From Thermosphaera aggregans DSM 11486 (GTDB lineage: Archaea > Thermoproteota > Thermoprotei_A > Sulfolobales > Desulfurococcaceae), in NCBI RefSeq assembly GCF_000092185.1, contig NC_014160.1, positions 124,001 through 188,000 on the forward strand: DNA of 64,000 nt. The letters are read 5' to 3'. This document shows positions 1-64,000 of this stretch, in pieces. Each line of letters opens with the position of its first letter. Within the stretch, counting starts at the first letter, position 1. A program made the translations under genes and the position numbers. The notes under the pieces are model-generated. The model saw only the letters and a program-made list of their open reading frames with translations, was not told where the DNA came from and ran no database searches.

Positions 1-8847: not shown

Positions 8848-10230
8848 TTGGTTTCCAGAATTTTGTTTATAATCCTTGATTGGCTAACAAGAAACCGGGG
8901 ATTCGGCGTGTCTCGCCTGTTGCTTACGCTAATGTTTTTAATGATTCTTGCAACTCCACTCCAGGCTATTACTCCAGGTGTTAACGTTCCCGTTGAGTGT
9001 AGAACATTTTATTTTCTAAACGCGATATGGATCACGTATTCTAATATCACGGAAAAGCTTCTATTAGAATCCCCGGTTAATTTCACACTAGGCTCATTCA
9101 TAAATCAAACAGTAGTACCGGTTTACAATGTAAATATTCACTACAATGAAACCGATGGCACATTCGCTTTCAACGTCACAGCAGGTGAAGGGTTTTACGG
9201 CTACCTTGTCAACAAGGTTGAGGTCTGCACGCCTTCTTCAACATGGAATAAGCAATTAATCACCATGGCTCTTGCTAACGTCTCTTACACGCCCTACCCC
9301 GAGCCAGGATTTCCCAGCGATATTCGCGAGAAATACGTCCACACCCCCCATAGAATAGTGGTTGAGACGGTTGTGCCCGCTTTCGAGAAATGGTTTAGCG
9401 AAACCTACGGGGTCAGCCCAGCTAATGCTAGCTACCTAGGTCTTGCTGTTTCGGCCGCGTACTTCGTCTACTTGGAGTTTATAACTTACAATGCTTCTGC
9501 AACCCCGAAAAGTATTGAGGAGGTAGTTCAGACTAGGCAGGGGGATTGTGATGATATGTCTAGAGTACTAGCCGAGTTGCTAAGCTATTATGGAATACCA
9601 TCCACTATAGGCTACGGGTATGTTTACATTCCAGAAGCAGGGTTTGAGAGGTTTGTGATGCCGGTTGAGAATGTAACATACGTATTCAGATATAATGGCC
9701 CTCACGCATTCGTCCTAGTCTATATTCCAGGCTATGAATGGATTAGTGTTGATTTACTGGCAGGCTCGATATGGTATTATCCTTTCCTGTTTGAAGGAGA
9801 AAGTGTAGATACGACTGTTAACGAGGGCGAAATTGAACAGATGATCGACCTACATAGAAGTATAAACGGCACCCAGCTAATAGCGGTATTTGAGCGAGAC
9901 GAGTTCTCGAGATTATTCGGCGTAGAAGTCAACCCTTCTCTCATCGAGGTTTTCATAAACGAAACGGTTCTGGGATCTACAAGTCCTTCACACACAACTT
10001 ATTCAACAATAGAAACTACGCAACCTAGTCAATCTACCTCTTCTGGAACGGTAGCTTCATCGACAAATACCGGTGAGGAAAATTCTCCAACTCCACTAGG
10101 GTCGATGCAACCTTCACCCCTATTTGTTAAAGCTATAGCAGCTGTGATAGTAGGAGTTGTACTGGCCATCACCTTAGTCTTCATGGCTCGATTGAGGAGA
10201 CATAGATCCCTTCAGGACAGTTTCATATAG
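8848..10230 (+). CDS. Membrane-anchored extracellular transglutaminase-like protein
   Basis: The papain-like transglutaminase core shows a likely triad C234 (GDCDDMS), H286 (PHAFV) and D302 (WISVD). A signal peptide rich in leucine precedes it, a Ser/Thr/Pro-rich stalk spans about residues 370-420, and a single transmembrane helix with a basic end (RLRRHR) closes the protein, so the enzyme domain should sit outside the cell. The listed start is TTG at 8848; GTG at 8908 would give a neater signal peptide of about 21 residues and may be the true start. Many N-x-S/T sequons suggest N-glycosylation. Substrate unknown; the fold can be protease, cross-linking or peptidase. Confidence 0.8.
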   Translation: MVSRILFIILDWLTRNRGFGVSRLLLTLMFLMILATPLQAITPGVNVPVECRTFYFLNAIWITYSNITEKLLLESPVNFTLGSFINQTVVPVYNVNIHYNETDGTFAFNVTAGEGFYGYLVNKVEVCTPSSTWNKQLITMALANVSYTPYPEPGFPSDIREKYVHTPHRIVVETVVPAFEKWFSETYGVSPANASYLGLAVSAAYFVYLEFITYNASATPKSIEEVVQTRQGDCDDMSRVLAELLSYYGIPSTIGYGYVYIPEAGFERFVMPVENVTYVFRYNGPHAFVLVYIPGYEWISVDLLAGSIWYYPFLFEGESVDTTVNEGEIEQMIDLHRSINGTQLIAVFERDEFSRLFGVEVNPSLIEVFINETVLGSTSPSHTTYSTIETTQPSQSTSSGTVASSTNTGEENSPTPLGSMQPSPLFVKAIAAVIVGVVLAITLVFMARLRRHRSLQDSFI

Positions 10231-10310
10231 TCTGCTTTTAATGTTTAAGTATATTATGGATTTAAACTAAGTATTATAGTAGAGAACCGAAGGGGTTAGT
10301 GAGGTCTAAA

Positions 10311-10748
10311 ATGACGTCTCAACAAGATTACAAGTTGAACGATGACGACGTTAAGATATTGAAATACCTGTCTAAAAATACGGGTAAGACCGTGTATCAG
10401 AGCGAGCTCTGGAAAGAGCTGAAGCTAGATAGTCGCGTAGTTTCCAGGTCTTTGCAAAAACTGGAAGGACTGGGATTCGTAAAAAGGAAGGAAGCAGTCG
10501 TTAAGGGCCGTAAAACATTTTTAATAGAACCTGAAACCCGGAAAATACAGGAGACTCTCACAGTGGTTAAGACTCAGGGCCCTGGTAAAGAGTTTGAAGG
10601 CGTGTTAGATGTAGTGTGTGTAAGTTGCCCGTTCATATATCGATGCTACCAGGGAGGGTATTACGACCCAACTAATTGCTCAATGCTTTCAGAATATATT
10701 AAGAAGCGTGTTGAAGTAGATACTAAGTCAGTTGAATTAAAAACTTAA
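10311..10748 (+). CDS. tfeB: TFE-beta (RPC34/RPC39-like transcription factor with Fe-S cluster)
   Basis: The 145-residue protein has a winged-helix domain (about 10-75, with RVVSRSLQKLEGLGFV as recognition region) followed by four cysteines C103, C106, C112 and C123 in CVSC...RCYQGG...NC. This matches the crenarchaeal homologue of RNA polymerase III subunit RPC34, TFE-beta, which pairs with TFE-alpha to help promoter opening and carries a [4Fe-4S] cluster. ATG at 10311 is preferred because GAGGT lies 5 nt upstream; an in-frame GTG at 10299 would add four residues. A TATA-like run lies near 10240-10265. It is convergent with trm1, 19 bp apart. Confidence 0.8.
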   Translation: MTSQQDYKLNDDDVKILKYLSKNTGKTVYQSELWKELKLDSRVVSRSLQKLEGLGFVKRKEAVVKGRKTFLIEPETRKIQETLTVVKTQGPGKEFEGVLDVVCVSCPFIYRCYQGGYYDPTNCSMLSEYIKKRVEVDTKSVELKT

Positions 10749-10767
10749 CAGAACAGTATCCCCGGCT

Positions 10768-11943
10768 TCACCGACCCAGCGCATCCATGATTTTAAACGC
10801 TTCTGACAAGTCTCCATCTACCTTAATGCCTCTGGGATCGAAATGTGTTCTAGCTACTTTGAAACCATGTTGTTGAAGGATCTCTATTAACTGGTTGAAA
10901 GGAGGCATATTCTTTTTCAAACGGGAGTAAACCTTATCAACCCTTATGTAAGGGGTTTTCACGCTGGCTTCCTCGGCCAACACGTTCAACATCTTGACGG
11001 TATGTCTCTGGATCCAGGGATACCTAGCAACCTCCGTGAGCATATCTTCTACCACCTTGCCGGAGGTTAGCTCGCAAACCCATAAAGGCCCTACTAGTAC
11101 TGGTTTTCCACTAGCACATTCTACTCCGCCTTCACCGTTCTCCACCAAGCCTCTCTCAAGGCTCTCAGGGCAATACCAAATGTTTCCAACACATTTCGAA
11201 AGATTTTCAAGCGATAGTGAAGCATTCCTTACTGTTTCAAATATTACTCTATAGTAATGCTTGTATAGAAAGGACACCACGGGCCTTAACATGATATCGT
11301 GTGCAGCCCCTCTCAGAACTATGTTTGAAATCAATACGCGCAACCCTAGTTCTTTTTCGAAATCAACATCCACACATCTATGCCAGTATCTTCTCAGCAT
11401 TTTCCTAGCGTTGCTACAGGTTAGTGGAGCAGTATCCGTTGCCGTGACGCCGAGCGATGCTTTCTTACCCAGGGGCTTAAAGGCTGAGTCAATGTATGGT
11501 ATTGGAGAACCGTATGGATCTATATCGATGAAGTCGAATGGTATCCCGGTAAAGGTAAGCATGTTTAGCAATGTGTTAGCCTCCTGGTTGAATGCTTGAA
11601 CCCTGTCCTCTAGGTTGTTTAGGGAAATGTTTCTCTTGATGTAGTGAAACGCTCGGGGATCCACATCGTTTAAAACCCCCTCACCACCGAGTTCAAGGGA
11701 GATTCTTAAGCCCCTAACACCTGTTCCGGCCAAAGCGTCTATAAAGTGCAATCCATGTTTAAACCTTGCTGACAAGTAAAGAACAGTGATATCCCGGCTT
11801 AGAGATGCCTCGGGATTGTAGAAAACAGGCATCCATGCAGGCTCTAGTCTCCCATCCTCTCTCACATAGCTCTCTAACCGTGGGACTATAATCCTGGCTA
11901 ATCCTTCAGTCAATACCTCTTCATTATTACGGATCTCGATCAA
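10768..11943 (-). CDS. trm1: tRNA (guanine26-N2)-dimethyltransferase Trm1
   Basis: Methylates G26 of tRNA to m2,2G using SAM, stabilising the hinge between D and anticodon stems. The catalytic region reads DFIDIDPYGSPIPYIDS, followed by the characteristic GVTATDTAPL block. The 391-residue length is normal for archaea. It starts with TTG, and its TTGA overlaps the stop of the THEP1 gene, so the two are translated from one leftward transcript that probably also includes the regulator at 12495. Confidence 0.95.
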   Translation of the reverse strand: MIEIRNNEEVLTEGLARIIVPRLESYVREDGRLEPAWMPVFYNPEASLSRDITVLYLSARFKHGLHFIDALAGTGVRGLRISLELGGEGVLNDVDPRAFHYIKRNISLNNLEDRVQAFNQEANTLLNMLTFTGIPFDFIDIDPYGSPIPYIDSAFKPLGKKASLGVTATDTAPLTCSNARKMLRRYWHRCVDVDFEKELGLRVLISNIVLRGAAHDIMLRPVVSFLYKHYYRVIFETVRNASLSLENLSKCVGNIWYCPESLERGLVENGEGGVECASGKPVLVGPLWVCELTSGKVVEDMLTEVARYPWIQRHTVKMLNVLAEEASVKTPYIRVDKVYSRLKKNMPPFNQLIEILQQHGFKVARTHFDPRGIKVDGDLSEAFKIMDALGR

Positions 11944-12473
11944 TACTTTCTCAACCTCTTCGCCAATATCTCAATTATTGTCAGGGGCGCATTATCCCGG
12001 TTTAACTCCGTAATTTCAAACCATGTGGCGTTTTCCAATCTTGCCAGGATTTCCTTATCATTTAAACGCTCATGCACCACGAGAATCTTAACAGTATCTT
12101 TTTCTAGAATTTTTAGCAGTAGGGGTTTGAAAACAGGTATTTTAAGCTCCATGGGACCTATTTCATCTATTCCTACAATGCTCTTGGTTTGTAACGCTGT
12201 TTCCAACGATTTCCTAACGAGTTCGGAGGCTACACTCACCAACACCCCGTATGAGCCAACCCTTACTGGGGAATCAACACCTCGTTTCGCCAGCCAGGCT
12301 TCCTCACCAGTGTTCAAATCCACTATTTTAAACCCTACCCTGATGCCGCCCTCTCTTACCTCCGGGGTTCTAAAACCAGTTAAAACTTCTCCGTGCTCCT
12401 TCAGATGCGTTACTACTTTCGCGAATACTGTTGACTTTCCCACACCGGGCCGTCCCGTTATCACTATACTCAT
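11940..12473 (-). CDS. THEP1-family nucleoside-triphosphatase
   Basis: P-loop NTPase with GRPGVGKST at 7-15 and the Walker B-like VGIDEIGPMEL. The family member from Aquifex hydrolyses ATP, GTP and other NTPs slowly in vitro and the human homologue is NTPCR; the cellular role is not known. At 177 residues it is full length. Translation begins at ATG 12471-12473, with AGGAGG six bases upstream. It is embedded between the HTH regulator and trm1 in a leftward operon. Confidence 0.93.
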   Translation of the reverse strand: MSIVITGRPGVGKSTVFAKVVTHLKEHGEVLTGFRTPEVREGGIRVGFKIVDLNTGEEAWLAKRGVDSPVRVGSYGVLVSVASELVRKSLETALQTKSIVGIDEIGPMELKIPVFKPLLLKILEKDTVKILVVHERLNDKEILARLENATWFEITELNRDNAPLTIIEILAKRLRKY

Positions 12474-12494
12474 TCAAAACCTCCTAACCTAGAA

Positions 12495-13388
12495 CTATTC
12501 TAACTTCTTTATCAATTTTTCAAGTTCTTTCAAACCAGTTTTCTCCTTCAACACTATAAGGAGGGATTCGGTCAAGTTCGCTATCTCCTCTGCATCATCT
12601 ATTTTCCTCGGGGAACTGCTATTATCGCCCTGTCTAACTATGCTAAATGTTGTTTTCTCCCCTTTCAAGGCAATGTCAACGGGGGTTCTCTTAAACCTAA
12701 CACCTATATAGTTATACCTTGAAATAATGCTTGATAGCTCCTTGTCCAAGCGCTCTCTCTCGCTATGAATTATTGTGAAATCATCTTCGTTGATCTTGTC
12801 TTTCAAAGGATCTATTTCTTTGAAAATATCCTCGCCCATGAATTCGGCGAGTTGAAGAGCAGTGTTTAACGACACCATGGTTTCCCCTTTCTCATATAAG
12901 TACAGGGCTTTCCGCGTCAGGCCAAGGGCCTCTGCTAGTTCGCCTCGTGAAAGATTCAACTCAGTCCTTCTTTCACAGAATTTTTGGGGATCAAGCTTTA
13001 ACACGTAGATTCCTTTAACATTATAGATCAGTGGTTTCTCCTTTCTAACAATATACTTTTCAAGCAGCTCAGGAGAGACCACATTGATGTTTCCCTTCAC
13101 GTATACGACATCCTCTTCTAGTTCTCTCCCTTTATACGTCTTAGCCACTATCATACTGCTGGCGGAATAAGCGATCGAAGATTTGCGTAGGTCTTCTACC
13201 TCTAGGTTGCCTATTTTTTCAGCATCCAGGGCTACTTTTATCAGAACAACATCCTTCTCCTTCTTAGCAACTATATCGATGCTCCGCCTATCTTCAGGGT
13301 ACGAGACGAGATGGATAGTGTAACCTCCCTTTCTCAAAATATTCAACACGTTTTCAAGCATTAATTCAAACTCGCTGATAGTGTTCAA
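12495..13388 (-). CDS. HTH-type regulator with nuclease-like N-domain (COG1395-like)
   Basis: A 297-residue protein with a Cro/C1-type helix-turn-helix at about 143-195 (LNLSRGELAEALGLTRKAL). The N-terminal 120 residues resemble a restriction-endonuclease-like fold (RRSIDIVAKKEKDVVLIKV) as in the archaeal family COG1395. These are predicted transcription factors with no defined targets. The start is TTG. It precedes THEP1 and trm1 by 21 bp on the same strand, so it might regulate this small operon, but no operator could be identified. Confidence 0.82.
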   Translation of the reverse strand: MNTISEFELMLENVLNILRKGGYTIHLVSYPEDRRSIDIVAKKEKDVVLIKVALDAEKIGNLEVEDLRKSSIAYSASSMIVAKTYKGRELEEDVVYVKGNINVVSPELLEKYIVRKEKPLIYNVKGIYVLKLDPQKFCERRTELNLSRGELAEALGLTRKALYLYEKGETMVSLNTALQLAEFMGEDIFKEIDPLKDKINEDDFTIIHSERERLDKELSSIISRYNYIGVRFKRTPVDIALKGEKTTFSIVRQGDNSSSPRKIDDAEEIANLTESLLIVLKEKTGLKELEKLIKKLE

Positions 13389-13459
13389 GGGCGACCCTTT
13401 TACTCACAAGTATTTACATAGTCATCTAAAAATAATGTGTTTAGCCCATTAAAACCTTT

Positions 13460-14167
13460 CTACCGCTTCCTATGGTATACTGCGAGAACCATTGCGTGGT
13501 CTCTATCATAGGGCTCTAAGTGGACCACGTCAACTATCTCGAAGCCCCTCTCCTTTAACGTGTTAACCTCTTTCCTGTAAACCTCGCTAGGCTCTTTTGT
13601 AACATCAATACTTCTAGCCTTAATCGCCATTAAGAGATAGCCCCCGTCTTTCAGGAAGTACTCGGCATTGTCGGCAACTATTAATGCTTGATCAGGCTGG
13701 GCAACGTCAGCGTACAAGCCGTCGACGAGTTCAACAACGTGGCGGTACTGGTAGGGTTTTCTAGCATCGGCCAGTATTGGGATAAGATTCTTCCTACTGT
13801 CGGCTACGATGACAAACTCTCTCATAACCCGTGGCGCGAACTCCACGCCGAAGACTTTACCGTTAACACCAATTATGTCCGATATATGGCTTGCAGTCGT
13901 CCCTGAAGCAACCCCTAGGTAGAGGATCCTGTGTCCCTCGCGAATTGGCATTTCGGAAATACCGTTTCCCAGGGCCCCGGCAAGTTTGCTCCTATACATG
14001 TTCCACTCGCGGTACTCTACGTTTTCAAACCTGAATAGTCTCTCGCCGTAAACCCTTGTGCCGGGGACAAGGTTTTTGGTTGCGAGCCTAATGCTCCCGT
14101 CCTCCATTTCCACCACGTAAACCCCGAAGTATTTGGAATGGGGTTTTACACTAACTACTTCACTCAT
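13460..14167 (-). CDS. flpA: Fibrillarin-like rRNA/tRNA 2'-O-methyltransferase
   Basis: Catalytic methyltransferase of the C/D box ribonucleoprotein, which adds 2'-O-methyl groups to rRNA and tRNA at sites chosen by guide RNAs. SAM-binding motif I is [15 protein letters not shown]; the fibrillarin blocks VYGVEFAPR-like (FGVEFAPR) and [10 protein letters not shown] follow. ATG at 14167 is chosen because GGAGGTGA, which spans the nop5 stop, lies just upstream; an in-frame ATG at 14185 would overlap nop5 by 13 bp. The gene is directly behind nop5, the usual archaeal operon. Confidence 0.96.
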
Positions 14168-14172
14168 ACCAC

Positions 14173-15396
14173 TCACCTCCTCCATTTCTTCTTAGGTTTA
14201 GGCTTAGGCCTCTCCTCTTCCTCTTTTTTAACAGGCGGTTTAGCGTACAGCTTTTTAATCTCCTCTATCCTCTCCTCTATTTCTTTCACTAACTTGTCAC
14301 CGATAAACCTGCCGCTGAAGAAGTCTATTTTAGCGGCTATCGCTAGCTTTGCAGCAACCGTTCTAGCGATCTTCCCTCTCTGCCACCTCGGACTTTTATG
14401 TATTGGGGGATACTGGAACAGCACTCCATGCTTGGGCGGTTTGCCCCCAGTTCTTAAGGCCCTGAACAAGGCTTTCTCAGCTCCTAGAACCTGAATGGTG
14501 CTTGCAGGGAGTTTCGCAAGTCTTTCGAGCCCGCCTGCTAAGCTCATTAACCTAGCGCCTAGCTTCGGCCCTACGATAGCGGTGATGTTCGGAGCCACCT
14601 CTTTCATCACAACCTCGATGTAGCCGTCTAAAGTATCTCTTAACTTGTATAGCTCGAGAACAATGTTTGCGAGAATCTTTATGTAGTTGAGATCGAAATC
14701 GCTTAAATCTGCCCCTATACTCGACTTTGCCGCTTCGCTCAGCTTCTGTGCTTTCTCCGCGGAGTAGCCTAGTTTCCGCAGATTCTCCACTGTGAAATTG
14801 CCCCTATCACCTAGCTCGAACACGAGTTTAGCGTATTCAGGGTGTTCCTTTACAAGCTCGTCTAGTTCTGGGAAGTGGATGCTGTACCATTCCCTGAGTC
14901 TCGCGATGTAGAGATTGATCGTCTTATCAATATCGTCTATCGCTCTAATTGCCTGGACAGCCAGCAAGTCTCTCTTCTGCGCCTCCCTTCTAAGCTTTCT
15001 CCTAGTATATTCCATCATTATTTCATGGTATCTCTCATAATACTCTTCAACAGTCTTATACAGCCCTGTCTCTACCGCAATGTTTGAAAGCCTACCGCGG
15101 GCTTCCAGGAATACTTCATGCGCTGGCGAAACATTAGGCTTTAATCCGTGGTTGGAAACATTTTTAGCAACGGACAAGTGTTCGACCTCGACTTCGAAGA
15201 AACCGTTTTCCCTGAGTTTACCCAGCGCCTCAGCTAGTTGAGGGGTCTCTTCCCCGTTTTCGATCTTCAACAAATACTCAACGTGATCATCGATCGAGCC
15301 CGGGGCTGGGATGCTTAGTATTAGTTTCCCACTTTCATCGAAAACTAGTATTCCAATAAATGTCTCAACAAGATAGGCTTTCGTCATCGCTTTCAC
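14173..15396 (-). CDS. nop5: C/D box RNP scaffold protein Nop5 (Nop56/58 homologue)
   Basis: Bridges L7Ae-bound guide RNA and fibrillarin in the C/D RNP. The order is an N-terminal fibrillarin-binding domain, a coiled coil near residues 110-240, and the RNA-binding NOP domain around 275-370 containing [14 protein letters not shown] and the [12 protein letters not shown] block; a lysine-rich tail ends it. At 407 residues it is full length. It sits 34 bp from the centre of a palindromic TATA box shared with rps30e, with GGTGA just before its start codon. Confidence 0.96.
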
Positions 15397-15424
15397 CGGT
15401 TCATTGTTAATTATTTTGTAAACA

Positions 15425-15436
15425 ATATTTAAATAT
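15425..15436. promoter_or_regulatory. Palindromic TATA box between nop5 and rps30e
   Basis: ATATTTAAATAT is a perfect 12-bp palindrome centred between two divergent genes. It lies 29 bp from the nop5 start on one side and 51 bp from the rps30e start on the other. Both distances suit archaeal initiation about 25 bp from a TATA box, giving nop5 a very short leader and rps30e a leader of about 30 nt with its own AGGTG. One element could serve both directions. This is inferred from position and sequence only. Confidence 0.55.
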
Positions 15437-15487
15437 CCCTTAACACCGTAGAATTTCAGTAGTTGTGATTAACCAGGTGTTTGCGAT

Positions 15488-15643
15488 ATGCCAACCCATG
15501 GCTCGTTAACAAAAGCAGGGAAGGTAAGAAACGCGACCCCTAAGATACCGCCTAAGCAAAAGAAGAACAAACCCCCTAGGCTTAGGAATAGAGTGGAGTA
15601 TGTTAGGAGGATTTTGAACCCTCCTAAGCAACAGGCTTTTTAA
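15488..15643 (+). CDS. rps30e: 30S ribosomal protein S30e
   Basis: A 51-residue basic ribosomal protein beginning [15 protein letters not shown] and continuing [11 protein letters not shown]...[11 protein letters not shown], a clear match to archaeal S30e. It is short enough to be missed by length-filtered gene calling. The ATG is preceded by AGGTG and the stop is TAA at 15641-15643. The only neighbour upstream is the divergent nop5/flpA operon. Its 3' part contains an 8-bp inverted repeat. Confidence 0.95.
15603..15627 (+). repeat. Inverted repeat inside the 3' end of rps30e
   Basis: TTAGGAGG at 15603-15610 pairs perfectly with CCTCCTAA at 15620-15627 across a 9-nt loop. It lies within codons near the end of rps30e and would form a compact hairpin in the mRNA. 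One arm is a near-perfect Shine-Dalgarno-like sequence, but no start codon follows at a useful distance, so translational use is unlikely. It could slow decay or processing of the transcript end; chance is also possible. Confidence 0.4.
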
Positions 15644-15727
15644 ACAATACTATTAGCTTGTTCCCAGAATCAGAGATATACTTAAATTTATGAGCAATAC
15701 ACTTATATTTGTGGAAGGTTATGCTCT

Positions 15728-17491
15728 ATGAGGGGTAAATTACTAATAATCATTATTATTCTGGCTATCGGTCTGCTAGCGTTTGCCCCTCCCAACGCTG
15801 AGTTCATGCCTGAGGAGAAAAGGTTCGCCTACGTTACATTTCCCATTCTACCGCCATTGTTGGCAATCGTACTTGCCATATACACACAGCAAGTGTTGCC
15901 AGCTCTTTTCGCAGGCATATGGGTGGCAGCGTTAATGGTGTATGGGTACAACCCGTTGTCAGCGACGATAGAGACCTGGAAGTGGATTGTATCCAGCATA
16001 ACGGATTCATGGAATGCAACCATCCTGGTTTTCGACTTCCTAATAGGATCGATGGTAGCGCTACTGTATGCTTCGGGTTCAATGTACTCGCTAGCGGAGG
16101 TGATCGGCAAGCGTGTCAAATCCGCTAGGACAGCTTCAATAATGGCCTCTATACTAGGGATCATTGTGTTTTTCGATGACTACTCGAACACTATAGTGGT
16201 AGGCAACTCTATGAGGCCCTTAACCGATAAGCATAGAGTTAGCAGGGAGTTGTTGAGCTACATCGTTGACTCGACTGCCGCACCTGTAGCCGGGTTAATG
16301 ATTGTTTCAACCTGGATAGGTTATGAGGTTCAACAAATTAATGGAGCACTTGACGTGTTGAAAGAACAATTTGACCAAGGACTCATTCCAGCGGCTCCCG
16401 ATATATCCGGGTATGGGTTATGGCTAACCGCTGTTCCATTCCACTTCTATTCAATCCTAGCAGTAATCCTTGTTTTCCTGGTAGCGGCAACTAGAAGGCA
16501 TTTTGGACCAATGCTTAAAGCAGAGTATAGGGCTTTAACGGAGGGTAAGGTTCTACGAGACGGTGCCCAGCCCTTGATGCCTACGGAGAGTGTGCTCGGT
16601 GAGGCCCCGAGAGAGAAGAGGGCTTCTTATTGGATTTTCCTAGCATCAGTATTAGGGCTTATTGTTGTAACGCTGATTGGCATGTGGTACACGGGTGCGA
16701 TGGTAATCATTGAAGATGAAGGATTAGAAGCGGCTTGGTGGGAGATAGACTTTACAAGTGCTTTGATGAATGCTGATGCTGCAACAGCTCTTCTATGGGG
16801 AAGTTTCACTGGATTCTTAATAGCTTTCGTAGGAGCGTTGTATTCAAGGGTTCTCACTTTCAGGAAAGCGATGGAGTATACTTTGAAAGGAATGTATCTC
16901 ATGGTTTACGCTAACGCGATTCTTGTGTTAGCATGGACCATCAAAACCGCGACCCAGAGCCTTGGCACGGCTGATTACGTTGTCACCCAGGCTGTAAGTG
17001 CTAATGTTCCAGCACTCCTTGTCCCATTGATAATATTCCTGATCTCAATGTTCATTTCATACACCACTGGGACTAGCTGGGGTACTTTCGCCCTTATGAT
17101 GCCAATAGCAATACCGCTAGCATGGAGGATAGCGCTTATACAATATGACGACATAAACTTTGCTTACATGCTTGCGGCTGCATCTATCGGAGCTGTTTTC
17201 GGAGGAGGCATTTATGGTGATCACGTGTCGCCAATAAGCGATACGACTATAATGTCGTCAATGTTTAGTGGAAGCGACCATATCGATCACGTCACTACTC
17301 AAATGCCCTATGGAACCTTTGCCGCTGGGGTCTCAATAATCCTTTACCTGCTGTTTGCGGCTGGATTAACAACCCCGCTGATACTGTTACCGGTTGGAGT
17401 TATACTGTTAGTTCTCGGGCATAGGGTTCTTAATAAATACTACTCGAGAAAAACAGGTCTTCCCGAGGTTCTCCCCGACTTTCAAGGATAA
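15728..17491 (+). CDS. nhaC: NhaC-family Na+/H+ antiporter
   Basis: Polytopic inner-membrane protein of 587 residues with about a dozen hydrophobic segments. The family motifs FFDDYSNTIVVGNSMRP near residue 148 and GDHVSPISDTTIMSS near 497 identify the NhaC ion-transporter group. It likely exchanges sodium for protons for pH and sodium control, though some family members carry amino or organic acids. TATA-like elements lie at about 15680-15700. A T-rich run after the stop (TCTTTTTTAAAAC at about 17492-17504) could end its transcript and also contribute to the gatD promoter. Confidence 0.9.
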   Translation: MRGKLLIIIIILAIGLLAFAPPNAEFMPEEKRFAYVTFPILPPLLAIVLAIYTQQVLPALFAGIWVAALMVYGYNPLSATIETWKWIVSSITDSWNATILVFDFLIGSMVALLYASGSMYSLAEVIGKRVKSARTASIMASILGIIVFFDDYSNTIVVGNSMRPLTDKHRVSRELLSYIVDSTAAPVAGLMIVSTWIGYEVQQINGALDVLKEQFDQGLIPAAPDISGYGLWLTAVPFHFYSILAVILVFLVAATRRHFGPMLKAEYRALTEGKVLRDGAQPLMPTESVLGEAPREKRASYWIFLASVLGLIVVTLIGMWYTGAMVIIEDEGLEAAWWEIDFTSALMNADAATALLWGSFTGFLIAFVGALYSRVLTFRKAMEYTLKGMYLMVYANAILVLAWTIKTATQSLGTADYVVTQAVSANVPALLVPLIIFLISMFISYTTGTSWGTFALMMPIAIPLAWRIALIQYDDINFAYMLAAASIGAVFGGGIYGDHVSPISDTTIMSSMFSGSDHIDHVTTQMPYGTFAAGVSIILYLLFAAGLTTPLILLPVGVILLVLGHRVLNKYYSRKTGLPEVLPDFQG

Positions 17492-17537
17492 TCTTTTTTA
17501 AAACCCATATCCTCCATAATCTCCCATGTGAGTTTTC

Positions 17538-18887
17538 ATGGAGATTTACCACGGTTATACAGGATTCGTAGCTTTCAAACTTAAGGAGGCGAATGCGGAG
17601 CCGGGGGATGTGATCAGGGTTGAGAACCCAAACGGAGAATCTTTCACGGGCGTGTTAATGCCGAAACAACTCCTGTATTCCGATAAGCCTGTAATAGTGT
17701 TGAAGCTCTCCAATGGTTACAATATCGGCGTGAAGATAGACCCGAATACTAGAGTTCTTTTAGTATCAAAGAAAAGAGAGCTTCCAAGAACCATTGGTTC
17801 ACAGCCTCTGCCTAAGAAACCATTCGTATCAATTCTCGCTACAGGCGGCACCATTGCCTCCAAGGTGGATTATGTAACGGGAGCGGTGACCCCGCTTATT
17901 GACCCCCACGAGCTCTTGGAATGGGCGCCAGAGCTTGGCGATGTAGGCTTCCTAAATGTTCGCGAGGTTATGAAGAAGTTCAGCGAGGACATAACGCCTT
18001 CAGACTGGGAGAAACTATCTCTTGAAGTATATAGGGAGATAACCAGCGGGGCTGAGGGAGTAGTGGTTGCACACGGAACAGACATGATGAGCTATTCGGC
18101 GGCGGCTCTAGCCTTCTCAATAATTGGAAAACCCGTTCCCATAGTTTTCGTGGGTTCTCAGAGAAGTAGTGACAGACCTAGCAGCGACTCATTCTTCAAC
18201 CTGTATTCAGCTGTTTTAACGGCTTTCAAAGCGAGTTTTGCAGAGTCAGTAATAGTCATGCACGGAGATTCCTCGGACAGCTACGCGGTAGTGTTGAGGG
18301 GTGTGAAAGCGAGAAAAATGCATACTAGTAGGAGGGATGCTTTCCAACCCGTTAACGATAAGCCAATAGCAATAGTATATCCCTATTCCAGGGAGATTAG
18401 AATCGTCGGTAGGGTTTTTGAGAAGAGAGATCCTGGCAGGGAAGCATCGCTAAGGAACAAGTTCGACGACAAAGTAGCCATCGTGAAAGCATACCCCGGC
18501 CTCCAGGAGGAGATAATAAATTTCCTGGTAGATAAAAAGTTCAGCGGGATCGTCATAGAGGGAAGCGGGCTTGGACACGTACCTAATTCGCTTATCGATT
18601 CCTTGAAAAGAGCGGTTGAAAATGAAATACCAGTTGTAATAACCAGTCAATGCTTGTTTGGACGTGTAAACCTTAACGTTTACAGCACCGGGAGGAGGCT
18701 TCTCGAGGCAGGAGTTATACCGGCTTCAGATATGCTTCCCGAAACTGCTTATGTAAAACTATCATGGATCCTAGGCTCAGTAACAAAGAATCTTTCCGAA
18801 GTAAGAGAGTTGATGCTAACCAATATTGCAGGGGAAATCAACGAGAGGCATACTCTAGAGCTGTTCCCAAGGTGGTCTCATGAGTAA
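17538..18887 (+). CDS. gatD: Glutamyl-tRNA(Gln) amidotransferase subunit D
   Basis: L-asparaginase-like subunit of the archaeal GatDE enzyme; it releases ammonia from glutamine or asparagine and channels it to GatE, which converts Glu-tRNA(Gln) to Gln-tRNA(Gln). After an N-terminal beta-barrel of about 90 residues comes the asparaginase domain with LATGGTIAS (T102, T105) and VVAHGTDMM. The 449-residue length is standard. It overlaps gatE by 8 bp, so the subunits are co-translated. Confidence 0.97.
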
Positions 18888-20826
18888 GCTTGACTTTAAA
18901 GAGTTAGGGTTAAGGGTCGGCCTCGAAATTCATGTCCAATTAGATACTTCCAGGAAGCTTTTCTGTAAATGCCCTACGAAGCTGGTGGAGGAGCGGTCGA
19001 AGTTCAACATAGAAAGGGGCTTAAGACCTGCCAAGAGCGAAACAGGCGAGGTCGATCCAGCGGCTATGTTGGAGTGGAGGAGGGAGCGAGTATTCATATA
19101 CGAGGCTCCGCCGGAATCCTCGTGTCTCGTAGAGATTGATGAGGAACCGCCGCACCAGCTGGACGAGGACTCGTTAACGGTCGCCATAGCCATTGCAAAG
19201 GCGTTGAACATGAGAGTCGTGGATGAAATCCACGTGATGAGGAAGATCGTAGTGGACGGGAGCAATGTAAGCGGGTTCCAGAGAACAGCGCTGATAGCGT
19301 TAAACGGATTCATCATGGAGGGAGAGAAGAAGATAGGTATTCAAACCCTTTGCCTCGAAGAAGATGCTGCTAGGAAAATTAGTGAAGAAGGGAATAAGGT
19401 CTTCTACCGTGTTGACAGGTTAGGAATCCCCCTGGTTGAAATAGCCACGGCTCCCGATATCAATGACCCCGAGGAAGCAATGAGAGTCGCCTTAAAGCTT
19501 GGGCAATTAGTGAGGTTAACCGGTTACGCAAAGAGAGGTTTGGGCACTATAAGACAGGATCTTAACGTAAGTATTCGCGATGGTGCTAAGGTCGAGATAA
19601 AGGGAGTGCAGCATTTGTATTTAATCCCCAAGGTTGTAGAGCTCGAAGCCCTGCGTCAGCAAAGGCTTTTGGAAATCAGAAATGAATTATTGAGAAGAAA
19701 CGTGAAACCAGAGGATTTAAAAGAAGAGATTGTCGATGTAACAGAGGTTTTCGAAAACACATCCTCAAAGATTATACGGAAATCCATAGCAACCCCTGGT
19801 AACGGAGTGTTTGCGGTAGTGTTGAAAAAATTCAAGGGATTGTTGGGCAAGGAGGTGCAACCTGGGAGGAGGTTTGGCACCGAATTAGCGGATTATGCGA
19901 GAGTATGGGGCGGTGTTGGGGGAATATTCCACACGGACGAATTGCCAAACTATGGAATAACTGCTGAGGAAGTAAGAAACCTTTACGAGAAGCTTGGTGC
20001 AAATCCCGGTGAGGACGCGATAGTGATCGTTGCTGATCAACGGGAGAAGTGTGTTAAAGCCTTGAAAGCAGTGGTGGATAGGGCGAGGCAAGCGGTAATC
20101 GGGGTTCCGGAGGAAACTAGGAGTGCAAACCCTGATGGAACATCAAAGTATACGAGACCTCGCCCCGGGGCTGCAAGAATGTACCCTGAAACGGACATTC
20201 CTCTGGTATATGTCACCCCGGATTTGGTTGAAAAAGCTATGAAAATCGTCCCGGAACCCCCCGATGCTAAATTGAAAAGATTTGTAGAAGAACACAAGTT
20301 GAGTGTCGAGTTGGCGACCACGCTTATTAGAGATCTTAGGCTCGACCTGTATGAGAAACTTACCGCTAAGTACGGGGGGAGTGTGCAACCGTCGATTATT
20401 GCCTCAATTCTAGTTAACATAATCCCATCTCTCAGGAAGGAGAATGTTCCCATTGAGAACGTAACAGATGAGCTGATCGAAGAAATAGTAGACATGCTTT
20501 CAAGAGGGGAGATCTCTAAGGAAGCAATACCGGATTTGATGAAGCAGGCATTGCTCAATCCCGAGAAAAAGCTTAAGGAATTAGTGAAAGAGCTAGGAAT
20601 TACTAGGCTCGACGTGAATGAATTAGATAGAATTATTGAGGAAGTTGTAGAGAGGCACAGGGAAAAGCTTTTAGCAAGGAAGGAGAAAGCATTCGCTATT
20701 GCAATGAGCGAGACCATGAAAATTGTAAGAGGCAGGATTGACGGGGCAATAGTGGCTGAAAACGTTAAAAAGAAGTTGAGGGAAAAACTAAACATTGGAA
20801 GCGATGACGAGTACTCCCGACAATGA
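18880..20826 (+). CDS. gatE: Glutamyl-tRNA(Gln) amidotransferase subunit E
   Basis: Kinase and transamidase subunit partner of GatD, specific to Archaea. It begins with the GatB-like cradle domain ([20 protein letters not shown], shortened: [11 protein letters not shown]), carries the AspRS-like insertion in the middle, and ends in the helical and YqeY-like tail that grips tRNA. At 648 residues it is complete. Its start lies inside the end of gatD. A long open frame on the opposite strand (20037-20858) is a shadow of this gene. Confidence 0.97.
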
Positions 20827-20877
20827 TTGATGATTTGAAGGCATTTGACCGAGCACAATTATAACAGTTTTTAACCT

Positions 20878-20941
20878 AAGTGTGATGAGTATCCCCGGTG
20901 CGAGCGAGCGCGATGAGCTCTTAACGAGCGTGCTGATTTAG
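20878..20941 (+). ncRNA. Candidate C/D box guide sRNA
   Basis: Between gatE and the next gene are a C box GTGATGA (20882-20888), a C'-like box GCGATGA (20910-20916) and a D box CTGA (20933-20936). Flanking CTAA and TTAG can pair as a terminal stem. A weak D' (CGAG, 20901-20904) leaves a 12-nt first guide; its segment TATCCCCGG is complementary to CCGGGGAUA, which occurs in the conserved peptidyl-transferase region of 23S rRNA. A TATA-like stretch lies about 20 bp upstream. The poor D' box and 16-nt second guide are weaknesses. The nop5/fibrillarin genes elsewhere in the window supply the protein partners. Confidence 0.55.
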
Positions 20942-20988
20942 TGGATGTTGACCCTTGGCCGCGTCTGAACCGACTGGTGGTGAAGAGA

Positions 20989-21366
20989 ATGGTAGCCACT
21001 GAAGAATTAGTTAGAAAATGGTTGAGGGATTTTTTAAAGGGGAAACTGGGTGCAGAGGGGTTCACCGAGAAGGATATAAAGGAGCGGGATCTAAAGGGGG
21101 CATTACACTGTTTCACGATATTCAGAATTGTGCGGGGGAATGAGACGATTCTCATAAGGTTAGGGGACGGGTTTCTAAGGGTTTATTATATTGGCAGAGG
21201 CGTTGGGCAGGGAAAGAGAGAATTGTTGGAGGATCTGGGTCTTATAATTGAGGAAACTGAAGACTTCTTCACAGCCTATTATAAGAGAATGATTAGAGCC
21301 TTAAACATCGATGACTTGGAGCATGCTCTAACCCTATTATTAGAAGGAGTTTCCAATGAGACTTAG
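20989..21366 (+). CDS. Hypothetical protein
   Basis: I do not recognise this family. From ATG 20989 it encodes 126 residues, charged and likely alpha/beta, with a hydrophobic strand pattern near TIFRIVRGNETILIRLG. An in-frame GTG at 20941 would extend it by 16 residues, but that region abuts the candidate sRNA, and GGTGGTG precedes the ATG, so 20989 is preferred. It overlaps the next gene by 11 bp, indicating cotranscription with the HTH protein and phosphatase downstream. No metal-binding or catalytic motif is evident. Confidence 0.7.
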   Translation: MVATEELVRKWLRDFLKGKLGAEGFTEKDIKERDLKGALHCFTIFRIVRGNETILIRLGDGFLRVYYIGRGVGQGKRELLEDLGLIIEETEDFFTAYYKRMIRALNIDDLEHALTLLLEGVSNET

Positions 21367-22270
21367 CTATCCAAAACTGCACGACTTATGGAGGATCATA
21401 GAGCTATATAATTCAGGTTTGAAGCTCAAAGAAATATCCCAAACCCTAGGCCTGAAACCCTCCTATATTTCCTCACTAATTGCAAAAGGGTTTGAGTACG
21501 AGGTTCTCTATAGATATTATAATGTAAACCTGAGTGGTCTGAGAAGGCGTAAACCATTCTTCGTAATGATAGAGATGTCGCAGAAGGCGTATATTTCACA
21601 GTGTGTTGATAAAAATGTTAGAACACTATCTCTATATTACTCTTACGGTAGGAAACCGTTGATAATGATGTATCTTCTAGAACCAGCCGTAATCCCTGAG
21701 GAGGTTTTAAGAATTAATAATCAGCTCTGCCACGTCATCTTCTCCGGCTATGTAGAAGACGTCGTGATCCCTATTGAGAAGCATCTTGAGCGTAAAATAG
21801 TTTTCAAATCCCCGGATGAAAAAAGCTATTCCACAGTAGAGGATGAAATAGATGAGCTTATCTTGTTTGAAATATTCAACTTCTTCAATCCCCCGGTTCA
21901 AAATAATGTTAAGACTTCAGAGTTTTTGAGGAGTGTTGCTAAGAAATACGTGCTTAAAAGCATACCATTCCACTATTATAAACATGTTAAAAGCAAACTA
22001 TATCCTCGACTACTCTACAGGGCTCAGGGAGTGTATTCGTTGGCAAGGATCGCTACTCCAACGCTTTCAACATTGAACAGTCTGATTAACTTGCTGTTTA
22101 AGAATGAAGTCTTGACAGGTGTAGACCAGATTCATCTTTTAGATAAGAACCCTGTGTTAGCGATCCTTCATGGATGGGTCGATCCTTTAAAGCTGAACAA
22201 TCCACAGGTTTCACACGAGCCTATTGAAGGAGCCTCGTACGAGGTCTATCCTTATATTTCACTACTCTGA
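21356..22270 (+). CDS. Hypothetical protein with N-terminal helix-turn-helix
   Basis: A 304-residue protein whose first 45 residues look like a helix-turn-helix (SGLKLKEISQTLGLKPSYISS), implying DNA binding. The remaining 250 residues match no family I know; they are mixed alpha/beta with many aromatic residues and no transmembrane segment. It overlaps the preceding gene by 11 bp and is followed 21 bp later by a PPP-family phosphatase. A transcription factor whose C-terminal domain senses a ligand or partner is plausible but unproven. Confidence 0.65.
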   Translation: MRLSYPKLHDLWRIIELYNSGLKLKEISQTLGLKPSYISSLIAKGFEYEVLYRYYNVNLSGLRRRKPFFVMIEMSQKAYISQCVDKNVRTLSLYYSYGRKPLIMMYLLEPAVIPEEVLRINNQLCHVIFSGYVEDVVIPIEKHLERKIVFKSPDEKSYSTVEDEIDELILFEIFNFFNPPVQNNVKTSEFLRSVAKKYVLKSIPFHYYKHVKSKLYPRLLYRAQGVYSLARIATPTLSTLNSLINLLFKNEVLTGVDQIHLLDKNPVLAILHGWVDPLKLNNPQVSHEPIEGASYEVYPYISLL

Positions 22271-22291
22271 TAGGTTTTCAGGGAATTATTT

Positions 22292-23215
22292 ATGGGCAAG
22301 TTAGATGAAGTTTTGAGAAACGTGTTGAATATAGTTTCAGACCCTAGGAAATTAATTGAATTAATGAGGAATGCTTCAGGTAAAATTAAAGCTTCCACTG
22401 GAAACTATGTTTTTCATGAACCCGGAATTATTGAAGTTGAAAAAGGAGTAAACTTACATATAATAGGCGATCTTCACGGGGATATCCATTCATTACTCAC
22501 TATCCTGGAAAACAAGTTCGAATTAATGGGGAAAGGCAAAGACGTAATGGTTTTCCTGGGAGACTATGTTGACAGGGGCGACTACCAGATTGAGACACTG
22601 GCCATGGTCCTCTATTTGAAAACAACTTTCAATGATCAAATTATTCTCTTAAGAGGAAATCATGAGCCTCCTTCCTGGCTTATTCCCCAACCGCACGATT
22701 TTCCAAAAGTTTTAGTTGAAAGATACGGGGAGCAGGGGGAGGAGGTGTATAATGAGGCTTTAAACCTGTTCAACATACTCCCTATCGCGGCTTACCTACC
22801 TGGTGAATTACTAATGCTTCATGGCGGGCCACCGCTCAGAGTATTGGAGGCTTCCAGTTTCCAGGAAGCCTTCTCGATAAACACGGGGAAAGCTAGTCCT
22901 GAAATGCTGGAGGAAATATTGTGGAGTGATCCAGTTGAGCTTAACGTTGAGTTCATCGATTCTCCCAGGGGAGCGGGAGTTTTGTACGGTAAGAGAGTTT
23001 CTTCGAAAGCGCTAAGCCTGATACGCGGTAAATATCTTGTTAGGAGCCATGAAATGGTTAACGGCTATAGAATAGGGCACGACGGACTCGTGATCACTGT
23101 TTTCGACGCGGCCATCCCCTACGGCCTGGACTCGATAGGCCTGGTTGAATACTTGTACGATACTGGTAAAAACCGGTATGAGTTGAATCTTGTCAAAAAA
23201 TCTCCAAAGATTTAA
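22292..23215 (+). CDS. PPP-family serine/threonine protein phosphatase
   Basis: Metal-dependent phosphoprotein phosphatase of the PP1/PP2A type. All signature blocks are present: GDLHGD (D60, H62), GDYVDRGD (90-97), LLRGNHE (N123, H124), a glycine-histidine metal motif LMLHGGPP, and RSHE. The 307-residue length is close to other archaeal PPP enzymes, with a 55-residue N-terminal helical lead. It would reverse serine/threonine phosphorylation in the cytoplasm. Its neighbours are poorly known proteins, one with a DNA-binding motif, so it may act on a regulator encoded in the same cluster. Confidence 0.93.
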   Translation: MGKLDEVLRNVLNIVSDPRKLIELMRNASGKIKASTGNYVFHEPGIIEVEKGVNLHIIGDLHGDIHSLLTILENKFELMGKGKDVMVFLGDYVDRGDYQIETLAMVLYLKTTFNDQIILLRGNHEPPSWLIPQPHDFPKVLVERYGEQGEEVYNEALNLFNILPIAAYLPGELLMLHGGPPLRVLEASSFQEAFSINTGKASPEMLEEILWSDPVELNVEFIDSPRGAGVLYGKRVSSKALSLIRGKYLVRSHEMVNGYRIGHDGLVITVFDAAIPYGLDSIGLVEYLYDTGKNRYELNLVKKSPKI

Positions 23216-23301
23216 CATTTTTGACAGAAATTTCAACTATTAACCCGTTTTAAATCAGTTTATAAGTAGGTATTCTTCTAATGGATAACAGGTGACACGC
23301 G

Positions 23302-23628
23302 TTGAGCAACAACACTGAGGAAACGGTTGTAGACATCATTGATGAAGCAATCGGAGACATTCTCGAGGAATTATTGGAGAAATACTATGGTGACAACTTG
23401 GAGTCGGAAGAAGATTATGATGAGTTGATTTACAACATAGTCAACTTTATTAAAAAGGAAGTTTTCAAAGGGAAAGCAGATGTTGCCGAGATAAGAGACT
23501 TCTTATACAGGCTCAGAGAGAAGCCACACATTGCTAAACTAGTACTGAGTTACATCATTGGTAATTACTTCGAGAAAACGGGAAGCCTGGCAAGGCATGC
23601 ACGCATACCTGAAGGAGTCTCGATTTAA
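23302..23628 (+). CDS. Hypothetical acidic protein
   Basis: A 108-residue, strongly acidic, mostly helical protein (DIIDEAIGDILEELLEKYYG near the start; shortened: DEAIGDILEELLEK). No family is recognised. It starts with TTG after a GGTGA-containing leader, with a TATA-like TTTATAAGT near 23260. The next gene follows 13 bp after its stop, so both may be translated together. Acidic helical character is compatible with a small adaptor or a protein-binding partner, nothing more specific. Confidence 0.65.
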   Translation: MSNNTEETVVDIIDEAIGDILEELLEKYYGDNLESEEDYDELIYNIVNFIKKEVFKGKADVAEIRDFLYRLREKPHIAKLVLSYIIGNYFEKTGSLARHARIPEGVSI

Positions 23629-23641
23629 CCCCTCCTAAGGG

Positions 23642-24469
23642 GTGTTTTTAATTCCCCGTTCCAGGAAAACCGATTCCAAGGCTTCAAAAGGCAAGACTTC
23701 CGAGGTAGCAACAGGCAAGGCTAAGGAGCCCTCTGCTAAAAGAAAAACCTCTAAGAGTTTTTCAATAGATGATTTAGTTGAAAAAATGTCCGGTGAAGTT
23801 CTGGAATACCTGGGATTGAACGAGTTGAACATATCCAGTGAGTTGAAAAACGCGATTTCTCGAGAAGTTATTGAAGCAGTTACATCTGGGTATTCGAGTA
23901 AACCCGATATGGAAACAGTTTTGAAAAGAATCAAAAGAAACACTCAATACATATACGAGCTAGTCGTCTACAAGATGCTGGAGAACTTACAGGCTTTCGA
24001 TGAGAGAATCCTCGAATACGTGGTTTACCGGGGAGGAAGGTCTATCATACCGAGCGCTTCCAAGCTCTACAGCCTTGCCCGTAAATATGGTAGAGAAGAC
24101 CTCATCCTCATCCTCCAGTCAACATGGAATAAACACGTGTCAAGAGAGTTTCTAGATTGCCCAAGATGCGGGTTTAACAGCGTCTCCAGCGATCTCTCCT
24201 GCTCTATCTGCGGTAATATTGTTAGCGAGCAGTATGTTAGAACGCGGCTAGACTTCGCCAATAAGTTTAAGATATACGTGGAGTCTGCGAGCGTTGCAGA
24301 GTTGAGAAATGTTTTAGAACTAGGCTACGTCCTAGTGAATTCCACGGGGGTGTACTCTCCACGTTCCAGGAGCATTGTACCCGGTAGAGTTTATTATCAA
24401 ATATATCTTAAACCATCCGACATTTCCTTAATAGTTGAGAATATTAATCAACGAGAAATTAAGATTTAG
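23642..24469 (+). CDS. Hypothetical protein with central zinc ribbon
   Basis: A 275-residue protein with a basic, low-complexity N-terminus (Lys/Ser/Thr-rich, about 35 residues), a helical middle and a four-cysteine knuckle near 179-196 (CPRCGFNSV...CSICGN). The C-terminal 70 residues are beta-rich. I do not recognise the family. It starts with GTG 13 bp after the acidic protein gene and is convergent with the thioredoxin-like gene. The basic tail and zinc ribbon would suit a nucleic-acid binding role; this is inference. Confidence 0.65.
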   Translation: MFLIPRSRKTDSKASKGKTSEVATGKAKEPSAKRKTSKSFSIDDLVEKMSGEVLEYLGLNELNISSELKNAISREVIEAVTSGYSSKPDMETVLKRIKRNTQYIYELVVYKMLENLQAFDERILEYVVYRGGRSIIPSASKLYSLARKYGREDLILILQSTWNKHVSREFLDCPRCGFNSVSSDLSCSICGNIVSEQYVRTRLDFANKFKIYVESASVAELRNVLELGYVLVNSTGVYSPRSRSIVPGRVYYQIYLKPSDISLIVENINQREIKI

Positions 24470-24526
24470 CCTGCTAGAAGCTTCAACTTGAAGGATTTAA
24501 CTTAGTATATGAGTTGGTTTACGGGG

Positions 24527-24886
24527 TCAGACTCTTATTTTCACACCCTTTGAAGCAAGCGTGGAGCGGATTCCTCGTCTTAAAACCTGAACATTCAAAT
24601 CAAGGTTTTCGAAAACACCTTTCTGCTCGAAAATCATTGCTCCCTTATAATAGACTCTTATCAATGGGGTGGGGGAGAGTTTTTCCCCAGTTATGTCTTC
24701 CCTTAAAGCGTTTACTTTACAGACAAATATGTTGGGGTCAATATGCTTTTCCAACTCTTTTATTGTTTCGCTTAAAATACTGCTTTCTTTGCTTCCCGGG
24801 TAATAATACTCTATTATCACAAGCTCGTTAGCGGTTAAAGCTCGTTCAAACTCTTCCCTACTATTGAGCTCGTACATTAAACTCAC
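24527..24886 (-). CDS. Thioredoxin-fold protein lacking active-site cysteines
   Basis: The 119-residue sequence follows a thioredoxin pattern: a beta strand LVIIEYYYPG, a helix, strand NIFVCKVNA, the cis-proline loop (T73-P74 in SPTPLIRVYYKG) and a closing GVF-type strand. Where thioredoxins have CxxC, this has SKES (32-35), so it cannot do dithiol exchange. It may be a binding or chaperone module. Its promoter region backs onto that of the thermosome gene, divergently. The fold call is by eye. Confidence 0.6.
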   Translation of the reverse strand: MSLMYELNSREEFERALTANELVIIEYYYPGSKESSILSETIKELEKHIDPNIFVCKVNALREDITGEKLSPTPLIRVYYKGAMIFEQKGVFENLDLNVQVLRRGIRSTLASKGVKIRV

Positions 24887-24951
24887 TTCGTGATTCTTGT
24901 TTTAAATCTGCTTTTACCTTTTTAATAATTTTCAGGTACTGTTAGCCGATG

Positions 24952-24966
24952 CGAAAAATTTATATA
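24952..24966 (+). promoter_or_regulatory. Strong BRE/TATA promoter of the thermosome gene
   Basis: CGAAAAA (24952-24958) followed by TTTATATA (24959-24966) is an excellent match to an archaeal BRE and TATA box. Initiation about 25 bp downstream would give a leader of about 35 nt before the ATG at 25022, with GGTGA just upstream of the start as ribosome-binding site. No heat-shock-specific repeat was visible next to it. Confidence 0.75.
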
Positions 24967-25021
24967 GAAGCCCTTATGTCTATTAATTTATGGATTCTAC
25001 AGATTGATTAGGTGAGAAGAA

Positions 25022-26680
25022 ATGGCAATGTATGGAATACCTGTACTCGTGTTGAAGGAAGGCACTAGAAGGACCATTGGCAGGGAAGCATTGCGCGGGA
25101 ACATTGCCGCAGCTAGAGCGTTAGCAGAGGTTTTGAGAACTAGTCTGGGTCCACGCGGTCTCGATAAAATGCTGGTTGACAGTTTCGGAGATGTTACAGT
25201 GACGAATGACGGAGCCACAATTGTAAAGGAGATGGAGGTTCAACACCCTGCCGCCAAGCTCCTAGTTGAGGTGGCTAAGGCTCAGGATGCTGAGGTGGGG
25301 GATGGAACAACAAGTGCTGTAGTACTTGCTGGAGCATTTCTTGCGAAGGCTGAAGAGTTGCTTGATCAAAACATTCACCCAAGCATTATTATTGAAGGCT
25401 ACACTAAGGCTCTGAGAGAATCTCTTAAAATACTGAGCGATATCGCGTACAAGGTCAAGCCTACTGACAGGGAGTCTTTGAAGAAGGTTGTTATGACCAC
25501 AATCTCCAGCAAGTATATTGGAGGTAACGTCATATCTAACAAGCTAGCCGACATGACTATTGAGGCTGCTTTGACGGTGGCAGAGCCCAGGGAGGATGGA
25601 ACATATGATTTCAGAACTGATGATGTTAAGATAGAGAAGAAGAAGGGAGGAAACGTTATCGACACACAACTGATAAAAGGAATCGTTATCGATAAAGAAG
25701 TTGTTCATCCGGGAATGCCGAGAAGGATAGAGGACGCTAAAATAGCCTTGCTTGATGCGGCCTTAGAGGTTGAGAAGCCAGAGATTACGGCCAAAATCAA
25801 CATAACCAGCCCCGAGCTGATTAAAGCATTCCTCGACGAGGAGGCAAACCTTCTAAAGGAGATGGTTGAGAAGATAGCTGCCACAGGCGCTAACGTTGTG
25901 ATATGCCAGAAAGGTATTGACGAAGTGGCCCAGCACTTCCTCGCTAAGAAGGGAATAATGGCTGTGAGGAGGGTTAAGAGAAGCGACCTGGAGAAGCTGG
26001 AGAGAGCTTCCGGCGGTAAAATAGTCAGCAGTGTCAGGGATTTGAAACCCGAGGACTTAGGCTATGCTAAACTGGTGGAGGAGAGAAGAATCGGTAACGA
26101 TAAAATGGTGTTTATCGAGGGTTGCAAGAACCCCAAGGCTGTGACAATACTTATCCGCGGAGCAAACGACATGGTAATGGATGAGATTGAAAGAAGCCTT
26201 AAAGACGCCTTGAATGTTTTGAGAAACGTTATGAAGGCTCCGAAAATAGTGCCAGGAGGCGGTGCAGTAGAAATCGAGCTAGCGACGAGGTTAAGAGAGT
26301 TTGCCGCGAAAGTTGGAGGAAAAGAGCAGTTAGCAATCGAGGCTTTCGCATCAGCCATTGAGGAGATCCCATTAATACTTGCCGAATCAAGCGGTAAGGA
26401 TCCGTTAGAAACCCTAATGAAGCTGAGGCAACTCCACAGTGAGGGCAAAAAGTATGCCGGGATTGATGTTGTGACCGGGGAAATAAGAGAGAACATGATC
26501 GAGCACAACGTAATAGAGCCTTTACTGGTTAAAGAATCCATGGTGAAAACGGCTGCAGAGGCTGCTATAACGATATTAAAGATTGACGATATAATCGCTG
26601 CAAGCCCCGTGAAGAAGGAGAAGGAGGAGAAAGGTAAGAAAGAAGGCGGTGAAACGCCCTCGCCAGGGAGCTTCGAGTAA
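25022..26680 (+). CDS. Thermosome subunit (group II chaperonin)
   Basis: ATP-driven double-ring chaperonin that folds cytosolic proteins; Crenarchaeota usually carry two or three such subunits. Landmarks are [36 protein letters not shown] (ATPase loop), and [12 protein letters not shown] near residue 410. The 552-residue length is standard. The C-terminal tail is lysine/glutamate-rich and ends in PSPGSFE, without the glycine-methionine repeat of many chaperonins. It has a strong promoter of its own. Only one subunit gene is within the window. Confidence 0.97.
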
Positions 26681-26780
26681 TAATTCCGTAAACTTCTTTT
26701 TCAATTAAAAGCGCTTTAATTTATAAATCCTCTACACCATTTTTCAATAATGCTCTGCTTTAAAATAGGTGTTTAGCAAA

Positions 26781-27104
26781 ATGAGTGTGGATGTTAGGAA
26801 AATATATTCGGAAGTCTTTGCTTCCAGGCTTACAAGGTTTGAATTAGCGAGAATTATAGGTGCCCGGGCTCTCCAACTATCCCTCGGGGCCCCCACCCTT
26901 ATAGATGTGGCCAGTCTCCCGATCAAAGACCCCGTTGCAGTAGCGATATATGAGCTGTTAAAAACGAGTTTACCAATGTCTATTCGTAGGAGGATTGAAG
27001 ATGGAAAATACGAGCTCATCCCCGTTGGTAAACTCATCACCACAGATATTAGAAAGTATCTATCAACAATTCTCGAAACATGGAATATTAGTAGTAGGGT
27101 ATAG
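26781..27104 (+). CDS. rpoK: DNA-directed RNA polymerase subunit K (Rpb6 homologue)
   Basis: Small RNA polymerase subunit that stabilises the clamp and assembly. The family core RLTRFELARIIGARALQLS and the end block MSIRRRIEDGKYELIPVGK are both present. ATG 26781 gives 107 residues. About 22 residues after the usual end of the family (from LITTD on) run on in the same frame, and this extra stretch overlaps the start of the next gene in another frame by 104 nt. A TATA-like TTTATAAAT lies near 26719. Confidence 0.93.
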   Translation: MSVDVRKIYSEVFASRLTRFELARIIGARALQLSLGAPTLIDVASLPIKDPVAVAIYELLKTSLPMSIRRRIEDGKYELIPVGKLITTDIRKYLSTILETWNISSRV

Positions 27105-28170
27105 CGAGTATCAGAGTAATTATGGGAGAGTATTTGATTTCCACGTTGAGAAACCTATTGATAAGGGAGACTTCTCAAAAATCTACAGGTTCTTTATTGA
27201 AAACTACCGCTACATGGTTCTTCAAATAAGGGGTGAAAGACCTGTTCTAAGATTCCTTCCCATCCCTGAAAGAACAATTCCGTTCAAGCGACTACTCACG
27301 ATTACCACGTTTTTCACTGTGGGATTAACCGGTTACGGGTTGGCGAGCGGCTTCGCTGAAATAGCGTCAAAGCTTGGGATACCCACTGGGTTAAACCCGT
27401 TCGCAACAGCTACGCTGTATACTCTCCTGTTTCTGCTCGCTTTAGGTGTTCATGAGCTTGGGCATATATTCTCCAGTAAGAGGGAAGGTGTTTTGATAGA
27501 GGGACCTATATTTATTCCTGCGCCTCCTATTCAGTTAGGTTTTATTGGAACGTTTGGGGCCGTGATCATGATGAAAACTCTCCCACCTTCCCGAAAAGAC
27601 CTCGCTAGGCTGGGTATTTCAGGTCCATTATCAGGAGTACTAGCCGGGTTATTGGTAGGGATTATAGGAGTTTTCAGCTCACTGGCAATTCCCTATGATA
27701 AGGCCGTTGAGCTCGCTGAAGCCGGGGATATAGGGTCGATGCCTCTTACCACGATAGGGTTGGAGCTACTTCTAATGTTGAGGCCCTTGAACGGGGAGGT
27801 GTTACTCATACACCCATTGTTATTCATAACGTACATAATATTTATTGTGACATTTCTGAACTTGCTACCAATAGGACAGCTTGACGGGGGGCATGTTTTG
27901 CGAAGCCTAATGTCTCCCAGGGCTCATGAAAAACTCGGGGAAATGATTATTGCATTGCTCGCGGTGGTCGGCCTGTCCCTACTGTTACTGAATTATGTTG
28001 CCGGCTACTACTACTTAATGCTCTCTCTCGTAGTCTTTATCCTAAGAGGCTTTGTCGCGAAAGGACAGCATCCTGGCAACGCTAATCAGTATGATGAGGA
28101 CAAACCGTGGCATTATTTAATTCCCTACTTAGTTTTACTAGTAATGGTTACGCCGATACCAATAGGATAG
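27001..28170 (+). CDS. Site-2 protease family zinc metalloprotease
   Basis: Intramembrane zinc protease (M50 family) with several transmembrane helices. The metal site is HELGH with H151, E152 and H155; the third ligand lies in LLPIGQLDGGHVL near residue 300. A soluble domain of about 85 residues precedes the first helix. ATG 27001 is chosen because GGAGG at 26989-26993 stands 7 nt upstream; that makes a 104-nt overlap with rpoK. A TTG at 26995 is also in frame. Such proteases cleave membrane-anchored regulators; the substrate here is unknown. Confidence 0.88.
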   Translation: MENTSSSPLVNSSPQILESIYQQFSKHGILVVGYSEYQSNYGRVFDFHVEKPIDKGDFSKIYRFFIENYRYMVLQIRGERPVLRFLPIPERTIPFKRLLTITTFFTVGLTGYGLASGFAEIASKLGIPTGLNPFATATLYTLLFLLALGVHELGHIFSSKREGVLIEGPIFIPAPPIQLGFIGTFGAVIMMKTLPPSRKDLARLGISGPLSGVLAGLLVGIIGVFSSLAIPYDKAVELAEAGDIGSMPLTTIGLELLLMLRPLNGEVLLIHPLLFITYIIFIVTFLNLLPIGQLDGGHVLRSLMSPRAHEKLGEMIIALLAVVGLSLLLLNYVAGYYYLMLSLVVFILRGFVAKGQHPGNANQYDEDKPWHYLIPYLVLLVMVTPIPIG

Positions 28171-28208
28171 GATTTACTGGAGAATAGCGTTTTACACGGG
28201 GTTTATGA

Positions 28209-30284
28209 TTGTTCAAGGCAAGTGTGAACAACATCTACAGCACGATAGGTCGCGGCCCGGGATTTACCAGTATTTGGGATTTGAAGGGTAAAGTACTTGT
28301 AATTGCTGAGAAACCCAAGGCTGCGAGGAAAATAGCTGAAGCGTTGAGCCAGAGATATTTTGTGAGGAATATTAACGATGTAACATATTTTGAAATACGG
28401 GATGGTCCCCGCCAAATAATTGTTGCAAGCTCGGTAGGGCACTTGTATGGGTTGACAACTCAGGAGGAGGGCTACCCTGTTTACACCTATCAATGGGTTC
28501 CACTATACGTGGTTGAGAAGAAAAAGGCACACTCGTACAATTATCTAGAAGCCTTAAGGAAACTGTGTACTACGAGCAACTATTTCGTAAACGCGTGCGA
28601 TTACGATATTGAGGGTAGCGTAATAGGGTACTTGATAATTAAATTCAATGGAGACCCTGGAAGGGCTTACAGGGCAAAGTTCTCGAGCCTAACCCTATCG
28701 GAGTTGCGGGAAGCGTTCAGGAGACTAACCCAGCTCGATTACGAAATGATCGAAGCAGGGCTCTGCAGGCATGAATTAGATTGGTTATGGGGTATAAACG
28801 TAAGCAGGGCTATAATGAGAACTGTGGAAAGCTTTTCAAAGAAGAAAATCATTCTGAGTGCTGGGAGAGTTCAAACCCCTACTCTAAAATATGTATCCGA
28901 TATTGAGAAGGAACGAAACCTGTTCATCCCTATCCCAGTCTACAGTGTAGTTCCAACCATTGTTAAAGATGGCGTGAAAATAACATTGGAACTAATCAAC
29001 AGCCCGATCAGGACGAAGAAAGACGCGTACGCTCTCGCCGAGAGGATTAGGAGAGAGGGCTTCTTGACGGTGGAATCTTATGTAGAACATACTACTTCAG
29101 TAGCCCCGCCCCCTCCATTCAACCTTGGCGATCTCCAGGAAGAGGCTGCGAGGATCTACGGGTATAGTCCATCTAAAACCCAGTCAATTGCCGAGCAACT
29201 CTACCTCGACGCTCTCATAAGCTATCCAAGAACGAACAGTCAAAAACTGCCGAGCGGGCTTGATTTCAAGAGCCTATTGACCAAGATCTCTCAGATTTCA
29301 AACTATAGTGCTCTTGTCTCGGATCTTTTGAAAGAGACTAAGGGTTATTTGAAACCTGTCGAAGGCGATAAGGAAGATCCGGCGCACCCAGCAATATATC
29401 CAACAGGGGTTAGACCCGTTAAGCTAAGTAGCGAGCAATGGGCTGTTTACGATTTAATAGTTAGAAGGTTTCTAGCCGCTTTCGCGGGTAACGCAATAAT
29501 TTACCGCTCAACAGCAAAATTCGCTCTCCCAGGTGAGAATATCGTCTTTCAAGCAACAGGGCAGGGCATTGAAGATTTAGGCTGGTACAAATACTACCCA
29601 TTCCACAAGCCAAGTGTTAAAGTATTGCCGAGGTTTAGGAATGGGGAGAGGGTTGAGGTTGTCGAGGTTAGCGTTAAAACAGCTTATACTAGGCCGCCGC
29701 AGAGGATCAGTAAGATTGGAATGTTGAGATGGATGGAAAGCGTTGAAATAGGAACAGAAGCTACAAGGGCAACGATTATAGAGAAGCTTTTTGAGAGAAA
29801 ATACTTGGTTAACACTTCAAGAGGTGTTGCAGTCACAGACCTAGGGTTAGGGATTGTTGAAACACTTGAAATATTCTTCCCCGAGCTGGTTAAAGTTGAG
29901 TTAACCAGGCATTTTGAAAAATTAATGAACGATATTAAGAAAGGAGTTGTGAAGAGAGAGCAAGTAATAACTGAGGCCAGAAACACCCTGGACATGTTGA
30001 TCAAAAAATTCAATGAGAAGAAGGAAACAGTGGGACAAATACTTTCTTCGAGACTCGGGATATATACACCGCCAAATAAATGCGCGATCTGCAATAGAGA
30101 GGAGTTTTCCAACGGTCTTTGCACCTATCACTACAAGGCTAACGAACAGATTAATAAGGTGTACGAGGAGTGGAAGGAAAGAGAAGGCGTCTCGTTTAAA
30201 GAATACCTGGAGAGAATTAAGAAACTCAAGTCTACGGGTAAGTGGGTCATAGAAGTTATCGAGCACTTTTACGGTGGAAAATAA
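28209..30284 (+). CDS. topA: Type IA DNA topoisomerase (topoisomerase I/III)
   Basis: Relaxes negatively supercoiled DNA by single-strand passage. The Toprim domain opens with VIAEKPKAARKIA (about residue 28); the active-site tyrosine is Y339 in SYPRTNSQ. Further conserved blocks are RVQTPTL and TRATIIEKLF. The C-terminus has a single small cysteine motif (CAIC...C) rather than several zinc fingers. At 691 residues it has typical archaeal length and is not reverse gyrase, since there is no helicase domain. It starts with TTG; the exact start is uncertain. Confidence 0.93.
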   Translation: MFKASVNNIYSTIGRGPGFTSIWDLKGKVLVIAEKPKAARKIAEALSQRYFVRNINDVTYFEIRDGPRQIIVASSVGHLYGLTTQEEGYPVYTYQWVPLYVVEKKKAHSYNYLEALRKLCTTSNYFVNACDYDIEGSVIGYLIIKFNGDPGRAYRAKFSSLTLSELREAFRRLTQLDYEMIEAGLCRHELDWLWGINVSRAIMRTVESFSKKKIILSAGRVQTPTLKYVSDIEKERNLFIPIPVYSVVPTIVKDGVKITLELINSPIRTKKDAYALAERIRREGFLTVESYVEHTTSVAPPPPFNLGDLQEEAARIYGYSPSKTQSIAEQLYLDALISYPRTNSQKLPSGLDFKSLLTKISQISNYSALVSDLLKETKGYLKPVEGDKEDPAHPAIYPTGVRPVKLSSEQWAVYDLIVRRFLAAFAGNAIIYRSTAKFALPGENIVFQATGQGIEDLGWYKYYPFHKPSVKVLPRFRNGERVEVVEVSVKTAYTRPPQRISKIGMLRWMESVEIGTEATRATIIEKLFERKYLVNTSRGVAVTDLGLGIVETLEIFFPELVKVELTRHFEKLMNDIKKGVVKREQVITEARNTLDMLIKKFNEKKETVGQILSSRLGIYTPPNKCAICNREEFSNGLCTYHYKANEQINKVYEEWKEREGVSFKEYLERIKKLKSTGKWVIEVIEHFYGGK

Positions 30285-30425
30285 TATTAGAGGCTTTGAG
30301 GATATAGTGCCAGGAACTCCCATCCATATTCCCAAAGTCCTCTCGAGTTTCATCATATATTGAAAACACTCCAATCAGCAAATAATGCGCACCTTTCTCC
30401 TCAAGGCATTGCTTATTGGGAGGGA

Positions 30426-30953
30426 TTAGGTAATAGAGGAGCGGATTTCTTGAAACCAAAGCGAAATATAGCCTAGATACGGTATCTTAACGATGAAGCC
30501 GTCCACGCTTAAAACTTTCCCAACCACTCTATCATAACTAACTCCCAATGGGCGGTGATTAACTACATCGAAATATATAATGTCAGGCCCGGGATTGTTA
30601 TCGCCTCGTGTAACATAGTAGTACTTACCGTCCACGATTCTTACTTCCACAACCCTGTGAATTATCAGCTTGTTTGTATAAGTCTTGTAAACAATCACGT
30701 CCCCTATTCTTATCTCAGAGGGGTTTGGCTTGTAGGTGAAAACTATATCTCCTTCTCTTAGAACGGGTAGCATGCTCTCTCCTTTAACAACGGCCATTGG
30801 AGCTTGAGAGCCCGTGAGGCTTGAAAGTATTGCTGGGTTTAAAACGATAACTACGAGTAGGATCGAGAAAGCGACTTCAACCATCCATGTATACTGCTTT
30901 ATCTTCGACTTATCAATCCTTATCGTTGAGAATATCAGATATGTCGAGAACAA
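30426..30953 (-). CDS. Signal peptidase I (archaeal Sec11-like)
   Basis: Membrane-bound peptidase that removes signal peptides. An N-terminal transmembrane helix spans about 25-45; the catalytic serine is S60 in GESM, and H99 in HRVV replaces the bacterial lysine as in the ER-type enzymes. The RGDNN block follows near residue 124. The frame overlaps the upstream zinc-ribbon gene by 41 bp; an internal methionine (M24, at 30884) would avoid the overlap but remove residues before the helix. It lies last in a leftward three-gene set. Confidence 0.9.
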   Translation of the reverse strand: MFSTYLIFSTIRIDKSKIKQYTWMVEVAFSILLVVIVLNPAILSSLTGSQAPMAVVKGESMLPVLREGDIVFTYKPNPSEIRIGDVIVYKTYTNKLIIHRVVEVRIVDGKYYYVTRGDNNPGPDIIYFDVVNHRPLGVSYDRVVGKVLSVDGFIVKIPYLGYISLWFQEIRSSIT

Positions 30954-31233
30954 TTTCCTTTACCTCTCTCTCCTCGCTTTCGTCTTCCAAAACCTTCTTA
31001 CTACCGCCGCCTTCAATCTCAACCGATTTCCCGCCAACTTTGATCTTGCTAATGGTGGTTTTCCACTTATATCCGCAGTTCCCACATCTTACCACACCCA
31101 TCATAGTGACCGTGATTCTTCCCTGGGCATCCGGAATTGGAGCTACTAGTTGCCATGATTTGACGACTTCAATGTTATTCGAACCGCATCTCGGGCACTT
31201 GAGGCTTGACTCTTTCTTGGAACTATTCAACAT
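30913..31233 (-). CDS. Zinc-ribbon protein, function unknown
   Basis: A 106-residue protein with a four-cysteine zinc ribbon, C13, C16, C50 and C53 (CPRC...CGNC), followed by an acidic tail. The spacing recalls transcription-associated zinc ribbons such as TFS or Elf1, but key TFS residues (the DE hairpin) are not evident. It follows the membrane protein gene after 3 bp and overlaps the signal peptidase gene, so the three are likely cotranscribed. The association with transcription is only suggested by the fold. Confidence 0.7.
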   Translation of the reverse strand: MLNSSKKESSLKCPRCGSNNIEVVKSWQLVAPIPDAQGRITVTMMGVVRCGNCGYKWKTTISKIKVGGKSVEIEGGGSKKVLEDESEEREVKEIVLDISDILNDKD

Positions 31234-31236
31234 TAG

Positions 31237-31563
31237 TCACCCAGTACTTGGTATCAAATATATGGTGTAAAAAATTAAATATGGCAGGGGCGTTAAAATG
31301 GTTTTCAAAAGAGTTTTCCTTGACTCGATGAAATAGAGATACAGTGCTAACCCGAGCATCGTGGATAAAACTGCTGTTTCCCTTATGAATCCTTCCTGAT
31401 GCTCGTGAAACCCGATGAATAATATGGAGGAAGCGTAAAGACTGTGTATGATGAACGAGTAGACTACTGGGTTCTTGATTTTATTGAAAAACAACATAGT
31501 TATTAAAACCCACAATAGGTATGGAGCATAGACATATACGGTTAAACCTATAATCTGGTTCAT
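31237..31563 (-). CDS. Small multi-pass membrane protein, unknown
   Basis: A 108-residue hydrophobic protein with about four transmembrane segments (for example VYVYAPYLLWVLITMLFF near the start). No family recognised. It is the first gene of the leftward set with the zinc-ribbon protein and signal peptidase and is divergent from enolase, whose start is 25 bp away. Residues HEHQEG between helices are unusual but not diagnostic. Confidence 0.65.
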   Translation of the reverse strand: MNQIIGLTVYVYAPYLLWVLITMLFFNKIKNPVVYSFIIHSLYASSILFIGFHEHQEGFIRETAVLSTMLGLALYLYFIESRKTLLKTILTPLPYLIFYTIYLIPSTG

Positions 31564-31588
31564 TCATCGATCCCTTTGGTGGTCAAGT

Positions 31589-32902
31589 TTGTACATTATG
31601 TCATACATATATGATGAGTCATTCGCTATAAAAGACATAAAGGCTAGAATGGTTCTCGACTCCAGGGGTAATCCAACCATACAGGTTAAGACTGTAACAG
31701 AAGGGTTGGGGTTAGGAATCGCTAACGCACCCAGCGGTGCATCGACAGGAGCTCATGAAGCGGTGGAGATACGTGATGGGGGGAAAGAGTTCAAAGGCAA
31801 GGGGGTTTCAAGAGCCGTTGAAAATGTTAACAAGGTGATTGCTCCCGCATTAATAGGATTGGATTCACGCAGGCAGCAATTAATCGATAGGAAAATGATT
31901 GAGATAGATGGAACGCCCAATAAGAGCAGGCTCGGCGGTAACGCGATAGTGGCGACCAGCCTGTCAGTTGCTAAAGCGGCTGCGTCTACGATGGGGTTGC
32001 CATTCTACGCCTACCTAGGAGGGTATGTTGCCGACACGTTGCCAGTACCTATGTTAAACATTATAAATGGAGGCGTCCATGCTGGAAATAAATTGGATTT
32101 CCAAGAGTTCATGATTGTCCCAGCGGGATTCAGTTCTTTCAAAGAAGCTATTAAAGCCGCTGTCGAAGTATATGCTGATTTAAAGAAAATTTTGAAGGAG
32201 AAATACGGCCCACAAGCCATCAACGTTGGGGACGAAGGAGGGTATGCCCCACCAATAGAAAAAGTAAGAGATGCTCTCGATATCTTAATCCAGGCGATTA
32301 AAGCAGCCGGATACGACCCTTGGAATCAGGTTGTTATAGCACTAGATGCCGCGAGCACCCAGTTCTATAGGGAGGATAAAGGAGTGTATGTTTTAGAAGG
32401 AACTGAGTACACCAGGGAGCAATTAATAGACTTCTATGAAAAACTAGTGAGTGAATACCCGATAGTCAGTATTGAAGACCCCTTACAAGAGGAAGACTTC
32501 GAAGGGTTTGCCGAGATTACGAGAAGGCTGGGGAGCAAAGTACTCATTGTCGGCGATGACCTATTCACCACGAATCCAGCAAGGTTGAAGAAAGGCATAG
32601 ATTTGAAGGCTGGCAACGCCATCCTGGTCAAGGTGAACCAGGTCGGAACCTTGTCGGAAACCCTTGAAGTCTTAAAAATGGCTTTCACCAATGGATATAG
32701 GGCCGTGATTAGTCATAGGAGCGGTGAAACAGAAGACACATCCATAGCTGATATCTCGGTAGGAGTGGGTGCAGGGCTTATCAAGACCGGGGCTCCTGCT
32801 AGAGGGGAGAGAACAGCTAAATACAACCGCCTACTCGAGATAGAAGAGGAGCTGGATAATCCCCGGTATCCGGGATTCAGCGCTTTATTGAGAAAGCCGT
32901 GA
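31589..32902 (+). CDS. eno: Enolase
   Basis: Interconverts 2-phosphoglycerate and phosphoenolpyruvate in glycolysis and gluconeogenesis. Signature blocks are ARMVLDSRGNPT near the start, GNAIVATSLSVAKAAA, the metal-ligand SIEDPLQEED, LFTTNPARL and SHRSGETEDT. At 437 residues it is complete. TTG 31589 is favoured because GGTGGT ends 5 nt upstream; ATG 31598 (three codons later) is the alternative. A clear T-rich terminator follows. Confidence 0.97.
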   Translation: MYIMSYIYDESFAIKDIKARMVLDSRGNPTIQVKTVTEGLGLGIANAPSGASTGAHEAVEIRDGGKEFKGKGVSRAVENVNKVIAPALIGLDSRRQQLIDRKMIEIDGTPNKSRLGGNAIVATSLSVAKAAASTMGLPFYAYLGGYVADTLPVPMLNIINGGVHAGNKLDFQEFMIVPAGFSSFKEAIKAAVEVYADLKKILKEKYGPQAINVGDEGGYAPPIEKVRDALDILIQAIKAAGYDPWNQVVIALDAASTQFYREDKGVYVLEGTEYTREQLIDFYEKLVSEYPIVSIEDPLQEEDFEGFAEITRRLGSKVLIVGDDLFTTNPARLKKGIDLKAGNAILVKVNQVGTLSETLEVLKMAFTNGYRAVISHRSGETEDTSIADISVGVGAGLIKTGAPARGERTAKYNRLLEIEEELDNPRYPGFSALLRKP

Positions 32903-32910
32903 GAACCGTC

Positions 32911-32935
32911 TTTTTTTAAAAACATTTTTATTGTT
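32911..32935. terminator. T-rich bidirectional terminator between enolase and the small membrane gene
   Basis: After the enolase stop is a run of seven T (32911-32917) followed by AAAAA and five more T. Read from the other strand, a T-run also follows the stop of the leftward small membrane gene. Oligo-T tracts terminate archaeal RNA polymerase, so the same 25 bp could end both converging transcripts. Confidence 0.6.
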
Positions 32936-32936
32936 T

Positions 32937-33182
32937 CTAAGGAATTAGTAGGCCAACTATCATTAAGCTTATAGCCATTATCAAGGTAAACTTTAGAAAC
33001 TGACTTGGCGTCATGTTTGGAAGCATTTTAATAGCTCTCACCAGCAATGTAATCACGAACCCCATGAATATTGTAAACACTATTACGAACCCTATCAAGA
33101 ATAATACTCCGCCAACCCCTGTTATCTTGTCGACAACCCCTCCAAGCGCATTAAATATCCTATATGCGTCTTCTAACCCCAT
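32937..33182 (-). CDS. Small two-helix membrane protein, unknown
   Basis: From ATG 33180-33182 it encodes 81 residues with two transmembrane segments (VLFLIGFVIVFTIFMGFVI and a C-terminal MAISLMIVGLLI). The frame stays open for 51 more codons upstream, but that extension includes a poly-His run and lacks protein-like composition; AGGGACCAGG just before the internal ATG supports the shorter form. A TATA-like TTTTAAAT lies about 40 bp upstream on this strand. It stands near the division gene cluster but points away from it. Confidence 0.6.
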   Translation of the reverse strand: MGLEDAYRIFNALGGVVDKITGVGGVLFLIGFVIVFTIFMGFVITLLVRAIKMLPNMTPSQFLKFTLIMAISLMIVGLLIP

Positions 33183-33313
33183 TCCTGGTCCCTGACCACT
33201 GATCCTTTTAGAAAGGAATTTAAAACCTCGGGCAGGTGCAAAATCAACAGGGATATGGTGGCAATTACTTATTAGACCTTGTTGACTTAAAATGTAGTGA
33301 TGATGATGGTTAA

Positions 33314-33352
33314 AAGCGTGGTAGCCGTTGGGCAATGCCAGCTACCAGGCTT
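33314..33352. repeat. Strong hairpin in the cdvA upstream region
   Basis: AAGC (33314-33317) pairs with GCTT (33349-33352), TGGTAGC (33319-33325) with GCTACCA (33341-33347), and GGC with GCC around a 3-nt AAT loop, leaving a G:G mismatch and an asymmetric internal loop. GTGATGA lies just before it and CTGA just after on the plus strand, but no guide arrangement fits. There is no ACA motif on either strand, which argues against an H/ACA RNA. It could be a structured RNA or a protein-binding DNA site. Confidence 0.5.
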
Positions 33353-33564
33353 CTGAAGATATTCCATTGTTTAAGTGCCATGAAAGCTGTAAAATCTGTA
33401 AAAGTTAATATGAAAGAGTAAATTTTTCTACCGAGTTAAAAGAGATTCCTTCTTCAAATTTTTCCCAATTTCAAAATAGCTTAACATTGATATAAAAGAT
33501 ACTTAAGTGCCTCACAGGCTGAGTTATTGAGCCCGGGAGCGTGTTCTCTCAATTGGGCTGAGGA

Positions 33565-33573
33565 TTTTTAAAG
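33565..33573 (+). promoter_or_regulatory. cdvA promoter (TATA box)
   Basis: TTTTTAAAG lies about 28 bp before the GTG at 33598, the spacing expected for a leaderless archaeal mRNA. A second TATA-like element about 75 bp further upstream (33491-33497) might start a separate short transcript. Confidence 0.5.
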
Positions 33574-33597
33574 TATTCTCTAGGTATTACCTCAACG

Positions 33598-34296
33598 GTG
33601 GATCAAATGATGGGTGTGAAGGTTGAAAACATAGATGAGTTTCTCGGTAAACCGGTTAATGACCCCTATGGGCGGAGAATAGGTTACTTGATAAGTTTCT
33701 ACAGCGATTCCGACGGTAATGTTACTTCGCTAGAAGTTAGCATTGGCGATTTCGAGTTCAAACAGTTCCCAATAGACAGGTTCAGGTTTGAAAACGGCAG
33801 TATCATCCTATTGTCGGAATGGGAGTATAATGCTGTTTTAACGGAGAACAGGCTGGAGAGGTTGAAAAAGAGAATTGCAGCCTTGGAGCAGTTGAAAACA
33901 AACAACGAGGTTCCAAAACATGCCTATGAAGAGTATAAGAAGAAGCTAGACGAGATGTTGATTAAGATTAAAGAAGATGCTAAGGCCGTGAAGGACATGT
34001 TGAGGAAGAGGCTATATGAGATTGAGGACATCGTTGTCGAGCTGGAGAAATGCATGACTAATTTAAAGGTAAGCTACATGGGTGGTGAAATACCGGAGAA
34101 ATCATACAAGATGGCCATCGACCTCGTGAGGAAGAACATGGATGTGGTATTGCTGGAGAAGGAGAGCGTGAAGAGGCATTTGGAGAGGATTGAAGCCCTT
34201 GAGACCCGGCCGGAGGACGTTATAGTGAAGAAAGAAGAAGGCAGTATTACCCAAGAGTCTAAGCAGCCCATGCAGGTTGTTGTTTTAGAAGGCTAG
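33598..34296 (+). CDS. cdvA: Cell division protein CdvA
   Basis: Crenarchaeal division protein that binds membrane and recruits the ESCRT-III protein CdvB to mid-cell. The N-terminal 70 residues form the PRC-barrel-like domain (GKPVNDPYGRRIGYLIS), and residues about 80-200 are coiled coil; the tail carries the ESCRT-III-binding segment, here near residues 205-232. 232 residues is normal length. It appears leaderless from GTG 33598. cdvB and cdvC follow, confirming the identification; the 84-bp gap to cdvB has its own promoter, as reported for Sulfolobus. Confidence 0.93.
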   Translation: MDQMMGVKVENIDEFLGKPVNDPYGRRIGYLISFYSDSDGNVTSLEVSIGDFEFKQFPIDRFRFENGSIILLSEWEYNAVLTENRLERLKKRIAALEQLKTNNEVPKHAYEEYKKKLDEMLIKIKEDAKAVKDMLRKRLYEIEDIVVELEKCMTNLKVSYMGGEIPEKSYKMAIDLVRKNMDVVLLEKESVKRHLERIEALETRPEDVIVKKEEGSITQESKQPMQVVVLEG

Positions 34297-34322
34297 TAAT
34301 ACCCCGTTAATATTTATCCTTG

Positions 34323-34332
34323 TATTTAAAAA
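34323..34332 (+). promoter_or_regulatory. cdvBC promoter (TATA box)
   Basis: TATTTAAAAA lies 48 bp before the cdvB ATG, so cdvB and cdvC could be transcribed separately from cdvA. TTAATATTTA slightly upstream (34311-34320) is an alternative. Confidence 0.5.
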
Positions 34333-34380
34333 CGTTTTTCACGGGCATCTTCTTACAGGCTTGCACGGGGTACTTGAAAC

Positions 34381-35217
34381 ATGTCTGCCTCCATGAGTTA
34401 CTCAAGGGTTGGTTGGTTTGGAAAACTTACTGGTTTACTCAGAGCTAGGGATCCTATGAAGAAGAGCATTCTCGAATCTGTTGCAACACTTGATAGGATG
34501 ATAAGAACAATAGAGTCTTCGAAGAAGAGTCTAGACTCGGTTCTAGAGGAACATCAGAAAAGAGTTAAATTATTGAACACCGAGGGGGATAAGGAGTTTC
34601 AGGACATCATTAACGAGGAAATCAGCAATATTGTCGGATATAAGACGCTGTTCGAGAAGGCAATACTGGATCTTGCGAGAGTCAGATACAGGCTTGAAAC
34701 CCTTGCGTACGTTGAGGAGCCAATGAAAGAGCTTCCAGCAGTTATGGAGGAGTTACAGAGGATAGAGCCTGAAGTTGCGAAGATAGCTCCAGATCTACTT
34801 AACCAGTTGAGAAGCTTGAGGAAGAAGGTAGAGGATATAATTATAGAAACAGCGGCCGAGCCTTCGCCGAGCGTATCGGGGAAAGCGGTTGCAAACACTG
34901 CCAAGGTTGCTCCACAACCCCGTGTTGAAAAGGAAGAGTCAACATTGCTCCCGCCGCCCCCGCCCACTGAGGTAAAGGTCCCAGAGGGCAATATTGAGGT
35001 GAAAGAGCAGCCTCAGGCTATAGTGGTTAAGAAGCCCGAGCCCGTCGAGGTACCCCTCCATGTGGTGGAGCAGTGGCTTCTCGACGAACTCAGGTCGAAG
35101 GGAGGAATACTCGACGTGTCAAACTTTATTAGCAAGTACAGGGTTAAGAAGGAAGCTGTTTACCTCGCGCTAAGAAGCTTGGAGTCTAAGGGAGTTATCA
35201 AGCTGAAAAGATTCTGA
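34381..35217 (+). CDS. cdvB: ESCRT-III homologue CdvB
   Basis: Polymer-forming division protein. The N-terminal two thirds is the helical ESCRT-III core (MKKSILESVATLDRMIRTIE onward; shortened: SILESVATLDRMI). A proline-rich stretch LLPPPPPTEVKVP near residue 195 matches the MIM2 motif bound by the MIT domain of CdvC, and a C-terminal winged helix (about 225-278) is the CdvA-binding domain of full CdvB proteins. In Sulfolobus, proteasomal removal of CdvB triggers constriction; a PAC2-family gene lies 1.4 kb downstream. Confidence 0.93.
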   Translation: MSASMSYSRVGWFGKLTGLLRARDPMKKSILESVATLDRMIRTIESSKKSLDSVLEEHQKRVKLLNTEGDKEFQDIINEEISNIVGYKTLFEKAILDLARVRYRLETLAYVEEPMKELPAVMEELQRIEPEVAKIAPDLLNQLRSLRKKVEDIIIETAAEPSPSVSGKAVANTAKVAPQPRVEKEESTLLPPPPPTEVKVPEGNIEVKEQPQAIVVKKPEPVEVPLHVVEQWLLDELRSKGGILDVSNFISKYRVKKEAVYLALRSLESKGVIKLKRF

Positions 35218-35258
35218 AAGCTAACGCTTTTTGAACAAAACCTTATCCGGTGATCTTC

Positions 35259-36419
35259 ATGAGCATGCAGTACTTGGTTGATAAAGGAGTTGAGTACGCG
35301 CATAAAGCAGTAGCTGCCGATAAAAGCGGTGACTACGAAACGGCTATTAAATATTATAAAGTCGCTATCGAGTTTTTCAGCAAGTACTTGAAGCTATATC
35401 CTGACGCCGCGATGAGTGACTGGTACAGGGAGTTGATCGAAAAGTATAAGGAACGCATAAACATTCTTTCCAAGGCTATTGACAGAATGCAAAAAGTTGG
35501 AGGGGAAGTTAAATACAGTGAGTCCGATGACATAGAGGTTTTGACCCCGGAGAAGAGGGGTAATAAGAAAAAGTTCGACGATCTGGTCGATCTTGAAGAA
35601 GTCAAGAGGGCATTGAGAAGGGCTGTTATTTACCCTGTTAGGACGCCGGAGCTCTATCCTTTAGGCTGGCCTAAGGGCATATTGTTATTTGGTCCCCCTG
35701 GCTGTGGAAAAACAGAAATATCTCTCGCGCTAGCGAACGAGATTAACGCGGTTTTAATAAACGTTAGCCCAGCGACCATCATGAGCAAGTGGCTTGGTGA
35801 CGCTGAGAAAAACGTGAAAAAGGTATTCGACAAGGCACGTGAAATTGCGAGTAACGGCACTCCGGTAATAATCTTCATAGACGAGGTTGACGGGTTGCTA
35901 CAAGTCTATGGAAATGAAATAGGTGGAGAAAGCAGGATGAGAAACCAGTTCCTACAGGAGATGGACGGGTTGAAGGAGAAGGAGAATAACAGGCTCCCCC
36001 TATTCATCATTGGGGCAACTAACAAGCCTTGGAACTTGGACATAGGTTTCATCAGAAGGTTTGAGAAGAGAATCTATGTGCCCCAGCCAAACAAGGAGAT
36101 CAGGAAACAACTGTTCATGCACTATGTTAGCAAGCTGAAAGAAGTATACCCTGTGGAAAACATTGATTATGATAAACTGGCAGAGATAACAGAATACTAC
36201 ACTCCAGCAGATATTTCCAGCATAATAAAGGAGGTGCAGAACAATATAGCTGAGGAGATCAATGAGACCCTTATGAGTAAAAGCGAGAATAAGAGTAAAC
36301 CAGAGAGAGTCATTACAACCGAGGACATTATAAAGGTGATCCAGACTAGAAAACCCAGCATAGACCCCAACTGGCTAGAATCCTACAGAGAATGGATGGA
36401 AAGATACGGGGCGTTGTAA
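35259..36419 (+). CDS. cdvC: Vps4-type AAA ATPase CdvC
   Basis: Disassembles ESCRT-III polymers during division. An N-terminal MIT domain (residues 1-75, YAHKAVAADKSGDYETA) binds the CdvB proline motif; the AAA module has Walker A GPPGCGKT (145-152), Walker B IIFIDEVDGLL and the arginine-finger region FIRRFEKR. The Vps4-type C-terminal helix closes it. ATG 35259 is preferred, with GGTGATC just before; an in-frame GTG at 35250 adds three residues. Gene order cdvA-cdvB-cdvC is conserved in Crenarchaeota. Confidence 0.95.
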   Translation: MSMQYLVDKGVEYAHKAVAADKSGDYETAIKYYKVAIEFFSKYLKLYPDAAMSDWYRELIEKYKERINILSKAIDRMQKVGGEVKYSESDDIEVLTPEKRGNKKKFDDLVDLEEVKRALRRAVIYPVRTPELYPLGWPKGILLFGPPGCGKTEISLALANEINAVLINVSPATIMSKWLGDAEKNVKKVFDKAREIASNGTPVIIFIDEVDGLLQVYGNEIGGESRMRNQFLQEMDGLKEKENNRLPLFIIGATNKPWNLDIGFIRRFEKRIYVPQPNKEIRKQLFMHYVSKLKEVYPVENIDYDKLAEITEYYTPADISSIIKEVQNNIAEEINETLMSKSENKSKPERVITTEDIIKVIQTRKPSIDPNWLESYREWMERYGAL

Positions 36420-36473
36420 ACGTTCAACAAGTTTTTAGAACTTAAAATCTTTAAATAACAATACTGAATATGA

Positions 36474-36534
36474 GCGATGAAGAGAGTCATGCCATAACGA
36501 TGGATAGATGACTTATATACCCTGGGGTAGCTGA
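36474..36534 (+). ncRNA. Possible small RNA with C/D-like boxes (weak)
   Basis: In the 186-bp gap after cdvC, a TATA-like CTTTAAATA (36449-36457) lies about 20 bp before a C-like box GCGATGA (36474-36480). TAGATGA (36505-36511) could be C' and CTGA (36531-36534) the D box. No convincing D' box was found and the second guide would be 19 nt, partly self-complementary (TACCC/GGGTA). Weak evidence; it may be only leader or spacer sequence. Confidence 0.25.
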
Positions 36535-36605
36535 GCTGTTGGCGAATGCCTTTCAAGTAAGTTATTTAGCCTCTCACTTCTAGAGTTAAATATGAGGAGC
36601 GTTCC

Positions 36606-37397
36606 ATGCTTGGCCGACCTAGAAGAACCCTCTTGTTTAACGAGCTTCAAATACACGAATACTATGACGCATACGCGACTCCAACCCCTAAATACATGAT
36701 TCTATGTTTCCCCGATGTTGGGCTCGTATCCTCCATAGCTTGCCGCCACATTGTCATGGAGAAAAAGCTGGGATTGGTTGGCGAGATAGACTCTCCAACT
36801 CTTCTACCTCCTGTTTCAGTAATTCATGAATCCTCCCCCATAAGCCCTGTTCAACTTTACATGCCGGAGGACAGGAGTTTTCTCATGGTCTTATCAGAGA
36901 TACCTTTACTACCGAGTAGTGTTTACCCCTTCATTGACGCGATATCCAATTACGCCGATGAACTAGGCGTTGAATACCTTCTAGCCGTCACTGGGCTCGC
37001 AGTTCCGAATAGGCTTGAGCTGGAGAGGCCTCAAGTATTCGTTGCATCGAGCAGGGAAGAAGTCTATGCCTCTGTCAAGAAGGAGAACATTGAAGCCTTG
37101 CGTGAAGGATTTATGGTAGGGCCCTACGCTCTTCTATTGAAGGAGGGAAGGAGGAAAGGGTTTTCAACAGTAGTGTTCCTGGTTGAATCCTTCCTTGACA
37201 TCCCGGATCCAGAGGCTGCCGCTTTAGGAATAGCAGCCTTAAGCAGGTTTGCAGGCATCCAGGTTGACACTACGAAGTTACTTGAGGAGGCGGAGTTGAT
37301 CAAGATCAGGACGAGGGACTTAATGATGCAGACAAGGAAGGCGATGATGGATATGCAGAAACAGATGGAGCGTCAAATGCCGTTGATGTACATGTAG
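36606..37397 (+). CDS. PAC2-family protein (proteasome assembly chaperone-like)
   Basis: 263-residue member of the PAC2 family, whose archaeal relatives PbaA and PbaB are related to proteasome assembly chaperones; PbaB acts as an ATP-independent activator or chaperone. Recognisable are the alpha/beta core (ILCFPDVGLVSSIAC), the GPYALLL block and the C-terminal helical, methionine-rich tail ending PLMYM, suggestive of the HbYX-like docking tail only loosely. It is preceded by a TATA-like TTATTTA (about 36559). The Hsp20 gene starts 11 bp after its stop. Confidence 0.85.
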   Translation: MLGRPRRTLLFNELQIHEYYDAYATPTPKYMILCFPDVGLVSSIACRHIVMEKKLGLVGEIDSPTLLPPVSVIHESSPISPVQLYMPEDRSFLMVLSEIPLLPSSVYPFIDAISNYADELGVEYLLAVTGLAVPNRLELERPQVFVASSREEVYASVKKENIEALREGFMVGPYALLLKEGRRKGFSTVVFLVESFLDIPDPEAAALGIAALSRFAGIQVDTTKLLEEAELIKIRTRDLMMQTRKAMMDMQKQMERQMPLMYM

Positions 37398-37408
37398 GGT
37401 GAGCTTCT

Positions 37409-37810
37409 ATGAGCTTCCACGACGTTTTCGACAGGATAAGGAAGAGGATGAGAGATTTGATGGAAGAGTTTGAAGCCGAAATAGAAGAGGAGCTGACCCA
37501 GACTTACTCAGGCGTTATTCAACCACTGTATACGGTTACAGAATATCCTGACAGGTACGAAGTAGTCTTAGACCTTCCATACGGAGACCTGAACGCATTA
37601 TCGGTTAAAATCTCAGATTCTACTTTGAAAATCGAATGCGATCTTGTCAAAGAAATAAAATTCGAGAAGTGGAGTATTCACAGGAACGTTTCGTTTAAAA
37701 GATATAAGGTTGAGCTGAAAATACCTTTCGACGCAGACATTTCCGGGGCCGTCATAACTCGAGATCCTAAAAAACACTTCATCAAGGTTGTATTCCCTAA
37801 GAAGAAATAG
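37409..37810 (+). CDS. Hsp20-family small heat-shock-like protein
   Basis: The 133-residue protein has an alpha-crystallin domain (about 40-130): TEYPDRYEVVLDLPYGDLNALSVKI (shortened: YEVVLDLPYGDL) through YKVELKIPFDADISGAVIT. The N-terminal 38 residues are acidic and helical. The usual C-terminal I-x-I anchoring motif lies only weakly in the final KVVFPKKK, so oligomer formation may differ from classical Hsp20. It follows the PAC2 gene after 11 bp and precedes rnhB, probably in one transcript. Confidence 0.83.
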   Translation: MSFHDVFDRIRKRMRDLMEEFEAEIEEELTQTYSGVIQPLYTVTEYPDRYEVVLDLPYGDLNALSVKISDSTLKIECDLVKEIKFEKWSIHRNVSFKRYKVELKIPFDADISGAVITRDPKKHFIKVVFPKKK

Positions 37811-37836
37811 TTTTCCACTTACCAAGGAGATTTTTA

Positions 37837-38583
37837 ATGAGGAAGTATCTTATCGGTATAGATGAGGCTGGAAGGGGTCCCTTAGTAGGAGATATGGTTG
37901 TAGCCGGAGTCATGGTTGAGGAGAAAGTTTTCGAGGAATTGCTTTCAAGGATTAGCATACGAGATAGTAAAACCATGACTCCCCGAGGCAGGTTTGAGTC
38001 ATTCCTAGCATTGGAAAATTCAAGCATTTCAGTCTACCTAGACTACCTCTCACCGAAGGAGATTGATCGCGAGAACTTAAACATGCTTACTGCTGGGAGC
38101 ATAGTTAGGATTATCCAATTCTTCAACACTCTTCTTTCAAGCTACGATGAAAGACTAGTAGAAGTCTATATTGACGAGGTAAAAGGCGTTAAAAAGGTTG
38201 TTGAGAAAGAGTGTTCGAAACTATTTGGGAAACGTTGCAAACTCGTTTTTGAAAGCCAAGCAGACTCAAAATATCCTATCGTATCTCTTGCAAGTATTAT
38301 TGCAAAAGTATCGCGAGATCTTTCAATTAGCTCAAATACTAGCGTACACGGAGACTTCGGCTCAGGATACCCTTCCGACCCTAGGGCTGTCCTGTGGCTT
38401 GAAAGAGTCTATAACTCCCTCGAGCACCCGCCTCCTATTGTCAGAAAATCATGGTCAATACTAAAGTATAAAGCACCTGGTTGGTTTATTTTGAAGCAGA
38501 GAAAGCACAAGACTTTATGGGACTTTATAGGGCCCAAAGGGTTTAAAAATGCCGACAAACCTCCCGGCCGAGGCGAAGGCTAA
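37837..38583 (+). CDS. rnhB: Ribonuclease HII
   Basis: Cleaves RNA in RNA/DNA hybrids and single embedded ribonucleotides. The DEAGRGP signature (D9, E10) and later catalytic acids in YIDEVKG and the ADSKYPIVSLASI block are present. 248 residues is slightly longer than the archaeal average, with a basic C-terminal tail. Its last 35 bp overlap the DRG gene in another frame, and the DRG start is secure by homology. Confidence 0.95.
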   Translation: MRKYLIGIDEAGRGPLVGDMVVAGVMVEEKVFEELLSRISIRDSKTMTPRGRFESFLALENSSISVYLDYLSPKEIDRENLNMLTAGSIVRIIQFFNTLLSSYDERLVEVYIDEVKGVKKVVEKECSKLFGKRCKLVFESQADSKYPIVSLASIIAKVSRDLSISSNTSVHGDFGSGYPSDPRAVLWLERVYNSLEHPPPIVRKSWSILKYKAPGWFILKQRKHKTLWDFIGPKGFKNADKPPGRGEG

Positions 38584-39709
38584 ATGGATTAAGGTGATGG
38601 AGGCTAAGACACCAGAGGAGAAGATAGCGGCTATAGAGGAGTTTTTGTCAAGCGTTCCGAAGCATAAGGGAACGGAGAATTTAAGGCATTGGGCAAGCCG
38701 TAGGCTTGCGGAGCTCCGCGAAGAGTTAGAGCAGAAGAAGAGGAGGAAAACGGGTGGAGGAGCAACCTTCTTCGTAGAGAAAGAGGGCTCTGCTCAAATT
38801 TGCGTTATAGGGTTGCCCAACACCGGGAAAAGCCTTCTAGTCAATAAATTGACTGGTGCTAAAACGGTGGTCGCAGATTACGAGTTCTCCACCACGTTTC
38901 CAGTACCAGGTATGCTAAGATATGAGGATGTTTTGCTTCAACTAGTTGACACTCCGCCTTTAAGCCCTGGGAGTAGGGTGTTGTCTAAAATTATTGGCTT
39001 AGCTAGGAATGCGGACGCGCTTTTAATCGTTATTGACGCAACCAAGGATGTGTTAGAACAGTTTACCATTATCAAGGAAATATTGGAGGAAGAGGGAATA
39101 CTTTTAACCAAGCCTAGAGGAAGAGTCGTACTAGAAACATATAGGTCTGGGAAGTCCGGGATCAGGGTTACGTTAATGGGTCGCTTGATTGATGCAACGA
39201 GTGAGGATATTAGAAAACTGCTCGAGAGCTATAAGATTTACAATGCTCATGTCAAAATCTATGGTGAAGTCACCCTCGATGATGTTGAACAAGCTATTTT
39301 TGAGAATGTGACATACAAGCCATCCATGTTGTTTATCAATAAAACAGATCTTAGCAAACCCAATGATGCTGTGTTGAACGAGTTGAGGAAAAAGTTCACA
39401 GGCCCCATTTTAACCGGGTCTGCTAAGACGGGAATAGGGCTTGAAAAAATAGGGGCTGAGATCTTTCAATACTTAGAGTTGATAAGAATTTACACGAAAG
39501 CACCTAATGCTCCACCGTCGCAGAAACCGCTTGTTCTCCGTAAGGGAGCGACAATCTATGATGTTGCTCTAAGTATTCACAAGGATTTCATAGAGAAGTT
39601 TCAATACGCAAGGGTCTGGGGGAAATCTTCTAAATACCCTGGCGAGAGAGTGGGGTTAGACCACGTGGTCGAGGATAAGGACGTTGTTGAAATACATATA
39701 AAGGGTTGA
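38549..39709 (+). CDS. drg: DRG-family GTPase with TGS domain
   Basis: Translation-associated GTPase, homologue of eukaryotic DRG1/2. The start MPTNLPAEAKAKWIKVMEAK is typical and confirms the overlap with rnhB. Motifs: G1 GLPNTGKS, G3 DTPP, G4 NKTD, and the C-terminal TGS domain (about 312-386) with VWGKSSKYPGERVGLDH (shortened: SSKYPGERVGLDH). 386 residues is full length. It ends 3 bp before the convergent hypothetical gene. Confidence 0.95.
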   Translation: MPTNLPAEAKAKWIKVMEAKTPEEKIAAIEEFLSSVPKHKGTENLRHWASRRLAELREELEQKKRRKTGGGATFFVEKEGSAQICVIGLPNTGKSLLVNKLTGAKTVVADYEFSTTFPVPGMLRYEDVLLQLVDTPPLSPGSRVLSKIIGLARNADALLIVIDATKDVLEQFTIIKEILEEEGILLTKPRGRVVLETYRSGKSGIRVTLMGRLIDATSEDIRKLLESYKIYNAHVKIYGEVTLDDVEQAIFENVTYKPSMLFINKTDLSKPNDAVLNELRKKFTGPILTGSAKTGIGLEKIGAEIFQYLELIRIYTKAPNAPPSQKPLVLRKGATIYDVALSIHKDFIEKFQYARVWGKSSKYPGERVGLDHVVEDKDVVEIHIKG

Positions 39710-39712
39710 AAA

Positions 39713-40030
39713 CTAGCACACAGATATTTTCAAACCAGTAATTGATTTAACGAATCTGGAAAGGGTTTCTAATCTTCCCGCTTCGTCGCAAATGAATACT
39801 TCGTCAGGTTTGGATATTGTGAAAAGTTTCAGAGAATCTTCTTCCGGTGATGAGTAGTTGAACAAGTATAAGCTTCCTTTGAAGTTTTTACCAATTATTT
39901 TTCCCTCAACCAACATGTTAAGAGTTTTCTTATCAGTTATTATGACGTCTTTATCTGAGTACATAAGTAATTGCTTTACTCTTTCAAGCCTGTCTTCACT
40001 ATTAATCGAAACAATCACTAGCTTAACCAC
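39713..40030 (-). CDS. Hypothetical protein
   Basis: A 105-residue protein beginning MVKLVIVSINSEDRLERV, with an alpha/beta pattern that could be a small Rossmann-like fold (DKDVIITDKKTL, DEVFICDEAG). I do not recognise it. It is divergent from the orphan gene at 40111 across an 80-bp region with tandem TATA repeats, and convergent with the DRG gene. Confidence 0.6.
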   Translation of the reverse strand: MVKLVIVSINSEDRLERVKQLLMYSDKDVIITDKKTLNMLVEGKIIGKNFKGSLYLFNYSSPEEDSLKLFTISKPDEVFICDEAGRLETLSRFVKSITGLKISVC

Positions 40031-40080
40031 TTATAACCCCTTGGTGAAATATATACCTATAGTGTCTAGTGAAATAAGAA

Positions 40081-40117
40081 GTTTAAAACGGTTTAAAACG
40101 GTGCTCATTGATGAGCA
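40081..40117 (+). promoter_or_regulatory. Tandem TATA repeats plus inverted repeat at a start codon
   Basis: GTTTAAAACG occurs twice head-to-tail (40081-40100), each copy containing a TATA-like TTTAAAA. Directly after, TGCTCAT (40102-40108) and ATGAGCA (40111-40117) form a perfect 7-bp inverted repeat with 2-bp spacer, the second arm starting at the ATG of the next gene. Initiation 25 bp from the first TATA would fall at the ATG, so the mRNA may be leaderless and the repeat could be an operator covering the initiation site. Confidence 0.5.
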
Positions 40118-40479
40118 TACAGTCACTGGTTGATATGATTGTTTCCAAGGGTTATCAAGTCCAAGGCGTTGGGAACAAGCTCCGGGTTTTACACCATTTA
40201 CTACCTATTTACTTGGACATTGTTTTCAGCGGGAGTAAGGTTGTAGTAAAGCTTTCATTCGACAATAGCCTACGAGAGTTCATAGAGGATCTTGTTTCCT
40301 CAGGTAACGAAGACGTGGGTGACTTGATCGAGGACGTTATAGGCGAGTTCAACGAGCTCGCAGCAAGTCTTTACAAATGGTTTAAAGACAACGGGTTTGA
40401 AATAAATATTAAACTCAAAGAAGGTGAGATAGACATTATGGAATTGCTTGAAGACATTCTCGAGATAACGGAGGGGTAG
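40111..40479 (+). CDS. Hypothetical acidic protein
   Basis: A 122-residue, acidic protein with a beta-rich first half (KLRVLHHLLPIYLDIVF) and helical second half. Family unknown. ATG 40111 coincides with the second arm of an inverted repeat; an in-frame TTG at 40108 is possible. GlmM starts 3 bp after its stop and the Trm112-like gene after that, so it leads a likely three-gene operon. Confidence 0.65.
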   Translation: MSIQSLVDMIVSKGYQVQGVGNKLRVLHHLLPIYLDIVFSGSKVVVKLSFDNSLREFIEDLVSSGNEDVGDLIEDVIGEFNELAASLYKWFKDNGFEINIKLKEGEIDIMELLEDILEITEG

Positions 40480-40482
40480 GGA

Positions 40483-41853
40483 TTGTTTAAGCATAGCTTG
40501 TTCGGGACTGACGGAGTACGAGGGCTGATTACAGAGTTAACACCCGAGTTCGTAGTTAGGCTTGCAGAAGCCATAGCCACGTATTTTCCCCCGGGGTCTA
40601 GGTTACTTGTGGGACGCGATGTAAGGGCTGGAGGAGAGGCTTATGCTCGCATAATCTCGGGGACGCTTCTCTATTTCGGAGTGAAAGTCTACGATGCAGG
40701 TCTTACCCCAACGCCAGCGTTACAGTATGCTGTTAAAACACTCGGGTTCGATGGGGGAGTAATGGTCACAGCCAGTCATAATCCGAGAGAGTACAATGGA
40801 ATCAAAGTAATAGGCCCTGATGGAATAGAGTTGGACAGGAATAGAGAGAAAGAGTTGGAGGAGATTTTCTGGGAGGGACGTTTCAGAAGCATTGATTGGA
40901 AAGCTATTTCGCATTCCATTGAACCCTACAGGATTGTTAACCAGGTTTACGTGGACGGGGTTGTTGAAAAAGTCGACAAGGAATTAATCGCCTCTAGGAA
41001 ACTCAGAATACTGATAGACCCTGCCAACAGCGTTGGCGCTTTAACCACACCGGAGATAGCTAAGAGGCTTGGGGTTGAATACGTGGTTTTGAACGGGAGC
41101 TTGGACTCGCGTTTCCCGAGTAGGAACCCTGAGCCTACCCCGGAGAATATTTTTGAAACAGCACAGGTGGTGAAGTCTTTAGGGCTTGCTCTCGGAGTCG
41201 CCCATGATGGTGACGCGGACAGGTCCATTTTTATTGATAACCTAGGTAGAATTCAATCAGGCGACAGAACCGCTTCTCTCTTGGCAAAATATCTTAAAAC
41301 TGAGAGAGGCGAGCATGGAAAAGTATATACTGCAGTGTCCTCCAGCATGGTTATCGAAGAAGTTATGAAGGATATTGGCGTTGAAGTCGTCTGGCTGAAG
41401 GTCGGAAGCGTTGATATTGCTCATGCTATGAAGAAAGGCGGGGATGCATTGTGCGGATTCGAGGAAAACGGGGGCTTTATGTACCCGCCCCATCAGTATG
41501 TGAGAGACGGTGGTATGACGCTGGCCCTGTTCCTTGAGATGCTGGCAAGGTTTAAGACAACGCCGTCTGAACTATACGATTCGCTCCCATATTACTATTC
41601 AATAAAAACCAAGTATAAGATGGGAAGGGATAAGGCCCTGCTTGTTGTCGAACGCGTTAAAGAAGAATTCAAGACGGAGAGATTGATAACGATAGACGGT
41701 GTTAAGGTGGTGGGAAGGGATTACTGGGTGTTGGTGAGACCCAGTGGTACCGAGCCTTTGTTGAGAGTAATGCTCGAGGCTAGAAGCGAGAGTGAAGCCA
41801 AGAGTATATTTGAGAGGATTGACAAAATAGTGAAAGAGGTTGGCATGGAATGA
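40483..41853 (+). CDS. glmM: Phosphoglucosamine/phosphomanno-mutase
   Basis: Alpha-D-phosphohexomutase that interconverts 6- and 1-phosphosugars for nucleotide-sugar and glycan synthesis. The start FGTDGVRG, the phosphoserine S98 in TASHNP, the metal loop HDGDADR, and the sugar-binding GFEENGG and RPSGTEP blocks all fit. Whether the substrate is glucosamine or mannose phosphate cannot be read from sequence alone. 456 residues; TTG start after GAGGGGTAGG. It overlaps the Trm112-like gene by 4 bp. Confidence 0.92.
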   Translation: MFKHSLFGTDGVRGLITELTPEFVVRLAEAIATYFPPGSRLLVGRDVRAGGEAYARIISGTLLYFGVKVYDAGLTPTPALQYAVKTLGFDGGVMVTASHNPREYNGIKVIGPDGIELDRNREKELEEIFWEGRFRSIDWKAISHSIEPYRIVNQVYVDGVVEKVDKELIASRKLRILIDPANSVGALTTPEIAKRLGVEYVVLNGSLDSRFPSRNPEPTPENIFETAQVVKSLGLALGVAHDGDADRSIFIDNLGRIQSGDRTASLLAKYLKTERGEHGKVYTAVSSSMVIEEVMKDIGVEVVWLKVGSVDIAHAMKKGGDALCGFEENGGFMYPPHQYVRDGGMTLALFLEMLARFKTTPSELYDSLPYYYSIKTKYKMGRDKALLVVERVKEEFKTERLITIDGVKVVGRDYWVLVRPSGTEPLLRVMLEARSESEAKSIFERIDKIVKEVGME

Positions 41854-42239
41854 TGAGATACTGGGGCATGGATTTTATCAGGTGCGTTCACTGTAAGCAC
41901 CACCCGCTTGAACTCATAGTCCTGGAGAGCGAAATACAGAATGTGGACACGTCGAACATGGAGTTCCCCCTCTGCAAAACCTACTGTGCTTACTTGAAGA
42001 AAGAGGTTAAGCCTGCGGAGCAATACCCTTGTGGCGAATGCTTGAAAACCGGTATTAAAACCGGCGTACTATACTGCCCCAATTGCAACAGATGGTATCC
42101 TGTAAGGGATGGAATAGTCTACTTACTAGCGGATAATAGGAGGAAACCTGAAAACGATAAGAGATTCCTTCAAACATTTAGAGATAAGCTTCCAGGAGTT
42201 ATCGTGGAGAAAGGACTACCATATAATCTTTCCGAATGA
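41850..42239 (+). CDS. Trm112-like zinc protein
   Basis: 129 residues with eight cysteines (C12, C15, C42, C46, C61, C64, C76, C79) and the Trm112-type ending YCPNCNRWYPVRDGIVYLL. Trm112 is the obligate activating partner of several RNA and protein methyltransferases. The longer cysteine-rich middle (LCKTYC...CGEC) is more than a minimal Trm112 has, so it may be a related subfamily. It overlaps glmM by 4 bp. Its methyltransferase partner is not next to it. Confidence 0.75.
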   Translation: MMRYWGMDFIRCVHCKHHPLELIVLESEIQNVDTSNMEFPLCKTYCAYLKKEVKPAEQYPCGECLKTGIKTGVLYCPNCNRWYPVRDGIVYLLADNRRKPENDKRFLQTFRDKLPGVIVEKGLPYNLSE

Positions 42240-42346
42240 TCTGCCAACTTTTCGATTCACTTTCAAGCCTATTGAATAGTTTTCGATGTTCCAATTGATG
42301 GTTAAGTATAAAGTAGGAGTTAATTATACTTGTTCTGGGGAGTAAT

Positions 42347-42748
42347 ATGAGTGATGTATTTGCAGGTTTGGATGCGTGGGTTAAACGCCAGAATGAAGTG
42401 AAGAACCTGTTTGAGAAGGCTGAAATAAACTATCAGGAAGCCGACCGGCTTACATTGATCACGCTATCGAGAACCGCGTTCCAACATATGATGAGAACTA
42501 TTGAAGCGTTTGACCAATGGCTCAGGGATCCAATGATAACTAATCACATGCCTCGTGAAATGCTTGTAGAATTGTGGGAGAGGTTGAGAAAACTGCTATA
42601 TGATTTGATAGAACTCGATATCGAGCATACCAGCAAGTTTAGTGAGCATTTGAAAACTCTAGCTTCGGAAGGAAAGATTAACCCGTTGTTTGGTTTCGAG
42701 AAAACGGAGAAGGAGACTAGGAGGTCTCCTGTTCAATTAACTATCTGA
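42347..42748 (+). CDS. Hypothetical helical protein (DUF2153-like)
   Basis: A 133-residue protein, almost wholly alpha-helical (LTLITLSRTAFQHMMRTIEAF; shortened: TLSRTAFQHMMRTIE), resembling the crenarchaeal DUF2153 family by memory. A TATA-like element near 42305 and an ATG preceded by GGGGAG support expression. Function unknown. It is convergent with the winged-helix gene, 15 bp apart. Confidence 0.6.
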   Translation: MSDVFAGLDAWVKRQNEVKNLFEKAEINYQEADRLTLITLSRTAFQHMMRTIEAFDQWLRDPMITNHMPREMLVELWERLRKLLYDLIELDIEHTSKFSEHLKTLASEGKINPLFGFEKTEKETRRSPVQLTI

Positions 42749-42763
42749 GCAGAAATTGAAAAC

Positions 42764-43240
42764 TTATCTTCTGCTTTGCCTCTTCAACTTTATATCTACT
42801 TCAGCATCGATCGGGACGATTTTTGGCTTAACATCTTCTAAAGCCTTGTTCAATAAGTTTTTCTCCTCCTCACTCAGAGCGTTTAAATGGCTTGCCAGGA
42901 ACTCCTTCCCAAGCCCTGTTAAAACAATCTTCCTGTTCGGCAAGGACTCTATTAGGCCAACATATTTCAGGCTTAAGATCTCGTTTAACAGTTCCCTAGA
43001 ACTGGGCACGCCCCCTATCGTTGTAAAAGCATATTTAAAGTCAACCCCCGATTCCCTCATGTAATACAACAGGTATTGAAGCGCTTTCTCGCTTATACTT
43101 CCCACATTGTTTATGACATATAGGAGCTTCAACGCTCTTGGATTTTTCTCAATATCAGATAGGGTGAACACTTGCTTCGCAATTATTTTAACCTCTTTAC
43201 TTTTCTCGGTTGCGGGTTGCTGGGCCTGTTCCTTAGGCAT
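42764..43240 (-). CDS. Hypothetical winged-helix-like protein
   Basis: ATG 43238-43240 with GAGGTG six bases upstream gives 158 residues (an in-frame GTG three codons upstream is alternative). After a polar tail of about 25 residues, helices and a turn (LLYVINNVGSISEKALQYLL, shortened: SISEKALQYLL) followed by LLNEILSLKYVGLIESL look like a winged helix. A second gene, a membrane protein, lies 44 bp behind its start on the same strand. No family name can be given. Confidence 0.6.
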   Translation of the reverse strand: MPKEQAQQPATEKSKEVKIIAKQVFTLSDIEKNPRALKLLYVINNVGSISEKALQYLLYYMRESGVDFKYAFTTIGGVPSSRELLNEILSLKYVGLIESLPNRKIVLTGLGKEFLASHLNALSEEEKNLLNKALEDVKPKIVPIDAEVDIKLKRQSRR

Positions 43241-43293
43241 CGTGCACACCTCTATAATTATGAAACCATATAATCCGTAATATGGTTTCTCAG

Positions 43294-44121
43294 CTAATAA
43301 ACATATTTCGAGAGGATTCGCTTTAATTCTTCAGGCCTAAAGCCGTTCATAACCATTACTGAGGCTTTATAGCTGAGCAATTGTTTTGCGAGACCGGAGT
43401 TGGATGGGATATCCTTTAACAACTCCTCCAACTCCCGCTTATCAGCAGGCTCAGTAACCTTCTCAATTACTTGCGAGGTATCTGTGAACAACTTGTTCAG
43501 CTTCTCGTGATATTCCTCGGATTTTAACGAGAACATTATGTATACGTAGGTTACCGCGGACACTAGGATCAGTAAATGTATTACAACATTGCCTAGTGAT
43601 CCCAATCCCTGAGTCATTAACGAAACGATGATGTTTAATAGTGAAGCACTGATTATTGCGACGTATCCTCCTATTATTGTGAAATATGTCAGCCCCGCGC
43701 CTAGTACTCCGATGATTAGTGTGAGAATGTTTATCTCAACAGGATCCGTTATAGCCCCAAGCAGATAGACGATTATAGAGAGATAAATTGGAAGAGAAAG
43801 CTGAAGAGTCTCCCTTCTACGGGAGCTTTTCAAACTACCCACATATGCTTCCAGTGCAGTGTTTGCTTCGCGGAGTAGATAGTAGATTTCTATTTCATTA
43901 TCCCTGTTCTTCAAATACTCTTTCAACTCGAAGAGTTTAGTCAAAGCTGCGTTAAACGAATAGTATAAGATGTTATTTACTATGGGAAGGTATTCACCCG
44001 ATTCAAGAGCCAAGCTTAAATGTTTCAATCTCTCTATTTCTTTTCTTAGAGAATCCTTGTCTCCCAACCGCTTCAACACTTCCTCGACCTGTTGCTTCAA
44101 TATCTCGTTCGGGGATTTCAT
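43294..44121 (-). CDS. Membrane protein with flanking helical domains, unknown
   Basis: A 275-residue protein: an N-terminal coiled/helical region (about 1-115), three to four transmembrane segments (about 118-205) and a C-terminal cytosolic helical region. It resembles archaeal membrane proteins of unknown role. It is the first gene of a leftward pair with the winged-helix-like gene, which might regulate or act downstream of it. Upstream lies the 225-bp gap with the candidate sRNA. Confidence 0.6.
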   Translation of the reverse strand: MKSPNEILKQQVEEVLKRLGDKDSLRKEIERLKHLSLALESGEYLPIVNNILYYSFNAALTKLFELKEYLKNRDNEIEIYYLLREANTALEAYVGSLKSSRRRETLQLSLPIYLSIIVYLLGAITDPVEINILTLIIGVLGAGLTYFTIIGGYVAIISASLLNIIVSLMTQGLGSLGNVVIHLLILVSAVTYVYIMFSLKSEEYHEKLNKLFTDTSQVIEKVTEPADKRELEELLKDIPSNSGLAKQLLSYKASVMVMNGFRPEELKRILSKYVY

Positions 44122-44217
44122 TTAACTTGCACGCCCATCTTGTTAATAGCTAAATGTAAACGCTTTTTTAAACCTCTCTAGTCTAAAATTAGAAGTAGTG
44201 TTCGAGAAAGTTTTTCA

Positions 44218-44286
44218 GCGATGATGAAATCCTCGTGTCGAGGCCTTAGGGGCTGGGGTTGATGAAGAATTCAGCGGCACTGAGTT
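44218..44286 (+). ncRNA. Candidate C/D box guide sRNA
   Basis: Between divergent genes lie C box ATGATGA (44221-44227, perfect consensus), D' variant CTGG (44253-44256), C' TTGATGA (44259-44265) and D box CTGA (44280-44283), in correct order with a 14-nt D guide. The region between C and D' is 25 nt, longer than usual. The D'-side guide is complementary to CCCCUAAGGC, which exists in some 23S rRNAs; the target was not confirmed. A TATA-like TTTTTTAAA lies at 44164-44172. No clear terminal stem. The TIP49 gene starts 60 bp after it. Confidence 0.55.
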
Positions 44287-44346
44287 TAGCGTTAAAAACA
44301 GCGTTTCCTAATATTTTATTTTAAATATAGCATCGAGGGGTTTGGG

Positions 44347-45699
44347 ATGAGCGAGATAAGAGTCGAGCCGTACAGGGTTAGAAGGATCGGTGCGCACAGC
44401 CACATTAGAGGACTGGGTCTCGACGAGAATGGAAAAGCCATAATGGTTGCGGACGGGCTGGTGGGACAGGCTGAGGCAAGGCAGGCGGCCGGGATTGTTG
44501 TAAAAATGATAAAGGAGGGCCGTATTTCAGGAAGGGGCATACTACTCGTCGGACCCCCTGGGACCGGTAAGACAGCGCTGGCTGTTGCTATTGCTAGAGA
44601 ACTCGGTGAAGACACCCCATTCGTAATAATGAGCGGGAGCGAGATTTACAGTAGTGAGAAAAGGAAGACTGAGATTTTGATGGAAGCTGTTAGAAAAGCA
44701 CTGGGTGTTAGATTAACCGAGAGAAGGCTTGTTTACGAGGGCGTTGTGAAAAACATTGTGATTAGAAGGGCTAAACACCCACTGGTGCCATACCTAACTG
44801 TTCCGCGGGAGGCGAAGATCACGCTGGCAACCAGGGATGAGGAAGTCACGTTAACCGTCCCCGAGGAGGTCACTCAGCAGATAGTAGAGCTAGGCGTGAG
44901 AAAGGGTGATGTTATTTGGATAGATGCTCAAACAGGAAGGGTTCACAGGGAGGGGAGGGTTAGAGAGTTCCAGGACGTTAAAACCTATGATGTTGAAACA
45001 AGGAGGATTGTTGAAACCCCTTCGGGCCCTGTGAAGAAGGAGAAGGAAATAGTGAATGTTCTCACGCTACACGATTTAGACATGTATGTTGCAGCTCAGA
45101 GGTCGCTTGTTTCTATTTTCGGCTTCACACTGGAGAGGGAAATCCCCTCAGAGGCTAGGAAACAGGTTGATGAAACCGTGAGAAAATGGATTGAGGACAA
45201 GAAAGCCGCGATAGTTCCCGGTGTACTATTCATTGATGATGCTCACATGTTGGATATAGAGGCTTTCAGTTTCCTAACGAGGGCGATGGAGAGCGAGTTT
45301 GCACCGATCCTTATACTGGCTACCAATAGGGGTGTTGCAAGAATAAGGGGCACAGACATGGAATCTCCTCACGGCATGCCTCTAGACCTGCTTGATAGAT
45401 TGCTGATTATTCCCACGAGGCCATATAATGCGGACGAGATAAGGGAGATCATTAAGATAAGGGCGCAGGAGGAAGAGGTTGAGCTAGATTCCAAGGCCCT
45501 TGAGAAACTGGTGGAAATAGGCTCGAAATACAGTTTAAGATACGCTGTTCAGTTAATGGAGCCTGCTAGAATACTTGCCGAACAGAGAGGGGAATCAAAA
45601 ATCCATGTGGAAGACGTTGAGGAGGCCCGCAAGCTTTTCATCGACATATCCACAAGTGTTGAGTATCTAAGAGAGTATGAAAAGTTGTTTTTAAAATAA
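44347..45699 (+). CDS. RuvBL/TIP49-type AAA+ ATPase
   Basis: Archaeal homologue of eukaryotic RuvBL1/2, hexameric ATPases that assemble chromatin remodelling and box C/D RNP complexes. Walker A GPPGTGKT is at 69-76 after the family opening HSHIRGLG; the DII OB-fold insert spans about 120-240; the Walker B region reads LFIDDAHML with D297, D298, H300 where most relatives have DEVH. 450 residues is normal. A nop5/fibrillarin operon and candidate C/D sRNAs in the window fit a role in RNP assembly, though by inference only. Confidence 0.93.
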   Translation: MSEIRVEPYRVRRIGAHSHIRGLGLDENGKAIMVADGLVGQAEARQAAGIVVKMIKEGRISGRGILLVGPPGTGKTALAVAIARELGEDTPFVIMSGSEIYSSEKRKTEILMEAVRKALGVRLTERRLVYEGVVKNIVIRRAKHPLVPYLTVPREAKITLATRDEEVTLTVPEEVTQQIVELGVRKGDVIWIDAQTGRVHREGRVREFQDVKTYDVETRRIVETPSGPVKKEKEIVNVLTLHDLDMYVAAQRSLVSIFGFTLEREIPSEARKQVDETVRKWIEDKKAAIVPGVLFIDDAHMLDIEAFSFLTRAMESEFAPILILATNRGVARIRGTDMESPHGMPLDLLDRLLIIPTRPYNADEIREIIKIRAQEEEVELDSKALEKLVEIGSKYSLRYAVQLMEPARILAEQRGESKIHVEDVEEARKLFIDISTSVEYLREYEKLFLK

Positions 45700-45716
45700 C
45701 CTTTTGAGGGGTTCTA

Positions 45717-46862
45717 TTGGAGAGTTTAGATGAAATCATTTCCAGGTTGAAGGAATGGTACTCGCGCACACCTAAGCATTTTGAAGGAACAATCCTCGGC
45801 TCCATGACCACGTGGCCCCATCCTATAGGAGTTTATGCATACCAGTTGTTTATCCATATTAACGGTAATGATCCAGTGTTGTTTCCAATAGTTCAAGAGC
45901 TTGAGAAAGAATTGCTCGCAATGATTGGATCCCTGTATGGTTCACGATATGGGTTGTTTACTAGTGGGGGGACAGAATCTAATATCCTAGCATTATTCGT
46001 GGCGCGCAGGGTTTCCAGAGGTAAGAATAACGTAGTGGTAGCTCCCTCAACTGTTCATGCCTCTATTGACAAGGCCTGCCAATTGATGGGTACAAGGTTG
46101 GTTAAAATACCCGTGAATCCGTTGAGTCCTGTTGATCCCGATATCCTTGAAAAATATGTTAGAGAATATAATCCTTTTGCGGTTGTCGTGACCGCTGGAA
46201 CAACGGAGACGGGAGTTGTCGACAGGGTGAAGGATGTATCGGAGATAGCGTTGAAACACGATGTCTACCTACATGTTGACGCAGCCTTTGGTGGATTGTT
46301 AATCCCCTTTCTCCATAAACACGGGGTTATAGATACTGATTTAACGTTTTATCCGGGTGTTTCCAGCATCTCGGTCGACCTGCATAAGAACGGCAGAGCT
46401 CCTATTCCATCCAGCTTATTGTTTTTCAGAAGCGAAACCTATGTCGATAAAGCCTGTTTTGAAATGAATTATTTACCCTCCGGCGTTAACTGTGGATTGC
46501 TGGGGACAAGACCCGGGGCATCCCTAGTTGCCTCCTGGGCTGTGGTTAAAGCGATTGGTTTAGAAGGGTATGAAAAGCAGGCGCTTGCGCAACAGGATAC
46601 TGCTCTCTATCTTTTCAAGGAGCTTGATAATAGAGAATTCATAGAGGTTTTTAAACCAGTGCTACCAATCGTGGCCTGGAGGTCTAAGCTCTACGACTAT
46701 GAGGTAATGATTAAGAAGCTTTTTAACGAAGGAATATTCCTCTATAAATCTCCATCTCTAAAAGCAGCTAGAGTAGTGGTAATGCCTCATGTAACAAGAG
46801 AAAACATTGATGCATTACTAAAAGCCTTAGACAAAATCCACTCCGGGAGTGGTTATGATTGA
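45717..46862 (+). CDS. mfnA: Group II PLP decarboxylase, MfnA-like (tyrosine/aspartate decarboxylase)
   Basis: PLP enzyme of 381 residues with TSGGTESNILAL (phosphate/aldehyde pocket), HVDAAFGG and the internal aldimine lysine K224 in DLHKNGR. In methanogens MfnA makes tyramine for methanofuran; in Thermococcales-type archaea homologues act on aspartate to give beta-alanine for CoA synthesis, the likelier role in a non-methanogen. It starts with TTG after GAGGGG and overlaps the rio2 gene by 4 bp. Confidence 0.88.
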   Translation: MESLDEIISRLKEWYSRTPKHFEGTILGSMTTWPHPIGVYAYQLFIHINGNDPVLFPIVQELEKELLAMIGSLYGSRYGLFTSGGTESNILALFVARRVSRGKNNVVVAPSTVHASIDKACQLMGTRLVKIPVNPLSPVDPDILEKYVREYNPFAVVVTAGTTETGVVDRVKDVSEIALKHDVYLHVDAAFGGLLIPFLHKHGVIDTDLTFYPGVSSISVDLHKNGRAPIPSSLLFFRSETYVDKACFEMNYLPSGVNCGLLGTRPGASLVASWAVVKAIGLEGYEKQALAQQDTALYLFKELDNREFIEVFKPVLPIVAWRSKLYDYEVMIKKLFNEGIFLYKSPSLKAARVVVMPHVTRENIDALLKALDKIHSGSGYD

Positions 46863-47737
46863 ACATTGGGTTAGTCTATAAAAGCTTGACGGAGAAAGAT
46901 TTTACTGTTTTAAGAGCTATTGAGGAATATTCTTCAAAATATGAGTATGTTCCGCTAGAATTAATTGAGAAAAGGACCAGGATTATTGAGGAGCATTTGA
47001 CGCTAATCCTTAATAAGCTGAACAAGCTGAAGTTGGTGAAAAGAGAGACTATTGCAGGGTACAAGAGTTACAGGCTAACCTACCTAGGTTACGATATGCT
47101 GGCTCTTAACAGCTTGGTAAGGAAGAATGTTTTAGAAGCTTTGGGAGATAAGATAGGTGTTGGGAAAGAAAGCGAAATATATGTTGGCTTAGCTCCTGGG
47201 GGAGTAAGGGTTGCGGTTAAATTCCTCAGGATAGGGCGTACAAGTTTTCGTAGGACTAAAATACTTAGAACATGGGTTCAGGAGCCACATACATCGTGGT
47301 ACAGGCAGGCGAGAATAGCGGCTGAGAGGGAGTTTAAAGCGCTGAAAGAGCTTTCCTTGCTGAAAGCGCTTGTCCCAGCCCCCTTCGGTTATGACAGGCA
47401 CGTGGTCGTTACTGAATACGTGGAGGGCGTGGAGCTTTACAGGAGACCTTCGCTTGAGAATCCTGAGGAGGTTTTTTGGAAGACGGTTGATACGTTGAGA
47501 TTAGCGTACCAGGAAGTGGGAATAGTTCACAGCGATTTAAGCGAGTACAACATATTGGTGAGAATAGATGATCAGACTCCTTTCATAATAGATTGGCCCC
47601 AGTACGTTTACAAGGATCATCCGTCTTCAATAGAGTTGTTGAGGAGGGATGTGGAGTACCTAGTCAAATTCTTCAATAAAGTCTACCGGGTTAACGTACA
47701 AATTGACGATGCGTTGAAGAAAATATTAGGGAGCTAA
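46859..47737 (+). CDS. rio2: RIO2-type atypical serine kinase
   Basis: Kinase of late small-subunit maturation. The N-terminal winged helix (about 1-90) is diagnostic of RIO2; the kinase domain has GVGKESEIYVG nucleotide loop, catalytic D226 in HSDLSEYN and metal-binding D245 in IIDWPQ. 292 residues is the archaeal length. TTG start overlapping the decarboxylase stop (TTGA). The next gene is DUF460, 59 bp further; both could serve rRNA maturation. Confidence 0.95.
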   Translation: MNIGLVYKSLTEKDFTVLRAIEEYSSKYEYVPLELIEKRTRIIEEHLTLILNKLNKLKLVKRETIAGYKSYRLTYLGYDMLALNSLVRKNVLEALGDKIGVGKESEIYVGLAPGGVRVAVKFLRIGRTSFRRTKILRTWVQEPHTSWYRQARIAAEREFKALKELSLLKALVPAPFGYDRHVVVTEYVEGVELYRRPSLENPEEVFWKTVDTLRLAYQEVGIVHSDLSEYNILVRIDDQTPFIIDWPQYVYKDHPSSIELLRRDVEYLVKFFNKVYRVNVQIDDALKKILGS

Positions 47738-47796
47738 AAATCATAAATAACCCGAGTCCACAACCACCGTGATGGTGGATCAGGATTACCACAGTA

Positions 47797-49728
47797 ATGG
47801 GAATAGATATTCAAGCCGGTAGCTCGCCTCTCAGCTCTAAAGAGCCCAAGTATTCAGTAGTGATTCTTAAAGACGGTGAATTAGTAGACTCATACGAGGA
47901 TCTACCATTGTACAAGCTTTTACGCTTGGTTATTGAATACCATGTTGACGTAATAGCGGTTGACAATGTTTTCGAGCTTGCAAGCAGTATTGATAAACTC
48001 GAAAAACTAATGGAGTTAATACCGCATACGTGTAAAATCGTTCAGGTAACTAAGACAGGTGCAGAATTCATAAGCACAAGGGAATTGTCCAAGGAACTAT
48101 TTGGGAGCGGAACTGACTTAACACCGTTGAAAACAGCTTACCTTAACGCTCTCGCAGCCTTGAAGGGTTATGGCTCAGAAGTCCAGGTTTTCAGCAATAA
48201 AACCAAAATCGTCATCACTAGAGGTAGAAATGTTTCGCAGGGAGGGATGAGCCAGGAAAGGTTTAAGCGCAGTATAAAGGCCGGGATTCTCCAAGCAACC
48301 AGGGAGATTAAGAAAATACTGGATGAAAATAATCTCGAATACGACATGATGGTTAAGAAAAGCCGTGGTGGGCTTGAAAAGAGCGTTTTCATAGTATACG
48401 CGCCAAGGGAAAGCCTTTATGGCTTGATAAAACCGGTGAGTTGTAAGAATGTGAAAATAGTGATAAAGCCGTTTAAATCCTCCCCAGTAGTGGCAAACAC
48501 GGGGTCTCACAAACCCTTGATAATGGGAATCGACCCAGGGATGACCGTCGGAGTAGCTCTTATTGATTTGGAGGGCCGCCCCGTGTTCACGAAAAGTTGG
48601 AGAACCATAGATAGGTATGAAATCATTTCTGCAATCTCAAGCTATGGGAAAGTCGTTGTTATAGCAACCGATGTTTCAAACCCACCGGAGCTAGTTAAGA
48701 AGATAGGTTCGCTTTTAGGCGCGATAGTCTACGCTCCTGAACGTGACATAACGGTTGATGAGAAGAATAAAATCATTAGCGAGCTAAGAGAAACGTATGA
48801 TTTCACCATCGAGGATTCCCACGTTAGGGATGCGTTAGTAGCTGCGTTAAAAGCCTACAGGCACTATCTAAACACAATTCTTGAAGTAAAATCTAAGTTA
48901 AGGAATATCGAAGGTGTAGATACTTATTCAGTAATCTCGGAAGTTATTAAAGGGAGATCTCTATCCGAAGTTATCGAGCAAATATATAGAAGCAGGGTTC
49001 AAGAGCGTCCCAAGCCTATTGAAGTCAAACATGAACCACCAGTTCAGTTAGAAAGGATTAGCAACACCAGCTTGAAAGAGAGGGTTAAGAGCTTAGAAGC
49101 AATGATTCTCAAGCTTTCCAACGATCTGAAAGAGAAGGAGATGATGATAAAAGATCTTGAAACCGAAGTCCGCCTTCTTAAGTCAAGGAGGAACTATAAT
49201 GAAGACTATGAGAGAAAAATCTCAACCCTAGAAGTGAACGTGGCAAATCTTGCTAGGAGATTGGAGGAGGCACGGGCCGTTATTGAAGCCTTGGAAAAAG
49301 AGCGTATGTGGCTAAGAGATTTAGTAGTGAAAGTTTCAGAGGGAAGTTACATTCTACTACCCAAGGCTATTGATTTAAACAAAGTCGTCGAGGATAATTC
49401 GCTAAAGGAAAAGGTCAGCAAGCACAGAGGGGTTTTCACGTCAGAACTAGGAATTGTCGAGTCGAAAACAGTTGAGTTTTTAAAATCCATAAAGGGGTAT
49501 GTCGTGACCTCAAAGAATCAGGCTGTCGACTCCAGGGTTTTAAGAATCCCTGTTATAAAAGCTGAGGTAGTAGGTGAATTAGAGGATTATGTGGTGTTAA
49601 AAAGGGATGTTGAAAAAATAGCTGGCGAGATTTGGCAGGAATTAGAATATATCGAGGCACTCGAGGCCAGGGAAAGAATAAGGAAGCTTATAGAAGAGTA
49701 TCAAAAATCCAGGGGTATTAAAAAGTAG
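47797..49728 (+). CDS. DUF460 family protein (RNase H-like domain plus coiled coil)
   Basis: 643-residue member of archaeal COG2433 (DUF460). The N-terminal domain begins MGIDIQAGSS; a second nuclease-like core starts near residue 240 with IMGIDPGMTVGVALIDLEG (shortened: GIDPGMTVGVA), resembling RNase H/RuvC folds, then a coiled coil covers about residues 415-520, followed by an alpha/beta tail. The acidic residues needed for a nuclease look present (GIDPG, DVSNP, DSHVRDAL). Function has not been shown. It follows rio2. Confidence 0.85.
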   Translation: MGIDIQAGSSPLSSKEPKYSVVILKDGELVDSYEDLPLYKLLRLVIEYHVDVIAVDNVFELASSIDKLEKLMELIPHTCKIVQVTKTGAEFISTRELSKELFGSGTDLTPLKTAYLNALAALKGYGSEVQVFSNKTKIVITRGRNVSQGGMSQERFKRSIKAGILQATREIKKILDENNLEYDMMVKKSRGGLEKSVFIVYAPRESLYGLIKPVSCKNVKIVIKPFKSSPVVANTGSHKPLIMGIDPGMTVGVALIDLEGRPVFTKSWRTIDRYEIISAISSYGKVVVIATDVSNPPELVKKIGSLLGAIVYAPERDITVDEKNKIISELRETYDFTIEDSHVRDALVAALKAYRHYLNTILEVKSKLRNIEGVDTYSVISEVIKGRSLSEVIEQIYRSRVQERPKPIEVKHEPPVQLERISNTSLKERVKSLEAMILKLSNDLKEKEMMIKDLETEVRLLKSRRNYNEDYERKISTLEVNVANLARRLEEARAVIEALEKERMWLRDLVVKVSEGSYILLPKAIDLNKVVEDNSLKEKVSKHRGVFTSELGIVESKTVEFLKSIKGYVVTSKNQAVDSRVLRIPVIKAEVVGELEDYVVLKRDVEKIAGEIWQELEYIEALEARERIRKLIEEYQKSRGIKK

Positions 49729-49736
49729 CAATTCTA

Positions 49737-50969
49737 CTAATACAGTGATACCTTATCATTCAACACAAGCTCAGTTACTTTAACAATATTCTCAAGCTCC
49801 TCGTCAGCTATTCTACGAATTTCGTTAAGAACGTGAGACGGGGGTTCAGCCATGTTTATGTCAAGTGGAATCAGCTTTATACTTGCAACTAAAGGCTTAT
49901 CTATTGGCTTCCCGATTTGGCTGAGGATTTCAACATAGACATCGCTGAAGACATAGTTAAATTGGTCATAAACCCTTTCAGCTATCCGCCTGGCCACTAC
50001 ATTGTATATCTTCCCCACATGGTTAACCGGGTTTTTCCCAGCCGTAGCTTCCAGGCTTATTGGGCGCATAGGGGGTATTAACCCGTTTGCCCTGTTTCCT
50101 CGCCCTGTTGCGCCGTCGTCACCGTGTTCTGCCGAGGTTCCAGTCACTGTTAAATAGACGCTTCCCTTGTCGGGAAGATCTGCAGTGTTCACGAAAACTT
50201 TTGTATCGTAATCGGGCGCAATCTTGGAGGCCAGGTCTAAAACCGCCTCCTTCACATGGTCTTTAGTGTTGATGTATTCTCCCATATCCCTTACTTGGGA
50301 GTCTATTATTGCGGCAGCAATCGTTAATGCTATGGTCTTTCCTCTCCTCAATCCCATAACTTTAATGTCTTCGCCTACGGCTGGGTACTTATTTTTAAAC
50401 TGTTGTGAATTCAGCAATCTTTCGGTTTCGTATACTAGTTTTTCAAGGGTTGTTAAAGGCGCGTAGCCTACTCCAATACTCGTGTCGTTGGCCAGAGGTA
50501 TGAATTTTTTACCCGCTTCGAAAACCGTGACTAAGTCAGTGCTCCCCTTCCTAACCATGTAGTCTACTATGACGTGTCTTTCCGGATCCAGGAACCTGAA
50601 ATTGTTTCTGATCCAATCCTTCACGGCTTCAACAATTATTTTGCCAAATGGAATTTTTTCAACGCCGTCATCAGTTTTAACCTCGGTGGTCGCCCTACCA
50701 GCTACAATGATGTAGATAGGTTCTAGCAGTTCCCCGCCTCCAAATTTAGGCGACGATTGCCCTCCAACTAGGAGTGTTTTATCTAGATTGTGATGCAGAA
50801 TTGTTCCAAAGTGTTTCAAGTAGTATCTCGACAGGGCTCTTGAGGCTACTTCGCTCGCGGAGTCAGCGATATAGTCCGGGTGGCCCAGCCCCTTTCTCTC
50901 GACTAATTCAACCTTCATCGCTTTGACGCTCTGCATTTTCAATAACTCCACTTCTATGTTTCTCTCCAT
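49737..50969 (-). CDS. mat: S-adenosylmethionine synthetase (archaeal type)
   Basis: Makes SAM from methionine and ATP; archaeal members form a family distinct from bacterial MetK. Conserved blocks include [29 protein letters not shown] and [18 protein letters not shown] (shortened: [13 protein letters not shown]). At 410 residues it is complete. It would feed the many SAM-dependent RNA methyltransferases of this window. It is convergent with the DUF460 gene, 8 bp apart. Confidence 0.96.
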
Positions 50970-51034
50970 ACCGTGTCACCTAGCCTGATGCTATTTAAAA
51001 TCAATAATAAGGTTATAGCATGGCAAATTTTAAA

Positions 51035-53035
51035 TTATTCTTTGCATTCAACCCGTTTATCTCCTCTTCGAATGACCCTGATAACGGATTTTCCTGGTAA
51101 AAAACCAGTTATCTCTGCAGGTGATATGGAAACGGAAAACCCGTGCAGGTCTTCAAGTGTTTTGGTGAAGTAACTGGCTATTTCGCTCGCAACTTCTTGA
51201 ACGGCCTCATCGCCTGGCTCAAGAATCGCGTATGCTATGGATTTATCCTTCACGATCTCTGGCGGCGATATAAAAATCCTGTAATAGGTTCCATAGATTT
51301 CATCGCAGACGACATCCAGCCCCAGACCAAGCCTTAAAGGTGTTTTCAAATAATTCTTTTTCCCGTAAACCATTATAGCTCCTTTCGGAAGATATTCGCC
51401 AGAAGGAGGTGAAAGCGAAACGCTTGAACCCATCGTCCAGAATACCTCTATAAACCCCATCCCGGTTTTCCAAGCCTTCGAGTAGCAAGCTGGTATTAAA
51501 GCAGCATCCTCAATATCTGATAGGGAGGGTTCTTTACCGTTTGTTAATAGAACTGCCGCGGAGCCCCCATGAATTTCTGCATGGAGGAAGATGTCCTTAT
51601 CCCGCAAATACTTCTTCACTATTGCTTCGTTTTGAGACGCATCCCGTCCACCTACTACTAGGAAGCCATTCCTTGTGAAAAGCCAGTGGAATTTTTCATA
51701 CCATGATCTAGGTTTGATTGAGATCATTTTTGAAGCTGAGAACTTGTCTAGCTCCATTTTAGTAGCGTCATACTCTTTTTCAATTTCTTTTAAAGAGTTT
51801 AAAGCCGTGTCTATTTTTCTCTTTACCTCTCCCTTGATTTTTTCCATCTCTATTATTTGTTTTTCAAGAGGTATTCTAATAGACAATGTAATTGTTCTTC
51901 CACCCACCGAGAGCTCTACTTCTCCCTTATCCTTGTGGATATTGATTATTCCCGGGCAATTCTTAACAATGTACTCCCACCCTTGTTCCTCTCTTGTTTT
52001 CCTCGCGCAATCTAGAGCGCTTGAAATGTCTGTGAAGTAAGTATATATTGAGGAGAGCTTGTTACTTATCTCATCCAATTGGCGTTGATAGTTAGAGATT
52101 ATTTCTTTCTGTCTTAGAATCCTTTCGTTTAAGCTATCTAATTTTGCCTTCATCTCACTTTGCTTCCCCGCTAGCTCCAGGGACAACTCTAATCGGGTGA
52201 AGTAGATATCTATTACTTCATCAATTGATTCTAGCTCCTTTACCTCAAAACCATATTCCTCCTTAAACAACACTGGATAGTATGCTGTAAATAATTGGGG
52301 ATTTTCTTCTTGTAGGACGAGATATCCTTTTCCCCTACTTGCTTCATTAGCGAGTTGTTTGTAGCTACTTATTAATGCTTCCACATCGCTTGAGGCCAGG
52401 GTTTTAGGGTTGTCGTTTTTCCGTGGAAATAATCCTCCACGATAGATTATCTCCTCTGCGATATGTCCTGGCAATCCCCAGTTGAACACAAGCGCTCTCA
52501 CCAGGTCTTTGCCCTGTAGTAGTGACGCCGCGAGTGAATTATCGCTGGGGGATACCCCCTTAGAAGGAGGAGGCATATATGGTAGCCTGGGTTTTATCTC
52601 CCTATCTCTATATTCAGCAAGCTTGTTTGCGTAGATAATTTTATAGTCTGGGTCCGTCACTACCCATAGTCCCCTTGGGAGGAGTTCAATAATGTTCCTG
52701 GTTTTCTCTCCATGTTTCTCAACCTCGAATTCGATAATCCTCTCCCATCTAGGCATGGTCACTTCGATGATCCTGGAATCCCTTAGCCTGCTTCTAAGGA
52801 ATCTTGTGAAATTATCAATAGTTTTCGACGATGGCTCTGTATGTGATAAGTTTATTCTTGCACCGGGTTGTACTATAAGATAAGGTGTTCCCGTATTTTT
52901 ACATCTCAGCTTCAACATCCACTTATTTTTAGAGAAGTAGGCGTTGTCCACGAAACACTCCAGTAGCTTGTCTTTATTGGCGGATATCCAGGCGTAAACA
53001 TCCAAGATGTCCATGGATTTTTTAAGCAATATCAA
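51035..53035 (-). CDS. rqcH: NEMF/Rqc2 homologue (NFACT domains)
   Basis: Archaeal member of the NEMF/Rqc2/RqcH family, which binds peptidyl-tRNA-blocked large subunits and can add C-terminal tails to nascent chains. NFACT-N occupies about residues 1-260, a paired coiled coil about 275-440, and the NFACT-R (DUF814) domain about 460-575 with WYEKFHWLFTRNGFLVVGG (shortened: FHWLFTRNGFLVVGG) and FLHAEIHGG. A C-terminal NFACT-C part follows. The start may be M8 instead. 666 residues. Confidence 0.9.
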   Translation of the reverse strand: MILLKKSMDILDVYAWISANKDKLLECFVDNAYFSKNKWMLKLRCKNTGTPYLIVQPGARINLSHTEPSSKTIDNFTRFLRSRLRDSRIIEVTMPRWERIIEFEVEKHGEKTRNIIELLPRGLWVVTDPDYKIIYANKLAEYRDREIKPRLPYMPPPSKGVSPSDNSLAASLLQGKDLVRALVFNWGLPGHIAEEIIYRGGLFPRKNDNPKTLASSDVEALISSYKQLANEASRGKGYLVLQEENPQLFTAYYPVLFKEEYGFEVKELESIDEVIDIYFTRLELSLELAGKQSEMKAKLDSLNERILRQKEIISNYQRQLDEISNKLSSIYTYFTDISSALDCARKTREEQGWEYIVKNCPGIINIHKDKGEVELSVGGRTITLSIRIPLEKQIIEMEKIKGEVKRKIDTALNSLKEIEKEYDATKMELDKFSASKMISIKPRSWYEKFHWLFTRNGFLVVGGRDASQNEAIVKKYLRDKDIFLHAEIHGGSAAVLLTNGKEPSLSDIEDAALIPACYSKAWKTGMGFIEVFWTMGSSVSLSPPSGEYLPKGAIMVYGKKNYLKTPLRLGLGLDVVCDEIYGTYYRIFISPPEIVKDKSIAYAILEPGDEAVQEVASEIASYFTKTLEDLHGFSVSISPAEITGFLPGKSVIRVIRRGDKRVECKE

Positions 53036-53093
53036 GCACCAGCGTTTATTATAAAATCTTTTCCTCTAATTAATCTCTTGAAGAGGATGAGCC

Positions 53094-53381
53094 ATGGTTT
53101 TAAGCGCGGAGGATAAGATCGTTTTGCTCAGACTTATCTCAGGGATTTCATATGGGTTACTGGTCTACCTGCTCGGATTATTGAGAATTGTTTCACTGAG
53201 GAATTTAAACATGTTTGCGTGGACTGGTGCGGCATTTCTATACGGGGTCACTATTTTATTAACATACAGGTTTTTCAAACCCTTTAAGGCGTTCAATCTA
53301 TACCTCAGAGGATTATTAACCTACTACGCATCCTGGCTCCTAACAACTTACGTCTTGAACGAGCTCATCCCCATTTTGTGA
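53094..53381 (+). CDS. Small membrane protein, unknown
   Basis: 95 residues, three transmembrane segments (LISGISYGLLVYLLGLL; FAWTGAAFLYGVTILLTY; YYASWLLTTYVL). Start ATG 53094 follows AGAGGATGAGCC. Resembles small archaeal membrane proteins of unknown role. It is divergent from the NEMF homologue and convergent with the Sfm1-like gene, 8 bp apart. Confidence 0.65.
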   Translation: MVLSAEDKIVLLRLISGISYGLLVYLLGLLRIVSLRNLNMFAWTGAAFLYGVTILLTYRFFKPFKAFNLYLRGLLTYYASWLLTTYVLNELIPIL

Positions 53382-53389
53382 GTGTGTAG

Positions 53390-54022
53390 TTAAGGATCAT
53401 TGATTTCTCTCCACACTTCCTCGGGGAGCCTCCTATACTGTAAATAGTACTTCAATCCCGGAGCGATAACCGGTTCGCCATTTTCAAGGGGATATCTGAA
53501 TGGAAGGTTAACGCTAAAATAAACTGGTTCAAAGTATTCAATAGTGACGCCGTCTATAAACGATAAGCCTTCATCGGTTTTATTGTTCAATAAATAGTTA
53601 ATATAGTAGACGGTTCCATCAATACTAAACTGTCCATCACCAATGTTAAACGATTTCACACCTTTCAACTCCTTGGTTATTAATTCGTAGGTTCGACCTT
53701 TAGGTGGATGTTCCCCTAATATCCCCCCAACTATAACGTATTTAGCACTGCTTAAAGTGTTAAAATCGAGTTTAACCGAGCTTTTAGGGTCGAGAATAAT
53801 GGTTGCTTCCTTCTCCAACATGTTCTCCGAAATCAAGTCCTTAACGCTCTTCTCAAATACGTTAGCGTACTTTCCTAGTAATTTGTGGTATTTAGTTGGA
53901 AGGTTTGCGATGAATAGAAAATCTTTCCCATAGATCTTAGAGCAATGCCTATACTCCAGTAATAACCACGGACTGATTTCGGGCTCCAAGTGTTCAATCA
54001 CTATTACCGGTTTGGTGGGCAT
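53390..54022 (-). CDS. SPOUT-class methyltransferase, Sfm1-like (PF04252)
   Basis: A 210-residue protein whose block VGGILGEHPPKGRTYELIT matches the Sfm1 family knot (GGILG...PPkdRT). Yeast Sfm1 methylates an arginine of ribosomal protein S3; other family members are predicted RNA methyltransferases. Sequence near the start EHLEPEISPWLLLEYRH also fits. Whether this archaeal enzyme modifies a ribosomal protein or RNA is unknown. It stands divergent to nucS. Confidence 0.85.
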   Translation of the reverse strand: MPTKPVIVIEHLEPEISPWLLLEYRHCSKIYGKDFLFIANLPTKYHKLLGKYANVFEKSVKDLISENMLEKEATIILDPKSSVKLDFNTLSSAKYVIVGGILGEHPPKGRTYELITKELKGVKSFNIGDGQFSIDGTVYYINYLLNNKTDEGLSFIDGVTIEYFEPVYFSVNLPFRYPLENGEPVIAPGLKYYLQYRRLPEEVWREINDP

Positions 54023-54118
54023 GAAAAACTCTCCCTTTTAAACGTGGTTTTGCCTGGTAAAATATTTACATGCACTGTTAATATTTAATGAGTGTAGTTA
54101 ATCAATAAGTGGTAGCAG

Positions 54119-54916
54119 ATGGCAACCTATAGGATTCTAGAGAATCCTGATCTAGAATCGGCTTTGAAGACGATTAAAGAGGGTTTAATGAGAAATCATC
54201 TATTAATCATTATTGGCGAGTGTTATATTGACTATGAAGGAAGAAGCGCCTCTAAACTAGGATTGGGAGAGAGAATAGTTATCATAAAACAAGATGGAGC
54301 CGTACTCGTACACAGACCCAAGGGGTATTCTCCTGTTAACTGGCAACCCTCCACAACAACCATTGAAGTATGGCTAAGGAGTGGGGAAGGGCTATCCCTA
54401 TTGGCGGTTAGAAACCGTCCCCGCGAATATCTCAGGATACTTTTCACTAAGATTTTTACCATCATTGAAGGCGTTTTCCACGATAGTGCAGAGTTCGTGA
54501 TGTATCTAAGCGAGTCCGAGATAAGGGATATCATATTTGAAAATCCAGACTTGTTGGAACCGGGGTTTAAACCGTTGGAGAAAGAGAAACGGATAGGGCA
54601 GGGCGCTGTAGATATTTACGGATTGGATTCAAATAACAACCATGTCCTAGTAGAGATTAAAAGAGTGATGGGGGATCGTGAGGCAGTTCTTCAACTATAC
54701 AACTATGTGGAGAATTATAAGAACGGGGTGGAAAACAATGTCAGGGGGATTTTGCTTGCACCGTCATTCACGCCTGGAGCGTTGGAGCTTCTCGCGAAGC
54801 TAAAGCTAGAATTTAAGGAAATAGACTTAAGGAAGCTGAGACTATTAAGCCAGTCAAGCAAGAAAAAACCGAACTCAACTCTTTTCGAATACATGAATGA
54901 GAAGGGGAGGGATTAG
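54119..54916 (+). CDS. nucS: Endonuclease NucS
   Basis: Structure-specific/mismatch endonuclease of the archaeal NucS/EndoMS family. The N-terminal half is the DNA-binding beta domain (LIIIGECYIDYEGRSASKL), and the C-terminal RecB-like nuclease has the acidic core GAVDIYGLDSNNNHVLVEIKR (shortened: GAVDIYG and VLVEIKR). 265 residues. The methyltransferase gene starts right after its stop. Upstream are divergent TATA-like runs shared with the Sfm1-like gene. Confidence 0.93.
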   Translation: MATYRILENPDLESALKTIKEGLMRNHLLIIIGECYIDYEGRSASKLGLGERIVIIKQDGAVLVHRPKGYSPVNWQPSTTTIEVWLRSGEGLSLLAVRNRPREYLRILFTKIFTIIEGVFHDSAEFVMYLSESEIRDIIFENPDLLEPGFKPLEKEKRIGQGAVDIYGLDSNNNHVLVEIKRVMGDREAVLQLYNYVENYKNGVENNVRGILLAPSFTPGALELLAKLKLEFKEIDLRKLRLLSQSSKKKPNSTLFEYMNEKGRD

Positions 54917-54917
54917 C

Positions 54918-55448
54918 TTGGAACCCGGCGTGGTCATCAAGTACGATGCAACGTGCGATTCTTACGATGAATTATATGGTGAGGAACAATTCTTGAAATA
55001 CGACTTCATCTTCAATAAATCAGGTGTAACGCTTGGCCGTGATATAGCAGACGTAGGATGCGGTACTGGGCTTCTCTACGAGTTCTTGAAGAACACGTTT
55101 AAGCAATCACTTCTGAGATACTTGTGCATTGATCCAAGTGAAGGAATGATTCGTAAGGCTGTTTCAAAAAACCCGGGGGATCCCCATATAATTTTCCTCG
55201 TATCATACGCTGAAAGCCTTCCCATTACGGATGGATCAGTAGATGATGCAGTCATGGTAACGGTCTGGGATAATCTTGAAGACCCCATGGAAGCTGTTAA
55301 CGAGCTGAGAAGAGTTGTGAGAAACAGTGTTGTAGTCACTAAGCATTCTAAAACGGCTTCCCCAGCGCCGAAAGCGTTTGACCATCGCTTCGAGTACATC
55401 GGCGTGATGATAGATGAGGTTTACGTTCTCCGAAAAAGATATCTTTAA
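54918..55448 (+). CDS. Class I SAM-dependent methyltransferase
   Basis: 176-residue methyltransferase with motif I ADVGCGTGLLYEFL and later motifs YLCIDPSEGMI, ESLPITDGSVDD and TVWDNLEDP. Short relative to many relatives and with no substrate-specific extra domain, so the substrate is undetermined. TTG 54918 is chosen because GGGAGG lies 7 nt upstream and it avoids overlap; an ATG at 54897 in the same frame would overlap nucS by 20 bp. Confidence 0.82.
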   Translation: MEPGVVIKYDATCDSYDELYGEEQFLKYDFIFNKSGVTLGRDIADVGCGTGLLYEFLKNTFKQSLLRYLCIDPSEGMIRKAVSKNPGDPHIIFLVSYAESLPITDGSVDDAVMVTVWDNLEDPMEAVNELRRVVRNSVVVTKHSKTASPAPKAFDHRFEYIGVMIDEVYVLRKRYL

Positions 55449-55493
55449 ATAGTTCGAATAGAGGTTAAGAGAGTTTAAGAGAAGGTGTTTAAT

Positions 55494-55769
55494 ATGGCTG
55501 CCAGGCTAACTAGACCGCAAAGCCCATTTAAAATATTAAAGAGCTCTGAAGGACAAATTGTCCTGGTCAAGATAAAGGGTGGCTACGAGTATGTTGGAAA
55601 CCTGGACCTAATAGACAACACTATGAATGTGGTTATGAGCAACTGCACTGAATACTCGAAGGATGGGAAACCGGTTGCTAGGTACGGTAAGCTGATAATA
55701 CGTGGAAGTCATATTCAATACATAAGCGTTAACTACGGGCAGGTCGCGCCTGAGAAAATCTCCTTGTAA
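55494..55769 (+). CDS. Sm-like protein (LSm)
   Basis: 91-residue archaeal Sm protein with both Sm motifs: Sm1 around residues 20-50 (VLVKIKGGYEYVGNLDLIDNTMN; shortened: GGYEYVGNLDLID) and Sm2 near 75 (LIIRGSHIQYI). Such proteins form heptameric rings that bind U-rich RNA. ATG 55494 is preferred with AAGGTG just before it; an in-frame GTG at 55485 would add three residues. It is surrounded by unrelated genes. Confidence 0.93.
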   Translation: MAARLTRPQSPFKILKSSEGQIVLVKIKGGYEYVGNLDLIDNTMNVVMSNCTEYSKDGKPVARYGKLIIRGSHIQYISVNYGQVAPEKISL

Positions 55770-55840
55770 TGAAAACAGAAAGCCTGGTTTCAAGTCAACT
55801 TGCTAAAATTAATATTGCTTTAACGATATAATATTATATT

Positions 55841-56800
55841 GTGAGCCAAATGAACCACTCTTCGCGAAAACCCGTTTCTCGCAGAATTGATCATTATAGG
55901 TGGTTGAGAAGCGACGGCACGCCAAATTTTAGTGATCATATTTACAAAGCCCCTTCAGAGCTTCAACTCGTGTTGAAGCGAGAAGTAAGAGTGATAAGTC
56001 CATCGGCAACCATTATGAAAGCCGTTGAAGAAATGTCTCGTAGCTTCCGGTCTCTTGTTGTGACGGCCGGGAATCGTCCACTAGGTATTCTGCACGCTTC
56101 AAACATAGTGGATTACTTGGGAGGAGGCTCTTTATTCAACATAGTAGAGAAGAGGTACAGACTTAACCTTTACAGCGCTCTGGAGAGAGAGGTTGTGGAG
56201 ACCATAATGACTCGTAGAATAGTTCAAGTCCCGGATACTTCCAAGATAATCGATGTCCTCCAAGCAATGGCTGTAACAGGGTCAGGCGTGGTTCTTGTCG
56301 TAAACAAGGAGGGAGGTCTCGAAGGAATCGTCACGGAACATGACATGGTGGTCTATCTATCAGGCGTGGTTTCCACGGGGCTTATTGTAAAAGATGTCAT
56401 GTCTACTCCGGTTGCCGTGATTAATCGTAAATCTAGTTTGAAAAAAGCAATGGAGGAAATGATTACACAGGGATTTAGGAGATTGCCGGTAGTCGATGGA
56501 GAGGTTGTTGTTGGAATGCTGACAGCTGTTGACGTAGTGAGATATTTCGGGTCCCATGAAGCCTTTAAGAGGGCAATAACCGGCAATATTCTCGAAGCAT
56601 TATCTATACCTGCGGAGGAAATCATGAGCGAGAACTTGGTGACTGTGAGAGAGGATGAGGATCTCGCAAAAGCGGTTTACGAAATGTTATCTAGAAATGT
56701 GAGCTCGGTGCTGGTCACTGATGAAGAAGGGATTTTGAAAGGAATAGTGACGGAGAGAGATGTTTTATACGCCCTATCAACATCTACTAAGAGGTCGTGA
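55841..56800 (+). CDS. Quadruple CBS-domain protein
   Basis: 319 residues made of four CBS repeats (about 45-110, 115-180, 185-250, 255-319), each ending in a G-I/V-V-T-E/D-x-D-like loop such as GIVTEHDMV, GMLTAVDVV and GIVTERDVL. CBS pairs bind adenosine nucleotides and act as energy or nucleotide sensors. Its N-terminal 40 residues are basic with no known motif. GTG 55841 start; ATG 55850 is alternative. Overlaps the next CBS gene by 4 bp. Confidence 0.85.
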   Translation: MSQMNHSSRKPVSRRIDHYRWLRSDGTPNFSDHIYKAPSELQLVLKREVRVISPSATIMKAVEEMSRSFRSLVVTAGNRPLGILHASNIVDYLGGGSLFNIVEKRYRLNLYSALEREVVETIMTRRIVQVPDTSKIIDVLQAMAVTGSGVVLVVNKEGGLEGIVTEHDMVVYLSGVVSTGLIVKDVMSTPVAVINRKSSLKKAMEEMITQGFRRLPVVDGEVVVGMLTAVDVVRYFGSHEAFKRAITGNILEALSIPAEEIMSENLVTVREDEDLAKAVYEMLSRNVSSVLVTDEEGILKGIVTERDVLYALSTSTKRS

Positions 56801-57627
56801 TCATGACGATCAAGGATTTCATCTCTCTTGAAATACCTGTTTTCGATAAGAATGATTCGCTCGCGGAATTTGTGAGGCAATTAGAGAAGACCGGTTTCGA
56901 TAAAGCATTGGTAACGGGGTACACGACTAATGGTAGCAAGAGGTTATGTGGCGTAGTGACTTCGAGAGACATCCTGGCGAAGATTGTCTCGGAGAGATTG
57001 AGGAGATCATCTCTCGGAAGGCTAAGGATTTCAGGATTCATGACGGAAAACCCGTATAAAGCCTCTTTAAACACGGATATCGTCTCGCTTGTTAAAACCA
57101 TGAGTTCCAGAGGATATGGCATTATACCAATAGAGGATGAGACGCTACATGGAGCTGTTATTAGAAAACCCCTTCTAAAGCTATTGTTCAACGATCCTAC
57201 GCCGGTTAGGAGTGTTATGGATAATCATCCACTGAAGGCCCGCACCTCTGACTCACTCCTAGATGTTAGGCAGAAAATTCTAGGTACCGATAAAAGCTTC
57301 GTTATCATAGTTAACGAGTCTGGAGAGCCCCAAGGGTATTTAACGGTTAAGGAGGTTGCTTACGCTTTCGCAACTTTCATAAAGAATATACCGGAGAGAT
57401 TTAGAAAGGAGAGGATCAACCAGTTAATCGCCCAGGACTACATGATTAAGAATTGGTTAGAAATCAAAGTGGACTCCTCCATTGGTGAAGCGGCTAAATC
57501 AATATACGAATCAAACACTAAGGGAGCAGTAGTAATAGGGGGTAGAGGCTTGGAAGGCGTGGTTACCGAGTCGGAGTTAATAAACTATCTTGCAATAAGC
57601 TTACTCTCGGGAAGGCAAATTGGATAA
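56797..57627 (+). CDS. CBS-domain protein
   Basis: 276 residues with four CBS-like repeats, more diverged than in the preceding protein; for example GVVTSRDILAKIV and GVVTESELINYL bracket the sequence. It starts at GTG overlapping the previous stop and overlaps the Mut7-C gene by 8 bp, so three genes are translationally linked. The two CBS proteins could form a nucleotide-sensing heteromer acting on a neighbour, but nothing in the sequence proves it. Confidence 0.8.
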   Translation: MIMTIKDFISLEIPVFDKNDSLAEFVRQLEKTGFDKALVTGYTTNGSKRLCGVVTSRDILAKIVSERLRRSSLGRLRISGFMTENPYKASLNTDIVSLVKTMSSRGYGIIPIEDETLHGAVIRKPLLKLLFNDPTPVRSVMDNHPLKARTSDSLLDVRQKILGTDKSFVIIVNESGEPQGYLTVKEVAYAFATFIKNIPERFRKERINQLIAQDYMIKNWLEIKVDSSIGEAAKSIYESNTKGAVVIGGRGLEGVVTESELINYLAISLLSGRQIG

Positions 57628-58156
57628 CAATGACGTTAAATTCATAGTAGACAACATGCTCGGGTCTCTCTCCCGGTGGCTTAGAATACTAGGTTACGAC
57701 ACTGTGTATCACAAGGATTTTGAGGACTGGAAGATCCTTCAAATAGCAGAGGAGGAGAATAGATATATTGTGACAAGAGATAGAGGGCTTCACCGCCGTG
57801 CCTTAAACAAGGGCTTGAAAAGTATATACCTCTGGATGGATGAGCTCGAGGAGCGTTTATCGTTTATAGCCCTAAACACAGGCATTAAGTTGAGTGTTGA
57901 TTTTAACAATACCAGATGTCCCGAGGACAATACCCCTTTGAGAAAAGTTAGCAGACAAAATGTTAAAGATAGGGTTCCCGAGAAGGTTTACAAACTTCAC
58001 GAGGACTTCTGGGAATGCCCCCGATGCGGAAAAGTATACTGGATCGGGCGTCACTGGAGAATGATCGAGAAGGTTCTTGAAACAGCGAGAAAGAAATTAG
58101 AAGAGAACCGGGTGAATATTAAAAAGGGGATAATCGATGCTACCGGTTCACCCTAG
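57620..58156 (+). CDS. Mut7-C RNase-domain protein
   Basis: 178 residues: an N-terminal PIN-like Mut7-C domain with [18 protein letters not shown] near residue 10 and [10 protein letters not shown] near 53 (predicted acidic site), and a C-terminal zinc ribbon CPEDNTPLR...CPRCGKVYW. Relatives are predicted RNases related to the C. elegans Mut-7 C-terminus. TTG start. Overlaps both the CBS gene (8 bp) and the AMMECR1 gene (20 bp). Confidence 0.87.
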
Positions 58157-58802
58157 CGAGATATCTCTCGATGAGGGAGTATTCCTCGTAAAGCTTGCCA
58201 GGAAGGCGATTGAAAAAATAGTTGTTGACGGCGAAACATTAAGGCCGCCTCCTGACGCACCGGAGAAATTCAAAAGACCCGGAATGACGTTTACAACTAT
58301 TGAGACATACCTAGGGGAAAAACTCACTAGCTTAAGAGGCTGCATTGGCTTTCTAACACCAGTATACAGCTTGCTGGAGTCAACAATATACTCTGCAATC
58401 GAAGCGGCAACCGGAGATCCGAGGTTCCCTCCGGTTGCCGCCTGGGAATTAGATAAGATTTTGGTTGAGGTGACAGTCCTCTCCACTCCCACACCTATCA
58501 TAGTTTCTAATAGGAAGCTACTGCCAAGATTAATAACGGTAGGGAAACATGGGCTCGTAGTTGAAAAAGGATTCTACAAAGGAACGTTACTACCCGTTGT
58601 CCCGGTTGAGTATTGTTGGGAGACTGAAGAATTTCTTTCAGAAACATGTGTTAAAGCTGGCTTAAGACCTGACTGCTGGCTTGACGCATCCACAAGGATA
58701 TATTACTACGAGGGTAGGGTTTTCAAGGAGAAGACGCCTAAGGGAGACATTTATGAGAGAGACCTGTCTCAAGAATACATGAATGAGTGTCTAAAGAGAT
58801 AA
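58137..58802 (+). CDS. AMMECR1-domain protein (AmmeMemoRadiSam protein A)
   Basis: 221-residue AMMECR1 fold protein with LRGCIGF at 66-72 (cysteine C69), the family's invariant motif. Present from Archaea to human, function unsettled; it is commonly linked to MEMO and the AmrS radical SAM enzyme, the latter encoded at 762 here. Start ATG 58137 lies inside the Mut7-C gene, giving a four-gene chain of overlapping frames from 55841 to 58802. Confidence 0.92.
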
Positions 58803-58857
58803 GTGGATCCGGAAAATAGCCGGTGAGTAACCAGTACATGGTGAGGGTGGGATTATC

Positions 58858-59691
58858 ATGATCACTGTAAAGGATGTGGTTGAAATAGACTATGAAAAAG
58901 CTCTAGCAGTGATTAAGGATTTTGTGAAGAATTATCTCGAAACCACGGGAGCAAGAAATATTATTGTTGGCTTGAGCGGGGGTATCGATTCCTCGACCCT
59001 TTTCACCGTGTTAGCCGAGTCTGTGGATAAAGATAAAATTGTTGCTTTGATACTCCCAGATACAAGGGTTACTCCCAAAGAAGACGTGGATGACGCTGTT
59101 TCACTGGCTGAAAAATATGGTGTACGCTACTACGTCATTGAGATAGATAGAATAATTGATTCTTTCTCAATAATACCAGGTTTCGACATTAACGGTAAGC
59201 TTGATATTGGTAATCTACGTGCGAGAGTAAGGATGGCTATAATGTACTATTACGCTAATCGTTATAATGGAATTGTCGCGGGCACAAGCGATAGGTCGGA
59301 GCTCTTGATCGGATATTTCACAAAGTACGGGGACGGAGGAGCTGACATCCTTCCCCTGGGATGCCTGTTTAAGACCCAGGTAAGAATGCTTGGTAGGCAC
59401 CTAGGTTTGCCGAAAAGAATAATTGAAAAACCAAGTTCACCTAGGTTATGGAGGGGTCACTTGGCCGAGGAGGAGATAGGTCTGAGTTATGAAGAGATAG
59501 ACGTGATACTGTACGGATTATTTGATAAGAAGTTACCGCCAGACAAGGTTGCGGCAGCTACGGGCATCCCGTTGACAGCTGTCGAGAAAGTTTTAAAAAT
59601 GCATAATTCGTCAAGGCATAAGAGAAGGTTTCCACCGATTCCTAGTCTTCCATGGAACGATAACCCTGTTAGGGAACTGGGCCACCCGTAG
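58858..59691 (+). CDS. nadE: NAD+ synthetase (ammonia-dependent)
   Basis: Amidates nicotinic acid adenine dinucleotide to NAD+. PP-loop SGGIDSS near residue 40, plus GTSDRSELLIGYFTKYGD and the C-terminal KPSSPRLW region. Its 277 residues lack a nitrilase domain, so it uses free ammonia. It starts 55 bp after the AMMECR1 gene, with GGTGGGA before the ATG. Confidence 0.95.
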   Translation: MITVKDVVEIDYEKALAVIKDFVKNYLETTGARNIIVGLSGGIDSSTLFTVLAESVDKDKIVALILPDTRVTPKEDVDDAVSLAEKYGVRYYVIEIDRIIDSFSIIPGFDINGKLDIGNLRARVRMAIMYYYANRYNGIVAGTSDRSELLIGYFTKYGDGGADILPLGCLFKTQVRMLGRHLGLPKRIIEKPSSPRLWRGHLAEEEIGLSYEEIDVILYGLFDKKLPPDKVAAATGIPLTAVEKVLKMHNSSRHKRRFPPIPSLPWNDNPVRELGHP

Positions 59692-59703
59692 TTTGTCCCG
59701 GGC

Positions 59704-60189
59704 TCATTTAACAATAATTGTTGTCTTCAAGACGTTGCTTGTCAAGTCGATGTTTCCTTCCACGACATATATCCAAACCATCTTGATAGGCGCGGCTAAG
59801 AGGTTTAAGACGTACTGGGCTTTTTCAATACTGAAAGAAGCTTCGAGAGTATGGAATACGTACTTGTTGTTCACCCTTATTTCAAGTTTTTTCTCACCCC
59901 CAATGTAAAGAATCAACGGTTTAGAATATCCGTTTAATTTCTCCACTTCAACGTTTAATTTCTCAGTAATTGTTTTACCTTCGAAGTTGACGCTGGCTCC
60001 CTCGATGGTTAGAGCATCAGCCTCCTCAACAGTTTTAAAGTTTTCGGGTAAGACTCCTTCGATGATGAGTCTTTGGGGCGATACAAAACCCGTAACCGGA
60101 CCAGCAGATTTGACAGAGGCCTGGGGGGTCATGAAAACCTTCCCATTTATTTCGATAACACCGGAGTTAACGCTATACTTAACCACCAT
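59704..60189 (-). CDS. Hypothetical beta-rich protein
   Basis: ATG 60187-60189 gives 161 residues, nearly all predicted beta strands (VNSGVIEINGKVFM; SPQRLIIEGVLPENF), with no helix-rich or catalytic region seen. The frame is open to 60297 but that extension would overlap the divergent phosphoesterase start. Possibly a small beta-barrel or jelly-roll protein. Family unknown. It is convergent with nadE, 12 bp apart. Confidence 0.6.
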   Translation of the reverse strand: MVVKYSVNSGVIEINGKVFMTPQASVKSAGPVTGFVSPQRLIIEGVLPENFKTVEEADALTIEGASVNFEGKTITEKLNVEVEKLNGYSKPLILYIGGEKKLEIRVNNKYVFHTLEASFSIEKAQYVLNLLAAPIKMVWIYVVEGNIDLTSNVLKTTIIVK

Positions 60190-60254
60190 GATATCACTCT
60201 TAACGATATCTTGATATGTATCAGGGATTATATGGTTAAAAGTGGTGAGGTTGG

Positions 60255-60911
60255 ATGCGGTTGCTTGTTGTGAGCGATGTTCACGACAAGGTTTCAAATT
60301 TTCAAAAGATTGCTAGTTTCTTAAAAAACGAGATAGACGCAACAATAGTAGCCGGGGATTTAACTTATTTCAAGCCTTTTGAACACGGAGTTAAAGTTTT
60401 AAGAACAATGAGAGACTTTACCGGTCGCCCCGTCTACTTTGTCCCAGGGAATTGCGACAGCCCCAGGCTTCTTACTTGGGATGGTGAAAAAGACATCCTA
60501 AATCTACATCGTAGATTTATCCGGCTAGGAAGCAACTATGTCTACGGGATAGGTGGAGGAAACACATCTCCTTTCAATACTTTGATCGAATGGAGCGAGG
60601 ACGAGCTTAAATCGATGCTTCCAACTGGGAACAGCCAGGTTTGTGAAAAACTAGTGATGGTTACTCATACTCCTATATATCAGTTCTTCGATGAGGCCCA
60701 TGGGTCGAACATAGGTTCAATTTCATTCTACAACTTCCTACGAGAATGCGCTCCTCTTGCATGGATTACAGGTCATGTTCACGAGCATAGTGGCGTGTTG
60801 AAGTATGGTGGAACAACCATAATACATCCGGGCCCTTTGATGAAAGGGTACTATGCTATAGTGGACCTGGGTGATAATGAGGTTGTGGCAGTGGTGGGGA
60901 AGCTGGGTTAA
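60255..60911 (+). CDS. Metallophosphoesterase (calcineurin-like)
   Basis: 218 residues with the calcineurin-like motif order: DVH (SDVHD, residue 8), GDL, GNCD (PGNCDSP), and THTP and GHVHEHS metal ligands. Smaller archaeal and bacterial members are phosphodiesterases of YfcE type; the substrate cannot be assigned. Stands divergent to the beta-rich gene, 65 bp between the starts. Confidence 0.88.
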   Translation: MRLLVVSDVHDKVSNFQKIASFLKNEIDATIVAGDLTYFKPFEHGVKVLRTMRDFTGRPVYFVPGNCDSPRLLTWDGEKDILNLHRRFIRLGSNYVYGIGGGNTSPFNTLIEWSEDELKSMLPTGNSQVCEKLVMVTHTPIYQFFDEAHGSNIGSISFYNFLRECAPLAWITGHVHEHSGVLKYGGTTIIHPGPLMKGYYAIVDLGDNEVVAVVGKLG

Positions 60912-60957
60912 TTTTAAAACAAGCAAGTCGGTGATGCAGGATAGTTTGAAGTGCTAA

Positions 60958-61191
60958 CTAAACGCTTCTCACCAGGTTTCTTACTTCCTCAGGCAAAGCT
61001 TCAATGCTTATCACAATGGCTCTTGCTGGAGGCTTTGACACCACGGTTCCGGTTACAATATATCTTGTTGGATTTGTAACATCAATTTTCTCCTCGGTTT
61101 TCTTATGGAACCTGATATTTAACACTCTAACTTTTACGTAAGAACCATCTAGCCTGTCAACGTAAACGTACTTGCCATGTTTCAGCCCCAT
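60958..61191 (-). CDS. Hypothetical small beta-rich protein
   Basis: ATG 61189-61191 with AAGGTG six bases upstream gives 77 residues (an in-frame GTG at 61200 adds three). The sequence MGLKHGKYVYVDRLDGSYVKV and later KPPARAIVISIEALP suggests an OB-like or small beta barrel. No family named. It directly follows the gtrA-like gene and probably shares its transcript. Confidence 0.6.
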   Translation of the reverse strand: MGLKHGKYVYVDRLDGSYVKVRVLNIRFHKKTEEKIDVTNPTRYIVTGTVVSKPPARAIVISIEALPEEVRNLVRSV

Positions 61192-61201
61192 GTTAAACAC
61201 C

Positions 61202-61978
61202 TTACAGCCTGCTTCTACTCCACGTATACATGTAGCCTAATATAAAGTTTAAGGCGAAACCTACAATGATCCCTGTCAGCTGGGCTAGCCAAAAAACCAT
61301 GCCCAAGAGTATGGGAAGGGTTGTGGCTAAGAGGATTTGGGATGAGAAACTTGCGATGCTCGCTCCATGATACTTTACAAGCCGAGCAATAACGTTTTTG
61401 AATCTCCGGTCTATGCTTGCATCCGCGAAAGTCCATTTCTCGTGCAGGATGAAATTGAACAGTACGCTTGATTCGAAGCCCGCAAACGATGAAAAAGGGT
61501 TCTTAACTAAGTCGGCAACTCCAATACCTGTGAGCTGGTGGAAGATTAACTGTGCTACAGCCAAGTTTACAATGCTTCCTGCGGCCCCGACGATGATAAA
61601 TTTCAAAACTCTTAGAGGTTCGATGAGTGGGAGGGCTACTATTAATGGGAGAAGGCTTTTAATAATCTCACTAGCGTCCTCAGGGTTTAGCGTAACCTCT
61701 AATTTTTCACAACCATGTCCTCCTAGGTCAATATCGTCCTTCCCGCTCGTAATGATCCCAATAGGTATTTTGAACCTAGGCCTCTCAAGCCTTTTAAGGG
61801 AGTTCAATAATATTGCCAGCTTAACCCTGAGAGGCAGGCGTGCTATTATTTCAACACAGTTAAGCCCTACCGGGTGTTTTATCCCTGCTAGTTTTCTACA
61901 GAGCGGATCAAATCCTTTGCGAACTAAAATCTTGTGCTCGCTTCCCTCGGCGCAGCTAACATAATTCATTATCCTCAT
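61202..61978 (-). CDS. GtrA-like membrane protein with N-terminal domain
   Basis: 258 residues. The C-terminal half is the GtrA fold of four transmembrane segments (FIIVGAAGSIVNLAVAQLIF; SSVLFNFILHEKWTF), associated with flipping polyprenyl-linked sugars in glycan synthesis. About 115 N-terminal residues precede it with two cysteines (C9, C28) and no recognised fold, an unusual addition. With the uppS gene in this window, a lipid-linked sugar role is plausible. Confidence 0.83.
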   Translation of the reverse strand: MRIMNYVSCAEGSEHKILVRKGFDPLCRKLAGIKHPVGLNCVEIIARLPLRVKLAILLNSLKRLERPRFKIPIGIITSGKDDIDLGGHGCEKLEVTLNPEDASEIIKSLLPLIVALPLIEPLRVLKFIIVGAAGSIVNLAVAQLIFHQLTGIGVADLVKNPFSSFAGFESSVLFNFILHEKWTFADASIDRRFKNVIARLVKYHGASIASFSSQILLATTLPILLGMVFWLAQLTGIIVGFALNFILGYMYTWSRSRL

Positions 61979-61995
61979 CCATAGACGTTGCCGGG

Positions 61996-62661
61996 ATGTC
62001 GATAATTATCATATACCACAACAGGATTAAATTCATAAGTGGTGCAGATACCGTGTCTTTAAACAGTGAATGGTTGGAGATTATTTACGAAATACAAAAT
62101 TGTAAAAAATGCAGGCTACATGAAAACAGGATTAACACTGTCCCCGGCGAAGGTCCTTTAACTGCAAAAGTTGTATTAATCGGAGAAGCCCCCGGGAGGA
62201 AAGAAGACGAAGTGGGTAGCCCCTTTGTTGGCCCTGCTGGAAGGCTTTTAAATACCTTACTTGAGAACTCCGGGCTAAAAAGAGAGGAGGTTTTCATTAC
62301 AAATATAGTGAAATGTAGACCTCCCGGTAATAGGAAGCCTAGAAGAGATGAAATATCTCAGTGTCTGGGGTACTTGGGCCGTCAATTAAGATTGATAAAA
62401 CCTAGGGTTTTAATCCTCCTGGGAAATACTGCTGCGGAAACGATTTATGGTTTATCAGGGGTTGAATGGCATGGAATGATGAGGGATCATGGGAAAATTT
62501 TCGAGATCAATGTTTACGGGGTTAAAACCATATCGATTCCAACGTTTCACCCAGCGGCCGCTCTCTATAATCCCAGGCTCAGGACTATTCTTCTGGAAGA
62601 CTTCACAAAGGTTGTGAAACCTGTCATAGAGGAGCTGGATAAAACCTTTACTCAGCCTTAA
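61996..62661 (+). CDS. udg4: Family 4 uracil-DNA glycosylase
   Basis: Removes uracil arising from cytosine deamination, important at high temperature. Iron-sulphur cysteines lie in CKKC and in KCRPPGNRKPRRDEISQC; the catalytic GEAPGRKEDEVGSPFVGPAG and the C-terminal TFHPAA block are present. 221 residues from ATG 61996; an in-frame GTG at 62053, after GGTGCAG, may be the real start (202 residues). Its stop overlaps that of the protease gene by 4 bp, convergently. Confidence 0.94.
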   Translation: MSIIIIYHNRIKFISGADTVSLNSEWLEIIYEIQNCKKCRLHENRINTVPGEGPLTAKVVLIGEAPGRKEDEVGSPFVGPAGRLLNTLLENSGLKREEVFITNIVKCRPPGNRKPRRDEISQCLGYLGRQLRLIKPRVLILLGNTAAETIYGLSGVEWHGMMRDHGKIFEINVYGVKTISIPTFHPAAALYNPRLRTILLEDFTKVVKPVIEELDKTFTQP

Positions 62662-64000
62662 TCTTCCCTATTTAAACTTAGAATTACGAGGGAAAACCCC
62701 GCCGTGCATAAGATTACGAGGAATGGTATTAGGGAGTTTGGAACCATGGTGGGATCGAATAAATAGGTCGGGCCGTATTCAACCGGCTCGCTCAGGGTAA
62801 ATACTAGAAAACTATATATGTAGGCGTGCAGGGTCATAATCTGGATGATGAGAGACTCCGTTATATAATCCATGGAGGAAGCATCGGTCAAGAATTCGGT
62901 CATGGTTATTGATGAAGGTATGACGAGACCAAGCTTATTCATCACGTAGATGCTGAGCGATTTCAAGGAGTTGAGGAGAAATTCTTTAATGCTTGGGCTC
63001 CCCAGCACTGGGAAGATTTCATTTTTGATTAAAGCCGGATTAGCGTATAATTGTTCAGCCATTTTCTCCAAGGCTTTCAAAGTGTAGATAAGGTCAAGGA
63101 AGGTGTTTCCCGTGGAAGGTATGGGTTCAAAACCGGATAGGTAAGACATTGCAGTATAGTACGAGATGCTTGTCGATAGAAGCTCCTGCATCCTAGTCAA
63201 GTAGGTATTAAGTAATGAAACCGCTATGCAATTACGCCTCTCGTAGACATTACTAGCGTTAACCCATGCTAGGCTTGTTTCGGCCCGGGCTATCGAGTAC
63301 GAGTAGTTCCCTATTTTATAAATCAGCTCTATGCTTTCATCAGCGGCTTTGACAGCTTCCTCGGATTCTTCTATTCTCTTCAAAGCATTCACATACAGGT
63401 CAATGATCAAAGGGTTGTAGCACGTTTCGAGCCGGCTCTGCTGCTCGATAAATAGCCTTGCTTCTCTCACCTTATTCCTAATGGCTGAGATATTGTTCTC
63501 AAACTCGGGAAGAGATGTATGGTAGGAGTAATTCAAAAGGCTGGAATATCCATAGTAATAAGCCTGAAAGGCGATTGACGAGGCGGTATAGTAATGCTTT
63601 ACCTCAGCATAATTCGTGGAGAGGTTTAATAGGTTCAGCGACTTTTCGAGGAAGGAATCCGTCCACATTGAATTATTCAACGATGCGATGATTTGATTAG
63701 TTTTGTTATAGAAATTCATCCAAACTTCTTTAAAGTATGAGCTTAGAGAAGGAGCATACAGGTATTCATAGTTCAGCTCAGGGAACAAACTTTTTTGAGA
63801 AAACTTCTCATAAGCTTGAAATACTGTCAGGACAGGTTGATAAATCTCGTCTGAAATGTTTGATGAAAATGGACCCGTAACAAGTTTTAGCCCATAGGAT
63901 TTAGCGGCTTCCACCTTCTGGGCAACACCACCCACCCTACCTACGATTCCGCCGGGACCGATTATTCCCGTAGCCGATTTTAACGAATCGAAAGATTCAT
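62658..64000 (-). CDS. Membrane-anchored Lon-like (S16) serine protease, 5' end outside window
   Basis: The frame runs off the window end. Its first visible residues, TGIIGPGGIVGRVGGVAQK near 63876-63977 (shortened: TGIIGPGGIVGRVGG), match the S16 core just before the catalytic lysine, expected in the VAQK segment; the catalytic serine would lie outside. This resembles COG1750, an archaeal predicted protease. About 370 further residues are helical with many asparagines (secreted, likely glycosylated), and one C-terminal transmembrane helix (LIPFLVILCTAGFSLVIL) anchors it. The protein is probably extracellular. Confidence 0.8.
   Translation of the reverse strand, partial: ESFDSLKSATGIIGPGGIVGRVGGVAQKVEAAKSYGLKLVTGPFSSNISDEIYQPVLTVFQAYEKFSQKSLFPELNYEYLYAPSLSSYFKEVWMNFYNKTNQIIASLNNSMWTDSFLEKSLNLLNLSTNYAEVKHYYTASSIAFQAYYYGYSSLLNYSYHTSLPEFENNISAIRNKVREARLFIEQQSRLETCYNPLIIDLYVNALKRIEESEEAVKAADESIELIYKIGNYSYSIARAETSLAWVNASNVYERRNCIAVSLLNTYLTRMQELLSTSISYYTAMSYLSGFEPIPSTGNTFLDLIYTLKALEKMAEQLYANPALIKNEIFPVLGSPSIKEFLLNSLKSLSIYVMNKLGLVIPSSITMTEFLTDASSMDYITESLIIQIMTLHAYIYSFLVFTLSEPVEYGPTYLFDPTMVPNSLIPFLVILCTAGFSLVILSLNRED

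Follow-up and report, generated by a model that had tools for sequence, protein, structure and literature searches.

The five-gene cluster studied here appears, on balance, to consist of two older modules that now adjoin: p1-HTH-PPP, and a pair of genes encoding an acidic and a zinc-ribbon protein. The whole explanation, comprising two ancient modules, p1 as a partner in the PPP operon, the loss of an intervening block, and an sRNA overlap, seems reasonably probable to us. The window, the whole stretch of 64,000 nucleotides that was analyzed, derives from the heat-loving archaeon Thermosphaera aggregans. It was compared with a sample of 147 genomes of the host's order; the host's own family is represented by 22 genomes.

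Gene content and gene order

Five consecutive ORFs, all rightward, encode p1, an HTH protein, a PPP phosphatase, an acidic protein, and a zinc-ribbon protein. Their dN/dS values against Thermosphaera sp. 3507 ranged between 0.06 and 0.26, indicating that all five are real genes under purifying selection, and the initial annotation of five linked rightward genes was correct. The phosphatase had been described as the only recognizable member. Among the five proteins, PPP alone passed the curated Pfam cut-off, and an NCBIfam search with the other four returned nothing except one weak HTH-like match. The HTH gene overlaps p1, as previously noted, by 11 nt. RIO2, which had been placed approximately 23 kb away, was recognized by its signature motifs at 46859-47737, 22.4 kb distant.

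Gene order was maintained among relatives far above chance. The PPP, acidic, and zinc-ribbon genes were contiguous in all 22 own-family genomes. The HTH gene was present in 20 of the 22; it directly preceded PPP in 16, with one gene between them in 2 more, and the search of the 147 genomes of the order did not reveal it in any other family. Therefore, the expectation that the same gene set is kept together elsewhere holds within the own family, but not for a single five-gene unit. In the Desulfurococcus mucosus-type genomes (G041, G030, and G009), gatDE-(p1)-HTH lies far from PPP-acidic-zinc-ribbon-thermosome, and p1 stands beside HTH/gatD-gatE in two of these three genomes. In other families, the acidic-zinc-ribbon pair is split from PPP by a block of genes for ribonucleotide reductase (RNR), a disulfide oxidoreductase (PDO), and a small HTH protein, or is found elsewhere. 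In families f4 and f10 (L166-L168), the order is p1-bs-PPP-F13-PDO-RNR-acidic-zinc-ribbon-Trx-like-thermosome. Since the RNR block still stands between PPP and the acidic gene in these genomes, the adjacency of PPP and the acidic gene probably arose through the loss of the intervening block, a direction that is read from gene order. The two modules would have become neighbors when this block, with its small HTH, PDO, and RNR genes, was lost. Pyrodictiaceae have the p1-bs block in inverted orientation, with acidic-zinc-ribbon-Trx-thermosome still in place.

The initial annotation suggested that the phosphatase and the DNA-binding and zinc-ribbon proteins could form a phosphorylation-dependent regulatory unit. 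In one such unit of all five proteins, PPP would dephosphorylate the HTH protein and/or the zinc-ribbon protein and thereby switch DNA binding. The contiguity of PPP, acidic, and zinc-ribbon genes throughout the own family and the position of HTH beside PPP in most of its genomes are consistent with such a unit. However, HTH is restricted to one family and is separable from PPP, the acidic-zinc-ribbon pair stands apart in other families and has its own promoter, and an opposite-strand ORF parts PPP from the acidic gene in eight genomes. We consider this unit to be very unlikely.

Gene order may also be conserved in the absence of any functional link, in a slowly rearranging region of unrelated housekeeping neighbors. 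The conserved region comprises gatDE, the PPP operon, acidic-zinc-ribbon, Trx-like, thermosome, rpoK, and an M50 protease, and many clearly unrelated genes are kept in this neighborhood over families. However, this explanation leaves the start/stop overlaps within p1-bs-PPP unexplained, and p1 and bs stay joined when their block is inverted or moved. We regard it as unlikely, although it merits consideration, and favor two modules.

PPP phosphatase and HTH protein

The PPP-family Ser/Thr protein phosphatase (22292-23215, + strand, 307 aa) matched PF00149 with an E value of 2.9e-23, and its profile matched PDB chains of calcineurin, PP2A, PP1, and PP5 (E 1e-70 to 1e-51). The metal-binding motifs GDxHG, GDYVDRG, GNHE, HGG, and (R)xHE are all present, and the columns G59 D60 H62, G90 D91 D94 R95, R121 G122 H124 E125, H177 G178, and R251 H253 are invariant. 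The second clamp arginine is R226, located in SPRGAG of the domain 3 loop and invariant in 25 sequences; the second arginine of a two-arginine clamp in this loop is a feature of EukaryoticPPP-like enzymes (PMC8249667). The three characterized archaeal EukaryoticPPP-like enzymes are active on Ser/Thr (PMC8249667). Motifs and homology support the prediction that the T. aggregans protein, with every catalytic motif kept, is an active EukaryoticPPP-like Ser/Thr phosphatase.

The PPP fold, the metal- and phosphate-binding motifs, and the two-arginine clamp are shared with PP1-arch of Sulfolobus solfataricus, Py-PP1 of Pyrodictium abyssi, and PP2A of S. acidocaldarius. However, T. aggregans PPP falls on a branch separate from the Sulfolobaceae PPPs, and the PPP tree tracks the p1/bs gene context. 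T. aggregans PPP shares its operon with p1/HTH, as PPP of relatives does with p1/bs, whereas no such partner is reported for S. acidocaldarius PP2A in the literature surveyed. The proteins co-immunoprecipitated with the latter were ArnA, ArnB, a GPN GTPase, and a universal stress protein, and no p1-like proteins were among them (PMC7472852).

The HTH protein (21356-22270, + strand, 304 aa) carries an N-terminal domain that, judged by its PDB profile matches, is a winged-helix DNA-binding domain of the Lrp/AsnC type. The best support came from Lrp/AsnC regulators in PDB (2efo, E 8e-6), and generic HTH models matched several members of the family. The match to PH0061 (2dbb) covered residues 9-132 (E 2e-4) and other matches stopped near residue 74, which bears on the question of a RAM domain. 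By profile, the N-terminal winged helix and, in the longer match, the region following it resemble feast/famine Lrp/AsnC proteins such as ST1022 and PH0061. However, Lrp/AsnC regulators have approximately 150 residues and the HTH protein has 304, with a C-terminal half that lacks a family match. A tandem duplication was unsupported, the C-terminal half showing no repeat of the first half. In our reading, the own family acquired HTH as a lineage-specific regulator of the Lrp type; its role may be to control the operon, or it may be a substrate of the phosphatase.

p1 and bs

Partner subunits give eukaryotic PPP phosphatases their specificity. No dedicated partners of archaeal PPPs were reported in the literature surveyed, and p1 and bs, from a short operon that persists across several crenarchaeal families, are named, directly testable candidates for these missing partners.

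The first gene of the PPP operon, p1 (20989-21366, + strand), was initially described as an orphan of 126 residues. Family distribution, dN/dS (0.26), and an AlphaFold2 model support the gene; however, the length was not upheld, with 125 aa from the conserved ATG at 20989 and 141 aa from a GTG at 20941. The family was present in approximately 46-53 of the 147 genomes of the order, and no credible member was detected in Sulfolobaceae in this search. The p1 family is old and evolves fast.

Elsewhere among archaeal families, p1 is followed by bs, a beta-rich orphan of approximately 300-450 aa, and then by PPP, with ORFs that mostly overlap or nearly touch. The p1-to-bs gap was -4 nt in all 10 members of one bs group, and mostly an overlap or near zero in the other group. 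Gaps were -26 to +49 between bs and PPP and -11 to +51 between p1 and HTH. In 26 genomes of several families, p1 lies within approximately 4 kb of PPP. Judging from these gene arrangements, the companion of PPP across families is p1 (and bs where present). p1 (plus bs) are better candidates for PPP partners than the zinc-ribbon protein, and the proposal of a regulatory unit is partly supported in this form. However, approximately ten Pyrodictiaceae genomes carry p1-bs without this PPP nearby, and the link of p1 to PPP is, therefore, not exclusive.

Structure prediction, which had been suggested for all of the orphans, was run for p1 and the zinc-ribbon protein. The p1 model (pLDDT 87) gave weak Foldseek matches (best E 2.7e-3, TM 0.4-0.6, with a probability near 1 for several) to type III secretion chaperones, YbjN, and MotA-CTD, with which it shares an alpha, beta sheet, alpha, beta-beta, alpha layout. 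However, these E values are above 1e-3, p1 has no sequence homology to any of these three, and the protein is archaeal with no secretion system involved; a PDB profile search with p1 returned unrelated marginal matches only. A PDB profile search with bs returned nothing usable, and a resemblance of bs to the C-terminal beta-domains of GH38 enzymes was unsupported by Pfam or PDB profiles.

Since the model is equally near the MotA double-wing and secretion chaperones, p1 may act as a regulator that binds DNA or RNA, and not as an adaptor of PPP. The MotA-CTD matches had the higher TM scores (0.50-0.62), and the next gene in the own family encodes a transcription regulator. However, the median pI of the p1 family is only 6.8, and we consider this role to be quite unlikely. 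We instead propose p1 as a small partner protein that is co-translated and whose alpha/beta fold is predicted to resemble a chaperone or adaptor. It most likely binds the product of the next gene and/or PPP, and binding may set the stability or target choice of the partner. In most p1-bearing families, bs follows p1 and would share this role.

Acidic and zinc-ribbon proteins

A likely TATA box (TTTATAAG, 23259-23266, + strand) precedes the acidic gene, and a TTTATAA-like box is conserved at this position in most own-family genomes. The acidic orphan (23302-23628, + strand, 108 aa, TTG start, pI 4.6) has a dN/dS of 0.06, and a PDB profile search revealed no relative. It is followed by the zinc-ribbon gene (23642-24469, + strand, 275 aa, pI 9.3) in nearly all genomes having both. 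The ORF that precedes the zinc-ribbon gene in Sulfolobus is not a member of the acidic family.

The zinc-ribbon protein was present in 134 of the 147 genomes of the order and in 128 of 147 in a class-level sample. It has a basic disordered N-terminal tail, a helical body, four invariant cysteines, and an alpha/beta end. The cysteines, C173, C176, C187, and C190, form two CxxC knuckles and are invariant in 44 sequences. The CPxCGF...CxxCG four-cysteine ribbon is shared with TFIIB-type zinc ribbons; however, here the ribbon lies inside a helical protein and scores far under the Pfam cut-off. The AlphaFold2 model (pLDDT 90) matched no solved fold in a search of PDB and viral folds, and a PDB profile search yielded no usable match. 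In the profile searches with the orphans, marginal matches to histone and MurA-type PDB entries were set aside as products of low complexity or chance. Within the order, the zinc-ribbon protein belongs to the near-universal core, and it has no solved fold or family model. The two proteins probably form a charge-complementary complex on nucleic acid or a large RNP, and the pair, with its own promoter, may serve a core function of the order independently of PPP.

C/D-box sRNA candidates

A single candidate sRNA had been noted ahead of the cluster. Its C/D form was upheld; however, three candidates occur in tandem, and three C/D-box sRNAs would occupy the gatE-p1 interval. The candidates have boxes C, D', C', and D with guides of 10-12 nt, conserved among relatives. 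They gave sub-threshold C/D matches only and did not reach the Rfam gathering score. Since only some of the species-specific C/D families are represented in Rfam, its gathering score is not a defining feature.

Candidate C (20943-21005, + strand) contains the p1 start codon. Its D' guide CCTTGGCCGC (20953-20962) is followed by CTGA at 20965-20968 and its D guide ATGGTAGCCA by CTGA at 20999-21002; the C box, GGATGTTGA, is atypical. Candidate C is conserved in the family, even where p1 is unrecognizable. Since it overlaps the p1 start, the conserved MVATE N-terminus of p1 reflects the RNA. An overlapping guide RNA can, therefore, impose conserved N-termini on archaeal proteins. Archaeal C/D-box sRNAs that overlap ORFs have been described (Tripp et al. 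2017, reviewed in PMC7994747); overlap with the 5' end of an ORF is known, although rarer, and lowers the expression of the downstream gene (PMC7994747). In contrast to those cases, three lie in a row here, and the D guide of candidate C is shared with the opening codons of a gene belonging to a phosphatase operon. If candidate C matures from a transcript that also carries p1, the p1 start would be removed, which could limit p1 synthesis. The combined proposal, that p1 (with bs or HTH) is an archaeal-specific PPP partner subunit whose synthesis is limited by maturation of the guide RNA containing its start codon, is rather unlikely in our assessment.

The D' guide of candidate C can pair with the tRNA-Gln D-arm over 10 nt, an extent that 35 of 1000 shuffles also reached. 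The guide in Pyrodictiaceae has one mismatch to their own tRNA-Gln. Covariation of guide and tRNA-Gln fails in this family, in which the guide changes and the tRNA is constant.

Candidate B (20876-20941, + strand), the sRNA noted initially, has a box C (GTGATGA, 20882-20888), C' (CGATGA, 20911-20916), and D (CTGA, 20933-20936), and its termini form a CTAAG/TTTAG stem. Most family genomes conserve these boxes along with the D guide ACGAGCGTG-CTGA, and a search of rRNA and tRNA for guide targets gave no significant match. Candidate A (20800-20855, + strand) overlaps gatE at its 3' end, stop codon included, and the boxes and guides of this candidate are kept in the own and other families. Its D guide AAGGCATTTG matches CAAATGCCTT in 23S rRNA over 10 nt, which 8 of 1000 shuffled guides also reached.

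Results and Discussion

Gene order and transcription units

The five rightward ORFs at 20941/20989–24469 (the orphan p1, an HTH protein, a PPP phosphatase, an acidic orphan, and a zinc-ribbon orphan) were borne out as linked genes under purifying selection, with dN/dS values against Thermosphaera sp. 3507 of 0.26, 0.13, 0.075, 0.06, and 0.12, respectively. As described in the initial annotation, the phosphatase alone was recognizable, being the only one of the five proteins to pass the Pfam cut-off. The proposal of a single phosphorylation-dependent unit was upheld only in part. The cluster is real and well conserved; however, a neighborhood comparison of 147 genomes of the order revealed that it is composed of two modules. 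A RIO2-type kinase gene (46859–47737) was the nearest protein kinase noticed within the window.

Protein searches with each gene detected PPP in 138 of the 147 genomes, the zinc-ribbon protein in 134, the acidic protein in 56, the HTH protein in 20, and p1 in 7. A profile search extended p1 to 53 genomes (E <= 0.01), approximately 46 of which were judged credible. Within the family of T. aggregans, PPP, acidic, and zinc-ribbon genes were contiguous in 22/22 genomes, and the HTH gene directly preceded PPP in 16, with one intervening gene in two more. However, gatD-gatE-(p1)-HTH was separated from PPP-acidic-zinc ribbon-thermosome by approximately 140–190 kb in Desulfurococcus mucosus and G030 and by approximately 30 kb in G009. 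Families f4 and f10 (L166–L168) carry p1-bs-PPP-F13 HTH-PDO-RNR-acidic-zinc ribbon-Trx-like-thermosome-rpoK-M50, in which bs is a beta-rich orphan, PDO a disulfide oxidoreductase, and RNR a ribonucleotide reductase; RNR, PDO, GatE, and PPP were identified by family searches, and thermosome, rpoK, and M50 were named from sequence resemblance. The simplest reading of gene order is that the F13-PDO-RNR block was lost in the T. aggregans family, which would have placed PPP beside the acidic and zinc-ribbon genes. In Pyrodictiaceae, the p1-bs block is inverted and the acidic-zinc ribbon-Trx-like-thermosome order is unchanged.

Judging from sequence features, two transcription units are likely because adjacent ORFs in p1-bs-PPP and p1-HTH-PPP either overlap or are spaced by a few tens of nucleotides (-4 nt between p1 and bs in 10/10 of one bs group), while an opposite-strand ORF of approximately 105 aa (L151:7954–8271, minus strand; likewise in seven other genomes of the T. 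aggregans family) lies between PPP and the acidic gene, which is preceded by a TTTATAA box in most genomes of this family.

PPP phosphatase, p1, and the HTH protein

The metal-binding motifs and second clamp arginine of PPP were invariant among 25 aligned relatives, and its profile matched calcineurin, PP2A, PP5, and PP1 structures (E 1e-70 to 1e-51). Based on these sequence comparisons, it fits the archaeal "EukaryoticPPP-like" group, the three characterized members of which act on pSer/pThr (PMC8249667). In a tree, it was placed apart from Sulfolobaceae PPPs.

The p1 ORF exists; however, its best start, ATG 20989 downstream of a GGTGGTGA motif, gives 125 aa rather than the 126 initially annotated. 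The family evolves rapidly (mean column identity 25%). The p1 model (pLDDT 87; helix, four strands, helix, two strands, helix) gave best Foldseek matches to YbjN-type proteins, type III secretion chaperones, and the MotA C-terminal domain, all weak (E 2.7e-3 or worse, TM 0.4–0.6); they point tentatively to a small binding protein and do not amount to an assignment. The bs family (approximately 300–450 aa, fast-evolving; L166:4100–5437, L168:11183–12475, L180:5867–6931, and relatives) is not present in the window; its ORF overlaps or almost abuts the p1 ORF and, frequently, the PPP ORF. The p1-PPP link is strong, but not exclusive because about ten Pyrodictiaceae genomes carry p1-bs without this PPP nearby. 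As a candidate partner of an archaeal PPP phosphatase, p1 (with bs) provides the most useful new lead.

The N-terminal region of the HTH protein matched Lrp/AsnC regulators; its second half gave no profile match or detectable repeat.

Upstream C/D-box RNAs

Instead of the one sRNA candidate initially noted before the cluster, three tandem C/D-box candidates (A, B, and C; 20800–21005) occupy the interval from gatE to the p1 body and are conserved in the T. aggregans family. C/D genes are known in clusters of two or three and with 3' overlaps; 5' overlaps are rarer and reduce downstream expression (PMC7994747). Candidate A overlaps the gatE stop codon, and its D guide has a 10-nt match to 23S rRNA (equalled by 8/1000 shuffled guides). 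The p1 start codon lies inside candidate C, and the D guide plus box of this candidate, ATGGTAGCC-N-CTGA, translates as MVA[TSA]E, the conserved p1 N terminus. The Pyrodictiaceae version likewise overlaps the start of p1. Since candidate C persists in genomes of the T. aggregans family without recognizable p1, the RNA accounts for this motif. The D' guide of candidate C shows a 10-nt pairing with the tRNA-Gln D-arm (reached by 35/1000 shuffles), which would put a methyl group near G18. A covariation test did not support this target because the Pyrodictiaceae guide mismatches the tRNA-Gln of its own group at one position.

Acidic and zinc-ribbon proteins

The acidic gene is followed by the zinc-ribbon gene in nearly all genomes possessing both. 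This constant pairing and the opposite charges of the proteins (pI 4.6 and 9.3) suggest that they form a complex. In family f9, the acidic gene was detected in 8/8 genomes (weakly in one) and the zinc-ribbon gene in 0/8. At two f9 loci (L126 and L185), the acidic gene stays beside ribonucleotide reductase. The zinc-ribbon model was confident (pLDDT 90), with no fold match among PDB and viral models; this near-universal core protein without a known fold is the most secure new fact. A thioredoxin-fold protein lacking a CxxC motif (24527–24886, minus strand) adjoins the thermosome gene in most genomes examined and is reminiscent of phosducin-like chaperonin partners.
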